Source: Sphingorhabdus sp. (GTDB taxonomy: Bacteria > Pseudomonadota > Alphaproteobacteria > Sphingomonadales > Sphingomonadaceae). From it: DNA of 64,000 nucleotides. Below the pieces are notes generated by a model. The model searched no databases, was not told the DNA's origin, and saw only the letters and a list, made by a program, of their open reading frames with translations. A program made the translations under genes and the position numbers. How positions within the stretch are numbered: the first letter of the stretch is position 1; each line of letters begins with the position of its first letter. Below, in pieces: positions 1-64,000 of this stretch. Location: positions 372,001 through 436,000 of the forward strand of contig JANQNO010000008.1 in the NCBI GenBank assembly GCA_028279555.1, in the 5' to 3' direction.

Positions 1-1131
1 CTGCCTCCTGACCTATGGACCTCGTTGCCCCGGCGGGAGCTGATGATCCGCATCGGCGATGATATGGGGATTGATCAGCCTTGGCGACCGCTCAGCTGGT
101 CACCTGCAAAGACGTGGAATAGTCTGTTTTCTCTTGCTGTTCCGCTGGCCGGCTTGCTGCTGTTTGCCCTGCAATCCAAGGAGCATTTCGGCAAATTGCG
201 CCTATTGATTTTCGGATTGGCACTCTTCAGCGCAGTTCTTGCAATGCTGCAAATGGCCGGGGAGCCAGGGAATCCGTTTTATCTCTACCGGATTACCAAT
301 GATGTTTCGCCAGTTGGCCTATTTGCCAATCGCAACCACCATGCCGTGTTCCTAGGCTGTATGGTCTTGGCGCTGGGGGCTTATTTCACAACATTTGAGC
401 GCAGGGAACCTTATGCACCGCTGAAAACTGCCGGAATCATTGTGAGCATAGTTTTTTTCGTTCTGCTCGTTTTGGTGACCGGTTCACGCGGCGGCCTTCT
501 GATTACATCCATAGCGCTCATTCTGGCGCTGGTTATCATGGCCGGCTCTGATATTCTCGCACCGGCTTCCAGGAAAGCATCGAGGATTGGCTTTTTCAGC
601 AGTCGTACATTGGCGCTTGGGATAGCAGCTTTTGTGGCCGCAGCTGCCTTGACGGCAATTGTGTCGGGCAGATCGCTTGCTGTAGAACGTTTTTTGGCTG
701 ACGATGGTGTCGAAGGCATCCGATTGCAGCTTCTGCCGGTTTATTTCCAAATTGCGCTTGATTTCTTTCCCTGGGGCACCGGCTTTGGATCCTTTGAGCA
801 TGTCTACCGCATGTATGAGCCAATCGAATTGCTGAGCTACAAGTATCTGAATTTGGCCCATAATGACTGGGCGCAGTGGATCATCGAAGGCGGGCTGGCT
901 GGCCTTTTCATCGCTGCAGGCGTTTTGGGCTGGCTCGTGGTCCGCAGCATTCAGGTATTTCGCTCAAGACCTGGAAACAACCGCAACCGCCGGGCGCTGC
1001 TACTGATGCTGTTTGTGTTGTTGTTGCTTGCCAGCCTTTTCGATTATCCACTGCGAACGCCCGCCTTTATGGCCATTGTTGCTATTTTGGCAGGCCTGCT
1101 GGAAAGAGATGCATCGGCCGCAAGGAGATAG
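1..1131 (+). CDS. O-antigen ligase/polymerase family membrane protein, 5' end missing
   Basis: The reading frame is open from base 1, so the gene starts upstream of the window; 376 residues are visible. The visible part has about eight hydrophobic segments, the polar stretch SPVGLFANRNHHA typical of the periplasmic loop region of the WaaL/Wzy/ExoQ superfamily, and a second signature (LNLAHNDWAQWIIEGG) near residue 285, which is the conserved H-N-D motif of this superfamily. Members either polymerise polysaccharide repeat units or transfer polymer to an acceptor in the periplasm. It lies upstream of a Wzc-like kinase, so a role in exopolysaccharide polymerisation is likely. A separate Wzy-like protein lies at 14925-16232, so which of the two is the polymerase cannot be settled from sequence alone. 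Confidence 0.85.
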   Translation: MPPDLWTSLPRRELMIRIGDDMGIDQPWRPLSWSPAKTWNSLFSLAVPLAGLLLFALQSKEHFGKLRLLIFGLALFSAVLAMLQMAGEPGNPFYLYRITNDVSPVGLFANRNHHAVFLGCMVLALGAYFTTFERREPYAPLKTAGIIVSIVFFVLLVLVTGSRGGLLITSIALILALVIMAGSDILAPASRKASRIGFFSSRTLALGIAAFVAAAALTAIVSGRSLAVERFLADDGVEGIRLQLLPVYFQIALDFFPWGTGFGSFEHVYRMYEPIELLSYKYLNLAHNDWAQWIIEGGLAGLFIAAGVLGWLVVRSIQVFRSRPGNNRNRRALLLMLFVLLLLASLFDYPLRTPAFMAIVAILAGLLERDASAARR

Positions 1132-1480
1132 CCTTTCGATTACTGGAGATCAGCGTACGTTAAGGGTTTATTCTTTAATTGAAGTCGACTAGACAAATCT
1201 CGGTTTTTGGTTGATGAAATGGAAGCACAGTCAGCATCCGGCCTGTCCTTCACGCGACCGAGAAGATTCGATTTTTCATAATTTTGATTTTTTGTGGAGT
1301 AGGAATTAAGAAGTTGTTCTTATTGTGTAATATGAGCAGATTTCGTCATAGTGCCAGCATCGAGTCAAAAGAAGGCTTCAAGCTTGGATCAAAGACGCAA
1401 ACGGCTTTCCAAAAGAAAAACCATGCGTGGAGTGCGCCCGCCTTTCCGCCAGCCCCTGGTTGCTTCGGCAGGATGGATTG
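1132..1480. other. Intergenic region between ligase-family gene and Wzc-like kinase gene
   Basis: About 350 bases without a convincing gene. The part around 1265-1345 is markedly AT-rich, which fits a promoter for the downstream kinase operon. I could not pick out a clear -35/-10 pair, operator palindrome or terminator hairpin. Short open frames here lack ribosome-binding sites and resemble nothing. Confidence 0.5.
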
Positions 1481-3691
1481 ATGGCTTCTGCTCTAGCCCC
1501 GCAAGATCACTTTCAGCCCCAAAAATCCGCACCCTCCGCCGAGAATAGGGGGGAAGCAGGCACATTTGGCTTGCCGATTCTGGAAAGATTGTGGCGGAGC
1601 ATCCTGGCACACAAGATCACCATCGCAGCCATTTTGGCCCTTGCGCTTGTGTCGGGGCTGGTTCTGACTTTGCTTGCCACACCTTTGTACACAGCGACGT
1701 CACGGATAGAAATCAGCCGGCAACAGGATAATGTAACCGATGTTGAAGGCGTTGAAACGGAAGACTTCAGTCGCGATCTCGAATTTTATGGGACGCAATA
1801 TTCACTGCTTCGGGCGCGCTCGCTCGCGGAGCGGGTCGCCCGGTCCGAGAATCTTGCGGGTGACGATAGCTTCTTTGAAGCATTTGGGATCGACCCAGAT
1901 GTAGCGTTGTCAGGGCGTTCACGCGCCGACGCTCGACGCAAGGCAGAGAGAATGAGCCTCGTCACCAACCTGCTGGAAGACAATATTCTGATTGTTCCCG
2001 TTAGAGGTTCGAGTCTGGTCGACATTCAATTCACCAGCCCTGACAGAGGACTGTCTGCCCGAATTGCCAATGCTTGGGTGGAACAGTTTTCCGAAGCAAC
2101 TCTGGACCGCCGTTTTTCATCGACCAATGATGCGCGCAAATTCCTTGAAAAGCGCTTGGAAGAACTGCGCGAAAAACTGGAAGAATCCGAAAGACAGCTC
2201 AATTCCTACGCTTCTTCAAAAGGTATCGTCTCGCTTAATGCTAACCAGGATGCCGAAGGACGAACCACGCAACAACAAACACTTGCTGGCGCCGATTTGG
2301 TTGCAATGAACGAGGCGCTTGCCAAAGCGACTGCTGACCGGATTGACGCGCAAAGCCGAGCAAATCCAAGCGGTGGCATAAACGACAAAAACCTGACAAA
2401 CAGTGCCATCAATGGGTTGCGCCAACGGCGCGCAATTGTAGCCTCCGAACGCGCAAAGCTGCTTACTCAGTTTGAACCACAATATCCTTCGGTACGTGCG
2501 CTCTCTTCTGAAATTCAAGCACTTGATCGAAGCATTGCGATTGAAGAGGGGCGAATAAAGTCTAGCGGACGCAATGAATATGCAGAAGCATTGCAGCGCG
2601 AACGGAGCTTGAAACAGCGCGTAGCGCAATTGAAAGACCAACTCGTCAACCAACGAAGCAACGAAATCCAGTACAATATCTACCAACGCGAAGTTGATAC
2701 CAATCGTGAACTTTATGATGGGCTTTTGCAGCGTTACAAGGAGATCGGCGTTGCCGGAGTGGAATCGAGCAACATTTCGGTCATCGACAACGCACGTGCA
2801 CCCAACCAGCCATCAAGTCCCAACCTGGCACTCAATTTGGGGCTGGCGCTGCTGGCTGGAATCGCACTGTCAGGCGCATATGTGTTTGCAAGGGAGCATG
2901 TTGACCAAAGCCTCAGAGATCCAAGCGATGTCAAAAGTCAGCTTGGACTGGCCCCATTGGGTGTGGTTCCCAATGTGGAAACGGAGGATGTCATTCAAGA
3001 ACTGCAAGATCGCAAATCTGCCTTGTCTGAGGCTTATTTCTCCATTGGCACAAATTTGTCGTTTTTGACCGAAAATGGTGTCCCGCAAACAATGATGCTT
3101 ACCAGCAGCCGACCAAACGAAGGCAAAACCACATCCGCGTACGCCATCTGCAGAGTATTGCAGCGTATGGGCAAAAAAACGGTTTTGGTCGACGCAGATA
3201 TGCGCAACCCTTCAGTCCATTTCCTGTTCGAGATTCAAAACGACGCGGGTTTGAGCAATTTTTTGTCTGGTGATGACGATCTTGAAAAGCTGATCGCAGA
3301 TTTACCCGACCAATCTGTTAGCGTTATACCGGCCGGGCCTGCACCGCCCAATGCCGCCGAGTTGTTGACAGGCGACAGGCTGGCGGCCTTGTTGCGCCGG
3401 CTATCCGAGGAATTTGATCACATCGTCGTTGACGCTCCCCCGATATTGGGAATTGCCGACGTACCCCTCCTGGTAAGCAGGCTGGATGGTGTCATTTTCG
3501 CAATAGAAGCAAATGGTCCCAAATTGGCAGCCATCAATTCCGCCATTGACCGTGTTCGGTCCGTCAATGGCAACATTTTCGGCGCGATCGTGACCAAAGT
3601 GACTTCGCATAATTCACCATATGGTTATGGTTATGGCAGTCACTATGGCTACGGCTATGACCGCCAACGTGACTCCGAAAAGGCATCCTGA
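1481..3691 (+). CDS. Wzc/ExoP-type polysaccharide co-polymerase with BY-kinase domain
   Basis: Inner-membrane protein of 736 residues that controls chain length and export of Wzy-dependent polysaccharide. Order: a proline-rich cytoplasmic N-terminus, first membrane segment near residue 45, Wzz-type periplasmic region with coiled coils (about 160-400), second membrane segment near 450-470, then a cytoplasmic bacterial tyrosine kinase. Walker A is SSRPNEGKTTS with Lys549, Walker A' is VLVDADMRNP (about 568), Walker B is VVDAPP with Asp651. Six tyrosines (714, 716, 718, 722, 724, 726) form the autophosphorylated tail cluster. The ATG at 1481 is chosen because the protein then starts as in relatives; an in-frame GTG at 1427 would add 18 unlikely residues. 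No outer-membrane Wza-type gene lies in the window, so it may lie upstream. Confidence 0.93.
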   Translation: MASALAPQDHFQPQKSAPSAENRGEAGTFGLPILERLWRSILAHKITIAAILALALVSGLVLTLLATPLYTATSRIEISRQQDNVTDVEGVETEDFSRDLEFYGTQYSLLRARSLAERVARSENLAGDDSFFEAFGIDPDVALSGRSRADARRKAERMSLVTNLLEDNILIVPVRGSSLVDIQFTSPDRGLSARIANAWVEQFSEATLDRRFSSTNDARKFLEKRLEELREKLEESERQLNSYASSKGIVSLNANQDAEGRTTQQQTLAGADLVAMNEALAKATADRIDAQSRANPSGGINDKNLTNSAINGLRQRRAIVASERAKLLTQFEPQYPSVRALSSEIQALDRSIAIEEGRIKSSGRNEYAEALQRERSLKQRVAQLKDQLVNQRSNEIQYNIYQREVDTNRELYDGLLQRYKEIGVAGVESSNISVIDNARAPNQPSSPNLALNLGLALLAGIALSGAYVFAREHVDQSLRDPSDVKSQLGLAPLGVVPNVETEDVIQELQDRKSALSEAYFSIGTNLSFLTENGVPQTMMLTSSRPNEGKTTSAYAICRVLQRMGKKTVLVDADMRNPSVHFLFEIQNDAGLSNFLSGDDDLEKLIADLPDQSVSVIPAGPAPPNAAELLTGDRLAALLRRLSEEFDHIVVDAPPILGIADVPLLVSRLDGVIFAIEANGPKLAAINSAIDRVRSVNGNIFGAIVTKVTSHNSPYGYGYGSHYGYGYDRQRDSEKAS

Positions 3692-3717
3692 TTATCGTTT
3701 GGACCGCCACACGCAAC

Positions 3718-4902
3718 TTGGCTATCTGGCTTTTCGCATCGGCAATTGCCGCCTTCAGCGGATGGCATGCCTGGTCAATGGTAAACCAAAACCGCATCCC
3801 GGAGTTGGCCATGACCAGCATCCCACCCAATGGGTTCGCCTACGGCAAAGCCGCTCACCTTCGTTTTCTGAGCAGCTTCGCGCAAAACAGCAATAGGCAG
3901 CCCGACAAAACTGATCCCTCTTGGGAAATTTGGGCCCGTAAGGGTTTTGCTATGGAACCGACCGACCCGAATGCTGTTCGCATGGCTGCACTTGTTTTTG
4001 ATGTCAACGGAGACAGGATCAGGGCGCGCAAGTTGATGCGATCAATTTCGTCCCTAACCAAACGGGATCGCATTACCAACATTTGGCTAGTAGAAGACTA
4101 TGGCCGCTTGGGCGATGTCGAACAAATTCTCTACAATTATGACATAACACTGCGAACCAGCAAACCCTCAGTCGACGTGCTGATACCCGTTATGGCGTCA
4201 GCGCTTCAGCAGGACGAGTTCATTGCCCCGTTCGTCTCGCTGCTGCAGAAAAAGCCACCTTGGGCCCCAAGATTCTGGATGCGCGCGGTGCAGGTACAGC
4301 CCTCTTTGATAAATGTCGCTCGACTTAGGAAAGAAGTTCATAACAATGGCCTGCCAGTTGAAGGCAGATTTGATGCCACCTTGGTAAGGGAATTGGTTGA
4401 AGCCGGGCAAATTTCAGCAGCTCGCTCGCTGGTAGCCCGAATAGGAGAAGGCCAAGGCTCTGGGGAATTGGTCCGCAACCCGAACTTTACAAGGAAAGGG
4501 TCACTAGCGCCGATAGATTGGCAATTGGCATCCGAAGGCGAATATAGTGCCCACATAGATGCGGAAAAGAACCAGATGATAGCCAGCGCTATTCCCGATT
4601 CTAACGGACGCTTTGCGCGGCAGCTGATAGCTCTGGAGCCCGGCAGCTACCTGCTGAAAGTGGTACTTTCGGAGCCATTGCCAGAGAATGTGGATATGAC
4701 GGTCCAGTTGAGCTGCGCGCTTGTCCCGAACAACTCTCGTCCCCCTTTCCGGTTTGTCGTGTCTGGCAAGGGTAGCCGAGAGAACATCAGTATTCCCGAT
4801 GGCAATTGCCGCGACCTGTTTCTGGATGTCAATTTTGCTATCCCCGAAGATGGTGATTTTGTTGATCTTTTCATCGACTCAATCAACATCATCCCGGCTT
4901 GA
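3718..4902 (+). CDS. Membrane-anchored TPR-like protein of the polysaccharide locus
   Basis: 394 residues if started at the TTG. One hydrophobic segment at the N-terminus (residues 1-20) is followed by an alpha-helical region with TPR-like spacing (about 60-240) and a C-terminal part (about 250-394) that reads as a beta-rich, carbohydrate-binding-like domain (for example RNPNFTRKG and LEPGSYLLKVVLSEP). The start is uncertain. The frame is open back to 3673, just after a stop, so initiation overlapping the end of the kinase gene at a rare codon is possible and would complete the membrane segment. I do not recognise a named family. Its position right after the Wzc-like kinase suggests a role in assembly or export of the polymer in the periplasm; this is inference. 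Confidence 0.7.
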   Translation: MAIWLFASAIAAFSGWHAWSMVNQNRIPELAMTSIPPNGFAYGKAAHLRFLSSFAQNSNRQPDKTDPSWEIWARKGFAMEPTDPNAVRMAALVFDVNGDRIRARKLMRSISSLTKRDRITNIWLVEDYGRLGDVEQILYNYDITLRTSKPSVDVLIPVMASALQQDEFIAPFVSLLQKKPPWAPRFWMRAVQVQPSLINVARLRKEVHNNGLPVEGRFDATLVRELVEAGQISAARSLVARIGEGQGSGELVRNPNFTRKGSLAPIDWQLASEGEYSAHIDAEKNQMIASAIPDSNGRFARQLIALEPGSYLLKVVLSEPLPENVDMTVQLSCALVPNNSRPPFRFVVSGKGSRENISIPDGNCRDLFLDVNFAIPEDGDFVDLFIDSINIIPA

Positions 4903-4923
4903 TTCTCATTGGTTAGGTATAAC

Positions 4924-5817
4924 ATGGCCGGAACCCTTCCCTTTCAGCCATTGATCATCATAGGCGCAGGCAGATCGGGAACCAATATTCTTCGCGATGT
5001 GCTGTGCCACCTCCCTGAATTTGCCACCTGGGATTGCGATGAGATAAACCCGATCTGGCGGCACGGGAATATTGGCCATCCCAATGACGAATTTAGCTCG
5101 GAAATGGCGCGCCCCGAAATTACCGCATTTATCCGCAGCCGCTTTCTCAATGCCTGGAAACAATTCGGGAGGCCTAGATTTCTTGTTGAAAAGACATGCG
5201 CCAATTCTCTGCGTGTCGGCTTTGTCGATGCCATTTTTCCCGAAGCGAAATATCTGTTCCTCGTGCGGGATGGTATGGATGTGGTGGCATCAGCTCAGAA
5301 ACGTTGGCGCGGCGAGCTCGAAATGGAGTCCCTGACCTATTATTGGGCAAAAATCCGCTACACACCCAAGCTTGACCTTCCAATCTATGGCTACCGATTC
5401 ATCAAATCGCGCTTTGGAATGTTATTCGGACAGTCTGAGCATATGAGTTTCTGGGGACCTCAGTTCAGCGCTATGGCGGAAATGACGCAAGCTTCGCTGG
5501 CAGAAGTTTGTGCCCGCCAATGGGTTGAATGTGTTGAACAAAGCAGCGCGGCTTTCGCACCAATGGCAGATGGAAAGGTTCTCAAAATCCACTATGAGGC
5601 GTTGACAAGAGGTCCGGGAGAATTGGTGGCTACCATCTCGGATTTTCTGGGGATAGAGCCAACGCAAGCGCAAGTTGCAGCAGCCATTTCCGACGTTACG
5701 CATCAATCCGTCAGCAAAGGCCGCAAGTCGCTTGGAGAGGAATCAGAAAAGTTGATGGCGATCATGGCACCGACACTAGTAAAATTTGGATATCCGGCAG
5801 ATTTCGCAAAGAGGTAA
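4924..5817 (+). CDS. Sulfotransferase family protein (first)
   Basis: 297 residues starting at the ATG; a TTG five codons upstream is less likely. The 5'-phosphosulfate-binding loop is IIIGAGRSGTNIL at residues 11-23, the hallmark P-loop-like motif of PAPS-dependent sulfotransferases. FLVRDGMDVVASA near residue 115 matches the 3'-phosphate-binding segment (R-D-x-x-D/R-x-x-x-S). The C-terminal part (ISDFLGIEPTQAQ) is the usual helical end of the family. Substrate cannot be read from sequence; the setting within an exopolysaccharide locus that also carries the PAPS-making genes cysD and cysNC points to sulfation of a polysaccharide repeat unit. Confidence 0.85.
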   Translation: MAGTLPFQPLIIIGAGRSGTNILRDVLCHLPEFATWDCDEINPIWRHGNIGHPNDEFSSEMARPEITAFIRSRFLNAWKQFGRPRFLVEKTCANSLRVGFVDAIFPEAKYLFLVRDGMDVVASAQKRWRGELEMESLTYYWAKIRYTPKLDLPIYGYRFIKSRFGMLFGQSEHMSFWGPQFSAMAEMTQASLAEVCARQWVECVEQSSAAFAPMADGKVLKIHYEALTRGPGELVATISDFLGIEPTQAQVAAAISDVTHQSVSKGRKSLGEESEKLMAIMAPTLVKFGYPADFAKR

Positions 5818-5855
5818 GTGATAGACCAGCATCTGCGAACTGTACCATTGCTTGT

Positions 5856-7049
5856 TCAACGGGCCGCATCGGCCATTATCTCGGTAATGCCATTGGCGAT
5901 GCACTGCATATGCTCATCCTCCAAAGTCGGATGGACAAGAAATGCCATCGAATACTCTCCCAATTCGCGTGCGACCGGATGACGCTTGGCAGGGCGCAAA
6001 TCATTATTTTCGAAGGCTTTTTCAAGATAAACTTCTGAACAGCTTCCATGCATCACTGGCAGGCCCAGCTCAACAAGGGCCGCGACAATGCGGTCCCGGT
6101 CCCAACCCGTTTTCAGCCCATCAGGCCGCACATAAGCATACAGCCGATAATAGGCGTGAGTTATGCCATTACCTGGTTCCGGAAGCCGCACCGCGGTCGG
6201 AAAATGCCTGATTGCATTCGCAAGGTGGGAAGCATTGCGCGCGCGGCGCGCGGTTATGTCATCCATGCGCTTCAACTGTATGCGGCCCACCGCCGCTTGC
6301 ACTTCCAGCATCCTCCAATTGGTTCCAAAAGTTTCGTGGACAAAACGGAATCCTGGCGGATGGCTGCGGTTGTAAACAGCGTCCCAATCCTTGCCATGAT
6401 CCTTGTATGACCACATGCTCGACCAGCGATCATGATTGTTCAGGGTGACCATTCCGCCTTCGCCGCCAGTGGTCATGATCTTGTCCTGACAAAAGGACCA
6501 AGCTCCCATATCGCCGATTGAACCGACGGAATTTTCGCCAATGGCTGCCCCGTGCGCCTGAGCGCAATCCTCGATGATGGCTGCTCCGACATTGTCGGCG
6601 AGCTCTTTTATGGCCGGCACATCGGCTGGCCAGCCGCCCAAATGAACGGGAATGATTGCTTTGGTTTTTGATCCCAGAACCGGAGCGATGGTTTCGGGTG
6701 AAATATTACCGCTCTGCAGATCGACATCAGCAAAAACGGGTTTTGCGCCGGCGGTAACGACGCAGCTGACCGACGCAATGAAAGTGCGCGGCGTGACGAT
6801 AACCTCGTCGTCTTCTGCCCCACCATTTCTTGCGCCAATTCCCAATCCCTGCAACGCCAGGTCAAGCGCAAGAGTGCCATTGGTGAGTGCTATCGCGTAT
6901 TCTGTTCCAGCCCATAACGCGAACTCACGTTCAAACTCGCGTCCGATGGAACCAGTCCAATAGTTGACTTTGTTGGATAGAATTACATCGCGGACCGCGG
7001 CAGCCTCTTCGTCTGTAAATTCGGGCCAAGAAGGAAAGCTGACTGTCAT
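5856..7049 (-). CDS. DegT/DnrJ/EryC1/StrS-family sugar aminotransferase
   Basis: 397-residue PLP-dependent enzyme. The PLP-binding lysine is Lys190 in GAWSFCQDK-I-MTTGGEGG, and the cofactor-ring aspartate is Asp161 in IIEDCAQAHGA. The N-terminal TNGTLALDLALQGLGIG stretch is the usual phosphate-binding region. The family transaminates keto-sugar nucleotides, typically at C-3 or C-4. It is transcribed together with the nucleotide-sugar dehydrogenase that starts at 8371 (47 bases between them). The exact sugar is unknown; a 3- or 4-keto intermediate of a UDP-sugar is the natural guess from context. Confidence 0.9.
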   Translation of the reverse strand: MTVSFPSWPEFTDEEAAAVRDVILSNKVNYWTGSIGREFEREFALWAGTEYAIALTNGTLALDLALQGLGIGARNGGAEDDEVIVTPRTFIASVSCVVTAGAKPVFADVDLQSGNISPETIAPVLGSKTKAIIPVHLGGWPADVPAIKELADNVGAAIIEDCAQAHGAAIGENSVGSIGDMGAWSFCQDKIMTTGGEGGMVTLNNHDRWSSMWSYKDHGKDWDAVYNRSHPPGFRFVHETFGTNWRMLEVQAAVGRIQLKRMDDITARRARNASHLANAIRHFPTAVRLPEPGNGITHAYYRLYAYVRPDGLKTGWDRDRIVAALVELGLPVMHGSCSEVYLEKAFENNDLRPAKRHPVARELGEYSMAFLVHPTLEDEHMQCIANGITEIMADAAR

Positions 7050-7096
7050 TTCAACGGAAGCTGTTCGTGAAGTCTATAACCAAAAAGGAGGGGCAT

Positions 7097-8371
7097 CTAT
7101 AATCTGCCATCCACAATAGCGCGATCCAAAATCCCTTTGACATCAAAAATTACGCAGTTTTCCTTGCCGAACATTTTTAGTTGGCCTGCGGACATGGCGC
7201 GAAATTCTCTATGCGCGACCGCCAGCACAAGCGCGTCATATTGGCCGGCTTTGGGCTCAACCAATGCTTCACCAATTTCTTCTGCCGCCTCCCCCGGGTC
7301 TACTTGCGGATCCCAGACATCAACGACGATACCATAGTCCCGCAGCTCGGATACAATGTCGACGACCCGTGTGTTGCGCAAATCAGGGCAATCTTCCTTG
7401 AATGAAAGCCCCAACACAAGCACCCGCGCTTTCCGAACGGGTATGTCCTTGTCGATCAGCAACCGGACCGTCCGGTTTGCCACATAGGCACCAATACGGT
7501 CATTCAGCCGCCTGCCAGCCAGCACAACCTCGGGGTGATACCCCACCTCCACAGCCTTGTGGGTCAGGTAATAGGGATCAACACCAATGCAATGGCCGCC
7601 AACAAGGCCTGGCCGAAAATTAAGGAAATTCCATTTTGTCCCGGCCGCTTTCAAAACATCCAGAGTATCGATCCCGAGCCGATCGAAAATTACAGCCAAT
7701 TCGTTTACCAAGGCGATGTTCAAATCGCGCTGGGTGTTCTCGATCACCTTGGCCGCCTCTGCAACCTTGATCGAAGGAGCCAAATGTGTGCCCGCTGTAA
7801 TGATGCTTGCATAAAGCGCATCTACTTGCTTGCCAACCTCTGGCGTCGAGCCGGACGTAACTTTCACAATGTCCGGCAAGCGGTGTTCCTTGTCCCCCGG
7901 ATTAATGCGTTCGGGGCTGTATCCGGCAAAAAAGTCGCGATTGAAAACCAATCCGCTTTCAGATTCCAGTATGGGAACGCAAACCTCTTCGGTGGCGCCG
8001 GGATAAACCGTACTTTCAAAAATGACGATGTCGCCCTTACTCAGCGTTCGACCAACTGTTTGAGATGCCTTGCGCAGCAAAGTCATATCGGGGACTTTTG
8101 CCGAATTGACCGGCGTCGGCACGGCAACAATATATATGCCGCAGTCATTCAACAACTTAGGCTCTTCAGTATAGGACAGGAACTTGGCTTCTTGCAGTTC
8201 GCCGGCATCCATTTCCAACGTGCGATCCTGCCCGGCGCGCAGCTCTTCTATCCGCCCTAAATTCAGGTCAAAGCCAATAGTTGGCCGAATCTTTCCAAAC
8301 TCAACCGCAACGGGCAAACCGACATAGCCTAGTCCGATGACCGCGATGACGGGATTATCTGATGGCGACAT
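7097..8371 (-). CDS. UDP-N-acetylhexosamine 6-dehydrogenase, WbpO/TviB type
   Basis: 424 residues. The NAD-binding Rossmann motif GLGYVGLP lies at residues 13-20, and the catalytic cysteine is Cys261 in GLVGGHCIGVDPYYL. YSPERINPGD near 151-160 is characteristic of the WbpO/TviB branch, which oxidises UDP-GlcNAc or UDP-GalNAc to the uronic acid in two NAD-dependent steps. That makes UDP-GlcNAcA or UDP-GalNAcA the likely product, though motif reading cannot separate the two. It is the first gene of a minus-strand pair with the aminotransferase. An AsnB-like amidotransferase starts divergently at 8613 and could amidate such a uronic acid. Confidence 0.92.
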   Translation of the reverse strand: MSPSDNPVIAVIGLGYVGLPVAVEFGKIRPTIGFDLNLGRIEELRAGQDRTLEMDAGELQEAKFLSYTEEPKLLNDCGIYIVAVPTPVNSAKVPDMTLLRKASQTVGRTLSKGDIVIFESTVYPGATEEVCVPILESESGLVFNRDFFAGYSPERINPGDKEHRLPDIVKVTSGSTPEVGKQVDALYASIITAGTHLAPSIKVAEAAKVIENTQRDLNIALVNELAVIFDRLGIDTLDVLKAAGTKWNFLNFRPGLVGGHCIGVDPYYLTHKAVEVGYHPEVVLAGRRLNDRIGAYVANRTVRLLIDKDIPVRKARVLVLGLSFKEDCPDLRNTRVVDIVSELRDYGIVVDVWDPQVDPGEAAEEIGEALVEPKAGQYDALVLAVAHREFRAMSAGQLKMFGKENCVIFDVKGILDRAIVDGRL

Positions 8372-8612
8372 TAGTGCTCCAGGAAATAAATGAGGGAAAC
8401 GGGATAATATCGCCCAAAAAAACGAACGGCAAAGCGCGCAGTAACCGGAAACGTCATATTCAAATCGCCGAAAATCCTTGTCAGCGCGTTAGCTTGAGCC
8501 ACCGTGATATTCAATCAATTTGTTGCCGGTCTTGCATATGACTTGTCGGCCTTGGGACGATCATGTACGGCCCACCGATCACCACGACAATGTTGGCGTT
8601 GGAGTAGAGTCT
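8372..8612. promoter_or_regulatory. Divergent intergenic region, dehydrogenase and asnB-like genes
   Basis: 241 bases between two divergently transcribed starts, so it must carry promoters in both directions. An in-frame extension of the asnB-like gene runs into it, but Cys2 of that enzyme fixes the start at 8613. No clear operator or hairpin is visible. Confidence 0.4.
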
Positions 8613-10457
8613 ATGTGCGGTATTTTGGGCGTGTGCTCGTCTGATATCCGGCGCTCTACGATTGAGGCGATGTCGGCTACGCTCGCCCATCGTGGTCCTG
8701 ATTCCGATGGTTTTTGGGCTTCCAAACGTTGCGGAGTTGTACTCGGCCATCGCCGACTTGCAATCATCGACCTGAGCGACAATGGCGCACAACCGATGGT
8801 GTTCGCCGAGGATGGGCTCGCGATTGCTTACAATGGCGAGGTCTACAATTTTCAGGAAATCAGCGCAGAACTTGCAGCAGCAGGCGTCAAGTTCCGCGGC
8901 CATAGCGATACTGAAGTTTTGCTGCGCGCCTATCAACGCTGGGGTGCAAAAGCGGTCGAGCGTTTTTCGGGCATGTTCAGCCTGGCGATCGTTGATGAAA
9001 ATCGTGAGCGAGTTATTCTTGCACGCGACCCGTGCGGTCAAAAGCCTTTATACTATATACACGAGCCGGGCCTTCTGGCCTTCGCTTCAGAAGTGAAGGC
9101 GCTGCATATTTTTCGGCCCGGAATGGGATCGATTGATTCCGACGGACTCGCTGACTTTCTGGCCTATGGTTATTCGCTAGGCCCCCACACGCTGACGGCC
9201 GGCGTGTCAAAAGTGCTGCCAGGGCAAATGCTTTGCTTCGATCTGCAGAAGGGCACGCTAGAAAGCCAGAGTTACTGGACCGTTCCAGAGAGAAAACCGG
9301 AGACCTTTGGCCTGGCCGATGCCGAAAGACGTTTCGAAGAGCTACTCGAGAACTCCGTCAAGCGGCATTTGATCAGCGATGTTCCCGTTGGCTTGCTGTT
9401 AAGCGGCGGGATCGACTCCTCGCTGATAACTGCGATGGCCGCACGGTCCGGGCAGCCGCTCCAGACATTCTCGATCATTTTCCCCGGCCAGGCTGATCGT
9501 GATGAATCCGAATATGCCCGGGCGGTTGCTGGACATTTTGGCACCGAACATGTCGAACTGGAAATGGCGGGTATGGATAGCGACGTCCTGCTCAAACTTG
9601 CCCATCATTTTGACGATCCAATCGCCGATCATGCCATCGTGCCAACCTATCTTTTGAGCAAGGCAATCCGCCAGCATGTCACGGTGGCGCTGAGCGGAGA
9701 TGGGGGCGACGAACTTTTTGGGGGCTATCCGCACTACGGGCTCATGCTGCGGCAAGCTTCGCTTCGCCGAATCCCCGGTATTTTCCGGTCGCTGGTTGCC
9801 AGCGGTGCGGCCCGGCTACCGCCGGGTGTCCGTGGACGCAATCATCTCATCGGACTGAGCGGTACCCTCGACAACGCCATTGCCCATATCAACATGTTGT
9901 TCGATGCGCGGCAACGCGCTGCACTTCTTGGCTATTCGGACCGGAAAGCACCCGAAGAACGCAAGTCCGACCTATTAGGTTCCTGTCAGGGAAATGTGGT
10001 TGAAAAGGCAATGTACAGCGATTTTCGGACCACGATGGCGGAGGGGTATCTGACGAAAGTTGATCGCGCGGCCATGGCAACCTCGCTCGAGATTCGTGCG
10101 CCATTGCTGGATAATGCGGTCATCGACTTTGCTTGGCAGGATGTAGGAGCGGATCTGAAATTTTCAGGAGGCAAAGACAAGATTCTACCAAGAAGACTGG
10201 CCGCACGCCTGCTGCCGACACAGGTCGCCAACAAAACCAAGAAAGGGCTTACCATGCCGCTTGACAACTGGCTGCAAAGCGGCGGGGGCAGTTTTCTTCG
10301 TGACATCTTGTTTGACTCCGGCCAGCGCCTGTTTGACCCGCCTGCCGTGCAGCGGCTTTTCGATCAACAGTCCCGGGGCCGCAACAATGCTTCACGCATA
10401 TTTGCGCTGGCAATGTTGACATTGTGGGCCAGGGAATATGGCATGTCCCGTGGATAG
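8613..10457 (+). CDS. asnB: Asparagine synthase-type (glutamine-hydrolysing) amidotransferase
   Basis: 614 residues. The start is fixed by the sequence MCGILGV: removal of Met exposes the N-terminal Cys nucleophile of class II glutamine amidotransferases. The glutaminase domain (about 1-200) has LAIAYNGEVYNFQE and RGHSDTEVLL; the synthase domain carries the PP-loop LSGGIDSS at about 263-270 and ALSGDGGDELFGGY near 365. In polysaccharide loci this family often amidates sugar uronic acids or acts on amino-acid substituents rather than making asparagine. The adjacent uronate-forming dehydrogenase supports that reading here, but true asparagine synthesis cannot be excluded. The next gene overlaps its 3' end by 20 bases. 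Confidence 0.88.
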   Translation: MCGILGVCSSDIRRSTIEAMSATLAHRGPDSDGFWASKRCGVVLGHRRLAIIDLSDNGAQPMVFAEDGLAIAYNGEVYNFQEISAELAAAGVKFRGHSDTEVLLRAYQRWGAKAVERFSGMFSLAIVDENRERVILARDPCGQKPLYYIHEPGLLAFASEVKALHIFRPGMGSIDSDGLADFLAYGYSLGPHTLTAGVSKVLPGQMLCFDLQKGTLESQSYWTVPERKPETFGLADAERRFEELLENSVKRHLISDVPVGLLLSGGIDSSLITAMAARSGQPLQTFSIIFPGQADRDESEYARAVAGHFGTEHVELEMAGMDSDVLLKLAHHFDDPIADHAIVPTYLLSKAIRQHVTVALSGDGGDELFGGYPHYGLMLRQASLRRIPGIFRSLVASGAARLPPGVRGRNHLIGLSGTLDNAIAHINMLFDARQRAALLGYSDRKAPEERKSDLLGSCQGNVVEKAMYSDFRTTMAEGYLTKVDRAAMATSLEIRAPLLDNAVIDFAWQDVGADLKFSGGKDKILPRRLAARLLPTQVANKTKKGLTMPLDNWLQSGGGSFLRDILFDSGQRLFDPPAVQRLFDQQSRGRNNASRIFALAMLTLWAREYGMSRG

Positions 10458-11610
10458 CGAGCTACGCATTGGAATTGACGCGAGCAATCTGCGCAATGGC
10501 GGCGGTCTAAGCCATTTGATCCAGCTTGTGGGCGCTGCCGATCCCGTACGGCATGGTTTTGCGCAGATCACTGTCTGGGGCGGGCGCGACACTTTGAACA
10601 AGCTTCCACAAGATTGCGATTGGCTTGATCTACGCGATCATCCTTGGTTGAATCACGGTTCGCTCAAACGTGTTGCATGGCGCAAGAGCCACCTTCCTCG
10701 GGAGCTGTCCCAAAGCAGCAACCTGCTTTTTGCGCCGGGCGGACTGATTGCAGAGACCGATCTGCCGCGCGTCACAATGTGCCGCAATATGATGCCATTT
10801 GAACCAAGGGAACGCGCCCGGGCCACTGGATTTGGCCGCATTCGGTTTGAACTGCTCAAGCGCGCGCAGGTCAAGAGTTTTGTTGCCGCCGACGGTGTAA
10901 TCTTTCTGACTGACTATGCACAGCAGGCAGTGCTTGAACAAATGCCGCAGCCGCCAAAGTATCAAACGGTCATTCCGCACGGGGTGGCGCCGCGTTTTTT
11001 GCAACCGCCCAAACCGCAGCGTCCGCTTTCCGAATATTCGAAAGAGAATCCCTTTCGGCTGTTTTATGCATCGTCAGTCAATGTTTACAAGCATCAATGG
11101 GCTGTTGTGGAAGCAGCGGCAGAGCTCAGAAGCGCGGGGGCGCCCATCCGCTTGGACTTGGTTGGCGTGGAATCCGACGCAAAATCCGTGGCGCAGCTGA
11201 ATGCGGCCCTCCACAAGCATGACCCGGAACAGGAATTTATCGAATGGCCCGGGGCCGTTCCATTTGAGAGAATGCACGAGCTTTATCGAAAGGCAGATGC
11301 TTTTATTTTTGCATCAAGCTGCGAGAATCTGCCCAATATTTTGCTCGAGGCGATGAGCGCTGGTCTGCCAACCTTGTCGTCGCGCAGCGGTCCTATGCCG
11401 GATATATTGGGGCCGAAGGGCTTCTATTTCGATGTCGACAGCCCGGGAGCCTTGGCGCGCGAACTGGGTCGCATGCTAGACAATCCGGAAGCGCGGGAAG
11501 CCGCAGCGGTCGACGCATTCGCCAGGGCAAGTGAATATAGCTGGGAGCGCTGCGCAGACGCCACTTTTGCGGCTCTGAGTGAAGTCGCGCAAGGCAAGCC
11601 GAAACGGTGA
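10438..11610 (+). CDS. Glycosyltransferase family 4 protein
   Basis: 390 residues with a GT-B fold. The C-terminal donor-binding domain has IFASSCENLPNILLEAMSAG (around 293-312), which contains the E-x7-E nucleotide-sugar motif; VIPHGVAPRF near 180 is the usual inter-domain linker. The N-terminus (GIDASNLRNGGGLSHL) is the acceptor side. It starts inside the asnB-like gene behind AGGGA, so the two are translationally coupled. It should add one sugar of the repeat unit on the cytoplasmic face of the inner membrane; donor and linkage are unknown. Confidence 0.9.
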   Translation: MACPVDSELRIGIDASNLRNGGGLSHLIQLVGAADPVRHGFAQITVWGGRDTLNKLPQDCDWLDLRDHPWLNHGSLKRVAWRKSHLPRELSQSSNLLFAPGGLIAETDLPRVTMCRNMMPFEPRERARATGFGRIRFELLKRAQVKSFVAADGVIFLTDYAQQAVLEQMPQPPKYQTVIPHGVAPRFLQPPKPQRPLSEYSKENPFRLFYASSVNVYKHQWAVVEAAAELRSAGAPIRLDLVGVESDAKSVAQLNAALHKHDPEQEFIEWPGAVPFERMHELYRKADAFIFASSCENLPNILLEAMSAGLPTLSSRSGPMPDILGPKGFYFDVDSPGALARELGRMLDNPEAREAAAVDAFARASEYSWERCADATFAALSEVAQGKPKR

Positions 11611-11777
11611 ATATACTTGACTTTGCGAACGCGTTGGCGCGTGAGTTTTGTCAGTTAGCCATGCTGAAAATACAAAAAACACAAAATTAGAAGCAGATGT
11701 TCTTCGACAACATATTGTGCAAAAATGCTGCCATGCACTTGGTACTTGAATGATGGCTGATGGGATGAGTTGCTGAA

Positions 11778-12635
11778 ATGATAGAAACGCCTACACAAGC
11801 AGAAATCGATACGATTGAGTTTTCAGAAAGGTTTTTCCTCGGCATCGGCATGAAAAAGCGCGAACGCACTTTTCTTTTCAACAAGACCGATGCGCTTTGG
11901 CGGCTCACGCTGCTCAATACCGCGACGCGCATATTCCCTTCCCTGATCGTCACCGAATTCCCCAAATCCGGCGGCACTTGGCTCTGCCAGATGCTGGCGG
12001 ATTGCATTGACCTACCCTATCCGCGCAATCAGCTTCCTGCATTTGGCCCCAACATTTATCAAGGGCACTATCTCAAACGTTATCCGGGGCGGACGCTGGT
12101 GCAGTGGCGCGACCCGCGCGACATTATCGTTTCGCTTTATCACTTCCTGTATTTCAAGACCGATTTTGTTTCTGAAGCACGCGTTGCCTCTTCGCGCGCG
12201 CATGCTGGCTTCAGGGATTTTGACGATGTGGAAGGGAATCTTCCCGAATTTATAGAACTCATTTTCACCGATCCCAGGATACCGCGCTTTTCCTGGAACA
12301 GCTTTTTCGACAAATGGACCAGCGAAGCTGATGTGGTGCACACCAGCTATGAACGCTTGCGCCAGAATGGTATCGGAGAATTATCCCGCATCACGGCAGC
12401 ATTGGGCGGTGCTCCCGACCAAGGCAAGATCGCCGAAACAGTCGATCGACATTCCTTCCAACGTGTTTCGGGGCGCAAGGTTGGCGAGGAAGACCGCAAC
12501 AGCTTTGTGCGAAAAGGCGTGGTCGGCGATTGGGTGAATGTATTTTCGCCGCACGCCATTGACCGTATCCAGACGCTTACCGCAGGACGGTTGGAGCGAT
12601 ACGAGCGCTTTGTCTCCTCGCTACCCAATTTGTGA
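11778..12635 (+). CDS. Sulfotransferase domain protein (second)
   Basis: 285 residues. The 5'-phosphosulfate loop is FPKSGGTWL at residues 61-69, and the 3'-phosphate-binding segment is WRDPRDIIVSLY at 110-121; both match PAPS-dependent sulfotransferases of the PF00685 type. RKGVVGDWVNVF near 248 corresponds to the conserved RKG-x-x-G-D-W motif that contacts PAPS in cytosolic sulfotransferases. It is a different subtype from the enzyme at 4924-5817, so the polymer may carry sulfate at more than one position. Upstream, 167 bases separate it from the glycosyltransferase, so it could have its own promoter. Confidence 0.88.
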   Translation: MIETPTQAEIDTIEFSERFFLGIGMKKRERTFLFNKTDALWRLTLLNTATRIFPSLIVTEFPKSGGTWLCQMLADCIDLPYPRNQLPAFGPNIYQGHYLKRYPGRTLVQWRDPRDIIVSLYHFLYFKTDFVSEARVASSRAHAGFRDFDDVEGNLPEFIELIFTDPRIPRFSWNSFFDKWTSEADVVHTSYERLRQNGIGELSRITAALGGAPDQGKIAETVDRHSFQRVSGRKVGEEDRNSFVRKGVVGDWVNVFSPHAIDRIQTLTAGRLERYERFVSSLPNL

Positions 12636-12816
12636 TTGGCCAAATTGACAGTGCAGCTAGACGATACTATCTGCCGGGCGCTACCCTGCAATTGTGTCGG
12701 GCTCAAGCGAAGTGAATTGCGAAGACTGAATGCAAAGCCAGTTAACAATGTGATTGACCGGGTGTACAGTAAGACCCTTGCTCCTTTCAAAAAAACGGAA
12801 ATGAGCGAGTCTTCGG
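12636..12816. other. Intergenic stretch with no supported gene
   Basis: A 67-codon open frame begins directly after the sulfotransferase stop (TTG, no ribosome-binding site) and resembles nothing. Together with the following truncated sulfotransferase-like gene this stretch may be decayed sequence. Confidence 0.35.
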
Positions 12817-13245
12817 ATGGAGCAGAAACTGATGCCTGAAAAGGCCACTCGGCGATCACGTCACTACCTGAATTATGACAAGCGTCTTTTGGCCAAGGTT
12901 GTGGTACCCCCTTTTTCAGTTATTCCAGAATGGGAATTCAAAAATTGGGTTCGACGAAATTTGCGGGGAATTCAAAACTCGCTGCCGCTGGATCTTCCAT
13001 TAGACAACAATGATATCGGTGTGCAAATTTGCAGGCACAAGTTTTGCGAGCTTTGCTCATTTCTAGCTGTTTCACCCATCAACCAGAATATGAAGCAGCC
13101 TCTTTCCAGGCGGATCAACGCATCCAAACAGGACGACAATTATCCGCCGGAACTGTCCGCACAGTTTGGCGCTCGTTTCGGCCATCTTACCGATCAATTG
13201 GTGGATAAGCTGGGCCAGGTGCCGCCCTCATGGCGAAAGAGATGA
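12817..13245 (+). pseudogene. Probable C-terminal remnant of a third sulfotransferase
   Basis: 142-codon frame. The last 75 residues read like the helical C-terminus of Sulfotransfer_3-type enzymes: a FCELCSFLAVSP segment (compare the common LCxFLGV), RRINASK (RxNAS motif), and PPELSAQFGARFGHLTDQLV before a final PPSW. The first 60 residues do not resemble the family, and no P-loop-like phosphosulfate motif occurs in any frame back to 12636. It therefore looks truncated at the 5' end, and would be inactive if expressed. Its 3' end overlaps the flippase start by 16 bases, so it may persist because it couples translation of that gene. It could instead be a small unrelated protein. Confidence 0.5.
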
Positions 13246-14516
13246 GAGGCCTCAATTTCAAATCCTTGTTTTTGACAGGCTGCTCACGAACTTTCGCCGC
13301 TTTGGGCGGTCTGATATTTACTGCGGCAGTTGGAAGGCTGTTGGGCGCTGAGGCGCTCGGGCTATTTGTTTTCGCGAACTCGATCATTCTGTTGCTGGTC
13401 ATGGCTGCCAGATTCGGGGGTGATCGGGATCTCATCAAATTCGCATCGATCCATCGAGAAATTCAATGGTCCCAGGAGCGAGTTACCCGGCTCGCAAAGG
13501 CCTACCTGATCTCGTCCGCTATCGCTGCCATTGCCGTCATATCACTGCTGCTCATTTCGTTGGTTGCAGAGACCTCACCGCGTGGAAAAATGCTTGCGAT
13601 GCTGGCTCCGGCGATTTTGTTGATGAGTTGGATGTGGCTCAATGCAGGATTCCTGAAGGGGATGTCCTACCCGCATATCGGCACGCTGTTTGAAAATGGA
13701 GGCGTTTTAGCGATAAGTACGGCGATTCTCCTGCTCGCTGCATTGACATTTGAACTTGAATTGAGCGTTTTGGTAAAGAGCTATATCGCTGCCGGAGCCA
13801 TTGCCTGGGCGGCATCCTTTGCTGCAGTGCTGCTCGTAAACAGGAGGCCGACTGGCGAGGAAGAGAACAAACCGCGTCAATCGGCTATCCATGAGCGGTC
13901 AAACTTCTCATACACTATGATAGACATGACAAATTTCCTGATGGCTTCGGGATCATTCATTATTGGCGGGTCGGTGCTTGCAGACCATGATATCGGCTTA
14001 CTGCGAGGAGCTGAGCGTGTAAGTTTGCTGGTCGCATTTGTTATGAGCGTCACCAATGTCATCGTGGCACCCCGCCTTGCGCGCAGCTTTGCCGACGGGA
14101 ACCATGATCAACTTGTCAGCGCCAGCCAATGGGCGGTAAAATGGAATGCTATATTAGCGATGCCCATTTTTCTGATCTGCATGCTTTACCCGACTATTTT
14201 TGTTCGCCTATTGGGCCCTGAGTTTGCCGGGATTGAACCGTTGATACAAATTATGGCCGCTGGCCAGCTTGTTAATGGTTTGGTCGGCCCGGGCGCATTG
14301 ATTCTTGTAATGACGGATCATGCCAAACTAGCCGCGCGAATCAATGTGATTTCGTTGACCTTTTCAGCGATTCTCTATTTGCTTTTGTCGTCATTTTTTG
14401 GAATCGTCGGCTTCGCGATGGCTTTCTTTCTATCGATTCTCTTCAAGAACGCTCTTATGCTTGCCGCCGTAAAGAAAAAGCTTCAAATTTGGTACCTACC
14501 GTACATTAAAATATGA
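13230..14516 (+). CDS. Wzx-like polysaccharide flippase (MOP superfamily)
   Basis: 428 residues with about twelve hydrophobic segments across the whole length and almost no soluble domain, the layout of Wzx/MATE-like lipid-linked oligosaccharide flippases. The N-terminus (FAALGGLIFTAAVGRLLGAEALGLF) is the family signature of the first helices. It would move the undecaprenyl-linked repeat unit to the periplasmic side for polymerisation by a Wzy protein. An alternative ATG lies four codons in, at 13242. Bases here look less GC-rich than the catabolic region downstream, which is common for Wzx/Wzy genes acquired by transfer. Confidence 0.88.
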   Translation: MAKEMRGLNFKSLFLTGCSRTFAALGGLIFTAAVGRLLGAEALGLFVFANSIILLLVMAARFGGDRDLIKFASIHREIQWSQERVTRLAKAYLISSAIAAIAVISLLLISLVAETSPRGKMLAMLAPAILLMSWMWLNAGFLKGMSYPHIGTLFENGGVLAISTAILLLAALTFELELSVLVKSYIAAGAIAWAASFAAVLLVNRRPTGEEENKPRQSAIHERSNFSYTMIDMTNFLMASGSFIIGGSVLADHDIGLLRGAERVSLLVAFVMSVTNVIVAPRLARSFADGNHDQLVSASQWAVKWNAILAMPIFLICMLYPTIFVRLLGPEFAGIEPLIQIMAAGQLVNGLVGPGALILVMTDHAKLAARINVISLTFSAILYLLLSSFFGIVGFAMAFFLSILFKNALMLAAVKKKLQIWYLPYIKI

Positions 14517-14924
14517 AAAGCAACGGAAAATCAGATGTTTGCTACAACACAAGAAAACTTTGTAGGGTCATGATCAATACCAACTCGGGATTTTTTCTTT
14601 AGCTCAGCCAATGACTGGGCACCGACTGCTATGGCCGGAACAACTGGCTAAATCAAGATTCAGAGAGCGCAGGCTGGTCCTTATCAATCGCAACGAGGGG
14701 GCCTCCAATTGGCAGGTTCCCCATGAAGGCGCGACATCGACTGTTTTCCATCTGTCAGATAATCAGGACTACCGGCCCGCAAGCGGCTCTGCGCTTTCAC
14801 TCGTGATTGACGGACGCGGTCATGCTGTGCAGATATGAAAACGAATGCAGAAACTGATAGAAGCTGACATGAACATAATAGTCCAAAACTTCAAAATTTT
14901 AAAAAAATGAGCATGGGCTTATAG
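14517..14924. other. Gap between flippase and polymerase genes
   Basis: 408 bases. The only open frame of note (14611-14838, ATG, 75 codons, ending SALSLVIDGRGHAVQI) has no good ribosome-binding site and matches no family I recognise. It could be the tail of a decayed gene. The rest is AT-rich, particularly around 14860-14910, and may hold the promoter of the polymerase gene. No terminator hairpin was seen. Confidence 0.4.
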
Positions 14925-16232
14925 ATGGATCCGGTTGTTGCCACTGCCGTTGGTATTTTAATTGTTGGCTCGGTCGCGCTCTGGTCGCGATTCTCCACGG
15001 GGATCGCATTGACTCCAGCATTCTTCTTCTTTGCAGCCATATTCATCCACTGCACTCTGGACCCTATTTTGCGAGTCAGCCAGGGCCTCAACGTGACATC
15101 TGAAGTCATGCATAGCGTGATGCTGTACAATCTGCTGTGTATCTCTGCTGTGGCCTTTGGCTTTATTGTCACGACAATGTGGGCTCCTTTCCGGTTCGAA
15201 GGCTTTCACCCCACGGCCTCCCTAATGAGCCGCAACTCCTTCCAGCTGCTGCTCTGGACCTGTGTTTTCTTGCTGTTTGTTGCTCTCCTGCTGCTCTGGT
15301 CATCTGGCGCAATCAACGAAAGAAGAGGCGCGTTTGGCACGCAGAGACCTATTACATTCGATATAGCAAGAGACATACTGACCTATACGACTTTTGTATC
15401 CGCATTCCTGATCACCAATGCCTTCCTCTCCAAAGAGCGCAGTGGCAGATACGATATCCATCTCTCCTTCATACCGGCTTTCATGATATTTATTTCCGAT
15501 ATTCTGACCTTCGGCCGGCAGAACTCGCTTATTATCATTGCAACGACCGCGATAATCCTTGTTTCCAGAATGGGGAAACTGAATGTGAGATATGTGTCAG
15601 TTGCATTGATACTGTTCGGATTTACAGCATTTTTTGGGCTGCTGCGCCGCCTGGGAGTGGGGATTTTCGATATTTCTTATGACACCTTTTATTTGGCCTA
15701 TGTCAGCGGCCGACTCACACTATCGGAGTTTTTCTATTTTGTCTTCACGACCATCCCCGGGCAAGAGGTCTTCATCAATGTCGTCAAGGGCTTTGACACA
15801 AGCCAGCTTTGGTACGGCTACACATATTTCTGGAACATGATTTCAAGGATGACATTTGGTTCGGTATTGCCCGAAGGTTACCAGACTGCAACCTCATGGT
15901 ATCAAGACAACTTCGTGTCATCTGAAAGCTACGGGCGCGATTTCAGTATGATCGCGGAGACCTATGTCAATTTCGGCGAAAACGGCTATTTGGTCTTTGT
16001 TCCAATAGGCGTATTGATTGCGATCATGTCCAGACTGGCATTGAAGAGCCAGAATACATTGGTGGTTTGTTGGGCCGCCTACATGATCGTAAACATGATA
16101 GTCGGATTGAGAAACGACTCCTATCCAGTCTTCACTCGCACACTGTTCTCGATCATACCGATTTGGCTTTTTCTGCTGGCTTTGCGGGAACCGGCAATCG
16201 CTTTTGCGCGGCGATCACCTGCTCGCGCCTGA
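14925..16232 (+). CDS. Wzy-like oligosaccharide repeat-unit polymerase
   Basis: 435 residues with about ten to twelve hydrophobic segments and one larger periplasmic loop (about 280-350), the plan of the O-antigen polymerase (OAG polymerase) family. SDILTFGRQNSLIII near 190 is similar to the conserved S-G-x-R-S/Q region of these proteins. It should join repeat units in the periplasm. Sequence conservation in the family is very low, so the call rests mainly on topology and on the neighbouring flippase. It ends 25 bases before the convergent wbuB-like gene. Confidence 0.8.
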   Translation: MDPVVATAVGILIVGSVALWSRFSTGIALTPAFFFFAAIFIHCTLDPILRVSQGLNVTSEVMHSVMLYNLLCISAVAFGFIVTTMWAPFRFEGFHPTASLMSRNSFQLLLWTCVFLLFVALLLLWSSGAINERRGAFGTQRPITFDIARDILTYTTFVSAFLITNAFLSKERSGRYDIHLSFIPAFMIFISDILTFGRQNSLIIIATTAIILVSRMGKLNVRYVSVALILFGFTAFFGLLRRLGVGIFDISYDTFYLAYVSGRLTLSEFFYFVFTTIPGQEVFINVVKGFDTSQLWYGYTYFWNMISRMTFGSVLPEGYQTATSWYQDNFVSSESYGRDFSMIAETYVNFGENGYLVFVPIGVLIAIMSRLALKSQNTLVVCWAAYMIVNMIVGLRNDSYPVFTRTLFSIIPIWLFLLALREPAIAFARRSPARA

Positions 16233-16257
16233 AGAGAATTTCTCAATAAATGGGGTA

Positions 16258-17511
16258 TCAGCAATCCCGGTCCGGCTCGATTTGTTCTATAAGCCTGGAC
16301 CAGCGGGATAGTACTTTGCCAAGCACGAATTCCCTTGCATAGAGTTGCGCGGCATGCTCGCGCATCACAGGCAGTTCAGCACGGCCTGCCGATACATTTC
16401 TCAGCGACTCCGCAATCGCCTCAACGTCCGGGCTGGAACAAGCAAATCCGATCGCATTGTCGTTGATCAGCCCGGCCAGCTCACTCCCTTCTTCGCAGAT
16501 CAAAAATATCGGCAGGCCAAGCCCAAGATATGTCAGGGTTTTGGAAGGGAAGGCAAACCGTTGTATGCCTGGCTCCAAGGCCACCACTCCTAGATCGGCA
16601 GCCCTGATTATGGACTTGGCATACTCGAACTCGCTGTGAGGCTTGAAAATAACATTCTCAAGGCCTGTCGCCCTTCGTTTCAGCTCTGCCAATGCCTTTC
16701 CTGTCCCCATCATTACCAGCTCCAGGCAAAGCTTCTCGGCTTCGAGCAACCGCATCGCTTCTACCAGCCTGTCAAGCCCCTGAAAGGCACCCATATTACC
16801 TGCAAAGATCAGGCGGATGTTACGATCCTTTTTCGAATTGCCGGTTTCGGAAGGTGCTATGTCGGTGGACGAACCTGATCCATCCTCATTGAAATCTTCC
16901 AACATAAAATTGTTGATGACAACCAGTTCGCCCTTGGGTGCGGACAGTTCCCTGGCGGTGTTGGCCATGTCATCGGAAAGGGTCACGAGCAGATCGGCCG
17001 AGGCTCTGTTTTTTGCTTCCAGACGGCGCAAGATGCGCGTGCCCAGTCCGCCTGTGCGCCATATTTTCATATGCACTGCCAATTCAGGATACAAATCCTG
17101 ACAATGGTAGAGAAATTTGCTGGAGAAAATCCTGGCCAGCCACCGGCCTGCGGTGCCTTGAACTACCGGCGGTATTGTAGCGGTCCAGACAAGATCGAAC
17201 TGCTCACCTTTGAGTTTCCGCCATAGCCCTCGCGCCAAAGCCCTCAAGGGAAAAAGGGCCTTCCCGCTGGTCCTGATCGATCCGATGGTCCGGGAACCGG
17301 GCAAGCTGGCAAAGCGCTCGACCTTGATTCCGTCCAGATTCTCCAATCTGGGGACATCAATCGAAAGATCGGTTTGTTTGTAGCAAGGACTTTCGGCCCA
17401 GACGGTTACCTCGTGGCCGTCGGCAACGAGCCTTTTGGCAATTGATCGCAGCATCGATGCATAGGGCGGACTGTCCGGCCAAAAATGGCGATAGACTATG
17501 AGGACTCGCAT
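16258..17511 (-). CDS. Glycosyltransferase family 4, WbuB-like (L-FucNAc transferase)
   Basis: 417 residues, GT-B. The N-terminus (VYRHFWPDSPPYASMLRSIA) and the middle motif (YHCQDLYPELAV) are those of the WbuB group, which in E. coli O26 and P. aeruginosa O11 transfers N-acetyl-L-fucosamine. The C-terminal donor site is RAADLGVVALEPG. It is the last gene of the operon capE-capF-wecB-priming transferase, whose products make UDP-L-FucNAc, and that context is the main reason to assign the donor. Four bases separate it from the preceding gene. Confidence 0.85.
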   Translation of the reverse strand: MRVLIVYRHFWPDSPPYASMLRSIAKRLVADGHEVTVWAESPCYKQTDLSIDVPRLENLDGIKVERFASLPGSRTIGSIRTSGKALFPLRALARGLWRKLKGEQFDLVWTATIPPVVQGTAGRWLARIFSSKFLYHCQDLYPELAVHMKIWRTGGLGTRILRRLEAKNRASADLLVTLSDDMANTARELSAPKGELVVINNFMLEDFNEDGSGSSTDIAPSETGNSKKDRNIRLIFAGNMGAFQGLDRLVEAMRLLEAEKLCLELVMMGTGKALAELKRRATGLENVIFKPHSEFEYAKSIIRAADLGVVALEPGIQRFAFPSKTLTYLGLGLPIFLICEEGSELAGLINDNAIGFACSSPDVEAIAESLRNVSAGRAELPVMREHAAQLYAREFVLGKVLSRWSRLIEQIEPDRDC

Positions 17512-17515
17512 AAAC

Positions 17516-18121
17516 TCAAACGCCTGTCACGGTTCGCCAAAGATAACGGATATCATCAAAAAAACGATAATTTTCATAATATTGGCGGTTTATGGCAACC
17601 TTGTCGGGCCAAATAACCGAGTCGTTGAAACGGACAGGATCATCCTGGTCGGCAAGCAACTGTTGCTCATGACGATATTTGAGAGTTGCAGGGCCCGTAA
17701 TCCCTGGTCGCATCTCCAAAATGATGCGATCCGCCTTGGAAAGACGGTCGGCATAACCGGGAACATCCGGGCGCGGACCAACGAAGCTCATATTGCCAAC
17801 AAGCACATTCAATAGTTGCGGCAATTCATCGATCTTGCTCTTGCGAAAGAAAGCACCAAGCGATGTGATGCGCACATCATTGGCAGCTGTGATATGAGTT
17901 CCAGCGACAGCCCGCATGGTGCGAATTTTGCGGATGGTGAAAGGCCTGCCATATCGACCGATGCGGGTTTGGGCGAAAATTCCGCTGGCACCGGTGTCAA
18001 TCCGCGCCGCAATGATCGCTACCAAAATTATCGGCCAAGTCAGGACAAGCCCGACAATTGATCCAGCAATATCGAAGGCGCGTTTTGCAATCTTTTGCTT
18101 TACCGTCATGATGCGTTTCAA
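17516..18121 (-). CDS. Polyprenyl-phosphate sugar-1-phosphate transferase (priming enzyme)
   Basis: 201 residues from the TTG that overlaps the wecB stop (TTGA), or 197 from the ATG at 18109. It is a short, PglC-like member of the bacterial sugar transferase family: one N-terminal re-entrant membrane helix (about 17-40), then a catalytic domain with IRKIRTM, the Asp-Glu dyad in [13 protein letters not shown] and the family signature [11 protein letters not shown]. It loads the first sugar phosphate onto undecaprenyl phosphate. Being in the FucNAc operon suggests that the primer is UDP-L-FucNAc or a precursor; the real donor is unknown. Confidence 0.9.
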
Positions 18122-19272
18122 ACATAGTCGTGCATGCGAATGCCATCCCAGCTGTTGGACAAGCGGGCTGTGCCCAATATCAGTTTTGCCACGCGTTCGG
18201 ATGTATTGTGTATCTGATAGTCCTCCGGAATTGGATTCTTTTCGCTGCGCGCGATGCGTTCCGCGTGTAGCTTGGTAACTGAAGAGATCGCCTCCATAAT
18301 TGCACCTGCATCCAGCCCGGTGACGACAATGCTGCCCGTATCCATGGCTTCGGGGCGTTCGATCGCATCGCGCGGCGTTATAGCAGGAAAATTGAGAATG
18401 CTCGATTCCTCGGCAATTGTTCCACTATCGCTAATCGCGCAGAAGGCTCTCATCTGCAGATGATTGTAGTCGTGAAAGCCAAATGGCTTCAGGTCGCGAA
18501 TGCGCTCGTCAAGCTCCAGATCATCAATTGCATCGAGCCGCTTGCGTGTGCGCGGATGTGTAGAAACAATGACGGGGAAATCATACTTCTCCGCAAGGCC
18601 GTTAAGCATTCCGACAAGCGCTGTCAGTCGCTCCTTGCTGTCAACATTTTCCTCTCGGTGTAATGACACGACAAAATATTCGCCCGCAGTCAGATCCAGC
18701 CGCTTGAGAATATCGGAGCCCAGAATCTCTTCCCGATAATGTTGGAGGACCTCATACATTGGCGAACCGGTAAGGTAGATACGCCGGTGCTCTATGCCTT
18801 CGCTCAATAGATGGCGGCGCGCATGTTCGGTATAGACCAAATTGAAATCGCTAATGTGATCGACGAGCCGCCGATTGGTCTCCTCCGGCACGTTGCGATC
18901 AAAGCTGCGATTACCCGCTTCCATATGATATATTGGAATCTTCATGCGCCTGGCCATGATTGCGGCGATCGCACTGTTGGTGTCACCAAGTACGAGCAAT
19001 GCGTCAGGACGATGAGCCTCAAGCTCCTTTTCAGTCTCGATCAGAATGCCGCCCAGAACCGTTCCCAGGCTGTCGGTGTCGACACCAAGGAAATTGTCGG
19101 GTTTCCGCACGTCCAAATTGTTGAAGAACACCTCGTTGAGTTCATAGTCCCAATTTTGGCCGGTATGGACAATGCGATGATCGGTATGTTCATCAAGGAG
19201 CGCCATAACTCTCGACAGCCGAATGATCTCAGGCCGCGTGCCAAGCACAGTAGTGACCTTAAGCTTTGTCAT
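18118..19272 (-). CDS. wecB: UDP-N-acetylglucosamine 2-epimerase family (WecB/FnlC/CapG)
   Basis: 384 residues. Family motifs are visible: TVLGTRPEIIRL at the N-terminus, HTGQNWDYELNEVFF, SLHREENVD near 206 and the UDP-binding region FCAISDSGTIAEESSIL near 275. Directly after capE and capF it should perform the third step of UDP-L-FucNAc synthesis (2-epimerisation), the job of FnlC/CapG, rather than making UDP-ManNAc. A ribosome-binding site GAGGAG precedes the ATG. Eleven bases separate it from capF, and its stop overlaps the next start. Confidence 0.9.
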   Translation of the reverse strand: MTKLKVTTVLGTRPEIIRLSRVMALLDEHTDHRIVHTGQNWDYELNEVFFNNLDVRKPDNFLGVDTDSLGTVLGGILIETEKELEAHRPDALLVLGDTNSAIAAIMARRMKIPIYHMEAGNRSFDRNVPEETNRRLVDHISDFNLVYTEHARRHLLSEGIEHRRIYLTGSPMYEVLQHYREEILGSDILKRLDLTAGEYFVVSLHREENVDSKERLTALVGMLNGLAEKYDFPVIVSTHPRTRKRLDAIDDLELDERIRDLKPFGFHDYNHLQMRAFCAISDSGTIAEESSILNFPAITPRDAIERPEAMDTGSIVVTGLDAGAIMEAISSVTKLHAERIARSEKNPIPEDYQIHNTSERVAKLILGTARLSNSWDGIRMHDYV

Positions 19273-19283
19273 GACAGCGCTCC

Positions 19284-20399
19284 TCAGACCGGGTCGGCAT
19301 ACGTGTCCGGATTCTCTGGGTCGAACATACGATGAGACCAGAAAAAAGTTATGACCTCACCATCACCAACATTTTCGATATTGTGTGTGTGTAAGGGGAT
19401 TTGGTCGATAGCGACTGGCTCTTTTCCGGAAACATGGAACTCATGAATCTCGTCGGTCAGCACCTTGCGAATGCGAATAATCGCATCCCCCAAGACCACC
19501 AGAAAGCGTTCAACCAAACTAAAGTGAAAGTGATTCCCGCGAATCTGCCCGGGATGTGTTGTGGACAGAAAAGTGTTGCTGGCATTGCCGCCCCTCGCGC
19601 TTTCAAACAACCTTCCTCTGTCATCCTCTTTGACTGTCAGCCGAAAGGGATAGCGATCAGGAAAAGCCGCGGTGCGCAGACTGTTGAAAAGCGCGAGATC
19701 AAAGGGGTCGCTTACATCTGGCATTATATTCTGGGTGTAAAGCCCATGAAACTCCATAAGCCGTTCATAAAGGTCTTTGACTGTCATGTCGCGGCCCTCA
19801 GGAGCCAGCGTCCCGGTTTTACCAGCAATAGCGGCATCAATCGCCAGTTGGGCAGCTTCTCCTGCATGGAGTAGCTGGACCTTGCCGTCGGCATTGACGG
19901 TTGCCTCTTCACCCTTCCAGATTTGATCTATAAGCGTTGCCGTAACATTGTTGTAATAGGGACGGGCGCATTCGCCAAATATATGAGGTAGAACCAGATT
20001 GGTATAGCACTCTGCGTTTTCCGCCAAAATCTCGCCCGCAAGGCGTTTCGAACGGCCATAAAAATTATCCTTCGTAGCATGCGTCGAATTGGCATAGACT
20101 ATATGCGGCGCGATATTGGCTGATTTGCATCCGGCAATCAGCTTTCGCGCAATCTCAGGATTGGCGCGCTCTACCTCATTCTCGTCACCGCGATTGACAC
20201 CAGCAAAATGAAGGATCGCGCCGACGTCCGCCAGTCGAGCAGACAATGCGCGCGCGTCTTCAAATGTCGCATGATCGATCTGAATCAACTCATGCTCAGC
20301 CGTTTCGCCGCGATATTTGGCGGCGCAGATGCCAGCATGAATACGCGCGCTGGCATGCCAACCCAACAGGCCCTTGGCGCCAGTAACCGCTATTCTCAT
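19284..20399 (-). CDS. capF: CapF/FnlB-type bifunctional reductase/epimerase with C-terminal cupin
   Basis: 371 residues in two domains. The N-terminal SDR domain has the nucleotide-binding motif TGAKGLLG (6-13) and the catalytic Tyr114-x3-Lys118 (YGRSK). The C-terminal cupin (about 250-365) carries the metal-ligand cluster HPGQIRGNHFHF at 282-293. CapF performs the 3-epimerisation in the cupin and then NADPH reduction in the SDR part, giving UDP-N-acetyl-L-talosamine. ATGA overlap with capE upstream shows a tight operon. Confidence 0.93.
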   Translation of the reverse strand: MRIAVTGAKGLLGWHASARIHAGICAAKYRGETAEHELIQIDHATFEDARALSARLADVGAILHFAGVNRGDENEVERANPEIARKLIAGCKSANIAPHIVYANSTHATKDNFYGRSKRLAGEILAENAECYTNLVLPHIFGECARPYYNNVTATLIDQIWKGEEATVNADGKVQLLHAGEAAQLAIDAAIAGKTGTLAPEGRDMTVKDLYERLMEFHGLYTQNIMPDVSDPFDLALFNSLRTAAFPDRYPFRLTVKEDDRGRLFESARGGNASNTFLSTTHPGQIRGNHFHFSLVERFLVVLGDAIIRIRKVLTDEIHEFHVSGKEPVAIDQIPLHTHNIENVGDGEVITFFWSHRMFDPENPDTYADPV

Positions 20400-21427
20400 G
20401 GCCGCTCCGCCTGCCAGTTCTTTAGTTCCGCTTGCACTTCCGGAAGCGAGAGCAACAATTCCTTCACGCTCGCAATATCAAGCTGTTCAGTATTGTGTGA
20501 ATGAAAATCTTCCACTGCTTGAGTACCAGTTTCTCCCTCGCTAAAATAGGCACTATAGTTCAGATCCCGTTCGTCGAGCTGCAACCTGTAATAGTCACCC
20601 AAATCTTCTGCGCTGGCCAGTTCTTGAGCGCTGGCCAATGTTTCATAGAGCTTTTCGGCATGCCGCCAGCCAATGACGCGCACCTCATGATCCGGTACAT
20701 TGAAAAGCTGCTTCAACGCGGTCACCAGATCGGCAATTGTAGAAGCGGGTGCCTTTTTGACAAAAAGATCGCCTTGGCGCGCCTTGTCAAAGGCAAATCG
20801 GACCAGTTCGACGCTATCCCTTAGTGGCATAAGAAACCGGGTCATGCCTGGCTCGGTCACAGTAATCGGCTGCTTTGATTTTATCTGCTTGATAAACAAC
20901 GGAATCACCGATCCTCGCGAATACATGACATTGCCGTAACGTACACAGCTGATTGTGGTGTCGCCATCCAGGCCCACCTCGCGCGCGGCGGCCTGCGCAT
21001 GCTTTTCCATCAGGGCCTTTGACATGCCCATCGCGTTGATCGGCATTACGGCCTTGTCAGTCGACAAGCATACCAGGCTTTTTGCTTTGTGCTCAATTGC
21101 GGAACGGATGACATTTTCCGACCCTACAATGTTGGTTCTGACCGCCTCCAAAGGAAAAAACTCACATGACGGCACCTGCTTGAGCGCAGCGGCATGAAAA
21201 ACCGCTTCCACACCAGCCATGGCCCTGTCAACGCTGCCACGGTCGCGCACATCTCCAATAAAATACTGCACGCGTGGATCGTTTAGCCGATTGCGCAGTG
21301 CATCCTGTTTTTCCTCATCTCGGCTGAGAATCCGGATTTCGGGAATACCGTCTTGCAGAAGATTGGTAAGCATGGTCTTGCCAAAAGAGCCGGTGCCGCC
21401 TGTTATTAGAACCGAATTTGCAGACAC
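20396..21427 (-). CDS. capE: CapE/FnlA-type UDP-GlcNAc 4,6-dehydratase/5-epimerase
   Basis: 343 residues, GTG start preceded by GGGAGG. Extended SDR fold: GGTGSFG at 10-16, and the atypical active site Met133-x3-Lys137 (NAMGMSK) in place of Tyr-x3-Lys, preceded by STDKA, as in the CapE/FnlA/FlaA1 family. It turns UDP-GlcNAc into the 4-keto-6-deoxy-L-sugar nucleotide, the first step to UDP-L-FucNAc. It is the first gene of the five-gene minus-strand operon that ends at 16258, and is divergent from cysD. Confidence 0.93.
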   Translation of the reverse strand: MSANSVLITGGTGSFGKTMLTNLLQDGIPEIRILSRDEEKQDALRNRLNDPRVQYFIGDVRDRGSVDRAMAGVEAVFHAAALKQVPSCEFFPLEAVRTNIVGSENVIRSAIEHKAKSLVCLSTDKAVMPINAMGMSKALMEKHAQAAAREVGLDGDTTISCVRYGNVMYSRGSVIPLFIKQIKSKQPITVTEPGMTRFLMPLRDSVELVRFAFDKARQGDLFVKKAPASTIADLVTALKQLFNVPDHEVRVIGWRHAEKLYETLASAQELASAEDLGDYYRLQLDERDLNYSAYFSEGETGTQAVEDFHSHNTEQLDIASVKELLLSLPEVQAELKNWQAERP

Positions 21428-21683
21428 GGAACCTCCCGTAAGAGCGCACTAGTATAGGGTGTGCTTGCGTTAAACAGATCGGCAAGTGAAGTGAAGCACA
21501 AAAAAGGTGCGTGATGCTAACATCGAGATTGGCCGCGCCAACCTTATGGGACTACCCTTTCACGGGTTCCACTGCCAAAGTCTTGCGCTAGGCATCAAAG
21601 CCCAAAAAATGCTGGTTGCCGCCATCAAAAATAGCGTTTAGTAGCGCTCGACCCCCCAAGAACCATAAGAAACTTGCTGCGTT
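21428..21683. promoter_or_regulatory. Divergent promoter region between capE and cysD operons
   Basis: 256 bases separate the start of the FucNAc operon (minus) from the sulfate-activation operon (plus). Both operons feed polysaccharide synthesis, so shared control from here is plausible. I could not assign -35/-10 boxes or an operator with confidence. Confidence 0.4.
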
Positions 21684-22589
21684 ATGGACCTGACCCATCT
21701 AGAGAGGCTTGAAGCCGAAAGCATTCACATCATGCGCGAGGTCGTAGCCGAGGCTGACAACCCAGTGATGCTCTATTCGATTGGCAAAGACAGCGCAGCA
21801 ATGCTGCATGTCGCCCGAAAGGCATTCTATCCATCGCCGCCGCCCTTCCCGCTTTTGCATGTCGATACGACCTGGAAGTTTCAGGATATGTACGCATTGC
21901 GGGAAAAGGCTGCAAACGACGCCGGGATGGAGCTGCTGGTCTATCAGAATCCAGAAGCCATCGAGAAAGGCATCAATCCATTCGATCATGGCCCGCTGCA
22001 CACTGATATGTGGAAGACTCAGGGCCTCAAGCAGGCACTCGACAAATACAGCTTTGATGCCGCTTTTGGCGGTGCTCGGCGCGACGAGGAAAAGAGCCGC
22101 GCGAAGGAGCGGGTATTTTCTTTTCGTTCGGCCAATCATCGATGGGATCCGAAGAACCAGCGCCCGGAGTTGTGGAAGCTCTACAATGCGCGGAAGGCCA
22201 AGGGCGAGAGCATTCGTGTTTTCCCAATGTCGAATTGGACCGAGCTCGACATTTGGCAGTATATCCACCTGGAGAATATTGAGATTGTTCCTCTCTATTT
22301 CGCTGCGGAGCGCCCGACCTATGAGTATGAGGGTGGGCTGTTTATGGTCGATGATCAGGAGCGACTAGAGGCTGCTTTGGGGCGGAAGATTGAGCCCGTG
22401 ACAAAATCGATCCGCTTTCGAACGCTGGGCTGCTTTCCGCTGACGGGTGCGGTGGAAAGCAACGCCCGCAACCTGACCGAAGTCATTCAGGAAATGTTGC
22501 TGGCAACTACAAGCGAACGGCAGGGACGCGTGATCGATCACGACACCGCCGCGTCGATGGAGAAAAAGAAGCAGGAGGGGTATTTCTGA
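21684..22589 (+). CDS. cysD: Sulfate adenylyltransferase subunit 2
   Basis: 301 residues. The ATP pyrophosphatase-type loop is [14 protein letters not shown] (31-44), and [20 protein letters not shown] plus [10 protein letters not shown] are signatures of CysD. With the GTPase CysN it makes adenosine 5'-phosphosulfate from sulfate and ATP in the cytoplasm. It overlaps cysNC by one base (TGATG). In this locus, beside two sulfotransferases and with no sulfite-forming reductase in the window, its likely main role is supplying PAPS for sulfation, although cysteine synthesis would also use it. Confidence 0.96.
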
Positions 22590-24523
22590 TGACCGAAATA
22601 TCCGATCCCGTTTACAAGACCGACACGCTGATCGCCGAGGACATAGAAGCCTATCTGAAGTCGCATCAGCATAAATCCATGTTGCGCTTTATTACCTGCG
22701 GCAGCGTGGATGATGGGAAATCCACTCTGATCGGGCGCCTTCTTTATGACAGCAAATTGATCTTTGAAGACCAGTTGGCTTCACTGGAGGCAGATAGCAA
22801 GAAAGTTGGAACGCAGGGACAGGAAATTGATTTTGCACTCCTTGTTGATGGTCTCGCTGCTGAACGCGAGCAGGGTATCACAATCGATGTTGCCTATCGG
22901 TTCTTTGCAACCGAGAAACGCAAATTCATTGTCGCCGACACCCCGGGCCATGAGCAGTATACACGCAACATGGTTACAGGTGCATCGACTGCCGATCTGG
23001 CGATCATCCTGATTGATGCGCGCCAAGGTATCCTGACTCAGACGCGGCGCCATAGCTATCTTGTCCATCTGTTAGGTATCAAGAACATCGTGGTTGCGGT
23101 AAACAAGATGGATCTGGTGGATTATGACCAGGAAACCTATGGCGAAATTGTCGAGGATTACGCGCGTTTCGCCAAACAGATCGGCATCGAAAATTTCACC
23201 CCGATTCCAATCTCAGGGCTTGCTGGCGACAATATCACCGCGCTGAGCAACAACACACCTTGGTTTAAGGGACCTGCGCTGATTGACCACCTTGAAAGCG
23301 TGGAACTTCGCATCACCGAGAACCAGAAAAAGCCATTTCGCATGAGCGTGCAATGGGTGAACAGGCCCAATCTCGATTTTCGGGGTTTTTGCGGTCAAAT
23401 CGCCACCGGTATTGTCCGGCCGGGTGACAAAATTCGCATCGTACCTTCAGGCAGAAACTCAACCGTCAAGTCAATTGTTGTAATGGCAAGTGACGGCAGC
23501 GAGATGACTCTAGATGCAGCTATGGCGGGACAATCGGTAACGCTTACATTCGAAGATGAGATTGATTGCTCACGCGGCGACGTCATCGCATCGGCCGACG
23601 ATCCTCCGCCTGTTGCGGACCAGTTTGAGGCAACCGTCGTTTGGATGGACGAAGAGGTTTTGCTGCCGGGCCGTGCCTACAGCATGAAAATCGGATCTCA
23701 GACCGTGTCGGCTCATATTCAACAGCCAAAGTACCGCTTGGATGTGAATGATATGCAACATCTTGCCGCAAAAACACTGGAGCTCAACGACATTGGCGTG
23801 GCGGAAGTTGCAAGCGACAAGCCTATTGTATTTGAGAGCTATTCAGACAGCCGCGATCTTGGCAGCTTTATCCTGGTGGACAAAATCACCAATCACACGG
23901 TCGCTGCCGGCATGCTGCATTTTGCGCTTCGTCGCAGCCAGAATGTTCACTGGCAAGCAACCGATATTGACCGTAATGCACATGCCAACCTCAAGAACCA
24001 GAAGCCGCTTCTGCTATGGTTTACTGGGCTTTCAGGCAGCGGCAAATCGACCATCGCCAATGAGGTGGAGAAACTGCTGCATAACATGAACCGGCACACT
24101 TTCCTCCTCGACGGGGACAATGTCCGGCATGGTCTAAACAAGGATTTGGGTTTCACCGATGCAGACCGGGTGGAAAATATCCGGCGAATTGGGGAAGTTG
24201 CGAAGCTGATGACCGACGCCGGGCTGATTGTGCTCACGGCCTTTATCTCGCCATTCAGGGCCGAACGGCAGATGGTTCGTTCGATGCTGCCCGAAGGTGA
24301 GTTTGTGGAAATATTCGTCGATACGCCATTGGACGTGGCCGAGCAGCGGGATGTGAAAGGCCTCTATAAGAAAGCGCGCGCAGGCGAGCTGAAAAACTTC
24401 ACCGGGATCGACAGCCCCTATGAAGAACCCCGCAATGCGGAGATCAGGGTGAACACCGTCGAGATGAACCCTCAGGAGGCAGCACGTTATATTGTCGACT
24501 GGATATTCGGAGCTTCCAAATGA
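22589..24523 (+). CDS. cysNC: Bifunctional sulfate adenylyltransferase GTPase/APS kinase
   Basis: 644 residues, a fusion. The N-terminal CysN GTPase has P-loop GSVDDGKS (38-45), switch [14 protein letters not shown] and NKMDLVD. Translation-factor-like beta-barrels follow. From about residue 470 comes the CysC APS kinase, P-loop GLSGSGKST (480-488) and [15 protein letters not shown]. It powers APS formation with GTP hydrolysis and then phosphorylates APS to PAPS, the sulfuryl donor for sulfotransferases. The fusion is common in alphaproteobacteria. Its stop overlaps the cysQ start by four bases. Confidence 0.96.
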
Positions 24524-25245
24524 CCGATGCCGAATTGGCGGCAAAGCTGGCATCTGAGGCAGGCGCACTTTTATTAAAGCTGCGTTCGGATTCCGATCTG
24601 GAGGGCAAGGCTCTCGGAAAGGCGGGCGACGAGGCAGCTAATGCTCTTCTTGTCGACGCACTGCAAAAGGCGCGGCCCAATGATGGCATTCTATCCGAAG
24701 AAAGCGCTGACAATGCAGATCGCTTGAAAAAGCAGCGAGTCTGGATCATCGATCCTGTCGATGGCACCCGCGAATATGGTGAGGCAAGGAGCGACTGGGC
24801 GGTGCACGTCGGTCTTGCCATCAATGGCATTGCGAAAGTCGGTGCCGTTGCGTTGCCCGGGCTTGATCAGACGCTGCGCAGCGATCGCCCACCGGAGCTG
24901 GCGGAGCAAGCCGGAAAGCTGCGAGTCGTGGTGAGCCGCAGTCGCCCCGCTAAGGAAGCAGTGATGGTCGCTGAAAATCTTGGTGCCGAGCTGGTCCCGA
25001 TGGGGAGCGCAGGTGCGAAGGCTATGGCGGTTTTGCGCGGAGAAGCCGAAATATACCTCCATTCCGGCGGACAATATGAATGGGACAATTGCGCGCCTGC
25101 TGCTGTCGCCATGGCCGCAGGACTCCATTGCAGTCGCGTCGATGGCTCGCCTCTAAAATACAACAACAAGGATACCTATCTGCCCGACCTGCTGATCTGC
25201 CGGAAACAGGATGCGGCCGAAATATTGCGCCTCGTTGCAAGCTAA
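24520..25245 (+). CDS. cysQ: 3'(2'),5'-bisphosphate nucleotidase
   Basis: 241 residues of the inositol monophosphatase superfamily. Metal-binding motifs are ILSEES near 63, [14 protein letters not shown] near 78 (D-P-x-D-G-T) and [14 protein letters not shown] near 188. CysQ hydrolyses 3'-phosphoadenosine 5'-phosphate, the inhibitory by-product of each sulfotransferase turnover, to AMP. ATGA overlap with cysNC puts PAPS formation and PAP removal in a single operon, as expected when sulfotransferases rather than reductive assimilation consume PAPS. Confidence 0.93.
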
Positions 25246-25429
25246 GCTGCAATAACGCCTGAAAGAAGGGCGGCATCTGGCCGATCTATAATAGATCCCG
25301 ACAGGCTCGAGCAACTGTCGACAAAAATGCAGCTGAAACTTTTTGTCCTCGCAGGCTTGAAAAAATACCTGCCGCATGGCCATAGACACGCATCACGCCA
25401 ATCAACAACACAATCCGAAAGCGTATGGA
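25246..25429. other. Intergenic region after cysQ
   Basis: 184 bases. A perfect small palindrome with central A (GATCTATAATAGATC, 25283-25297) lies about 40 bases after the cysQ stop and 130 bases before the hydrolase start, and could be an operator. No stable terminator hairpin followed by a T run was seen. Confidence 0.3.
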
Positions 25430-26440
25430 ATGAAACTCGCATCGTTGAATGACGACACCCGCGATGGCCGGCTCATCGTGGTGTCCAGGGATCTTACGCG
25501 CTATTGTGCGGCAGACAATATCGCGCCGACATTGCAGGCGGCGCTCGATAGCTGGTCCGATATGGCGCCCAAACTGGAGGCGCTTTACCGCGATGTCGAA
25601 CACAGCGCTGTCCCGTGCGAACGCTTCCACGAGCGCGAAGCCCACTCCCCTTTGCCGCGCGCTTATCAATGGGCAGACGGATCGGCCTATATCAACCATG
25701 TCGAGCTGGTCCGCAAAGCCAGGGGCGCGGAAGTGCCCGAGAGTTTCTATACCGATCCGCTGATGTATCAGGGCGGCAGCGATTCCTTTCTCGCCCCGCG
25801 CGAGGATGTTCCGCTCGGCGATCCGGCCTGGGGCTGCGACATGGAGGGCGAAGTCGCTGTGATCACCGATGACGTGCCGATGGGCGTCTCGCCGGAGGAT
25901 GCCGCCGGGCATATCAAGCTGATCATGCTGTGCAATGATGTGTCCCTGCGCGGGCTGATCCCGGCAGAACTCGCCAAAGGCTTCGGCTTTTTCCAGTCCA
26001 AGCCGCCAACAGCCTTTTCGCCGGTATGCGTAACGCCCGATGAGCTGGGCGATGCCTGGTCGGGCAATGTCATCCATCTGCCGCTCCATGTCGACCATAA
26101 TGGCGAGGCCTTCGGGCGCGCCAATGCAGGCGTCGATGCAACCTTCAGCCTCGCCGATCTGATCGCGCATGCCGCGAAGACCCGCCCGCTTTCGGCGGGA
26201 ACCATCATCGGCTCAGGCACGGTATCCAATCAGGATGAAAATGGCGGGCCGGGCAAACCGGTCAGCGAAGGCGGGCTGGGCTATAGCTGCATCGCCGAGA
26301 TCCGCATGATCGAGACGATCAATGATGGCGAGCCCAAAACCCCTTTCATGAAAGCCGGCGACAGCGTCCGGGTGGAAATGCTCGATGCCGATGGTCATTC
26401 GATCTTCGGCGCGATCGAACAGACTGTAAAGGCGGTCTAG
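25430..26440 (+). CDS. Fumarylacetoacetate hydrolase family protein
   Basis: 336 residues from the ATG at 25430, which gives the usual N-terminus MKLASLNDDTRDGRLIVVSRDL; an in-frame ATG 18 codons upstream is less likely. Features are YQGGSDSFLAPREDV, the acidic metal-binding stretch DMEGEVAVITDDVPMG near residue 137, and GSGTVSNQD near 260. The family cleaves C-C bonds in acylpyruvates or isomerises related diketoacids using a divalent metal, as in aromatic-acid and tyrosine breakdown. The substrate is not known; no other aromatic catabolic gene lies beside it. It converges on the CoA-ester lyase gene, with three bases between the stops. Confidence 0.88.
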   Translation: MKLASLNDDTRDGRLIVVSRDLTRYCAADNIAPTLQAALDSWSDMAPKLEALYRDVEHSAVPCERFHEREAHSPLPRAYQWADGSAYINHVELVRKARGAEVPESFYTDPLMYQGGSDSFLAPREDVPLGDPAWGCDMEGEVAVITDDVPMGVSPEDAAGHIKLIMLCNDVSLRGLIPAELAKGFGFFQSKPPTAFSPVCVTPDELGDAWSGNVIHLPLHVDHNGEAFGRANAGVDATFSLADLIAHAAKTRPLSAGTIIGSGTVSNQDENGGPGKPVSEGGLGYSCIAEIRMIETINDGEPKTPFMKAGDSVRVEMLDADGHSIFGAIEQTVKAV

Positions 26441-26443
26441 ACC

Positions 26444-27343
26444 CTAGTCTTCAAAGGCAGCGATGACTTCGGCAATGGCCAGGGTCCGCTTCGCATCGTC
26501 AAGATGCAGCAGCTCGGTCATTTTGCCATCGACTTTGATAACGCCCTGTCCGGCATTGGCGGGGTCGGCAAATGCATCGACAATCGCCCTGGCCTCTGAA
26601 ATCTGATCTTCTGTAGGCGTAAAAGCCCGATTGCAGATATCGATCTGCGCCGGATGAATCAAAGTCTTGCCGTCAAAACCCATTTCGCGGCCCTGCGCGC
26701 ATTCAGCCACCATGCCTTCCGCATCGGAAATATCGTTGAAAACCCCGTCGATCACATGCAGGCCATACGCCCGCGCGGCGGTAACAGAGGACTGAAGCGC
26801 CCAGCCACAGGCAGAACGGCCAGGCCGCAGCTGCGCCCTTAAATCCTTTGCCAGATCATTCGTGCCCATCACAAAGGCGGCAAGGCGCGTGCCCTTTGAA
26901 ACCGCTGCGATCGCCGCGATGTTCAATATCGCCGCTGGCGTCTCGATCATGACCCACAGAGCCATATCGGGCGGCGCGCCCGCTTCATCCATGGCTTTGC
27001 TTGCCACTGAGATATCCACTGCATCCGCGATTTTCGGTACGAGCATCGCATCGGGTGATGCCGCGGCAATCGCGGATAAATCCTCCCTGCCCCACTGTGT
27101 ATCCAGCGCGTTGATCCGAACCACCACTTCCCGGTGGCCAAATGGTCTTTCAGCAACCGCTGCGGCGGCGGCTTTGCGCGCTGCCACTTTGTCATCCGGC
27201 GCGACGGCGTCTTCCAGATCGATGATAATCACATCCGCCGCGATTGTGCGCGCCTTCTCCAGCGCGCGGGCATTGGAACCCGGCATATAAAGGCAGGAAC
27301 GCCGCGGGCGAAAGCGCCCCTTTTCGTCAGCTTGCGGCATCAT
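26444..27343 (-). CDS. CoA ester lyase, CitE/HpcH-HpaI aldolase family
   Basis: 299 residues. RSCLYMPGSNARALEKA near residue 15 and IIIDLEDAV near 40 are signatures of the CitE-like branch (malyl-CoA, citramalyl-CoA or beta-methylmalyl-CoA lyases and thioesterases). WVMIETPAAILN contributes the metal-binding glutamate, and DGKTLIHPAQI is the C-terminal family motif. The precise acyl-CoA is unknown. It is the last gene of a minus-strand run; its ATG lies 17 bases before the end of the MobA-like gene, so the two overlap. Confidence 0.88.
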   Translation of the reverse strand: MMPQADEKGRFRPRRSCLYMPGSNARALEKARTIAADVIIIDLEDAVAPDDKVAARKAAAAAVAERPFGHREVVVRINALDTQWGREDLSAIAAASPDAMLVPKIADAVDISVASKAMDEAGAPPDMALWVMIETPAAILNIAAIAAVSKGTRLAAFVMGTNDLAKDLRAQLRPGRSACGWALQSSVTAARAYGLHVIDGVFNDISDAEGMVAECAQGREMGFDGKTLIHPAQIDICNRAFTPTEDQISEARAIVDAFADPANAGQGVIKVDGKMTELLHLDDAKRTLAIAEVIAAFED

Positions 27344-27923
27344 CCAGCCTCCTCAAATCATCCACCGTATCGATATCGGCAAGCAGCCTCGATTCCAAAT
27401 GAATATGCGTCGCGCGGCGCAGCATTTCGCGTGCGCCAGCATCGCCTTGCAGCGCTCCCAACTTGCCAAAGAAACGGCTCGGGAAAATTGCGGGCGGCGA
27501 GGCAGCAGCGCCATCATAGGACGCAAAAATGGTGCTGCGTGGCGCGGCATTGGCCGCCTTCGCCAAATCCGCAATATGCCGTGCAGGGATCAGCGGCATG
27601 TCGGCCAGGCAGATAAACAAAGCGCCGGCATTTGCTTTTTCGGCATGTTTCGCGGCGAGCGCGACCGAACTGGCGATGCCGCTGGAATGCCGCGGATTGA
27701 CGATCACATCAAAACCAGCCGCACGCCAGCCATCGTCGCAGGGATGGTTCGCCGATGCCGCGATGACCAGCTTTCGGTCAAATTCAAACGGAGCCAGCAT
27801 ATCGCTGACATGCAGCCCCAGCATCTTGCCGCGAAAGCCCGCCGCCAGCTTGTCGGCATCACCGAATCGCTTCGAGCGGCCAGCCGCCAAAATGGCCGCG
27901 CAAATCCGTGGTCGTTCAGCCAA
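27327..27923 (-). CDS. MobA-like nucleotidyltransferase (molybdenum cofactor cytidylyl/guanylyl transferase)
   Basis: About 198 residues if started at the TTG at 27923, which overlaps the xdhC-like stop; a longer frame starts at TTG 27959. The NTP-transferase motif is ILAAGRSKRFG with a following DK-L, and the metal-binding site is CLADMPLIP. Members (MocA, MobA) attach CMP or GMP to molybdopterin. Close to XdhC-like and IorAB-like genes, it most likely makes the MCD form used by xanthine-dehydrogenase-family enzymes. Confidence 0.85.
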   Translation of the reverse strand: MAERPRICAAILAAGRSKRFGDADKLAAGFRGKMLGLHVSDMLAPFEFDRKLVIAASANHPCDDGWRAAGFDVIVNPRHSSGIASSVALAAKHAEKANAGALFICLADMPLIPARHIADLAKAANAAPRSTIFASYDGAAASPPAIFPSRFFGKLGALQGDAGAREMLRRATHIHLESRLLADIDTVDDLRRLDDAAS

Positions 27924-28863
27924 TCGCCGTCCATTCCTGCGAATGATAGTTTTGGACAATCTCGCCCAAAGCCGAAAGCGCCAGCGTTTCGGGATCGCGC
28001 GAGGAATGAAACAACCCTATCGGCGCATGAATCCGGTCCAGCTCTTTTTCTCCCACGCCCAGATTCTTTAGCGCTTCGGTTCGAAAGGTGTGGGCGCGGC
28101 GGCTGCCCATCGCGCCCAAATAGAAATGCGGTAGCGAAAGCGCGCGCGCCATCAACTGGATCTCCCAATCATGGTCGTGGAACAGAAAGACGATTGCGGT
28201 CCAGGCATCGCTTTTGATGGCAGAAGTATCCTCCGGCGTTGCCAATTGCGTGACCGAAGCCCGGATATTCTGCAATTCTTCGACAAGCATGGTGTCAGGC
28301 GTGAGGATATGGGCCTCCAGCTCCATATTCCCCGCCAGCCTCGTCAATGCCGCAACGCTGGCACCATGCCCCAGAATAAGCAGCCGGGGCTCCGGCCAAT
28401 GCGCGATCACAGCCTGACCAGCTGTGGAATCGAACTGAGGCTTTTGCCATGCGCCGACAAAGTTGGCAGCAGGCTCCTCCAGACCCAGCGTGAGGGAAAA
28501 AGGAACGCGGCGAGCAATGGCACCGCAGCAGGCCTCGATCAACTCGCCGTTCCCCAGCGGGAGAAAATGAATGTCGAGCCCGCCGCCGCATGGGAGTTTG
28601 ATATCGATATAGGGAGAGCCCGACCCAAAACGCACCAGGCGCGGCGCGCGGCGTTCAAGCGCTTCGAGTGCCTCGGACACAACAGCATTTTCTATACATC
28701 CACCCGAAAGCGAGCCGGCAAAGCGGCCATCCTCGCCGACGCCCATATGCGCGCCCACATCGCGCATCGAGGAGCCTTCAACCGAAACCACTGTCACAAG
28801 AACGCAGCGCTGACCTGCCGCCAAGCGCTCGGAAAGGAAAGAAAAAATGCGCCCCTGGTCCAC
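27916..28863 (-). CDS. XdhC/CoxI family molybdenum-enzyme maturation protein
   Basis: 315 residues, GTG start. The N-terminal XdhC_CoxI domain contains VVSVEGSSMRDVGAHMGV and the conserved SLSGGCIENAVV; the C-terminal Rossmann-like domain has LLILGHGASVAAL near residue 160 and FYLGAMGSRRAH. XdhC binds mature cofactor and delivers its sulfurated form to the catalytic subunit. Its neighbours are the cytochrome c and IorAB-like genes upstream and the MobA-like gene downstream. Confidence 0.9.
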   Translation of the reverse strand: MDQGRIFSFLSERLAAGQRCVLVTVVSVEGSSMRDVGAHMGVGEDGRFAGSLSGGCIENAVVSEALEALERRAPRLVRFGSGSPYIDIKLPCGGGLDIHFLPLGNGELIEACCGAIARRVPFSLTLGLEEPAANFVGAWQKPQFDSTAGQAVIAHWPEPRLLILGHGASVAALTRLAGNMELEAHILTPDTMLVEELQNIRASVTQLATPEDTSAIKSDAWTAIVFLFHDHDWEIQLMARALSLPHFYLGAMGSRRAHTFRTEALKNLGVGEKELDRIHAPIGLFHSSRDPETLALSALGEIVQNYHSQEWTAIG

Positions 28864-28895
28864 GCGGCCGTCCTAGCGATCTTGACGGCGGACCG

Positions 28896-29366
28896 TCACC
28901 CCGCCAGCGTCTTGAGATAGGCGATGATTGCCTTGCGCTGCTCAGCGTCGCCGACCGCGCCTGCAGCCATCGTCGTGCCCGGAACCTTCGCCGCAGGATC
29001 GGCGATATAGGCATCCAGCTCAGCATCATTCCATACGATTCCCGATGCCTTGAGCGCTTCTGAAAATCCGAAACCATCGACCGATGCTGCCTTGCGGCCT
29101 ACGACTCCGTACAAGGTGGGACCGGGGCCGGCAGGCGCGTCTGCCTCGACAGCATGGCAGGCCGAACAGACGGCAAAAGCCTCTTTTCCTGTCGCAATGA
29201 TATCGCCAGCTGGCGCATCATCGGTGGCAGGCTCGGCGGCGGCCTGTTTTGGCGCTTGGCCCGGCTCGCGAACAACGATCTGCTCGGTGGGCCCGGGCGC
29301 CGGGTCAGCGCCGCAAGCCGCAAGCAGCAGCGATAAGGCAGCAGCCCCAATTGCCGTATTCTTCAT
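28896..29366 (-). CDS. Class I cytochrome c, lipoprotein
   Basis: 156 residues starting MKNTAIG. A lipoprotein signal peptide ends in LLLAACG (lipobox, Cys about 18), so the protein is probably tethered to the membrane on the periplasmic side. A charged, Ala/Pro-rich linker precedes the cytochrome domain, in which heme attachment is CSACH and the distal Met ligand lies in PGTTMA. Located between IorB and XdhC genes, it is the likely electron acceptor for the molybdenum hydroxylase. Confidence 0.9.
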
Positions 29367-29389
29367 ATTCTGCTCCCCGTCCGGTGCGA

Positions 29390-31633
29390 TCAAGCCCAGT
29401 TCATCTTGCTGAGCGGCAACTCGCGCACCCGCTTTCCGGTTGCCGCGAAAATGGCATTGGTGACGGCGGGTGCAACAGGCGGCAAACCAGGTTCGCCCGC
29501 ACCGCCCAGACGCTCCGCATCACCATTGATCAAGGCCACTTCCACTTCCGGCATCTCGTTCATGCGAAGCATCTGATAATCATGGAAATTGCTCTGCTGG
29601 ACAGCACCGTCCTTGATCGTGATTTCGCCGTAGAGCGCTGCCGTCATCCCATAGACTATGGCGCTTTCCATCTGCGCCTTCACCGCATCGGGGTTCATGG
29701 CAAATCCGACATCGGCACAGCAAAAAACCTTGCTGACCTTCGGTTTTTCGCCGGTCATATCCACTTCGGCGACTTCGGCCACAATCGAACCGAAGGAAGG
29801 AACAAGCGCAATGCCGCGTCCATGGCCCCCGGGCATTTCGCTGCCCCAGCCAGCCATCTTTGCAGCCTTGTTCAAAACGGCGAGATGGCGCGGCGAGCCC
29901 TCGAGCAATTCGCGGCGGAGCACGAGCGGATCCTTACCCGCCGCTTCTGCTACCTCATCGACGAAGCTCTCGATGAACCAGGCCTGCTGGCTGTGATCGA
30001 CCGAACGCCAGGGCCCGAAGCGCAGATGCATCGGAACATCGACCTTGCGCACCAGCTGATTGGGGATTGCATAATAAGGCACGGTCGGTGCCTCTTGCGG
30101 ATCGAACAGATGGGTATGGATATTATTCCAGGAAACGACCCTGCCCTTCTCGTCGAGCCCGGCTTCGAAGCGGCTGGTCGAGGAGGGGCGATAGAAATCC
30201 TGGGCCGTATCTTCCTCGCGCGACCAGATAAGCTTGACCGGATATCCCGCCGCCTTGGCCAGACGCGCAGCCATGATCGCATGATCCACCTCGGAACGGC
30301 GGCCAAATCCGCCGCCGAGAAAAGCGTTGTTGAGCGTAACATCGTCCTCACCAAGGCCCAGGCTCTCCGCCACCGCGCGGCGAATGCGCAGCGGTGCCTG
30401 CGTGCCGATCCAGACCTCGCATTTGCCATCCTTAACGCTGACCGTGCAGTTCATCGGTTCCATCGTCGCATGGGCCAGAAACGGAACCTTGTATTCCGCC
30501 GTAACCTTCTTGGCAGCGCCAGCAAAAGCCTCCACCGCATCGCCCTCGGATATTTCGGTGTCGCCGCCGTCGCTGCCCGCTTCATCCAGAGCATCGGAGT
30601 AGCGTTTGAAAATCGCGTCCTGATCCAGCGATTGCCCTTCGGATTTCGAATAGGTCGCCTGCACCTTGCCGAGCGCCTGCTGCGCCTGCCAATAGCCATC
30701 GGCAATAACCGCCACAAAATCCCCCATATTGAGGATTTGCAAAACGCCAGGCATCGTCTTGGCAGCATTTGCATCGATTTTCTCGACGGTCGAACCGACC
30801 ACCGGCGGCGCTTTGACTGCGGCATATTTCATGCCCTCGACCTTGGCATCGATGCCGAAAATCGCGGTGCCATCGACTTTGGAGGGGATATCCTTGCGCG
30901 GCATCGGCTTGCCCATCAGCTTGAATTCACCAACCGCCTTGCGTTTCGGCCTGACCGGAAGGCTCTGCGCAGCAGCAGCGGCGGCAAACTCGCCATAGGT
31001 TGCCGACTTGCCCGACGCCTTGTGGCTCAGCATGCTCCTGGCCGTCGTGATTTCTTCGGCCGGCACGCCCCATTCTTCAGCTGCAGCCGCGATCAGCATC
31101 TGCCTTGCCGCAGCGCCGGCCGTGCGCATGTCGCGCTGGCCGGTCCCGCGGATCGAAAAGCTGCCGCCGGTAATCTGCAGATCCATCATGTCGGCGATTT
31201 TCAGGAAGGAACCCTCGACCGTAGGCTCCAGAATCTTCGGCACCTCGAGCGTCGGCGCCAGAAATTCGCGGCCGATCGCTCCGGAGGCGTAGCGCGCGGT
31301 CGCTGGGGATTCGAGCATTTCCACCTTTTCCCAGTCGGCATCCATCTCGTCTGCCAGCATTTGCGCCAGTGTGGATTGCGAACCCTGACCCATTTCGACA
31401 TGCGGCACGATCGCCGTCACCTTGTTGTCGGCGGCGATCTTGACCCAGGCGTTGATCAGCTCCTCACCCTCGCCTTTGGCCAGCCTTTTCTTCATCTCGT
31501 CGGTCGGATTTCCGGGCCTGACCGCCACGCCAACCACCAGCGCGCCACCAGCCAATACGCCGGCACCGATAAAGGCGCGCCGCGTCCATTTGCCTTTCTT
31601 CTTCGGCTTTTCGGTTTCAGCTGCCTCGCTCAT
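29390..31633 (-). CDS. Molybdopterin-binding subunit of IorB-type aldehyde/isoquinoline oxidoreductase
   Basis: 747 residues. The N-terminus [19 protein letters not shown] resembles a twin-arginine-type signal or anchor, consistent with periplasmic activity. The rest matches the large subunit of the xanthine dehydrogenase family in the IorB split arrangement: [19 protein letters not shown] near 80, [15 protein letters not shown] near 360, [12 protein letters not shown] near 415 and a C-terminal [14 protein letters not shown] with the catalytic glutamate. Substrates of relatives include isoquinoline, aldehydes and nicotinate; the real one is unknown. It overlaps the small-subunit gene by four bases. 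Confidence 0.92.
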
Positions 31634-32118
31634 GCCGCTGCCTCCTCATTGCTGGATGTCTCCATCCCGGCAGCAACCTTGATCGCCTTTTTGATCCGCC
31701 CATACATGCCGCAGCGGCAGACATTGCCGGCCATCGCCGCATTGATCTGCTCATCGCTGGGATTGGGATTGCGTTTCAGCAGCGCCGCCGCCGACATCAG
31801 CTGCCCGGACTGGCAATATCCGCATTGCGGAACCTGTTCGCTGATCCAGGCCTGCTGCAATTTGCTGAGTGTGCCATCCTCACCGGCCAGCCCCTCGATC
31901 GTCGTGACGGCCTTGCCATCGGCCTCCGAAACGGGCGTCGAGCAGGATCGTACCGGCTTACCATCAAGATGCACCGTGCAGGCACCGCATTGCGCGATCC
32001 CGCAGCCAAATTTGGTGCCTGACATTTCCAGCTGTTCGCGCACGACCCAGAGGATGGGCGTGGCGGGATCGACATCAACCTCCGCCTGCTTGCCATTGAC
32101 GGTCATGGTGATGCTCAT
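31630..32118 (-). CDS. (2Fe-2S)-binding small subunit, IorA type
   Basis: 162 residues carrying two [2Fe-2S] clusters. The plant-ferredoxin-like cluster is in [15 protein letters not shown] and a following RSC; the alpha-helical cluster is in QCGYCQSGQ and CRCGMYGRI. It passes electrons from the molybdenum centre of the partner encoded downstream to the cytochrome. No FAD-binding subunit is present, which is the IorAB pattern and fits a cytochrome acceptor instead of NAD. The ATG is preceded by GAGAGAA. Confidence 0.92.
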
Positions 32119-32207
32119 AAATTCTCTCCCGGCTCGTGGCAGATTCTATAACAATGGCCGGAGATGTCCAGTCGGGTTGCGAATTGCAACTATTGGCATG
32201 CCTATGC

Positions 32208-34172
32208 TTATTGGGGCGCTTCCTCGCCGGGCTTTTGCCAGACTGCAGAGGAGGCCGGTTTCATCTCGCTGGTGCCAATCAGAAACTCTGCGTTCTTCGG
32301 CAGGCCATCCAATCCGGCAAGCGACAGATTGCCCGGGCCATAGTTGCAGGCAAAGACATAGCCACCCGCTCGCCGCAGGCGCAAATCCCGCGGCAGATTA
32401 TGGACAGTCAGCTCGGCCTCACTGGCCATCGTAGCAAAGATTTGCTTCGCCATCTTTGCCGAAGGCCAGACCGCCAGGTAACGGAAATCTCCTTGCTGAT
32501 AGAGCGCGCCATCGCCCGATTCGAGCGACAGCTCAGGCAGCAGGTCAGTTTCGATGTCTTCCTTCCATCGGCCAACAGCACTGCCCTCAAAAACTTCTTC
32601 CAGTCCCGGCCGCAGGCTTTCCACGCGGCCAACCTTGACCGGCAGGACTTTCTGCAGGGGCCCCGGCCCTAGCTCCGGCGGGATCTGGAAATCCGCAGTC
32701 TTGCTGCCGCTGCGCGGGCCAAAAAGAACGGGCAGATCGAGCGCAGCCAAATGATCAATCAGCTCTTGGGAAAGGACCGGCAGACTTGGCGCGATGACCA
32801 TCTTGTAGCCATCGAGCCGGGCATGGGGCGCAACGATATCGATGTTGAGGCCCAGTTGCCGCAGCGCGCTGTACATCTCGAAAACAAGCTCGACATAGCG
32901 AAAATCCTTCCCCTGCGGCTGGGTCTGAAAAAGCCAGTCCGCCTCATAGGAAAACAGCAGCGCCACCGGGGCCTGCGCCGGTGTTTCGGGCAAATCAAGC
33001 CTTGCCAAATCCTCTGCAGCGCGTACCGCCTCTTCGCCGCCCGGTGCAATTTCACCGTCCGGCCTCAAAAGCCCGGCGTGCATCTGCTCCTGCGCGAAGG
33101 GCACCTGCCGCCAGCGGAAATAGGAACAGAATTCTGCTCCATGCGCGGCGGCCTCCAGCGTCCAAAGATGCACCATGCCGGGCAGCGGCGCAGGGTTCCA
33201 GCGGGCCCAGTTTACCGGACCCGGCTGCTGCTCCATCACGCCCCACCGGCCATGCTTGCAGCAGCCGCGGTATAGATCATGGTGAAAGGCGGCAATGTCG
33301 GGATGCCCCTGCCGCGCATAGCGGAGCTTGTCCTCTTCGCTGAACCAATATTGTTCCAGGAAACCGAGCGGATAGCTGTCCCAGCTGGCGATATCGAGAT
33401 CGGCACCGACATCATGATGATCGAAATCGGTCACAAAACCCATGAAATTATGCATGATGTCGCGTCCCGGCGAATGGGCGCGCAATATGTCCACCTGTAG
33501 CCGGTTGAAGCGCACCACCTCATCGGAGGCAAAGCGGCGATAGTCGAGCATATGCGCCGGATTGGGTTCGGTGACCGTCAAATTGGGCGGATCAACTTCG
33601 TCAAAAGAACGATATTCCATCGACCAGAAAACATTGCCCCAGGCCGTGTTGAGCGCGTCGACGTCGTCATATTTCGCGGCCAGCCATTTGCGAAATGCGT
33701 CAGCAGCGGCTTGCGAATAGCTGACCGTTGTCTCGTGGCAGCCATATTCATTATCGGTCTGCCATCCGGTCACCGCCGGATGGTTGCCATAGCGTTCTGC
33801 CAGAGCGGTAACGATACGCGCGCACTCTTTGCGATAGTCCGGATGCGAAAAACAATAATGCCGCCGCGAGCCATATTTGCGCGGGCGGCCATCGGCATCG
33901 ACCGCGACGATATCGGGCATCTGATCCACCAGCCATTTGGGCGGGGTTGCGGTTGGCGTGCCCAGAATGACAGACAGACCTGCATCGCCCAGGATAGAGA
34001 TCGCGCGGTCGAGCCAAGCCCAGTCATACCGGCCTGGCTCCGGCTCCAGCCGGCTCCACGTAAATTCGCCAATCCGCGCCTGCGACAGGCCCATGTCGGC
34101 CATGCGCCGCGCATCTTCTACCCACAGCTCCTCCGGCCAATGTTCGGGATAGTAGCAGCAGCCGAGCTTCAT
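32208..34172 (-). CDS. Beta-galactosidase, glycoside hydrolase family 42
   Basis: 654 residues, usual GH42 length. N-terminus MKLGCCYYPEHWPEELW is typical. The acid/base is Glu142 in QTDNEYG and the nucleophile is Glu314 in GVMEQQPGPVNW. The trimerisation and C-terminal beta domains follow (about 390-650). No signal peptide, so it acts in the cytoplasm on imported beta-galactosides. Its start overlaps the stop of the GH36 gene by four bases, so both are co-translated. Confidence 0.95.
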   Translation of the reverse strand: MKLGCCYYPEHWPEELWVEDARRMADMGLSQARIGEFTWSRLEPEPGRYDWAWLDRAISILGDAGLSVILGTPTATPPKWLVDQMPDIVAVDADGRPRKYGSRRHYCFSHPDYRKECARIVTALAERYGNHPAVTGWQTDNEYGCHETTVSYSQAAADAFRKWLAAKYDDVDALNTAWGNVFWSMEYRSFDEVDPPNLTVTEPNPAHMLDYRRFASDEVVRFNRLQVDILRAHSPGRDIMHNFMGFVTDFDHHDVGADLDIASWDSYPLGFLEQYWFSEEDKLRYARQGHPDIAAFHHDLYRGCCKHGRWGVMEQQPGPVNWARWNPAPLPGMVHLWTLEAAAHGAEFCSYFRWRQVPFAQEQMHAGLLRPDGEIAPGGEEAVRAAEDLARLDLPETPAQAPVALLFSYEADWLFQTQPQGKDFRYVELVFEMYSALRQLGLNIDIVAPHARLDGYKMVIAPSLPVLSQELIDHLAALDLPVLFGPRSGSKTADFQIPPELGPGPLQKVLPVKVGRVESLRPGLEEVFEGSAVGRWKEDIETDLLPELSLESGDGALYQQGDFRYLAVWPSAKMAKQIFATMASEAELTVHNLPRDLRLRRAGGYVFACNYGPGNLSLAGLDGLPKNAEFLIGTSEMKPASSAVWQKPGEEAPQ

Positions 34173-36283
34173 GCTTTTACCTTCTCAAGCGCGATCAGCC
34201 AGGCGGTTTCGGGATGGGTGAGCGGCAGCGCCAAGCCCTGCCGCATTAATGCCCTGCCGCTCAATTTCAGCCCTTCCTGCCATTGGCTCTTGTTGGGAAG
34301 ATGGTTTTGCGCCTTCCTGGGCCAGGGTTTGGGAAGCGTCACCCGGTACAGCTTGTCCGGCTCCAGCCCCTTGAGACGGATGGGCCAGGCGTTGAAAGCC
34401 TCGCCAAACCCTGTTTGCGCGGCCATGGCGATGCCGCGGTCACCGTCCGCAACCATGTGCGCAAAGATGCCGTGATCGAAACTGTCCAGCCGATAATAAT
34501 CGCCGCGATGAAGCAATGCGCGCCACGCCTTGTAAAGCGCGATATGCGCGCGCAGATTATCGCGCTCCTGTTCGCTCATCTCCGCCGGATTGGCCTCCAC
34601 GCCGAAATGACCGAACAGCGCGACCTTGCAGCGGAAATCCATATCGGTCTTCCTGCCGGTGACCGGATTGGGTGACGGGCCGACATGGTTGCCCAGCACC
34701 TCCAGCGGCAGAAAACGGCTCCAGCCGGTCATGATGCGAATGCGCTCTATCGGATCATTATTGTCGCTCGGCCAGACACGGTGGCAGCGCCCAAGCAGCT
34801 CCAAATCCACGCGCCCGCCGCCGCTGGAACAACTTTCTATCTCAACATGCGGGTGGGCGGCCCTCAGGCGATCCAGCAGATCGTAAAAGCCCTCGGTTTG
34901 CGCGGTCGGCGCTGACCCTTGCGCGCCTTCCATTGGAAATAGCCGCCGGTTATGATCCCATTTCAGATAGGCGATATCGTGACCAGCAAGCAAACGGTCG
35001 AGCGCGTCAAAGATATGATCGCGAACTTCGGCGCGGCTGAGATCGAGCACAAGTTGATTGCGCTCGGTGGGACGGTTGATCGCATCATCATGCAAACACC
35101 AGCCCGGATGGGCCCGGTAAAGATCGCTGTCTGGCGAAACCATTTCCGGTTCGACCCACAGCCCAAAATCCATACCGAGCGATCCGACATGATCGATCAA
35201 CGGTTTCAGACCCTCAGGAAAGATACCGGGATCAACCTCCCAATCGCCCAGGCCAGCGCAGTCATTGCGCCGCCCCAAAAACCAGCCGTCGTCGAGAACA
35301 AAGCGTTCGACGCCAAGCTCTGCGGCGTCCCTCGCCAACTGGATCAACTGGCTCTCTCCGAGATCAAATCCGAGCGCTTCCCAACTGTTGAGATGGACCT
35401 TGCGCGGCGGCCAACCGCTCCTCTCGGGGAGCACGGAATCTCGCACATGGCTGTGAAAGTTGCAGGTAACATCGTCCTGGTCCAGGCCCCAGGCAAAGCA
35501 GGCTTCGGGGCTTGAATACTCTTCGCCGGGAGCGAGCTCGAAGCCCAAAGCTTCCGGCGAAACACCGCCCACAAAAAGCACGCGGCCATCCTCGTCCCGC
35601 TGGACAGCGCTGTAATGGTCCCCGCTCCATGCGAGATGGTAGCCAATGCATTCTTTGTCATTCTCACTGCCGAAAACCAGCCAGTTTCCACCAGCATATC
35701 CGGGCTTGCCGCCCCGCGACCGGAAGACGGTTGATCCGCGACCGATGGCCTGCGTTTCCTCCGACATTTCCCGCGCCCATCGGCCCGGGAAGGCCGTTAC
35801 CCGGTCATAGACAGCCGGCAGCGGCAGGACCAGCGACGGGAACTGCTCTATCCGGATCGGCTGCTTGCCATCATTGAACAGACGATAGCGGCTGCGGACC
35901 ATGCCTTCGTCGCTCATGCGCCATGTGCATTCCAGAACAAGGGCATTTTTCGGGTCGTTCCAACGGGCGCAGATTTGGTGATCGTCGCTTTCAAGCCCAT
36001 CGAGCTGAAACCGCGTAGCCATCCTCTCGCCAGCCCTGGCAAGCCGCAAAGCGGGTGGCCCGGCATAGCCATCGCGCGTTTGGGGCAAGAGGCCAGGAGG
36101 CAAGGGCATGTCGGGCTGATTTTCATGTTTGCCATGCTGGCTCGCGGTGTGGACAGCAATTGCATCTTCACGCGCGGGCAAAGCCGATCCGGCATAGATC
36201 AGGTCGACGGTATCGCCAACTGCCGCCAGAAGCAGCGTGGTGCCGGCGCTGTCGAGCCGAACAGGTGCGAAGCGCTGTGCCAT
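34169..36283 (-). CDS. Alpha-galactosidase, glycoside hydrolase family 36
   Basis: 704 residues from the ATG at 36283, the usual length and N-terminus (MAQRFAPVRLDSAGTTLLLA); an open extension of 58 codons upstream looks non-coding. The catalytic nucleophile is the Asp in YLKWDHNRR, and the acid/base Asp lies in WPSDNNDPIERI, preceded by SCSSGGGRVDLELL. No signal peptide, so it acts in the cytoplasm. It removes alpha-galactose from oligosaccharides such as melibiose or raffinose-type sugars. It is divergent from the symporter gene at 36394. Confidence 0.94.
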   Translation of the reverse strand: MAQRFAPVRLDSAGTTLLLAAVGDTVDLIYAGSALPAREDAIAVHTASQHGKHENQPDMPLPPGLLPQTRDGYAGPPALRLARAGERMATRFQLDGLESDDHQICARWNDPKNALVLECTWRMSDEGMVRSRYRLFNDGKQPIRIEQFPSLVLPLPAVYDRVTAFPGRWAREMSEETQAIGRGSTVFRSRGGKPGYAGGNWLVFGSENDKECIGYHLAWSGDHYSAVQRDEDGRVLFVGGVSPEALGFELAPGEEYSSPEACFAWGLDQDDVTCNFHSHVRDSVLPERSGWPPRKVHLNSWEALGFDLGESQLIQLARDAAELGVERFVLDDGWFLGRRNDCAGLGDWEVDPGIFPEGLKPLIDHVGSLGMDFGLWVEPEMVSPDSDLYRAHPGWCLHDDAINRPTERNQLVLDLSRAEVRDHIFDALDRLLAGHDIAYLKWDHNRRLFPMEGAQGSAPTAQTEGFYDLLDRLRAAHPHVEIESCSSGGGRVDLELLGRCHRVWPSDNNDPIERIRIMTGWSRFLPLEVLGNHVGPSPNPVTGRKTDMDFRCKVALFGHFGVEANPAEMSEQERDNLRAHIALYKAWRALLHRGDYYRLDSFDHGIFAHMVADGDRGIAMAAQTGFGEAFNAWPIRLKGLEPDKLYRVTLPKPWPRKAQNHLPNKSQWQEGLKLSGRALMRQGLALPLTHPETAWLIALEKVKA

Positions 36284-36393
36284 CCCGGCAAGGATAAGCG
36301 GGGAAGCATCAAAAGAGTCAAATGCTTCTTTGCAATATCTGCATGCTGGCCTAGTGATTGCAGCGGAACCAATGGAGATGCGGGGAGAATAGC
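36284..36393. promoter_or_regulatory. Divergent promoter region of the galactoside locus with inverted repeat
   Basis: 110 bases between the GH36 gene (minus) and the symporter gene (plus). A perfect inverted repeat, GAAGCAT (36303-36309) and ATGCTTC (36322-36328) with a 12-base spacer, lies about 20 bases upstream of the GH36 start. It may be the binding site of a sugar-responsive regulator; no regulator gene lies within the locus. Confidence 0.45.
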
Positions 36394-37881
36394 TTGCTGG
36401 AAAACCTGCCCACGGCAAGCGGGATACAGATTGCTGTCTGCATCGCGCTGCTGGCACTGATCGGTGTACTCACATGGTGGAAAGTGCGTCAGGCCAAGGA
36501 TCATGATGGCTCGGGCAAGGATGTGTTTCTGGCCGGAGGCGGCCTCAGCTGGATATTTGTCGCGGGCGCCATCACGCTGACCAATCTTTCCACCGATCAA
36601 CTGGTCGGGATGAATGGCAACCAGATGGCGCTGCTAGCCTGGTGGGAGATTTGCGGGTTTTTCGGTTTGCTGATCCTCGCCTTTGTGTTTGTGCCGGTCT
36701 ATTACCGCAATAATTGCACCACCGTGACCGAGCTTCTGGAAAAGCGCTATCGGGGCCGTTCGATCCGCACTCTGATTTCGGCGCTTTTCCTGTTTGGCAA
36801 TATCCTGATTTACCTGCCTGCGGCGCTCTATTCGGGCGGCCTGTTCCTGCAGTCGCTGTTTGGCGGGACCATGCCGATCCTGTTCTTTGCTGCGATTTTG
36901 GCAGCGATTTCAGCTGCCTATACGATTTTCGGCGGGCTGCGCGCCGTCGCAGTAATGGACACATTTTCCGGGATCGGTATTTTGGGGTTGGCGCTGCTGA
37001 TCGTGTTTCTTGCGCTTGCCGCAGTCGATTTCGACATCGTCACAGACATGCCCGCCGAACGGCTGACAATGATCGGCGCACCGGATTCGCCCATCCCCTT
37101 CCATACGCTGTTCACCGGGATGATCTTCATCCAGATATTCTACTGGTCCACCAATCAGAATATCACCCAGAAAGCGATGGCGGCACCGACCGTGCGCGAG
37201 GCTCAAAAGGGCGTCCTGGCAGCCGCAACCATCCGCATATTGATCGTGCCTGCCATCGTCGTGATTCCGGGTATCGTGGCCTACAAGCTGTTCGGCGATG
37301 TCGGTGATGCGGCCTATGGCCGGCTGGTGGCGGAAATATTGCCTGGCTGGCTGTCCGGCGCATTTGCCGCGATGGTGGCCGCCGCCGTTATCACGACATT
37401 CAGCGCCGTGCTCAACAGTTCGGTCGCGCTCTATTCGGTCGATTTCCACGACCAGTTTATCGGCGAGGTAAAAGATCACTGGAAACTGGCCGCGGTGATG
37501 TCGGTATTGCTCGCGGTAACCTCGGTGATGCTGGTTCCGCTTTACCAGAATGCCGACAGCATCATCAATCTGCTGCAACAGCTCAATGGCCTGTTATCCA
37601 TGCCGATCCTGTCTGCCTTCATTGCCGGATTGCTGTTCCGGGGTGTTTGCGCGCCCGCGGCAATTTGCGGCGTGATCTGGGGCGTGGTGCTTTACGGGCT
37701 TTATACATTCCAGCTCGAACCAGCCGGAATTATCACGCTGCATTATATCGATTTCATGGTAATCACCCTTGTGACTTCGGTGTTGGCGGCGCTGATCGGC
37801 AACCGGCTAATCTTTGGCGAGCGCGCAAGCTTCATTGGCCTCTCGCTGGTTCGCGGCCAAGAAGATTCAGCGGCCAGATGA
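36394..37881 (+). CDS. Sodium:solute symporter (SLC5/SSS family), probable galactose or galactoside importer
   Basis: 495 residues from a TTG start with GGGGAG six bases upstream; an earlier in-frame TTG at 36358 has no such site. About 13-14 membrane segments. The family motifs are visible: VFLAGGGLSWIFVAGAITLTNLS in the first two helices, ending in the sodium-site region, and YWSTNQNITQKAMAAP in the middle. It is the first gene of a plus-strand run with galT and galK; the ATG of galT overlaps its stop by four bases, so galactose or a galactoside is the likely cargo. Confidence 0.9.
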   Translation: MLENLPTASGIQIAVCIALLALIGVLTWWKVRQAKDHDGSGKDVFLAGGGLSWIFVAGAITLTNLSTDQLVGMNGNQMALLAWWEICGFFGLLILAFVFVPVYYRNNCTTVTELLEKRYRGRSIRTLISALFLFGNILIYLPAALYSGGLFLQSLFGGTMPILFFAAILAAISAAYTIFGGLRAVAVMDTFSGIGILGLALLIVFLALAAVDFDIVTDMPAERLTMIGAPDSPIPFHTLFTGMIFIQIFYWSTNQNITQKAMAAPTVREAQKGVLAAATIRILIVPAIVVIPGIVAYKLFGDVGDAAYGRLVAEILPGWLSGAFAAMVAAAVITTFSAVLNSSVALYSVDFHDQFIGEVKDHWKLAAVMSVLLAVTSVMLVPLYQNADSIINLLQQLNGLLSMPILSAFIAGLLFRGVCAPAAICGVIWGVVLYGLYTFQLEPAGIITLHYIDFMVITLVTSVLAALIGNRLIFGERASFIGLSLVRGQEDSAAR

Positions 37882-38906
37882 ACGAAGACCGGCCTCACCG
37901 GCGCTATGACCCTCTGGGCGGCAAATGGGTGCTGCTGTCTCCGCACCGGCTGCGCCGTCCCTGGCAGGGGGAAGAGCGGGAGCCCGATCCTTCGCCGCCT
38001 TCCTATGATCCGGAATGCTATCTTTGTCCGGGCAACAAGCGGGCATCGGGCGAAACCAATCCAGATTATGAAGGCGTTTATGTCTTCGCCAATGATTTCC
38101 CCGCGCTGCTGCCGGAAAGCGAGGAAACCGCAACGCAAAATGACCCGCTGTTCCAAAGCGAGCCGGCTGCAGGTGAATGTCATGTGATCTGCTTTTCGCC
38201 CGATCACGGCAAAACCCTGCCCGAGTTGAACGATACGCAGCGGCTGGCGGTGGTTGACGCCTGGTGTGCAGAAACCGAAAAACTGGGACAGCGCTATCGT
38301 AATGTGCAGATTTTCGAGAATAAGGGCGCGATGATGGGATGCTCCAACCCGCATCCGCATGGGCAAATCTGGGCTACCGCCCATATCCCTGACATACTCC
38401 AAATCGAGGAGGAGACCCAGGCGGCCTATTTTGCAGAGCAGGGATCGTCCATGCTGCTTGATCTGGTCGAGCAGGAGATCGCCAAGGCCGAGCGCATCGT
38501 TGTGAACAATGCAGACTGGGCCGCGATTGTGCCCTGGTGGGCAAGCTGGCCGTTTGAAACCTTGCTGCTGCCGCGCTTCGCTATCGCCCGGATGCCTGAT
38601 CTGGATCACGGCCAGCGAAAATCGCTGGCTGAAATCCTCGGCGCGCTGACCACGCGCTATGACAATCTGTTCCAGTGCAGCTTCCCTTACTCCATGGGGT
38701 GGCATGGCGCGCCTTTCGGACAATCGGAAACCCGGCACTGGCAGCTGCATGCCCATTTCTATCCGCCGCTGCTGCGCTCTGCCAGTGTGCGTAAATTCAT
38801 GGTCGGATATGAAATGCTCGCGGAGCCGCAACGCGACTTGCTGCCGGAGCAGGCGGCAGAAATGTTGAGGAGCGTGCCGGACATTCACTATCGCCAGGCG
38901 TCATGA
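37878..38906 (+). CDS. galT: Galactose-1-phosphate uridylyltransferase
   Basis: 342 residues starting MNEDRPHRRYDPLGGKWVLL. The active-site His-x-His is in SNPHPHGQIWA, whose second His is uridylylated; the zinc-binding cysteines lie in ECYLCPGN near residue 50. It exchanges UMP between UDP-glucose and galactose 1-phosphate in the Leloir pathway. Coupled to the symporter before it and to galK after it by ATGA overlaps. The UDP-galactose it makes needs a GalE that is not present in this window. Confidence 0.95.
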   Translation: MNEDRPHRRYDPLGGKWVLLSPHRLRRPWQGEEREPDPSPPSYDPECYLCPGNKRASGETNPDYEGVYVFANDFPALLPESEETATQNDPLFQSEPAAGECHVICFSPDHGKTLPELNDTQRLAVVDAWCAETEKLGQRYRNVQIFENKGAMMGCSNPHPHGQIWATAHIPDILQIEEETQAAYFAEQGSSMLLDLVEQEIAKAERIVVNNADWAAIVPWWASWPFETLLLPRFAIARMPDLDHGQRKSLAEILGALTTRYDNLFQCSFPYSMGWHGAPFGQSETRHWQLHAHFYPPLLRSASVRKFMVGYEMLAEPQRDLLPEQAAEMLRSVPDIHYRQAS

Positions 38907-40069
38907 CCGATAATCAGCGTCAAAAATTGAAGCAGCGTGTGGTTGCATCCTTCGAGGCCAGTTTCGGTGTTTCGCCCGAACTCCTTGTTGCGGCCCCCGG
39001 CCGGGCCAATCTGATCGGGGAGCATTGCGATTATAATGACTGCCATGTGCTTCCTGCGGCCATCAATTACGGGACCATTGTCGCCATCGGCGCGTCGACC
39101 GGACCGGACATATGTGCGGTGGCCTGCGACTATAGTGACGGGCGTGACCAATTTGATCCGGCTGCGCCCTTTGCCCACCAGCAGGATGAATGGAAAAACC
39201 ATGTTCGCGGCGTGGCGGCAAGCCTGCACCAACGAGGTTATGCTCCAGGCGGCGTTGCCATGGCAATTGGCGGCAATGTTCCGCAGGGCGCAGGTCTCTC
39301 CTCCTCGGCCTCGGTCAATGTCGCTATGGCACGGGCCTTGACGGAATATCATGGAATAACCGACATTTCCTCCACAGATATTGCTCAAATCGCAAAACAG
39401 TCGGAGAATGATTTTGTCGGGACCGCCTGCGGTATCATGGACCAGCTCGCTTCGGCGAAAGGCAAAGAGGGATGCGGCCTCCTGATCGACTGCCGGACGC
39501 TGAAGACACAGGACATTGCGCTGCCAAAGGACTGGGCGGTACTGGTGATCCATTCTGGCATCCAGCGCGAATTGGTATCGAGCGCCTTCAATGATCGGCG
39601 CGCCGAATGCGAGGCCGCGGCGGTGCATTATGGTATGCCCGCGCTTCGCGATGCCTCGGAGGAACAGCTAAATTCGGCAAGGGGCGGTCTGGATGATCGC
39701 GTTTTTCGCCGCGCACGTCATGTCGTGACGGAAAATGCGCGGGTGCTGGAAGCGGTCGATGCGATTGCCAGGGCGGATATGAAGACCATGGCAGCTTTGA
39801 TGACGGCTTCGCACGCCTCGCTGCGCGATGATTTCGAGGTCAGCCTGCCCGCCATCGACCGGCTGGTTGAAATGGTGGCAATGGAACTTGGCGCTGATGG
39901 CGGCATTCGGCTGACGGGGGCGGGATTTGGCGGCTGCGTGATTGCGCTCATGCATGAAGACCGGGTCGATGACATAGGTGAATTCGTCGCAGCAAATTAT
40001 CGCGGTCCTGATGGCTCTGCCGCACAAATGTTTCGCTGCCATATCTCAAATGGGGCAGCCATTCTATGA
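38903..40069 (+). CDS. galK: Galactokinase
   Basis: 388 residues of the GHMP kinase family. The galactokinase signature is PGRANLIGEHCDYNDCHVLPAAI (in pieces around residues 31-53), the ATP-binding motif is NVPQGAGLSSSASV near 132, and the third motif is RLTGAGFGGCVIAL near 335. It phosphorylates galactose at C-1 in the cytoplasm. It follows galT with an ATGA overlap; the next gene starts 28 bases after its stop. Confidence 0.96.
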   Translation: MTDNQRQKLKQRVVASFEASFGVSPELLVAAPGRANLIGEHCDYNDCHVLPAAINYGTIVAIGASTGPDICAVACDYSDGRDQFDPAAPFAHQQDEWKNHVRGVAASLHQRGYAPGGVAMAIGGNVPQGAGLSSSASVNVAMARALTEYHGITDISSTDIAQIAKQSENDFVGTACGIMDQLASAKGKEGCGLLIDCRTLKTQDIALPKDWAVLVIHSGIQRELVSSAFNDRRAECEAAAVHYGMPALRDASEEQLNSARGGLDDRVFRRARHVVTENARVLEAVDAIARADMKTMAALMTASHASLRDDFEVSLPAIDRLVEMVAMELGADGGIRLTGAGFGGCVIALMHEDRVDDIGEFVAANYRGPDGSAAQMFRCHISNGAAIL

Positions 40070-40097
40070 AACCTCGTCAACAACAGAAGCTATCCGC

Positions 40098-41183
40098 ATG
40101 AACGCCGCCATGCCGAACAGGCGCACATATGCCATTTTGGGCTGCGGCATGATGGGGCGCGAGCATATGCGCAATCTGGCACTGGTGGACGGTGCTGAGC
40201 TGGTTGCTATCGCCGATTCCAACACCGGTTCACGCGAGGCGGCAGCCACATTGGCGGAAGATCTGGGCCAGTCCATTACCCTTTATGCCGACAATTCAGA
40301 CTTGTTAAAAAGCCAGGAGGCGGATGCGATAATCATTGCTTCGCCAAACCACACACATTTTGAGGTCGTTCAGCGGGCGATGGAACAGCACAAAGCGATA
40401 TTACTCGAAAAACCGATGTGCACGACGGTTGCGGATGCTGAAGCCTTGGCGAAGCTCCAGTCCGATTACGCGCCGCTCTTTTGGGTGGACATGGAATATC
40501 GCTATATGCCGCCGGTTGCGCGCTTTATCGAGCGGGTGCATGGCGGTGAGACCGGGCTGGTGAAGATGCTTTCGATACGCGAGCACCGCTTTCCTTTCCT
40601 TCCAAAAGTTGGCGACTGGAACCGGTTTAGCCGCAATACCGGCGGAACTTTGGTCGAGAAATGCTGCCATTTTTTTGACCTGATGCGGCATATTTTACAG
40701 GATGAGCCAGTGCGCGTCTTTGCCAGCGGCGGGCAGGACGTGAACCATCTCGATGAGAGCTATGATGGTGAGACCCCCGACATCCTCGACAATGCCTATG
40801 TCCTGATCGATTTTGCTGGCGGCGCGCGGGCGGTGCTCGACCTGTGCATGTTTGCCGAAGGATCGGAGCAGCAGGAGGATATTTACGCGCTGGGGCCCCA
40901 GGGCAAGCTGGAAGTGCAGATTCCTGCAGGTAAGGTCACCTGGTCGCCGCGCGACCGGAGCGGGCCGTTTGTCGAGGCAGTAGATACGCCCAAGGACGCG
41001 CTCGCCGCTGGCGACCATCATGGTGCCACCTATTTCCAGTTACGCGATTTTCATGCGGCGCTTGTCAATGGCGGTCAGGCCAAGGTAACGGCACGAGACG
41101 GGCTGCGCGCCGTCGCCATGGGAGCAGCCGCGCATCAATCCATTGACACGGGGCAACCGGTCGAACTCGATTTCACCAGCTGA
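40098..41183 (+). CDS. Gfo/Idh/MocA-family oxidoreductase
   Basis: 361 residues from ATG 40098; longer in-frame starts lie inside galK. N-terminal Rossmann fold with YAILGCGMMGREHMRNL, then the family motif LEKPMCTTVADAEAL with the conserved EKP near residue 100, and the C-terminal sheet domain with GTLVEKCCHFFDLMRHIL. Such enzymes oxidise or reduce sugars and inositols with NAD(P). Between galK and the aldo/keto reductase, it may act on galactose or a modified galactose, but no substrate can be read from sequence. Confidence 0.9.
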   Translation: MNAAMPNRRTYAILGCGMMGREHMRNLALVDGAELVAIADSNTGSREAAATLAEDLGQSITLYADNSDLLKSQEADAIIIASPNHTHFEVVQRAMEQHKAILLEKPMCTTVADAEALAKLQSDYAPLFWVDMEYRYMPPVARFIERVHGGETGLVKMLSIREHRFPFLPKVGDWNRFSRNTGGTLVEKCCHFFDLMRHILQDEPVRVFASGGQDVNHLDESYDGETPDILDNAYVLIDFAGGARAVLDLCMFAEGSEQQEDIYALGPQGKLEVQIPAGKVTWSPRDRSGPFVEAVDTPKDALAAGDHHGATYFQLRDFHAALVNGGQAKVTARDGLRAVAMGAAAHQSIDTGQPVELDFTS

Positions 41184-41194
41184 CGGAGAGACAT

Positions 41195-42151
41195 TTGCTG
41201 CAGGACATCCCCCAAATAGGCTTTGGCTTCTGGAAAGTCGCGCCGGAAGATTGTGCCGGCACGCTGATTGAGGCGGTCAAGGCGGGTTATCGCCATTTTG
41301 ACTGTGCCGCCGACTATGCAAACGAAGCGTCAGTCGGCGAAGGGCTCGCCAAAGCGATGGAACAGGGTCTTTGCACCCGCGAGGAATTGTGGATTACGTC
41401 AAAACTCTGGAACACCTATCATGCGCCGGAACATGTCGAGGCGGCCTGCCGGAAATCGCTCGATGATCTCGGGCTGGAGCAATTTGATCTTTATCTGATC
41501 CATTTCCCGATCGCGCTGGAATTCGTGCCATTCGAGGAACGCTATCCGCCGGAATGGCTGTTCGATCCCGATGCCGAAAGTCCGGCGATGAAACCGGCGC
41601 AGGTGCCGCTCCATGAAACCTGGGCGGCGATGGAGGAACTGGTCGACAAGGGCCTGACAATGCGGATCGGCGTGTGCAACTATAACAGCGCGTTGCTCCA
41701 TGACCTGATGCGTTATGCCAGGATCACACCTTATGCGTTGCAGATCGAAGCACATCCCTATCTGACGCAGGACAAGCTGATCCGGCTGGCGGGTGATTAT
41801 GGCATTCATGTCACCGCCTTCTCGCCGCTTGGCGCGCTATCTTATGTCGAGCTGGATATGGCGGGTGCGGGTGACAGCGTGCTGACCGAGCCCGCCGTGA
41901 TCGCCGCCGCCGAGGCGCATGGCAAAACGCCTGCCCAGATCGTTCTGCGCTGGGGCATCCAGCGCGGCACATCGATCATTCCCAAGACGACGAAGCCCGA
42001 GCGCATGCGCGAGAATCTGGCGATCACCGATTTCACGCTCAGCAAAGATGAGATGAACGCCATCTCGGCGCTCAACGCCAATCGCCGGTTCAACGATCCC
42101 GGAGTCTTCACCGAAGCGGCGTTCAATACCTTCCACCCAATCTATGACTGA
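41195..42151 (+). CDS. Aldo/keto reductase
   Basis: 318 residues from a TTG start seven bases after GGAGAG. The catalytic tetrad is recognisable: FDCAADYANE supplies Asp and Tyr, WITSKLWNT the Lys and YLIHFPIAL the His. The C-terminal NADP-binding segment is SIIPKTTKPERMRENL. It is probably a cytoplasmic sugar-aldehyde reductase. It lies 11 bases behind the Gfo/Idh/MocA gene and overlaps the next gene by eight bases, so the three are one unit. Confidence 0.92.
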   Translation: MLQDIPQIGFGFWKVAPEDCAGTLIEAVKAGYRHFDCAADYANEASVGEGLAKAMEQGLCTREELWITSKLWNTYHAPEHVEAACRKSLDDLGLEQFDLYLIHFPIALEFVPFEERYPPEWLFDPDAESPAMKPAQVPLHETWAAMEELVDKGLTMRIGVCNYNSALLHDLMRYARITPYALQIEAHPYLTQDKLIRLAGDYGIHVTAFSPLGALSYVELDMAGAGDSVLTEPAVIAAAEAHGKTPAQIVLRWGIQRGTSIIPKTTKPERMRENLAITDFTLSKDEMNAISALNANRRFNDPGVFTEAAFNTFHPIYD

Positions 42152-43073
42152 CATAATGCCCGAATCCGCTCCCTTTCCCGCTATTGTTACCGGTTCCGGC
42201 GATCTTGCGGCATATCTTGCGGCGAGCAAGGCCCGGATTGACGAGGCGCTGGCGGAAAGCGGCGCTGTTCTGTTTGGCGGTTTCGATGTGCCAACCGCAG
42301 AAGAGTTTGATACGGCGGTCGAGGCCTATGGCGAGCCCAATTTCACCTATGCGGAATCGCTGTCCAACGCGGTCCGGGTCAATGTCACCGACCGCATCTT
42401 CACCGCCAATGAGGCGCCGCCTTCGACCAGCATCTATCTCCACCATGAAATGGCGCAGACGCCGATCTACCCCTCGAAGCTGTTTTTCTATTGCGAAATC
42501 GCACCAGAGAAAGGCGGCGCGACGCCGCTGTGTCGGTCGGATATCCTGCTGGAGCAGTTGCGGAAGAAGGAACCGCAACTGGTGGCGAGATTTGCTGAAG
42601 CAGGCGTCCGCTATACCAACACCATGCCCGCCGAAGACGATCCCGGATCGGGTCAGGGGCGCAGCTGGCGCAGCACGTTGAGTGTGGACGAGAAATCCGG
42701 TGCCGAGCAACGGCTCTCGGCTCTCGGTTATGACTGGCAGTGGCAGGAAGACGAGAGCCTGCGCGTGACCACGCCGGTGCTCGATGCCGTGCGCGCTATG
42801 CCGGACGGGCGGCGGAGCTTTTTTAACCAGCTGATCGCCGCTTTTCGCGGCTGGTCCGACACCCGCAATACCGCCTCCAAGTCAATTGCTTTTGGCGATG
42901 GCACGCTGATCACGCCGGCCGATATGGAAACCGCTATCCGGCTGTCCGACGAACTCAGCTATGATCTGGAATGGCAGGCGGGTGAGGTTGCGCTGGTCGA
43001 CAATTTCCTGGTGATGCATGGCCGGCGGCCATTTGAAGGTAAAAGGCGGGTACTCGCCTCCCTTATCCAGTAA
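42144..43073 (+). CDS. TauD/SyrP-like Fe(II)/2-oxoglutarate dioxygenase
   Basis: 309 residues. The first two iron ligands are in IYLHHEMAQTP (His-x-Glu variant of the facial triad, as in SyrP-type enzymes); the third is the His in DNFLVMHGRRPFEGKRRVL near the C-terminus, where the Arg binds 2-oxoglutarate. The substrate is unknown: relatives hydroxylate amino acids or carry out oxidative cleavage of sulfonates and ethers. Its place at the end of the galactose operon is unexpected. It converges with the second symporter, their 3' ends overlapping by 11 bases. Confidence 0.88.
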   Translation: MTDIMPESAPFPAIVTGSGDLAAYLAASKARIDEALAESGAVLFGGFDVPTAEEFDTAVEAYGEPNFTYAESLSNAVRVNVTDRIFTANEAPPSTSIYLHHEMAQTPIYPSKLFFYCEIAPEKGGATPLCRSDILLEQLRKKEPQLVARFAEAGVRYTNTMPAEDDPGSGQGRSWRSTLSVDEKSGAEQRLSALGYDWQWQEDESLRVTTPVLDAVRAMPDGRRSFFNQLIAAFRGWSDTRNTASKSIAFGDGTLITPADMETAIRLSDELSYDLEWQAGEVALVDNFLVMHGRRPFEGKRRVLASLIQ

Positions 43074-44754
43074 CCCGGGCGCGCCACCAGATGCCGACAT
43101 TGGCAAGCAAGAGCAGCCCGATCAGCGCATAGAAAAGCGAACCCATCGTCCCCGCCAGCCCGATGGGCGAGAAGAGCAGATATAGCCCGACCACGCAGCT
43201 GAACAGGGTGATCGCCAGTGGTCGCGCATAGCGCCAGGGGGTCATATCCACCTGCTCATTGGGTGTGAATCGCCATGCCGTATCGCGCGGCCTTAGCCAG
43301 CCGGTGGCAAGCATGATACCTACCTCGATCACAAACAGGATCGCATATTGATGCAGGAAATGCAGCGTCACCGCCTCGTCGAAAACAAAACGCAACAGAC
43401 CATAGGCGATGGCATGAAAGACAATCACCAGCTTCGCCCCCAGCGCCGGCACCCGCGTGGTGAAAAGGCCGACGATTACGATCACCACGGTCGGGATATT
43501 ATAGAAGCCGGTGAAGATGCGGATCACCTGCCACAGCCCGGCCTCGGCAAAATAGAGCAAGGGCGCGACAACAAATGAAAAGAGCGCGATAATGATACTG
43601 GCGATCTTCGCCACGCGGACCAGTTCGGCATCGCTGGCCTTGCCCTTACGCGCAGGGGCATAGACGTCCAGACTGAAGAGCGTCGCAGCGCTATTGAGCA
43701 GCGAGTTGAACGAGCTGAACACCGCGCCAAGCAACACCGCGAGGAAAAACCCGGACAGGTAGATTGGCAAAACGTCCTTGATCAGGCGCGGATAGGCCTG
43801 ATCTATGGTATCGAGGCCGGGACCATAGAGGTGAAAGGCGATTACCCCGGGGATCATCATCAGGAATGGCACCAGCACCTTGAAGAAGCCGGAAAAGAGC
43901 ACGCCCTTCTGCCCCTCGGCCAGCGACGCCGCACCAAGCGTCCGCTGGATCACATATTGATTGGTGCACCAGTAGAAGAGATTGGCGAAGATCATGCCGG
44001 TGAAGATGGTGCCGAAGGGCGTCGGATCATCCGCTCCGCCAATGGCGTTGAGCTTTTCCGGATGATCGCTGACCAGCCGCTCCATCCCCGATCCGAATTC
44101 GCCCTGTCCCAGCGCGATGATCCCCAGCACCGGCACCAATATGCCGATGATCAGCAGGCCGATGCCGTTGATCGTGTCCGACACCGCAACCGCCTTCAGC
44201 CCGCCAAACACGGCATAGATAGAGCCAACCACGCCGATGGTGATCACCGTCATCACCAGCGCCGGGAAATAGGCAAGGCCGGTCAGCTGAGGCACATCGA
44301 ACAGCTGCAGCACTGCGACCGAACCCGAATAGAGAACCGAGGGAATAGTCACGAGGCCGTAGCCAAGCATGAACAGTACAACCGACATCCGCCGCACGGT
44401 CGGGTCGAACCGGTCGTTCAAAAATTCCGGCAGCGTTGTGAAGGCTCCGGCCAGATAGCGCGGCAGGAAGATGAAGGCCATGGCGATGGTCGCCACTGCC
44501 GCCGTTACTTCCCAGGCCATGCTCGACAGGTTGAAGCCATAGGCCGAACCGTTCAGCCCGATCAGCTGTTCGGCCGAGAGGTTGGTCAGCAGCAGCGACC
44601 CGGCGATAAAGGTCGCACCCAAACCGCGCCCAGCGAGAAAATAGCCTTCCCTGCTGTCCACCGTCCCGCGCGTTTTCCACCAGCTGATCGCGGCGACCAG
44701 CGCCATGAAAAACAGACAGCTGAGAATGGTTATAGTGAGCTGCGCCTGGTCCAA
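43063..44754 (-). CDS. Sodium:solute symporter (SSS family), second
   Basis: 563 residues, TTG start with GAGGGA six bases upstream. About 14 membrane segments; motifs YFLAGRGLGATFIAGSLLLTNLS and YWCTNQYVIQRTLGAA mark it as an SGLT-like sugar transporter, related to but longer than the symporter at 36394. The C-terminal extra helices (about 480-560) are typical of the SglT/yidK branch. Probably imports another sugar of the galactoside locus. The upstream 178 bases to the GST gene may hold its promoter. Confidence 0.9.
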   Translation of the reverse strand: MDQAQLTITILSCLFFMALVAAISWWKTRGTVDSREGYFLAGRGLGATFIAGSLLLTNLSAEQLIGLNGSAYGFNLSSMAWEVTAAVATIAMAFIFLPRYLAGAFTTLPEFLNDRFDPTVRRMSVVLFMLGYGLVTIPSVLYSGSVAVLQLFDVPQLTGLAYFPALVMTVITIGVVGSIYAVFGGLKAVAVSDTINGIGLLIIGILVPVLGIIALGQGEFGSGMERLVSDHPEKLNAIGGADDPTPFGTIFTGMIFANLFYWCTNQYVIQRTLGAASLAEGQKGVLFSGFFKVLVPFLMMIPGVIAFHLYGPGLDTIDQAYPRLIKDVLPIYLSGFFLAVLLGAVFSSFNSLLNSAATLFSLDVYAPARKGKASDAELVRVAKIASIIIALFSFVVAPLLYFAEAGLWQVIRIFTGFYNIPTVVIVIVGLFTTRVPALGAKLVIVFHAIAYGLLRFVFDEAVTLHFLHQYAILFVIEVGIMLATGWLRPRDTAWRFTPNEQVDMTPWRYARPLAITLFSCVVGLYLLFSPIGLAGTMGSLFYALIGLLLLANVGIWWRARVTG

Positions 44755-44932
44755 ACCAAATCCCTCGATAGCGCGGAACTATCTGTTGGCGGAGACAATA
44801 TGGCAAGCTTCAAATATTGCAGCAGGGGAGAGCGCGCGCAACCAGATCCTTACCAGCAACATGAATTGTATGACAAATCGCCACACGGAGCGTTATGGAC
44901 ATTCAAAACGCCGATGAATCTACTTGGACGGC

Positions 44933-45604
44933 CTAACCAGCAAACATCGGCGATACTGCACCAACGGCCTTTTTCTCCCGCTCGATCAGCCGGGCGAAGG
45001 ACGGCCGGGTGTGCATGCGCTCAACATAGGCAGAGAGCGACGGCCATTGGTTCGGATCGACGGTTTCGCCAGCATGGCGGAAATTGACGAAAATACTGCC
45101 TGCGGTGAGATCAGCCAGACTAATGACATCGCCAAGCAGAAACTCCTTGCCGCCTCCAAGCTGCTCTTCAAGATAATCAAAATGCCTCGGCATTTCTTCA
45201 ATTGCCTGCGCGATCGCGGCTTCGTCAACATCGGTTTGCAGCAATATCGGATTGACGAATTTGTTGATAAAAAGCGGTGCCTCTACCTTGGAGAACACGC
45301 CAGTGCCCAGAAAATCGCACAGCCAATACATCCAGCCCAGCTCCCAACTGTCGTTAGGGAAGAGCGGAGGGTCGGCGACTTCGCTTTCTATATAGGCGCA
45401 GCCAGCCAGCGAATCGGGAAGGAATTTTCCGTTCACCTCCATCACCGGCACCTTGCCGAGCGGGCTGATCTTCAGAAATTCCGGATCGGGTTCGCCAAGC
45501 GGAACCACATTGACAATGTCATAGCTGACGCCCTTCTCCTCGCAGCAGGCCAAGAGCCGCCGCACCCAGGGCGACATGATGGTTCCGTGAATAGTGACGT
45601 TCAT
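44933..45604 (-). CDS. Glutathione S-transferase family protein
   Basis: 223 residues from the ATG at 45604, with GGGAG eight bases upstream. Thioredoxin-like N-terminal domain (HGTIMSPWVRRLLACCEEKG, then KVPVMEVNGKFLPDSLA with the glutathione-binding cis-Pro and Asp-Ser) and the all-helical C-terminal domain. Its start lies 40 bases from the 45-bp inverted repeat at 45644-45688, which suggests control by the HxlR-type regulator encoded at 47604. It probably detoxifies electrophiles. Confidence 0.9.
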   Translation of the reverse strand: MNVTIHGTIMSPWVRRLLACCEEKGVSYDIVNVVPLGEPDPEFLKISPLGKVPVMEVNGKFLPDSLAGCAYIESEVADPPLFPNDSWELGWMYWLCDFLGTGVFSKVEAPLFINKFVNPILLQTDVDEAAIAQAIEEMPRHFDYLEEQLGGGKEFLLGDVISLADLTAGSIFVNFRHAGETVDPNQWPSLSAYVERMHTRPSFARLIEREKKAVGAVSPMFAG

Positions 45605-45643
45605 GAGCAATTCTCCCTCGCTCGAAAGTGATATGCGAATTTA

Positions 45644-45688
45644 GTTGCAATATAGGACCAGATACCGTACTTGGTCTCATATTGCAAC
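45644..45688. promoter_or_regulatory. Putative HxlR operator, site 1 (divergent GST/tautomerase promoters)
   Basis: Inverted repeat with 17-base arms: GTTGCAATATAGGACCA (45644-45660) and TGGTCTCATATTGCAAC (45672-45688), 11-base spacer. Fifteen of 17 positions pair. It sits between the two divergent starts at 45604 and 45730. The same layout with the same spacer occurs at 48099-48143 in front of the hxlR-like gene, so both are probably bound by that regulator. Confidence 0.75.
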
Positions 45689-45729
45689 TATGTTAGAGCG
45701 AGAATCCCAGCAGGAAGGAGAAAGGCATC

Positions 45730-46044
45730 ATGACGACATGCAATTGCATCGTGCAGGCGGGACAGATTTCAGGCGAAATACAAGCCGCGCTGCGCGCAGG
45801 CCTCGACAAATTTACTCAGGAAAAATTCGGCTCCGCCGCCGAGATTGGCTGGGTCGAAATCCCGCCCGGCAGCGGCTACACCGCCAACAAGCCTTCGACC
45901 TCGTCGATCGTTTCGCTGGCGCCGGGTGAACCGGTCGAGCAATCCGCGCGCATCGAGATGCTCCAGGAATTGTGCGACCTTTGGGCCGGAGAAACCGGCT
46001 GCACGCTCGATGAGATTGTCGGCGTCATCAACGACCCTGCCTGA
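45730..46044 (+). CDS. Tautomerase-like small protein lacking Pro1
   Basis: 104 residues with AGGAG upstream. Size and hydrophobic pattern (a beta-alpha-beta start, then LAPGEPVEQSARIEMLQELCDLW) are those of the tautomerase superfamily and it is paired with a second tautomerase-like gene 26 bases on. However, the residue after Met is Thr (MTTCNC), so the catalytic N-terminal proline is absent. It may be an inactive partner subunit. Assignment to the family is tentative. Confidence 0.65.
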   Translation: MTTCNCIVQAGQISGEIQAALRAGLDKFTQEKFGSAAEIGWVEIPPGSGYTANKPSTSSIVSLAPGEPVEQSARIEMLQELCDLWAGETGCTLDEIVGVINDPA

Positions 46045-46070
46045 ACTCGGTAAATCAACAGGAGAAGCCC

Positions 46071-46481
46071 ATGCCCCTCTATATGACCAACGCCGCCCAA
46101 GGCGTGATCGATGATGCCGCAAAGAAGAAAATTGCAGCAGACATCACCCGCATCCATTGCGATGTTACCGATGCGCCGCCTGCCTTTGTCCATGCCTTTT
46201 TCGTGGAAGACGCCCCGCATATGCCGCTCGATGATAAATCGGCCTTCCTGCTCGGCAGCATCCGCGCGGGACGCAATGATGAACAGAAGGCACAGATCAT
46301 CGAAGAAATGCGTCAGTCGATCCATGAACATGCCGGGCTGCAGCTGGATGACATCCAGGTCGTGATCCGCGATACGCCGGCCAGCTGGGTAATGGAGGGC
46401 GGCGACATCATGCCCGAACCCGGCGAGGAAGAAGCCTGGTTCACCGCGCATGAAGCGAAACAGGCCGCCGAAAATGCCTGA
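46071..46481 (+). CDS. Tautomerase family protein
   Basis: 136 residues starting MPLYMTNAAQG, which leaves Pro1 as the catalytic base after Met removal. DITRIHCDVTDAPPAFVHAFF and a following long helix fit the 4-oxalocrotonate tautomerase/cis-CaaD-like group of about 130-150 residues. It is preceded by AGGAG and follows the Pro1-less paralogue, so the two may form a hetero-oligomer. The substrate is unknown. The next gene starts within its last codons. Confidence 0.85.
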   Translation: MPLYMTNAAQGVIDDAAKKKIAADITRIHCDVTDAPPAFVHAFFVEDAPHMPLDDKSAFLLGSIRAGRNDEQKAQIIEEMRQSIHEHAGLQLDDIQVVIRDTPASWVMEGGDIMPEPGEEEAWFTAHEAKQAAENA

Positions 46482-47199
46482 TTCGGCGATTATAGTCGGC
46501 GCTGGCGCGTCCGATGGCGTCGGCGGCGCGTTAGCGCGGAAATTTGCCGAACAGGGCCTGCATGCGATTATCGCCGGCCGCACCGAAGAAAAGGTCCAGA
46601 CAATTGCCGAGGAGATCACAGCAAGCGGCGGCTCGGCCGAGGCTGTGCGTGTGGATGTCACGTCGGAAGCCGATCAGGATGCGCTGTTCGCGCTCGCGGC
46701 GGATCGCGGGCCGATTGCCGCCGTGCTCTACAATGCGGGAAATAATGCAATCATCCCGTTTGAGGATCTCGATGCGGAGACAGTTGAAAATTTCTGGCGG
46801 GTCGGCTGCTTCGCCGCCTTCTTGACCGCCAAGCGCGCCATCCCGCTGCTCAAGCAGCAGGGCCAGGGCAGCCTGTTCTTCACCGGCGCGTCGGGTTCGA
46901 TGCGCGGCAAACCCAATTTCGCGCATTTCGCCATGATGAAGGCGGGCCTTCGCATGCTCGCCCAGTCACTCGCCCGCACCTATGGGCCGGACGGTGTGCA
47001 TGTCGCCCATTTTGTGATCGACGGTGTGATCGATGGCGAAATGGTGCGCAACCGCTTTGGCGAATATCTCGACCAAATGGGCGAGGACGGTGCCTTGAAA
47101 CCCGAGGCAATCGCCGAAGCCTTCTGGCATGTCCATACGCAGCATCGCTCGGCCTGGACGCATGAGCTTGACCTGCGCCCGTTCAAGGAAAATTGGTGA
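46474..47199 (+). CDS. Short-chain dehydrogenase/reductase
   Basis: 241 residues from ATG 46474, overlapping the tautomerase stop. The cofactor motif is GAGASDGVGGALA, a slight departure from TGxxxGIG, followed by YNAGNNA near residue 80. In the active-site region the usual Tyr-x3-Lys is not present in its canonical form: after TGASGSM the sequence runs FAHFAMMKAG, so the catalytic Tyr appears replaced by Phe or His. It may therefore be a divergent or non-classical SDR. It forms an operon with the two tautomerase-like genes. Confidence 0.85.
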   Translation: MPDSAIIVGAGASDGVGGALARKFAEQGLHAIIAGRTEEKVQTIAEEITASGGSAEAVRVDVTSEADQDALFALAADRGPIAAVLYNAGNNAIIPFEDLDAETVENFWRVGCFAAFLTAKRAIPLLKQQGQGSLFFTGASGSMRGKPNFAHFAMMKAGLRMLAQSLARTYGPDGVHVAHFVIDGVIDGEMVRNRFGEYLDQMGEDGALKPEAIAEAFWHVHTQHRSAWTHELDLRPFKENW

Positions 47200-47201
47200 G
47201 A

Positions 47202-47600
47202 CTAACCCGCTGATACGGCTGAAGGGCTGCCTTCACGTATATAAAGAAACAACCCGATCAGCGTCATTACGACCTCATAATAGAACAGCCCCATGATCGA
47301 AGTGGGCGGGGTGCCGGCCAGCGCCATGCTCGCTATCCGGCCAATGGCAAAGCTCCCCATAATGATTATTACCAGTCCCACAGCATCGCGGCGGCGGGCT
47401 GGTTTCAGCATGCCCATCAGGAAAAGTGCCGCCAGCCCCAGCGACACGCCGCCATAGGTGGCGCGGAGCATATTATCCATGCCGACGCTACCGGTTTCCA
47501 GGCCGTAGCGGGCGAGAAGCAGGTTGGGATCATGGAGATAACCAAGGCCGATCAGGCCGATCACAACGGCATTCAGACCCAGATAGATTTTTGCGAACAT
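47202..47600 (-). CDS. DUF4345-like four-helix membrane protein
   Basis: 132 residues with four hydrophobic segments and the DUF4345 pattern: YLHDPNLLLARYG after the first helix and NMLRATYGGVSLGLAALF in the second. Function unknown. It lies three bases after the hxlR-like gene and is surely cotranscribed with it. Its end faces the SDR gene with only two bases between stops. Confidence 0.8.
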   Translation of the reverse strand: MFAKIYLGLNAVVIGLIGLGYLHDPNLLLARYGLETGSVGMDNMLRATYGGVSLGLAALFLMGMLKPARRRDAVGLVIIIMGSFAIGRIASMALAGTPPTSIMGLFYYEVVMTLIGLFLYIREGSPSAVSAG

Positions 47601-47603
47601 GAT

Positions 47604-48083
47604 CTACTCCTGTTCTTTCGCCCAATTCTTTGGCGGTGCGTGGTCGGCTTTGCGCATACTGACTTCGCTGAGCGGCATCATCTCGCCATTCTCACGGCGC
47701 GGCCAGACACGGGGAAGCCTCTTGCCGGTTGTACCGTCGATAATTTCAGTCGATGGGCCATCTTCATGAGCCACCCATTTGTCGCCCCATTGTGACAGCG
47801 CGATCATCACCGGTGCCAGCTCCCGGCCCCGTTCGGTGAGCACATATTCGTCGAAAGCGGAGCCATCGGCGGCAGGCACCTTCTCCAATATGCCGCCTTC
47901 AACGAGCTGCGCGAGCCGCGTGGTCAGCGTGTTCTTGGCAATGCCGAGCGATTTTTCAAAATGCTTGAAGCGGTGCGCGCCCATCATCACATCACGGATG
48001 ATCAGCAGCGACCACCAGGAACCGACATGTTCCAGCGTCCGCGCAATCGAACATTGCATATCCGAAAATGATTTGGTTTTCAT
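47604..48083 (-). CDS. HxlR-family transcriptional regulator
   Basis: 159 residues. The winged helix-turn-helix (about 8-105) contains the family hallmarks CSIARTLEHVGSWWSLLIIRD and HFEKSLGIAKNTLTTRLAQLVEGGILEK; Cys11 is in the position of the redox- or electrophile-sensing cysteine of YodB/HypR-type members. A C-terminal extension of about 50 residues follows. The inverted repeat at 48099-48143 lies 16 bases in front of its start, and a near copy lies at 45644-45688, so it probably controls itself and the GST/tautomerase/SDR genes. Confidence 0.92.
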   Translation of the reverse strand: MKTKSFSDMQCSIARTLEHVGSWWSLLIIRDVMMGAHRFKHFEKSLGIAKNTLTTRLAQLVEGGILEKVPAADGSAFDEYVLTERGRELAPVMIALSQWGDKWVAHEDGPSTEIIDGTTGKRLPRVWPRRENGEMMPLSEVSMRKADHAPPKNWAKEQE

Positions 48084-48098
48084 CGCCTAGCCTATTTG

Positions 48099-48143
48099 GT
48101 TGCAATATTAGACCATATGGCATTTCTGGTTCCATAATGCAAC
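48099..48143. promoter_or_regulatory. Putative HxlR operator, site 2 (autoregulatory)
   Basis: Inverted repeat GTTGCAATATTAGACCA (48099-48115) and TGGTTCCATAATGCAAC (48127-48143) with an 11-base spacer, the same geometry as site 1. It is just upstream of the hxlR-like start and ends at the last base of the glpD stop codon. This spacing suggests autoregulation, probably repression. Confidence 0.72.
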
Positions 48144-49648
48144 TATTTCTGGCTGTGCGTGCTCATCCAGGCTTCGAGCGCAGCGGCCTGTTCCCCGTCC
48201 AGATGCAGCCCCAGCTTGGAGCGCCGCCACAGGATATCCTCGGCGCAGCGCGCAAACTCACTCTCCACAAGATAGCGGACTTCTGCTTCATAAAGGCCAC
48301 CGCCAAAATCCTCGCCTAGCTCGCTGGTCGACCTGGCATCTCCCAATATGCTTCGCGCCAGTGTGCCATAGGATTCGAACAGGCGGGCCGCGCAGTTGGC
48401 ATCGAGCCAGGGATAATCGCGCTGAAAATTCATGATTTCAGCCGATCGTTCCTCGAAGGGGAAGTCGCCGCCTGGCAGCGGAGCATGGTGGGTCCAGCTC
48501 TCGCCCAAATCGGGATAGAATGACCTCAATTTCTCTATCGCATGCTCGGCCAGCTTGCGAAAAGTGGTGAGCTTACCGCCATATATCGACAATAAAGCTG
48601 CCTTCTCCCCGTCGCCGCCGGTGAGATCGAATACATAGTCGCGGGTGACGACGCTGGCAGAAGACGACTTGTCATCGAAAAGCGGGCGAATGCCGGCATA
48701 GCTCCACAGCACGTCGCCCGGCGAAATCGCTTCTTCGAAATAGCTATTGACCGCATCACACAGGTAACGCGTTTCCGCATCGGAAATCTGGACCGCGCCG
48801 TCGGGCGCTTTCAACTCGACATCGGTGGTGCCGATGAGCGTGAAGCGGCCCTCATAGGGCATCGCAAAGATCACGCGGCCATCGGCCGATTGGAAAATAT
48901 AGCCATGATCGCCTGCATAAAGCTGGTGCGTGACGATATGGCTGCCCTTGACAAGGCGGACACCGGCATCTTCGCTAAACTGCCCCGCACGCCCCGCCAC
49001 CTCGTCGACCCAGGGGCCGGCGGCATTGACGACCACGCGCGCTTCGACTGTGCTCACCCTGCCGTCATCTGCCTTCAGGCTCGCGGTCCAGCCATCTCCC
49101 CCGCGCTGCAACGCGGTGCATTCGGTATGCGCGCGAATGTCGGCCCCGCGCCGCTGCGCGTCGACCGCATTCAGCACCACGAGCCGCGCATCGTCGGCCC
49201 AGCAATCGGAATATTCGAAACCGGTGACGAGCCCTGCCTGCAGGGGCTTGCCCTGCCCCACCGCCTTTAGCTTGAGTTTTCGGGTGCCCGGCAGCGCAGA
49301 ACGGCGGACCAGATTGTCATAGAGAAACAGGCCCAGCCGCAGCAGCCAGGCAGGACGCATCCCCTTTAGCACCGGAAGGACAATACGCATCGGCCAAACC
49401 ACATGCGGGGAAATCCGCAGCAGCCTCTCCCGCTCTTTCAGCGATTCGCGGACTAGCCGGAATTCATAATGCTCCAGATAGCGCAGCCCGCCATGGATCA
49501 GCTTGGAGCTGGCAGACGAGGTGTGGCTGGCAAGATCGTCCTTCTCGCAGAGCAGCACCTTGAGCCCGCGCCCGGCCGCGTCGCGGGCAATGCCGACGCC
49601 ATTGATGCCGCCGCCAACGACCAGCAGATCATATTTGCGCTTTTCCAT
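48143..49648 (-). CDS. glpD: Aerobic glycerol-3-phosphate dehydrogenase
   Basis: 501 residues from the ATG at 49648 (MEKRKYDLLVVGGGINGVG); a longer open frame upstream is not needed. FAD-binding motif GGGINGVGIARDAAGRG, then SSASSKLIHGGLRYLE, the GlpD signature. The membrane-associated flavoenzyme oxidises glycerol 3-phosphate to dihydroxyacetone phosphate and feeds the quinone pool. It is divergent from glpK across 120 bases; no glpF or glpR lies nearby. Confidence 0.95.
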   Translation of the reverse strand: MEKRKYDLLVVGGGINGVGIARDAAGRGLKVLLCEKDDLASHTSSASSKLIHGGLRYLEHYEFRLVRESLKERERLLRISPHVVWPMRIVLPVLKGMRPAWLLRLGLFLYDNLVRRSALPGTRKLKLKAVGQGKPLQAGLVTGFEYSDCWADDARLVVLNAVDAQRRGADIRAHTECTALQRGGDGWTASLKADDGRVSTVEARVVVNAAGPWVDEVAGRAGQFSEDAGVRLVKGSHIVTHQLYAGDHGYIFQSADGRVIFAMPYEGRFTLIGTTDVELKAPDGAVQISDAETRYLCDAVNSYFEEAISPGDVLWSYAGIRPLFDDKSSSASVVTRDYVFDLTGGDGEKAALLSIYGGKLTTFRKLAEHAIEKLRSFYPDLGESWTHHAPLPGGDFPFEERSAEIMNFQRDYPWLDANCAARLFESYGTLARSILGDARSTSELGEDFGGGLYEAEVRYLVESEFARCAEDILWRRSKLGLHLDGEQAAALEAWMSTHSQK

Positions 49649-49768
49649 TCCGAACCCTTTTTTGGCGACCAAGGCGTTGATAATGTGGGCCGCGGCCATC
49701 GCAAGCGAAATCCATAGGAGCGTTGCGGTGGCCCCGCATATTGTTATGAACAAGGCGGAGGAGAGGCC
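49649..49768. promoter_or_regulatory. Divergent glpD/glpK promoter region
   Basis: 120 bases between the two starts. A small inverted repeat TTGTT-ATG-AACAA (49741-49753) lies just before the GGAGGAG ribosome-binding site of glpK. Whether it is an operator is unclear. Confidence 0.35.
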
Positions 49769-51244
49769 ATGAGCAGCGAATATCTTCTGGTCATCGACGA
49801 AGGCACGACCTCGACCCGCGCGATGCTGTTTTCAGCCGATGGCAAGCCTGCAGGCTCGGCGCAAAAACCGCTGACACAGCATTATCCCGGACCCGGCCTC
49901 GTCGAACATGATGCCGAAGAAATCTGGCGGCATACGCTTTCCTGCGCGCAGGACATGGTCGATCAGGCAGGCGGCGCTGAAAAGATCGCCGGGATCGGCA
50001 TCACCAACCAGCGCGAGACGATCGTGTTCTGGGACAGGCGCACTGGCAAGCCGCTGGCTCCGGCCATCGTCTGGCAGGACAGGCGCACGGCAGACGATTG
50101 CCAGCGACTGAAGGACGCGGGTCACGAAGCCCATGTCCAGTCCAGAACCGGCCTGCTCCTCGATCCCTATTTCAGCGGCAGCAAGATCGGCTGGGCGCTC
50201 AAAAACTGGCCGCAGCTCGCAGAGGCGGGCGAGCATCTCGCGGCCGGAACGATAGAGAGCTACCTGGTCTTTCGCCTGACCGGCGGCGTCCATGTCAGCG
50301 ATGCCACCAACGCCTCGCGCACCGCCTTGATGGGAATCGGCAGCGGCGGCTGGGACGATAGCTTGCTTGATCTGTTCGATGTTCCGCGCCGCATATTGCC
50401 GGAGATTGTCGATTGTGCAGGCGAGATCGGGATGACGCAGGCGGAGCTGTTCGGCGCGCCAATTGCGATCACCGGCATGGCGGGCGACCAGCAGGCCGCG
50501 ACCATCGGCCAGGGCTGCTTCGCACCCGGCCAGACCAAGGCGACCTATGGCACCGGTGCCTTTGTACTCACCCAGACGGGACGCGAAATGCCGACCTCCA
50601 GGAACCGGCTGCTATCGACCATTTGCTGGCAGCTGGGCGGAGCGCGCCGCTATGCTCTGGAAGGCTCGATCTTCGTTGCCGGCAGCCTGGTGCAATGGCT
50701 GCGCGACGAGCTCGGCCTGATCGAGGCGGCAGCAGACACCGAGCCGCTCGCCCGGCAGGCCGGGGACAATGGCGGCGTGTATCTGGTGCCCGCGCTTTCC
50801 GGGCTGGGCGCGCCGCATTGGCGGCCCGATGCAACGGCAATGATCCACGGCCTGACATTTGCCACCGGCAAGGCGCATATCGCGCGCGCCGCGCTGGAGG
50901 CGATGGCGCATCAGACGCATGATCTGAAAACCGCTTTCGCTGCCGATGGCGCGGATTGGGGCGAGCTGCGCGTCGATGGCGGCATGGTGGCGAATGACTG
51001 GCTGGCGCAGGATCTTGCCGATATGCTGGGTCTGAAAGTGGAGCGCCCCGAGTTTGTCGAGACGACTGCGCTGGGCGCAGCCATGCTCGCGGCGGTCGGT
51101 GCCGGCCTCTATCCCGCGCTGGAAGACACGGCCGCAATGCGCGGCAAGGTCAGGCATTTCGACAGCGAAATGGCCGGGGCCGAGCGGGAAAAACGCCTGC
51201 GCGGCTGGCAGGACGTGCTGTCCCGCGTGCTTGGTCAAAGCTGA
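49769..51244 (+). CDS. glpK: Glycerol kinase
   Basis: 491 residues. N-terminal phosphate-binding segment VIDEGTTSTRAMLF, FGGY motifs such as GIGITNQRETIVFWDRRTG, and the C-terminal LRVDGGMVANDWLAQ with the ADP-binding GlpK signature. It phosphorylates glycerol to sn-glycerol 3-phosphate in the cytoplasm, the substrate of the divergent glpD product. GGAGGAG lies six bases before the ATG. Confidence 0.96.
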   Translation: MSSEYLLVIDEGTTSTRAMLFSADGKPAGSAQKPLTQHYPGPGLVEHDAEEIWRHTLSCAQDMVDQAGGAEKIAGIGITNQRETIVFWDRRTGKPLAPAIVWQDRRTADDCQRLKDAGHEAHVQSRTGLLLDPYFSGSKIGWALKNWPQLAEAGEHLAAGTIESYLVFRLTGGVHVSDATNASRTALMGIGSGGWDDSLLDLFDVPRRILPEIVDCAGEIGMTQAELFGAPIAITGMAGDQQAATIGQGCFAPGQTKATYGTGAFVLTQTGREMPTSRNRLLSTICWQLGGARRYALEGSIFVAGSLVQWLRDELGLIEAAADTEPLARQAGDNGGVYLVPALSGLGAPHWRPDATAMIHGLTFATGKAHIARAALEAMAHQTHDLKTAFAADGADWGELRVDGGMVANDWLAQDLADMLGLKVERPEFVETTALGAAMLAAVGAGLYPALEDTAAMRGKVRHFDSEMAGAEREKRLRGWQDVLSRVLGQS

Positions 51245-51266
51245 ACGAAAGCAACACCAAGCCGGG

Positions 51267-51812
51267 TCAAACCGCCATCTCGTGGTGCTGTGCATAGAGC
51301 TTCTTGCGCGCATAATGCAGCCGGGTTTTGACGGTGTTGGCCGGGCAACCCAGAATGTCGGCAATATCCGACAGCGGCAATTCCTCATAATAGAAGAGCT
51401 GGACCACCTCGCGGTGCTGCAGGCTGAGCTGAGCCAATGCCGTCTTCAGCCATTCGGCATCGCTGAGCGATGCAGCCTGCTGCTCGGGATCGGGGCTCTC
51501 GTCGATTTCAACCGGACCGGACTGCGCCTGCAAGTCGACTTTTTGATCGCCGAATTTGCGCAGCCAGTCGACCGCCTTGTTGCGCACGACGCGCCTGATC
51601 CATCCCGCCGCATTGCCGCGCGCGGAATATTTGGCGGCATTCTTCCACAGGTCGAGAAAGGCCTCATCGACAACATCCTCGGCCGCCTCCCGGTCGCCGG
51701 CCAGGATTGCCATCGCATAGGCGGTGAGCCGCTTCTGGTGAATGCGGTAATAATCCGAAAAGGCCGCGCGGTCCCCCTTCGCGATCCTCGCAAGCATGTC
51801 GCTATCCTGCAT
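51267..51812 (-). CDS. ECF-type RNA polymerase sigma factor
   Basis: 181 residues from the ATG at 51812, behind GGGAGGAAAA. Region 2 contains FSDYYRIHQKRLTAYAMAI and AEDVVDEAFLDLWKNAAKY (-10 recognition); region 4 contains LSLQHREVVQLFYYEELPLSDIADIL and a helix-turn-helix CPANTVKTRLHYARKKL (-35 recognition). It follows the methyltransferase-like gene by 21 bases in the same operon. The likely anti-sigma partner is the membrane protein at 59011-59679, in the facing operon. Confidence 0.93.
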   Translation of the reverse strand: MQDSDMLARIAKGDRAAFSDYYRIHQKRLTAYAMAILAGDREAAEDVVDEAFLDLWKNAAKYSARGNAAGWIRRVVRNKAVDWLRKFGDQKVDLQAQSGPVEIDESPDPEQQAASLSDAEWLKTALAQLSLQHREVVQLFYYEELPLSDIADILGCPANTVKTRLHYARKKLYAQHHEMAV

Positions 51813-51833
51813 GATTTTTCCTCCCAGCATGAT

Positions 51834-52583
51834 CTATGCCGCCTGTCTTTTCTGCATCTCGCTCCAGGCCAGGCTGCCGCTGGCGTCATGGAACTGCGCG
51901 AATGAAAGACCGGCTGCTGCCGCGATCTGCGCGAGCGCATCGTCGCGGTGGCATTGAACGGTTTGTTTTTCACAGATGATCTTCCAGCCCATCCCGAGAT
52001 GGTTGGGCGCGAAGCTGGACAGGGTCAGGCAGCCCGAAGCCGCCAGCAGCGCGGCGGCGCGGCCGACAAATTTTTGCAGTTCGTCGCGTGTCATCGCATC
52101 GGCCAGCGCAGGCGCGAGAATGCGGTCGAATTTCCGCCCCAGCGTCTCGGCCGCGGCTATCTCGGCTACACAATGCAGATCGGCAAGCGGCTCCTTGGCG
52201 AGAAAGTCTTCTACTTTCCGGCCCGGCGAACCGATCAAGCAGATGGCCTTGCCCGATTTGGAGGCCTCTTCGATCACCGAAAGTGTCAGTTTTTCCCGCA
52301 GCCTCTGCCCGCGCTCTGTCGACAGTCTGGACACGGCATAATGGAGCCTGTCTGCGGTGGTGGAGCCCGGTTCTTCAGGAGCCGTTCCATTGCCGCGCAG
52401 CTTGACGAAGCGCGCCAGCGGATGCGCCTGAAGCAGCCGGTTCAGCCGGGCGGTATCGATCCCCGCCGCCAATGCACCATCGAGCGTGCCGGCGAGCAGC
52501 AATATGGCTTCGTCAAATCCTGCCGTTTCCACCTGGAGAAGCAGCTGATCGAAAATCTGTTGAAGATGGGTGTCGCTTTGCAT
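51834..52583 (-). CDS. Methyltransferase-like protein of unknown function, cotranscribed with sigma gene
   Basis: 249 residues from ATG 52583. The C-terminal half has the beta/alpha rhythm of a class I SAM-dependent methyltransferase core: AICLIGSPGRKVEDFL (where GxGxG would be expected, not present), ADLHCVAEI, FDRILAPALADAMTRDELQ and LLAASGCLTLSSFAP. The N-terminal half is helical and has no family I recognise. It may have lost SAM binding. It is the first gene before the ECF sigma factor and divergent from the regulator gene at 52707. Confidence 0.65.
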   Translation of the reverse strand: MQSDTHLQQIFDQLLLQVETAGFDEAILLLAGTLDGALAAGIDTARLNRLLQAHPLARFVKLRGNGTAPEEPGSTTADRLHYAVSRLSTERGQRLREKLTLSVIEEASKSGKAICLIGSPGRKVEDFLAKEPLADLHCVAEIAAAETLGRKFDRILAPALADAMTRDELQKFVGRAAALLAASGCLTLSSFAPNHLGMGWKIICEKQTVQCHRDDALAQIAAAAGLSFAQFHDASGSLAWSEMQKRQAA

Positions 52584-52706
52584 GCCAAACGCAATAAGTC
52601 GGCAGCGTCGGGGCGATGTGAGCGCGGCGTCCAAAAAATGTGAAAAAGCCCGTGAATTTTACATTCAAGCTGATATTCGTGGAGTCAAACGGGGGAGCAA
52701 CAATCC
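52584..52706. promoter_or_regulatory. Divergent promoter region of the ECF/P450-DyP island
   Basis: 123 bases between two divergent operon starts. The stretch 52620-52690 is AT-richer than its surroundings. The ribosome-binding site GGGGGAG precedes the 52707 start. No convincing ECF -35 element of the GGAAC kind was seen. Confidence 0.4.
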
Positions 52707-54386
52707 ATGTTGCCAGATGGCAGTGCCTTCAAACTGGCATTGTTGGGGCCGTTCCGGTTGGAAAGCCCTGACGGGTCGCGAATTGAAATCAGGAGCAAGC
52801 GCGGACAGGCGCTGCTCGCGATGCTCGCTGCAGCGGAAAATGGGGAACGCAGCCGCAGCTGGCTGCAGGAAAAATTGTGGGGATCAAGAGCGCCGGAGCA
52901 GGCCAATGCCAGCCTGCGCCGGGAACTGTCCAATCTCAGAAAACTGACCAACGCCGAATATGATCTGCTCGAATCCGACAATGGCCGGGCGTGGCTCGAT
53001 CTAGACCTGATGGATGTCGATATCCGCACACAAAATGGGCATTCGCTCGACGAGTTCCTGGAAGGGCTGGATATTCCCGGCGAAGAAGCCTTTGAAGACT
53101 GGCTGCGCGCAGAGAGGGCGGCGATCCGCGGGCGGATGGAGGCTGGGCGAAGCGAAAGCGGAGACGCCCCATATCCGCCCCCTGCAAGCCAGATCGACAT
53201 CAGGGAATTTTCCGAGAAGCCGGCAATCGCCGTGCTGCCCTTTCAAACCCACGGCGAAGACCCCTTGCTCGAACAAATTGCGCATGGTTTGAGCGAGGAT
53301 CTGATCAATCATCTTTCGCGGCTCCGGTGGTTGCCTGTCATTGCGCGCAGCTCGAGCTTTGCAGACGATCTGAGACATGTCGATGCCGACGAGGCCGGCA
53401 AGCAGCTTGGCGCGCAATATATTGTCGAAGGCACCTTGAGAAAGACCGGAGAGCAGGCGACGCTGATGCCGATGCTGATCGACATGCGCAGCGGCCAGTC
53501 GATCTGGTCTGAAAAAATCGACCTGCCGGCGGTCGATGAGGCGGATGCACTGGAACGGCTGACCACCGAAATTACCACCGCATTGGGAACGCAGGTTGAT
53601 ATCAGGGAGCAATCGCGCGCGCAGCGCAGCGCCCAGAGCGGTTCCATCAATCAGCTGATCTGGCGCGGCCGCTGGCATCTGAACCGGCTAACCAAGGAAG
53701 ATTTCGTTCAGGCCGAAGCGTATTTCGAAGAGGCGCTGCGGCTGGAGCCCAACTCGCCCGAAGCGCTGATCCAGATGACCTGGGTCAGGCTCTGGAATTT
53801 ATGGTTTGCCCGCGGCAGCGAAGCGAAAATTCGCGAAGTGCGCAAAATGGCGCAAAAGGCAATCATCGCCGACTATGACGATGCGCGCGGCCACATGCTT
53901 GCCGGAATAGCCGAGACATGGCTGAAGCAGCCCTTGCGCTCGCGGGCGCTTCTTGAAAGGGCGATCGAACTCAACCCCAGCCTGGTGCTCGCGCATGCGC
54001 ATTACGGCGCAACCTTTTTCTTTGCAGGCGAGCCTGAAAAGGCAATCGGACCGATCGATATCGCCATCCGGCTGAGCCCGAACGACCAGCAGCTATTTTA
54101 TATTCTTGGCGAACGGGCGATGGCCAATCTGATGCTCGAAAATTATGGCGAGGCCATAGCCGACGCCGATCAGTCGATCCTGCGGCGCCCCGGCTACTGG
54201 TATGCCCATATGGTGAAGGCCAATGCGCTTGTCGGAGCCGAGAGAATGGAGGATGCCAAGACGGCCATGCAGGAACTGATGGCGTCCACGCCAGACTTTG
54301 AACCGGAGTATATTCGCTGGCTCCCCTTCCCCGATTCAGGCTGGCCGGACAAGCTGCGTAACGGATTGAACCTTTTGCTGAACTAA
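52707..54386 (+). CDS. Winged-helix regulator with TolB-like and TPR domains
   Basis: 559 residues. N-terminal winged helix of the OmpR/SARP type (about 8-95: LALLGPFRLESPDG, RGQALLAMLA, LQEKLWG, ASLRRELSNLRKL). A TolB-like/FlgO-like domain follows (about 170-310, PAIAVLPFQTHGEDPLLEQIAHGLSEDL), as in many adenylate-cyclase-associated and SARP-like regulators. TPR repeats fill about 315-550. No transmembrane segment is evident, so it should act in the cytoplasm. It is the first gene of the block and ends 32 bases before the P450-DyP gene, which it probably controls. Confidence 0.88.
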   Translation: MLPDGSAFKLALLGPFRLESPDGSRIEIRSKRGQALLAMLAAAENGERSRSWLQEKLWGSRAPEQANASLRRELSNLRKLTNAEYDLLESDNGRAWLDLDLMDVDIRTQNGHSLDEFLEGLDIPGEEAFEDWLRAERAAIRGRMEAGRSESGDAPYPPPASQIDIREFSEKPAIAVLPFQTHGEDPLLEQIAHGLSEDLINHLSRLRWLPVIARSSSFADDLRHVDADEAGKQLGAQYIVEGTLRKTGEQATLMPMLIDMRSGQSIWSEKIDLPAVDEADALERLTTEITTALGTQVDIREQSRAQRSAQSGSINQLIWRGRWHLNRLTKEDFVQAEAYFEEALRLEPNSPEALIQMTWVRLWNLWFARGSEAKIREVRKMAQKAIIADYDDARGHMLAGIAETWLKQPLRSRALLERAIELNPSLVLAHAHYGATFFFAGEPEKAIGPIDIAIRLSPNDQQLFYILGERAMANLMLENYGEAIADADQSILRRPGYWYAHMVKANALVGAERMEDAKTAMQELMASTPDFEPEYIRWLPFPDSGWPDKLRNGLNLLLN

Positions 54387-54418
54387 ACCGACCAGGGCCA
54401 AGAGTTTTAGAGGGGCCG

Positions 54419-57400
54419 ATGCCGCAATCAAAATACTATAAAACGGTGGAACAGCGTCTGGCCAAATATGGCGGGCCGCGAAGCGAAGCGCTGCCGCCCT
54501 TCGACCTGCAGCAGATCGCAGCCAAAAGCTGGTTTCAGGCGCAGAAATCGAAGGCAACGCAAGCGCTTCTAAAGCCAATTTACCGCTTCGGCCGCGGTTT
54601 CATGCCGGTCATGAATCTGGCAGGGATAACGCATATCGTGCGCGACAGCGAAGTGCGACAGGTGCTGGCAAGGCCGCAGGATTTCCCCGTCCCCTTCGGC
54701 CCCGAGATGAAGGCGCTGGCGGGCGGTGCGACATTCGTGCTGGGGCTCGAAGGCGAAGAACATACGCGCCAAAATGCGCTAATCCACAAAATCGTCCGCC
54801 CGTCGGATGCGGAGCGGATCGTCAAGCTGGCAAGGAAATTCAGCGAAGCTCTCATCGAAAACAGCGCGGGCCGGATCGACGCCGTCAACGATTACTTCAA
54901 GCGCGTGGCAGCGGAAATCTGCGTTCACTATTTCGGTTTCTCGGTGCAGGATTCCGACGCTTTTGCAGACTGGACCATCGCCACCTCGGCGCTGCTCTTT
55001 GCCGACCCCTATGGCGACGAGAATACCGCCGACCTCGCCTTCAATGGCGCAGCGCGGCTGCGCGCCGTTATCGACAATTCGGTTTCGCGGCTAAAGCGGC
55101 TGATGGAAAAAGGCGCGCTTGCAGAAGATGGCGGCGACACACTTCTCGAACGGCTTCTGACTTTGCAGCTGAGCGGCGAAGAGCAAATCACGGATGCTGA
55201 AATCCGCGCCATATTATATGGCCTGGTTGCAGGTTTCATTCCGACCAACACGCTGGCCGCCGCCAAGATGCTCGAGGAGCTTGTCCGCAGGCCCGATGCC
55301 TACAAATCGGCCACGGAAGCAGCCGCCAAAGGCGAGCGAGAGACACTGAAAAAGATACTGCTGGAGGCAAGCCGGCTCAATCCGGGGTTGGCACCCGGCC
55401 AATTCCGCTATTGCCCCCGCGACACGCATATCGAGGTCGACGGCAAGCAGAAGAAAATCAAGGCCGGCTCGCTGCTGATGGTCTCGACCATGTCGGCGAT
55501 GCGCGACAAAAGGGCGTTCGCGAAGCCGCAAAAATTCTGGCCCGAGCGCACTGGTGAGGACGGCGAATGGGCCGAACCCGATCTGGTTTTTGGTGCCGGC
55601 ATTCATGTTTGTATCGGCAAACATCTCGCCATCGAGCAGATTACCGAGACGGCAATGCTGCTGCTTGCTCAGAAATCCGTCCGCCCGGCACCGGGCAAAG
55701 CCGGCAGAATGCGGCTTTTGGGGCCGGCACCGCGGCATATGGAATTCGTCTATGAGACGCCTGCTGCCAAACAGTCGATGTTTATCGTACTGGCCGATGT
55801 CGAAGACGGCATCTCGAAAGAGCAGGCGGACGGCGTCATCGCGCGGCTCGGCAACCCGGCAGGAAGCGGGATACGCGCCGCGATGAATGCCACTGGCATT
55901 GTCCATTTCACCTCGCTCTCGACGATCCAGACCGAAAAGGCGTTGAAGCTGGCTTTCGAACTCAGCGTCGATGGCGAGATTGACGATGCGCTGGCCTTGA
56001 TCGCGCAGCATGCCGGTGAGTATCTGCGCCCGGCATTCGCGCTTGCGGGCCTGGCGGAGAATGACGATCTGGCCCAGTTCATGTCCCGCCATGTCGTCAC
56101 CTTGCATGCCAAAATGTGGGGCGCGACGGGGCGCAACTATAACGGCCTCACCGAATTTCCCGTCGCCAAGGTGGAAAAACAGGCGCGCTTCGCCGATTTT
56201 GCAGGCCGCGTCCTGCGCGACTATGTGGCGACCGAAACCGCCCGGGGAAGCCACCCGACGCTGGTGCTCGGCCATCTGCGGCGTATCCTGCGGCAAGATT
56301 CGGTGCTCAAACGCGAAGCCACACCTGCACAATTGGCGCTGATGCAGGAGGCCGACCACGAAGGCTTCGATGCCTTCCAGCTGGTGACGCAGAAAATGCG
56401 GCTGAAACTGACCGCCTATCGCGAGCGGTCCCACTGGCAACGCGCCCTGGATTTCCTCAAGACCCGCGATGCCTTTGTCTTCTACAATCCGTTTTTCCTG
56501 CTCTTCGCGCTGTCCTGTTTTCTCTTCTGGCCGGCCATCGGCGGATCGCTGCTTCCCAAAATCCTGATCGTCGCGATGCTCGCCTTTCTGTCCGCGACGG
56601 CGCTCGGCGCGCTCATAATCGGAATCTTTCTTGCGCTGGTCCGTTTTCATGAGGAACGCGACAGCGTCTATGAAGATGATCCGCCGCTCGCCAAGCTGCG
56701 CGCGATCATCGCGGCAGAAAATCCGCCAGGATATGAGCAGAACCACGTTATGGCGGTGGGCAAGCTGAAACCCGGCCTGTTCAGAAAGATGGTCCATGCC
56801 TTCTCGCTCTGGTCGATCGGCATGTCGGTCAAACACTGGTTCCGGCCCGGCCTGATCAACCATATGGGAACAATCCACTATGCCCGCTGGTGGCGCATTC
56901 CGGGCACAGAGACGGTTTCCTTCTACTCCAATTTCGACGGTAGCTGGGAGAATTATCTGGAAGATTTCATCATGCGCAACCGCTGGGGGCAATCGGTGGG
57001 GTGGAGCAACTGGCAGGGGTTTCCCAAAACCCGTTTTCTCATGCTCGGCGGGGCAGGCGATGCCGACGGGTTCAAGCGCTGGGTCCGCATCGTCCAGCAG
57101 ATTGCGCCCTTCTGGTATTCGCGCTTCCCGGACCTGGCGACCGAGCGGATTCGCAATAACGGGATGATCCATATCGGCACCGGCCTGGCCGAAAGCGCAA
57201 CCGAAGCGGAAGAATGGATACGCTGTTTCAGCTCGATGCCGCGGCTTGAGAACCGGATCGAGCATGACGAGGTTCAGGCGCTGGTCTTCAGGGGCATGAA
57301 GCGGCTTCCCTATTCGGCCTGCCTTGCCTTGCAATTGCCGCCCGCGGGAAGCGATCTCGGCGAATATCTATGCTGGATCAGGGGCAAGCCCATGCGCGGC

Positions 57401-59014
57401 GAGAATTTTGTTCCCCATCGCAATCATGACGCCATCAAACTTCTGATCGAAGAGGGCATTCTGGTGCCGGTTCCGCGGCCCGAAGGCCAGCAAAAGGAAT
57501 ATGCGCTGGCCCACGCATTGACCGTTACCTTCGGCGACCGCCCGCTCGATGGCGGCCATTCTGCCGGTCTGAACGAAGCCAGCCCCGCCAATCTGCGCGA
57601 CGCGCAATCTTCCATGGCGCAGGCGGCCATATTCGGCCTTTCTGCCGCCGGCATCGGCAAGTTCGATGCCCCTCACATGGGCGAAGAAGAACTCGCCGAA
57701 TGCTTCCCGGACAACTTCCGGATGGGCATGGCCGCGCGCGGCCGCGCGCTCGGCGACATCGCGGAGAATGCCCCTGAAAACTGGCGCTGGAATGATGATC
57801 CCCGAGAGGCGGATGCGACGGAAGCCGTCCTGATGCTCTATGCCTCAGACCGGCAAAGCCTCGCCAGGATGGAGCAGGCGCATAGCGCCCTGCTTGAAAA
57901 TCATGGCGGGCGGCTACTCACCAAAATAGATTGCGCGCCGGCATGGCCGGACAAACAACGCGCCGATTTCGAGCATTTCGGCTATCGCGACGGCATTTCG
58001 CAGCCCGCCATCAAAGGCAGCAGCCGGGCAACGAAAATGGTCCCCGAACGCGATGTGATCGAACCGGGAGAATTCATCCTCGGCTATGGTGACAGTATGG
58101 GATATTATCCCGCCTCTCCGCTGCTTCCCGAGGAAGCGGACATGGCTGGCGCGCTGCCGGTCGTGATTGGAGAAAATCTCTCCAAATATCCCGATTTCGG
58201 AAACCGCAATCTTGCCGATGCGCCGCGCGACCTGGGCCGCAATGGCAGCTTTCTGGTCATCCGCCAGCTCAAACAGGACGTCGAGGGTTTCGACAAATTC
58301 GTCGGCGATGCAGCCGCCAGCCTCAACAAGGGCGGCTTTGGCGACCTTTATAAGGTGGTCGGGCAAAGCCCCGACAAGGAATGGGTGAAGGCAAAGCTGA
58401 TGGGCCGCTGGACCAATGGCAGGCCGCTGGTCGGCAATCCGGTTTTCAAACAATCATCGCCTGAAAGCCTCGCCGCGGAAACGGAGAATGATTTCTCGTT
58501 TGGAGAGGACGACCCGCATGGCCTTGCCTGCCCCTTCGGCTCGCATATCCGCCGCACCAATCCGCGCGACAGCAAGCTGCCCGGCGATGAAGGCGCGCTC
58601 GAAATCTCCAACCGGCACCGTATCCTGCGGCGCGGCCGCCCCTATAGCGATGCGAAGACGGGCGAGAAAGGCCTGCTCTTTGCCTGCTTTTGCACCGATA
58701 TCGAACGGCAGTTCGAATTCGTGCAGCAATTCTGGTCCAATGCGCCTTCCTTCCACGGGCTGAAAGACGAGCCCGACCCGATCATCGGCGCTTGCCCCAT
58801 CGATCCGGCAACGGGCGAAAGCAGGGACCGCCTGTTCACCATTCCGACGGCGAGCGGCCCGGTGCGGATCGAGGGCCTCAAAAACTTCGTGCAGATGATG
58901 GGCGGCGGCTATTTCTTCGTGCCCAGCCGTTCGGCGCTTAGCTGGCTCTCCGATACGGCGCTTTATGCGCCTGTGCGCCGCGCAAGCACCGGCAAGCAGG
59001 ATGTATCGACATGA
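54419..59014 (+). CDS. Cytochrome P450 - membrane segment - DyP peroxidase fusion protein
   Basis: 1531 residues. Cytochrome P450 domain about 20-445: heme-ligand loop FGAGIHVCIG with Cys398, E-x-x-R at Glu316/Arg319, I-helix AGFIPTNT (271-278) in which the usual acid before Thr is Pro275. Two or three transmembrane helices lie at about 685-745. A pair of similar segments, about 491-530 and 817-853, flank the membrane part. The C-terminal half (about 950-1515) is a full-length, class P-like DyP peroxidase: catalytic Asp1191 in GYRDG, proximal heme ligand His1376 in FGSHIRRTNPR, and an Arg in RILRRG. No signal peptide, so both heme domains probably lie in the cytoplasm. GAGGGG precedes the ATG; the stop overlaps the next start (ATGA). 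Two-heme enzyme of unknown substrate. Confidence 0.9.
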   Translation: MPQSKYYKTVEQRLAKYGGPRSEALPPFDLQQIAAKSWFQAQKSKATQALLKPIYRFGRGFMPVMNLAGITHIVRDSEVRQVLARPQDFPVPFGPEMKALAGGATFVLGLEGEEHTRQNALIHKIVRPSDAERIVKLARKFSEALIENSAGRIDAVNDYFKRVAAEICVHYFGFSVQDSDAFADWTIATSALLFADPYGDENTADLAFNGAARLRAVIDNSVSRLKRLMEKGALAEDGGDTLLERLLTLQLSGEEQITDAEIRAILYGLVAGFIPTNTLAAAKMLEELVRRPDAYKSATEAAAKGERETLKKILLEASRLNPGLAPGQFRYCPRDTHIEVDGKQKKIKAGSLLMVSTMSAMRDKRAFAKPQKFWPERTGEDGEWAEPDLVFGAGIHVCIGKHLAIEQITETAMLLLAQKSVRPAPGKAGRMRLLGPAPRHMEFVYETPAAKQSMFIVLADVEDGISKEQADGVIARLGNPAGSGIRAAMNATGIVHFTSLSTIQTEKALKLAFELSVDGEIDDALALIAQHAGEYLRPAFALAGLAENDDLAQFMSRHVVTLHAKMWGATGRNYNGLTEFPVAKVEKQARFADFAGRVLRDYVATETARGSHPTLVLGHLRRILRQDSVLKREATPAQLALMQEADHEGFDAFQLVTQKMRLKLTAYRERSHWQRALDFLKTRDAFVFYNPFFLLFALSCFLFWPAIGGSLLPKILIVAMLAFLSATALGALIIGIFLALVRFHEERDSVYEDDPPLAKLRAIIAAENPPGYEQNHVMAVGKLKPGLFRKMVHAFSLWSIGMSVKHWFRPGLINHMGTIHYARWWRIPGTETVSFYSNFDGSWENYLEDFIMRNRWGQSVGWSNWQGFPKTRFLMLGGAGDADGFKRWVRIVQQIAPFWYSRFPDLATERIRNNGMIHIGTGLAESATEAEEWIRCFSSMPRLENRIEHDEVQALVFRGMKRLPYSACLALQLPPAGSDLGEYLCWIRGKPMRGENFVPHRNHDAIKLLIEEGILVPVPRPEGQQKEYALAHALTVTFGDRPLDGGHSAGLNEASPANLRDAQSSMAQAAIFGLSAAGIGKFDAPHMGEEELAECFPDNFRMGMAARGRALGDIAENAPENWRWNDDPREADATEAVLMLYASDRQSLARMEQAHSALLENHGGRLLTKIDCAPAWPDKQRADFEHFGYRDGISQPAIKGSSRATKMVPERDVIEPGEFILGYGDSMGYYPASPLLPEEADMAGALPVVIGENLSKYPDFGNRNLADAPRDLGRNGSFLVIRQLKQDVEGFDKFVGDAAASLNKGGFGDLYKVVGQSPDKEWVKAKLMGRWTNGRPLVGNPVFKQSSPESLAAETENDFSFGEDDPHGLACPFGSHIRRTNPRDSKLPGDEGALEISNRHRILRRGRPYSDAKTGEKGLLFACFCTDIERQFEFVQQFWSNAPSFHGLKDEPDPIIGACPIDPATGESRDRLFTIPTASGPVRIEGLKNFVQMMGGGYFFVPSRSALSWLSDTALYAPVRRASTGKQDVST

Positions 59015-59679
59015 ATTGGGAAGATGCCAGCGCGCTGGAGGCTCTGCTTCCCGAATATATCAGCGGCACGCTTTCTGCCGCGGATACGCAGCGCGTGCGC
59101 GAGGCGCTGGAGAAATCGCCGGAATTGCGCGCCGCCTATGAGCGCGAATGGCATCTGAATGCACGCATCAAAAGTGGGATGAATATGATGGCAGACGAGA
59201 CCGACAAGAACAGCCGCAAGAGGCATGACGATCTGATGAAGGCGGCTGCGGCCGACGATGCCGCCTCAAGCGATGCTGGCAAAGAAAAAACGACCCTCGC
59301 GCACGCGCTTTCTTTCCTCAGCCCGAAAAAATGGCATCCCGCCATATCGCTTTCGGTGGCGCTCGCCGTTCCCTTGCAGGCCGCGGTGATCGCCGGGCAG
59401 GCAACGGCCATCGCTTCGCTGGAGGATGAAAATTTCCGCCTCGCCTCGGGGCCCTGCCCAGATGAAAGCAGCAAAAGCAGCATTATTGCTGAGTTTTCGG
59501 GTGATGCGCGCTGGCAGGATGTTGCAGCCCTGCTCGATGACGAAGAGCTTATCATATACAAACGCGGCGACTTCGGTGTGCTGACCTTGCGCAGCAAGAA
59601 GGAGGGGACCGCGCTGAACAACCAGATTGAAAGATTGAAGGCGTCTCCGCTTGTGACCAGTGCAGCACCGGCGAAATGA
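59011..59679 (+). CDS. Anti-sigma factor-like membrane protein
   Basis: 222 residues. A cytoplasmic N-terminus with the typical anti-sigma layout (LLPEYISGTLSAADTQRVREAL, then a helical stretch to about 60), one membrane segment at about 108-130, and a periplasmic C-terminus (about 135-222). No HxxxCxxC zinc motif. It would hold the ECF sigma factor encoded at 51267-51812. The periplasmic part (RWQDVAALLDDEELIIYKRGDFGVLTL, ending IERLKASPLVTSAAPAK) resembles the I9-like prodomain pattern of subtilases, and it is followed at once by a subtilase gene. ATGA overlaps on both sides. Confidence 0.8.
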   Translation: MNWEDASALEALLPEYISGTLSAADTQRVREALEKSPELRAAYEREWHLNARIKSGMNMMADETDKNSRKRHDDLMKAAAADDAASSDAGKEKTTLAHALSFLSPKKWHPAISLSVALAVPLQAAVIAGQATAIASLEDENFRLASGPCPDESSKSSIIAEFSGDARWQDVAALLDDEELIIYKRGDFGVLTLRSKKEGTALNNQIERLKASPLVTSAAPAK

Positions 59680-61445
59680 GGAAATTGCTGTTTTTCTTTT
59701 TGTTGGGCATGCTCTTGGCAGGGCTGGTACCAATCTCCTTCACGCAAAATTTGGAAGCCACCCGTTTAGCCCAGGCCGACACTGGCCAAAAATGCAGAAT
59801 CGTCGAGAAATGTCCGCCCGCGGTTTGCCGGGATGAGCGGCAATGTTCGCCCGGCAAATGTCAGACAATCAAGAATTGTGCCCCTCCGTCTTGTAAAGTT
59901 GAACGCAAATGCTCGCCCGGCAAATGCCGGATGGTGGAAGAATGCGGACCCGCCGGCTGCAGGGCCGTAAGAAAATGCGAACCGGAAAGTTGCCGCGATG
60001 TAAGAAATTGCAGGCCGGGGAAATGCACTCAAACGCAAAAATGCGCGCCGCCGGTTTGCAGGCCGGTCAAGAAATGCACGCAGGGCAAATGCCAGAAGAT
60101 CAGGGAATGCCAACCCGCCGAAAAACCGCCGGTCCAGATAGTCGAGACCAACCCCGTGTCCGCAGCCGATGAGCTTTCACCTGCCGAACCTGTGAACACA
60201 GTAGCGGAAATCGAGCCCGACCTCGGCCCGCTCGAAATGGCGGACCGGGACATTCCCGAATTTGTGCCCGGGCAAATTCTCTATTTCTCCAGGGCTCCGG
60301 CTTCGCGCCTTTCGCAGATCGCCGCAGCCGCCGATGTGGCAATCATCGAAACCATCCTGCTCGACCAGATCGGCATATCGATGATAACGGCCAGATTAAA
60401 GCCGGGTGATACCGTTGGCGGCGCGGGCGCAAGGCTGGAAAAACAGAAGGATGTGCTGTGGGCGCAGCCCAACCATTATTTTCAGCTGCTTGGACAGAGT
60501 TCGCGCAGCCGGGGCCTCGCGCTGCACGGAATAGGTACAGCTGGCGACCGGCAGAAATCAGGCTCGATCGTTATGATAGACAGTCTGGTCGATACCTCCA
60601 ATGCAGCGCTGGCGGGCGCGGCGATCGAGCAAAAGGGCTATGGCACAAAGGGGCGGCCCGATGCGCATGGCACGGCGATCGCCGAATTGCTGGTCGGCAC
60701 GGGCGACTATGCCGGAGTCGCACGCGGCGCAAAGCTGATCAGCCTGGCCGCTTTCGAACCTACCGAGCAACGCACATGGCTCTCGCAAACCCGCTATCTG
60801 GCGCAAGCGATGAATGAGGCATCGCGGCTGCGGCCCAATGTCGCCAACCTGTCCTTCGGAGCAAATGCCAGCGACCGGATTTTGACCCGCCTGCTCAACA
60901 AGCTGGAAAGCAGGGGTATCTGCGTTGTCTCTGCTGCCGGCAACGGCAATGGCGGCAAAGTGCTGTTCCCGGCGCGGCTTGCGACCACGCTTGCGGTGAC
61001 CGCGATAGACGGGCGCAAACGCGCCTATCGCTATGCCTCCAAGGGCCCCGAAATCAATGTCGCGGCCTGGGGCGTCAATCTGAATGCTGCCGTCCCCGGC
61101 GGCAGGCGCTCGGTTTCCGGCACGTCCTTCGCAACCGCCATCGTGTCGGGATCGTTGCTCGGTCTCGATGCCTGTTCGGGCGAATATAGCCCCAAGGCAA
61201 TGCGCGATTTCGTCACGCGCCATGCGCAGGATCTGGGCGAGAAGGGTCATGACGATATCTTTGGCGCTGGCCTGTTTCGCCTGTCGGAAGACACAGCAGA
61301 AAAGCAATCGAATGATGAAACTACGCCAAAATCCGAGGAGGAAGCGGGCGTTCCGCTTGCCGCCTGGCTTGGCGGTGCGGGCCTGCTACTGGCCGGGCTT
61401 TTCCTGCTGCTCTTCAGGCGGCGACGCAAAAAGCCGGAAGCCTGA
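59676..61445 (+). CDS. Membrane-anchored S8 subtilase with N-terminal cysteine-rich repeats
   Basis: 589 residues. Signal peptide (about 1-28), then a region at 40-145 made of ten 11-residue units of pattern C-x5-C-x4, with 20 cysteines. An acidic linker and a prodomain-like region (about 195-270, ending LWAQPNHYF) lead to the S8 domain: Asp302 in VMIDSLVD, His331 in DAHGTAIAELL, Asn in SAAGNGNG and Ser484 in VSGTSFATAIVSG. A C-terminal membrane helix (about 560-580) and an RRRRKK tail anchor it in the inner membrane, facing the periplasm. It is the last gene of the four-gene block and may cleave the anti-sigma-like protein; this is inference. Confidence 0.88.
   Translation: MRKLLFFFLLGMLLAGLVPISFTQNLEATRLAQADTGQKCRIVEKCPPAVCRDERQCSPGKCQTIKNCAPPSCKVERKCSPGKCRMVEECGPAGCRAVRKCEPESCRDVRNCRPGKCTQTQKCAPPVCRPVKKCTQGKCQKIRECQPAEKPPVQIVETNPVSAADELSPAEPVNTVAEIEPDLGPLEMADRDIPEFVPGQILYFSRAPASRLSQIAAAADVAIIETILLDQIGISMITARLKPGDTVGGAGARLEKQKDVLWAQPNHYFQLLGQSSRSRGLALHGIGTAGDRQKSGSIVMIDSLVDTSNAALAGAAIEQKGYGTKGRPDAHGTAIAELLVGTGDYAGVARGAKLISLAAFEPTEQRTWLSQTRYLAQAMNEASRLRPNVANLSFGANASDRILTRLLNKLESRGICVVSAAGNGNGGKVLFPARLATTLAVTAIDGRKRAYRYASKGPEINVAAWGVNLNAAVPGGRRSVSGTSFATAIVSGSLLGLDACSGEYSPKAMRDFVTRHAQDLGEKGHDDIFGAGLFRLSEDTAEKQSNDETTPKSEEEAGVPLAAWLGGAGLLLAGLFLLLFRRRRKKPEA
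59793..60110 (+). repeat. Ten tandem 33-base units coding the C-x5-C-x4 repeat
   Basis: Bases from the first to the last cysteine codon of the array. Nine full 33-base units plus seven codons of the tenth. Each codes C-x5-C-x4 with recurring Pro-Gly-Lys or Pro-Pro before the next cysteine. The units diverge at third positions, so this is an old coding repeat rather than a recent expansion. It is not a CRISPR array. Confidence 0.9.
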
Positions 61446-61457
61446 TCGCTTCCGGCT
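61432..61457. terminator. Hairpin at the 3' end of the cysteine-rich subtilase gene
   Basis: Perfect 10-base stem (AGCCGGAAGC, 61432-61441, and its complement at 61448-61457) with a six-base loop. It spans the stop codon, has A residues before and ATTT after it, and lies between two convergent genes, so it could act as a terminator in both directions. The T run is short. Confidence 0.6.
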
Positions 61458-61502
61458 ATTTCCTCAGTTCCAAATTCTTTGCGGCAGAGTGCCTGCCCTG
61501 TT

Positions 61503-63716
61503 TCAGAGCGGTTGCGGAATGGCGTTGATGACCTTCGGGGCCTTGTGCTGGATGGGCGGCATGCTGAAATTCCTGATGCTGATCGTTGTGATCTGGCCGG
61601 TCTTTGCATTGTAGATTTCGACCGGCCTGTATTTGGTCATCGGCGAGGCATTATTCTGCCGCGGGACGCGGAAGATCAGCGATGTGCCGGTGCAATCATT
61701 ATTCATCCCGCCGCCATTGTGAATGGGACGCAGATTGGTGGAAAAGCTGTACCATCTGTCCAGCTTGACCGGGGCAGTCTGCCAGAATGTCGGTGTGCTG
61801 TTGCCGCCAACGCCGACGGTAAACTGACCCTGGTTGATCGATGCCGAACCGAGCGGAGCGCCTGCAACCGGCAGCTGCGTCGAGGCAGGCGTTGCGCCAT
61901 TGCCGCGATCCTTCAGGCTGGCAATCAGCGTCGCGCCGGAAACTTGTGCATTCTGGCTTTGTGCATCGCTGACATATTGCTGCAATGTGGCTTCGACCTT
62001 GGCCCGGTTCATGAGAACAGATGAAGACGCGTTGACCCCCTGCGTCACGAGCGGAAACTCGTCGAGCAATTTTGCCTGGTCGCTATAGGGCGTGCAGGCA
62101 TCGGGGACGATCACAACCGAGACAAGCGATGTCCCCTGCGAAACCGCACCTAGCGAATCCGTCGCCTGCAAGGTGAAATTCAGATTTGTCGGCGTTGAAA
62201 CGGTCGGAGCGGTGAATGTCGGCGTCGCGCTGCTTGGATTGCTTAGCGTTACCGCAGGTCCAAGCGTCTGTGTCCATTGGTAGCTGAGCGGTGTGTGATT
62301 ATCCGGATCCGAAGACTGGCTTGCATCCAGCTGCACCCCCGGACGGCCGCTATAAACATAGCTCCAGTTGACACCGGGAATGGCGGTTGGCGGCTGATTG
62401 GCCTGAACATTGCCGGGCTTGTAGTGAGCAAGCTTGTTGGCTGTTCCGCCCGGAATATTGCCGAGCACACCGACGGTCGCGCGGCTGTTCACTTCCTGGA
62501 TTACCTGCGCGGCGCTGAGCGAGGGTTGCTCGCTCCAGATCGAGGCAGCGATCCCGGCTACCATGGGCGCGGAAAAGGAGGTCCCGTTGGCGGGGCCATA
62601 GCTTCCGCCATTGCGCGCGCCATTCACATTCACGCCGGGCGCGTGAAGATCGACGCAGTTGCCCCTGTTGGAAAAGGTCGCACGCTGGTCGTTGATCGCA
62701 CTCGCGCCCACGGTCAGGATATCCATGACCATATTGGGCGAACGGATACAGGCAAGCCCGTAATTGTTACCCGAGGACGTTACGAAAACGACGCCCTGAT
62801 TCACTGCATCGACCGCGGCATTGTTGAGGCTACCGATGGTACCGGGGAACGAGACGCTCAGATTGATGACGGCGCGCCCGGTCTTTGTGTTGAGCACATG
62901 GTTGATGCCGGCGATAACCTCGAACTGGCTGCCAAAGCCAGCACATGTGGCAACCTTCAGATCATGTATCTGCGCGCTGCGGGCAATCCCGCGCGTTGCC
63001 CCTGCCGCAAATGACGCCGAATAGGTTCCGTGATTGTCGCAGGCCTGTGCGGTTTCATTCGTGAAATTCATTGTTTCGATCACGCGCCCGCCAAATTCTG
63101 CATGCGATGCATCCACGCCGGTATCCAGAATATAGATATGGATACCCGATGCGCCGACATATTCATGGCTCGAATCCAGTGGAAGGTTGACCTGATCGAT
63201 CCGGTCGCTGCCCCAATTTTGCGGATTTGTATCCGGGCTATCAAGCGTCGGTGCCACTTCCTTCTCGACATCGTCGATGCGGGAATCGCGCTTCAGCGCT
63301 TCGACCTGCTGGCCGGTCAGCCCCTTGACCTGAACGACATTGACCACGCCGGTGCTTGCCCGGATAGAGCGCAGGCTGCGCTGCGACGCCCCCACACGCC
63401 CCAGCAATTCCCGCGCCAGACGCAGTGCCTGGGCATCTGCGGTACGCTGACGGCCCCTGCCCTTTGGAAAACGCACATTTTTCGACAGGACCAGAATATG
63501 GCCCTGTTCGCTGGTTTCCTGGGCTCGAACCGGAGCCGGAAGCCGACCGCGCGGGTTTGCCCGGACCGGCCGTGCCTCCCGCGCTTGTGCGACCGATAGA
63601 ATCTTGCGATTCTCGCTTTCCCCGCCTTTCGAATTCTCGGCCGACAGCGCAGGCACTGTCGCGGCAGCGATGCAGATCGAGGCCGATGAGAGCATACAAA
63701 ATTTTTTATGGGGCAT
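61503..63716 (-). CDS. Secreted S8 subtilase, proteinase K-like, with PKD-like domain
   Basis: 737 residues. Signal peptide (about 1-26), prodomain (about 70-160), S8 domain with catalytic Asp198 (ILDTGVD), His229 (NHGTYSASF), oxyanion Asn in SSGNN, and Ser380 (NGTSFSAPMVAG). Cysteines near 226, 258 and 323 resemble proteinase K-type disulfides. After about residue 440 comes a PKD/Ig-like domain (LDASQSSDPDNHTPLSYQWTQ) and a C-terminal region of about 180 residues without a family I can name. No membrane anchor. AAGGAA lies seven bases before the ATG. It converges on the cysteine-rich subtilase gene. Confidence 0.9.
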   Translation of the reverse strand: MPHKKFCMLSSASICIAAATVPALSAENSKGGESENRKILSVAQAREARPVRANPRGRLPAPVRAQETSEQGHILVLSKNVRFPKGRGRQRTADAQALRLARELLGRVGASQRSLRSIRASTGVVNVVQVKGLTGQQVEALKRDSRIDDVEKEVAPTLDSPDTNPQNWGSDRIDQVNLPLDSSHEYVGASGIHIYILDTGVDASHAEFGGRVIETMNFTNETAQACDNHGTYSASFAAGATRGIARSAQIHDLKVATCAGFGSQFEVIAGINHVLNTKTGRAVINLSVSFPGTIGSLNNAAVDAVNQGVVFVTSSGNNYGLACIRSPNMVMDILTVGASAINDQRATFSNRGNCVDLHAPGVNVNGARNGGSYGPANGTSFSAPMVAGIAASIWSEQPSLSAAQVIQEVNSRATVGVLGNIPGGTANKLAHYKPGNVQANQPPTAIPGVNWSYVYSGRPGVQLDASQSSDPDNHTPLSYQWTQTLGPAVTLSNPSSATPTFTAPTVSTPTNLNFTLQATDSLGAVSQGTSLVSVVIVPDACTPYSDQAKLLDEFPLVTQGVNASSSVLMNRAKVEATLQQYVSDAQSQNAQVSGATLIASLKDRGNGATPASTQLPVAGAPLGSASINQGQFTVGVGGNSTPTFWQTAPVKLDRWYSFSTNLRPIHNGGGMNNDCTGTSLIFRVPRQNNASPMTKYRPVEIYNAKTGQITTISIRNFSMPPIQHKAPKVINAIPQPL

Positions 63717-63756
63717 GACAAATTCCTTTGGAAGAGTAGTAGTTTAGGATCGTCGT

Positions 63757-64000
63757 TCAGTTCTGATCCTTGATATAAATGAGAAACTGCGATGCGTCGG
63801 ACGGGCTGCTATTACGCAACCAGTTGGCGGGTTCGCGCAGCAGATGTTGATTGGGTCCTGTTGCCGACACAAGCCCGCCAGCATTCCATCCTCCACGATT
63901 AACCGTCCGGTCGCGTGCCTGGTGAAAATTGGCCACGGTGAAGCCGGTCCCAAGCTGCTGGCATTCGGCATGCATCGCCGACTTGGTGGCATTCTGGACC
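63757..64000 (-). CDS. C-terminal part of an unidentified protein, gene runs off the window
   Basis: The minus-strand frame is open from the window edge to a stop at 63757, giving about 80 residues that end QFLIYIKDQN. The sequence (for example FTVANFHQARD and LLREPANWLRN) matches no family I recognise. It ends 40 bases upstream of the secreted subtilase gene and is in the same direction, so the two could share a transcript. An internal Met exists, but nothing marks it as the start. Confidence 0.6.
   Translation of the reverse strand, partial: VQNATKSAMHAECQQLGTGFTVANFHQARDRTVNRGGWNAGGLVSATGPNQHLLREPANWLRNSSPSDASQFLIYIKDQN

Follow-up and report, generated by a model that had tools for sequence, protein, structure and literature searches.

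The locus described here raises the question of whether a cytochrome P450 and a DyP peroxidase encoded in one reading frame form a genuine two-heme enzyme and, if so, how such an enzyme might work. The gene occupies positions 54419–59014 on the plus strand of the window, i.e., the whole stretch of 64,000 nucleotides from Sphingorhabdus sp. that was analysed (assembly GCA_028279555.1, contig JANQNO010000008.1), and consists of a single open frame of 1531 codons. An earlier note on this DNA had recognized a P450 signature (Cys398, Glu316/Arg319) and a DyP signature (GYRDG with Asp1191, and His1376) in one chain of 1531 residues, and both domains proved to be complete, with matches to the P450 and DyP folds, respectively. 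From the N terminus onwards, the protein is composed of the P450 domain (residues 1–450, positions 54419–55768, with the fold match over residues 42–446), a domain designated MID1 (residues 451–682, 55769–56464), a two-helix membrane hairpin (residues 683–747, 56465–56659), a domain designated MID2 (residues 748–944, 56660–57250) and the DyP domain (residues 945–1514, 57251–58960), all on the plus strand. The search for this architecture elsewhere, as proposed in the note, recovered the same fusion in 56 of the best 80 related loci, which rules out an artefact or a frame break between the domains; the P450-MID-DyP architecture is nearly certain. Structure models of the fusion gave pTM values of 0.88 and 0.85 over several domains, suggesting that the parts may pack together in a defined manner. 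Antisense to the gene lies a 706-codon open frame (55214–57334, minus strand), and relatives also carry long antisense frames, which most likely reflect an effect of codon composition.

The conservation of the P450 domain was assessed in an alignment of 52 rows, which covered 51 of the 56 fused loci in addition to the window protein. The heme-thiolate Cys398 (55610–55612, plus strand), located in an FGxGxHxCxG loop, and Arg319 of the ExxR motif were kept in 52/52 rows, and Glu316 in 51/52. The distal (I) helix reads G-F-I-P-T-N in the window protein (residues 272–277, 55232–55249, plus strand) and G-[F/L/Y/T]-x-P-T in all 52 rows; a proline thus stands at the usual acid position throughout, and Thr276 is retained at the usual alcohol position in 52/52. 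The assignment of Pro275 to the acid position and of Thr276 to the alcohol position is based on an ungapped alignment with EryK and on split homologues reading IDTT, and one alignment of the unrelated P450 of the same genome (L002) is shifted by one residue relative to this register. The acid-alcohol pair of the P450 I helix is usual and not obligatory, and EryK, an O2-dependent monooxygenase, has Ile at the acid position in the ungapped alignment; Pro275 is therefore no proof of peroxide use, and the choice between O2 and peroxide is undecided by this residue. In addition, five of the split-form P450s described below retain the ordinary Asp-Thr pair. In a separate observation, a Lys-Tyr pair at the N terminus (residues 5–6) is kept in 51/52 and 50/52 fused proteins, respectively, and is followed by 20 variable residues.

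Among known enzymes, P450BioI, CYP134A1 and CYP113A1/EryK share the P450 fold, the Cys ligand and the ExxR motif with the fusion P450, which differs from them in its low identity (13–22% in the structural list), in the proline at the acid position and in being fused; it also differs from soluble bacterial P450s in that no linked redox partner was recognized by a limited motif search. The CYP152 peroxygenases use H2O2 and have Arg-Pro in place of the usual acid-alcohol pair. An alternative register, with Pro275 at the Thr position and a resulting likeness to this Arg-Pro pair, was dropped in view of the ungapped EryK alignment, the distance to the following helix and the IDTT split homologues, so that the pair of the fusion family is Pro-Thr as opposed to Arg-Pro. 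The fusion also falls outside the CYP152 group by profile, as the curated NCBIfam CypC model NF053744 reached only 11.8 bits (E 0.064) against a cut-off of 600.

The DyP domain is equally well equipped. Across an alignment of 69 rows, Asp1191 was found in 68 (the remaining row has Glu), His1376 in every row and Arg1401 in 68; we take these to be the catalytic Asp of the GXXDG motif, the proximal His and the distal Arg, respectively. The DyP of Deinococcus radiodurans (PDB 8re2/8re3), presumably of class V (C/D type), is a chain of 442 residues. The DyP domain of the fusion is about 130 residues longer and, unlike the Deinococcus enzyme, forms the C terminus of a five-part membrane protein.

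The two segments around the hairpin (residues 451–680 and 746–944) had no Pfam match at E 0.1. MID2 is strongly conserved and carries the motif SN(F/Y)DGSWExYLEDF. In the models, MID1 and MID2 each show the order strand-helix-strand-strand-helix that is typical of ferredoxin-like domains, and from this order both may be placed in the ferredoxin-like fold class, the rows of the fold search spanning P450 and DyP. Whether MID1 and MID2 are two halves of one duplicated module was considered by profile comparison: hhalign found no significant match with 10-row profiles, and with 69-row profiles it gave E 8e-4 for a single pair at a probability of 24%, which is no more than suggestive of a duplication. 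No homology to either half of DyP was found for MID1 or MID2 by profile comparison, and an 11-column match between MID2 and the N-terminal half of DyP was a product of overlapping cuts.

The earlier note had also placed a membrane segment between the heme domains, with one domain on either side. A membrane segment was indeed found, in the form of the hairpin, and the heme domains do flank it along the chain; across the membrane, however, the prediction is different. Exactly two hydrophobic segments lie between MID1 and MID2 in 44 of the 56 fused proteins, and in these 44 the mean number of Lys/Arg per 20-residue flank is 3.2 and 3.9, as compared with 0.95 in the loop. A two-helix hairpin with positive flanks leads to the prediction that both heme domains are tethered to the membrane on its cytosolic face. 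Five of the 56 proteins have one hydrophobic segment between the MID domains and seven have three to six, and 19 of the 56 have one or two extra segments outside the MID1-MID2 gap, of which the window protein has none; by this simple measure, the topology is not uniform across the family.

To describe the family, named bacterial and archaeal genomes were scanned with the MID2 alignment, by which 238 relatives were confirmed, and the best 80 of the 238 (L042–L121) were analysed with HMMs built for P450, MID1, MID2 and DyP. The 56 loci with all four in one frame include L050, L072, L087 and L108, which are shortened at contig ends. In 10 of the best 80 loci, a separate P450 gene lies directly upstream of a MID-DyP gene, and each of these ten P450 genes passed the cut-off of the Pfam P450 model, L077 barely so (23 bits vs 22.8). 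No P450 was found upstream of the MID-DyP gene in a further 12 of the 80, indicating that the DyP part can occur without the P450. Two loci stand outside these classes: L042, on a contig of a metagenome-assembled genome, has its P450 in one frame and its MID-DyP part in another and was not counted as fused, and L079 is cut by the contig end. Against the family P450 profile, the adjacent P450s of L077, L094 and L111 scored below the unrelated P450 of the Sphingorhabdus genome, which suggests that different P450s were recruited or that these genes are chance neighbours; the profile scores of L088, L101, L105, L114, L115, L116 and L119 are inflated, because these rows were built into the profile. 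The recurring fusion and adjacent-gene pairing, together with the conserved catalytic residues, support the functional coupling of P450 and DyP that the note had suggested. One split-form P450 (L116:5174–7150) has about 260 extra N-terminal residues, which by eye resemble the start of a glutathione S-transferase and had no Pfam match at E 0.1. Among the loci without a P450, the MID-DyP genes of L091, L095, L096 and L107 (Ensifer/Rhizobium) stand divergently beside one conserved gene, whose L091 copy encodes a protein with trypsin-like and DNA/RNA non-specific endonuclease parts.

Most hosts belong to the Alphaproteobacteria (Sphingomonadales, Nitrobacteraceae, Phyllobacteriaceae, Rhizobiaceae and Hyphomonadaceae). 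Four records fall outside this class: two are betaproteobacterial, one is gammaproteobacterial and one is labelled as a planctomycete, and three of the four come from metagenome assemblies. Within the same taxonomic family, 16 of 149 genomes had a match at E 1e-30, and nine of the 16 (the genome of the window counted) carry the fusion in one long frame; MID2 was found at E 1e-10 in 16 of 398 genomes of an even phylum sample (again counting the genome of the window). Both sets share members with the 80 loci.

The same taxonomic family also contains split forms. In L034, L036, L037 and L038, a MID2-like protein, a membrane-hairpin protein, a DyP and a P450 are encoded by neighbouring genes, with the P450 gene of L034 on the strand opposite to the other parts. 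The MID2-like genes are solid by HMM (E 1e-13 to 3e-15), whereas the separate hairpin proteins reached only E 0.004 to 0.27 against the MID1 HMM and are called MID1-like on the basis of gene order and of a C-terminal hairpin seen by eye. In L039, a MID1-hairpin-MID2 protein adjoins a DyP gene, and in L035, a P450 gene is followed by a gene for MID-hairpin-MID-DyP. The window fusion is thus composed of parts whose counterparts stand as neighbours in these genomes. A tree was built from 78 MID2-DyP rows, namely those of the window, of L035 and of 76 among the 80 loci (leaving out L042, L043, L079 and L096). On it, the fused state requires two changes, as compared with a mean of 19.4 after shuffling, and the window belongs to a well supported cluster of 34 fused rows. 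As this is a quick tree with SH-aLRT support only and a midpoint root, gain and loss of the fusion are indistinguishable on it.

The upstream regulator also keeps its position. A TPR regulator, probably of SARP type, is encoded at 52707–54386 on the plus strand, 32 bp upstream of the fusion, and by BLAST clustering a homologue lies directly upstream on the same strand in 53/53 fused loci with enough upstream DNA (L050, L068 and L108 start too close to the contig end); the homologue is in two frames in L046, and only its end is present in L054, L064 and L072. An adenylate/guanylate cyclase domain was detected in 17 of 51 homologues scanned (that of the Sphingorhabdus genome, that of L114 and 49 others), and many of those without it begin with a SARP-like segment. 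The window regulator matched AfsR weakly (E 5.2e-6, far under the cut-off), and BTAD was found in 2/51 homologues.

Upstream of the regulator, a GTGA direct repeat (52640–52656, plus strand, 50 bp before the regulator gene) is a candidate binding site, SARP proteins being known to bind direct repeats spaced about one helical turn apart. GTGAAAA was present in all eight close upstream regions compared. Among 57 regulator upstream regions, GTGA direct repeats occurred in 14 on the forward strand and in none on the reverse, as compared with an average of 0.76 and at most 4 in 200 mononucleotide shuffles. When the 52 regulator frames with 450 aa or more were sorted by ad hoc motif tests, the repeat accompanied 13/27 SARP-like, 0/17 cyclase-like and 1/8 other regulators. 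The strict form of the repeat had three forward matches in the Sphingorhabdus genome, with 0 and 1 in the backwards-read control; the second lies inside a 344-aa frame. The third falls in a region where both strands carry open frames, with a GlmU-like frame about 340 bp downstream of it. The repeat may accordingly have a second genomic target besides the promoter of the fusion regulator.

Other neighbours are found mainly in particular lineages. A divergent ECF sigma factor gene (51267–51830, minus strand) accompanies the locus only in close Sphingomonadales relatives and adjoins a gene for a conserved protein of 266 aa (51834–52634, minus strand) without a Pfam match at E 0.01. Downstream, a zf-HC2 anti-sigma-type protein (59011–59679, plus strand) overlaps the end of the fusion by 4 bases and is followed by the next gene of the close-relative unit, an S8 subtilase (59676–61445, plus strand). 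Counting the window, this Sphingomonadales unit comprises the divergent ECF sigma factor in 9 loci, the anti-sigma-type gene in 11 and the S8 protease in 10. In 16 loci, mostly of Phyllobacteriaceae, a gene of a Crp-family cluster is convergent just downstream, one member of the cluster having been checked with Pfam. By eye, the S8 subtilase has a Cys-rich repeated N-terminal stretch with units of the KC..VE.C.P..C type and, at its C terminus, a membrane helix with Arg/Lys after it, reminiscent of a sorting tail. A second S8 subtilase of 737 aa with a PKD-like domain (61503–63716, minus strand) faces the first across a short gap. The G + C content per 2 kb is 0.48–0.55 over positions 1–24000 of the window and 0.57–0.64 over 24000–64000, which possibly marks an island boundary.

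As the note had stated, no ferredoxin or reductase gene was seen near the fusion, that is, within about 8 kb in the window; one Fer2 gene of the window lies 22 kb upstream. In the flanks of the best 80 loci, no ferredoxin was recognized by a motif search that finds two of the five Fer2 loci of the Sphingorhabdus genome; its regular expression matched in 18 of the 80, and by eye these matches were other frames of known genes or were not ferredoxin-like. That genome encodes five Fer2-domain proteins, one of them at 31918–32103 of the window, and five P450s besides the fusion. Fer2 proteins were also found in all 24 genomes of relatives that were searched, so that supply by a ferredoxin in trans is possible. 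Two further P450 matches of this genome lie close together at the end of the contig that holds the window (G000:C6:461651–463447), about 30 kb downstream.

Starting from the observed architecture, the conserved catalytic residues, the family-wide pairing of P450 with MID-DyP and the fixed position of the regulator, the best explanation, to which we assign a probability of about one half, is a two-heme oxidase at the cytosolic face of the inner membrane. The fusion would be anchored to this face by its hairpin, with MID1 and MID2 holding the heme domains at the membrane and perhaps aiding substrate binding. The P450 and the DyP, both catalytically equipped as judged from their sequences, would cooperate on a shared lipophilic substrate, by consecutive steps or by one providing the intermediate that the other uses. 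The P450 would most likely work without ferredoxin and reductase, fed by H2O2 or an organic hydroperoxide, and the DyP would need the same kind of oxidant. The upstream regulator, of SARP or cyclase type, would control the operon. We count in favour of this explanation the complete and conserved domains, the pairing, the regulator, the hairpin, the failure to recognize a ferredoxin, the I-helix proline and the pTM values, and against it the retained threonine, the split P450s with Asp-Thr, the three adjacent P450s that score low against the family profile, the Fer2 proteins in trans, the loci without a P450 and the non-uniform topology.

Of the two main rival readings, the first takes the P450 for an ordinary monooxygenase served by a general ferredoxin in trans, with the DyP oxidizing its product further or clearing H2O2 from uncoupling; the second, an oxylipin-type reading, is taken up below. 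P450s with unlinked redox partners are common, Thr276 is kept in 52/52 rows, five split partners have the usual Asp-Thr pair, and the genome holds five other P450s and five Fer2-domain proteins. We nevertheless regard this as less probable than the peroxide-fed enzyme, although a serious possibility, since the acid is replaced by proline in every fused member aligned, no redox partner was recognized in the 80 neighbourhoods by the limited motif search, and fusing a DyP merely to clear H2O2 would be odd, as catalases do so. Alternatively, the fusion could have no metabolic role and could instead sense redox state at the membrane or act in signalling with the SARP/cyclase regulator. The regulator homologue adjacent in 53/53 fused loci and the convergent Crp-family gene in 16 would fit; however, both heme domains conserve their complete sets of catalytic residues, beyond the need of a sensor, and an enzyme under ordinary control would show the same operon position, so that this reading appears very improbable.

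The fusion could also be a bacterial counterpart of the fungal dioxygenase-P450 proteins, in which one heme would form or activate a lipid hydroperoxide and the P450 would rearrange it to an oxylipin-like product. The membrane hairpin, the failure to recognize a redox partner and the acid-less I helix are all in keeping with this. We consider it unlikely, however, as no DyP is known to act as a fatty acid dioxygenase and no cyclooxygenase-type Pfam domain was found in the fusion at E 0.01. Moreover, the dioxygenase of fungal DOX-CYP proteins is N-terminal to the P450, whereas the P450 is N-terminal here, and this reversed order sets the window fusion apart from the DOX-CYP type. A search of the Sphingorhabdus genome for a lipoxygenase gave no match, nor did the same search in 14/14 control genomes, so that this negative carries no weight. 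The overall logic is nonetheless that of the fungal fusions, in which the P450 is described as self-sufficient and as an isomerase of hydroperoxides (PMC13049297). These fungal proteins and, reportedly, oomycete CYP5619 (PMC5919972) likewise combine a peroxidase-type heme domain and a P450 in one chain; they are eukaryotic with a cyclooxygenase-like domain, whereas the window fusion is bacterial with a DyP.

The idea of a peroxidase-P450 fusion is thus already known, and what is real in the present case is a conserved P450-MID-DyP membrane family built from different parts. Within the part of the open-access literature covered, no description of a P450-DyP fusion was found, and a CYP family number or a remark may already exist; in a survey of alphaproteobacterial P450s (PMC8197338), the words fusion, fused and peroxidase are absent from the main text. 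The public plasmid records examined name such proteins by one half, as 'cytochrome P450' or 'Dyp-type peroxidase domain-containing protein'. An example is SARO_RS19865 on pNL2 of Novosphingobium aromaticivorans, a whole-protein homologue (36.4% identity over 95%) that sits directly downstream of a gene annotated as a SARP family regulator and is itself annotated only as a Dyp-type peroxidase domain-containing protein, without a recorded function.

In most studies, P450s and peroxidases are treated as independent enzymes, and a P450 as a rule depends on redox partners. A conserved family in which the two are joined at the membrane, with both active sites intact and no partner gene recognized close by, would offer a natural way of testing whether peroxide handled by the fusion partner can feed a P450. 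The family also draws attention to MID1 and MID2, both conserved and unmatched in Pfam, and its compact operon is open to direct expression; its split versions are natural dissection constructs. Our most far-reaching suggestion, which is speculative, is that these fusions may represent a bacterial class of membrane two-heme oxidases that make an oxidised lipid or lipid-like signal without a reductase, each copy being switched by its own SARP or cAMP-type regulator. If true, this would be a prokaryotic counterpart of cyclooxygenase/P450 oxylipin synthesis, assembled from unrelated parts, namely a P450, a DyP and a new ferredoxin-like pair of domains on either side of a membrane hairpin.
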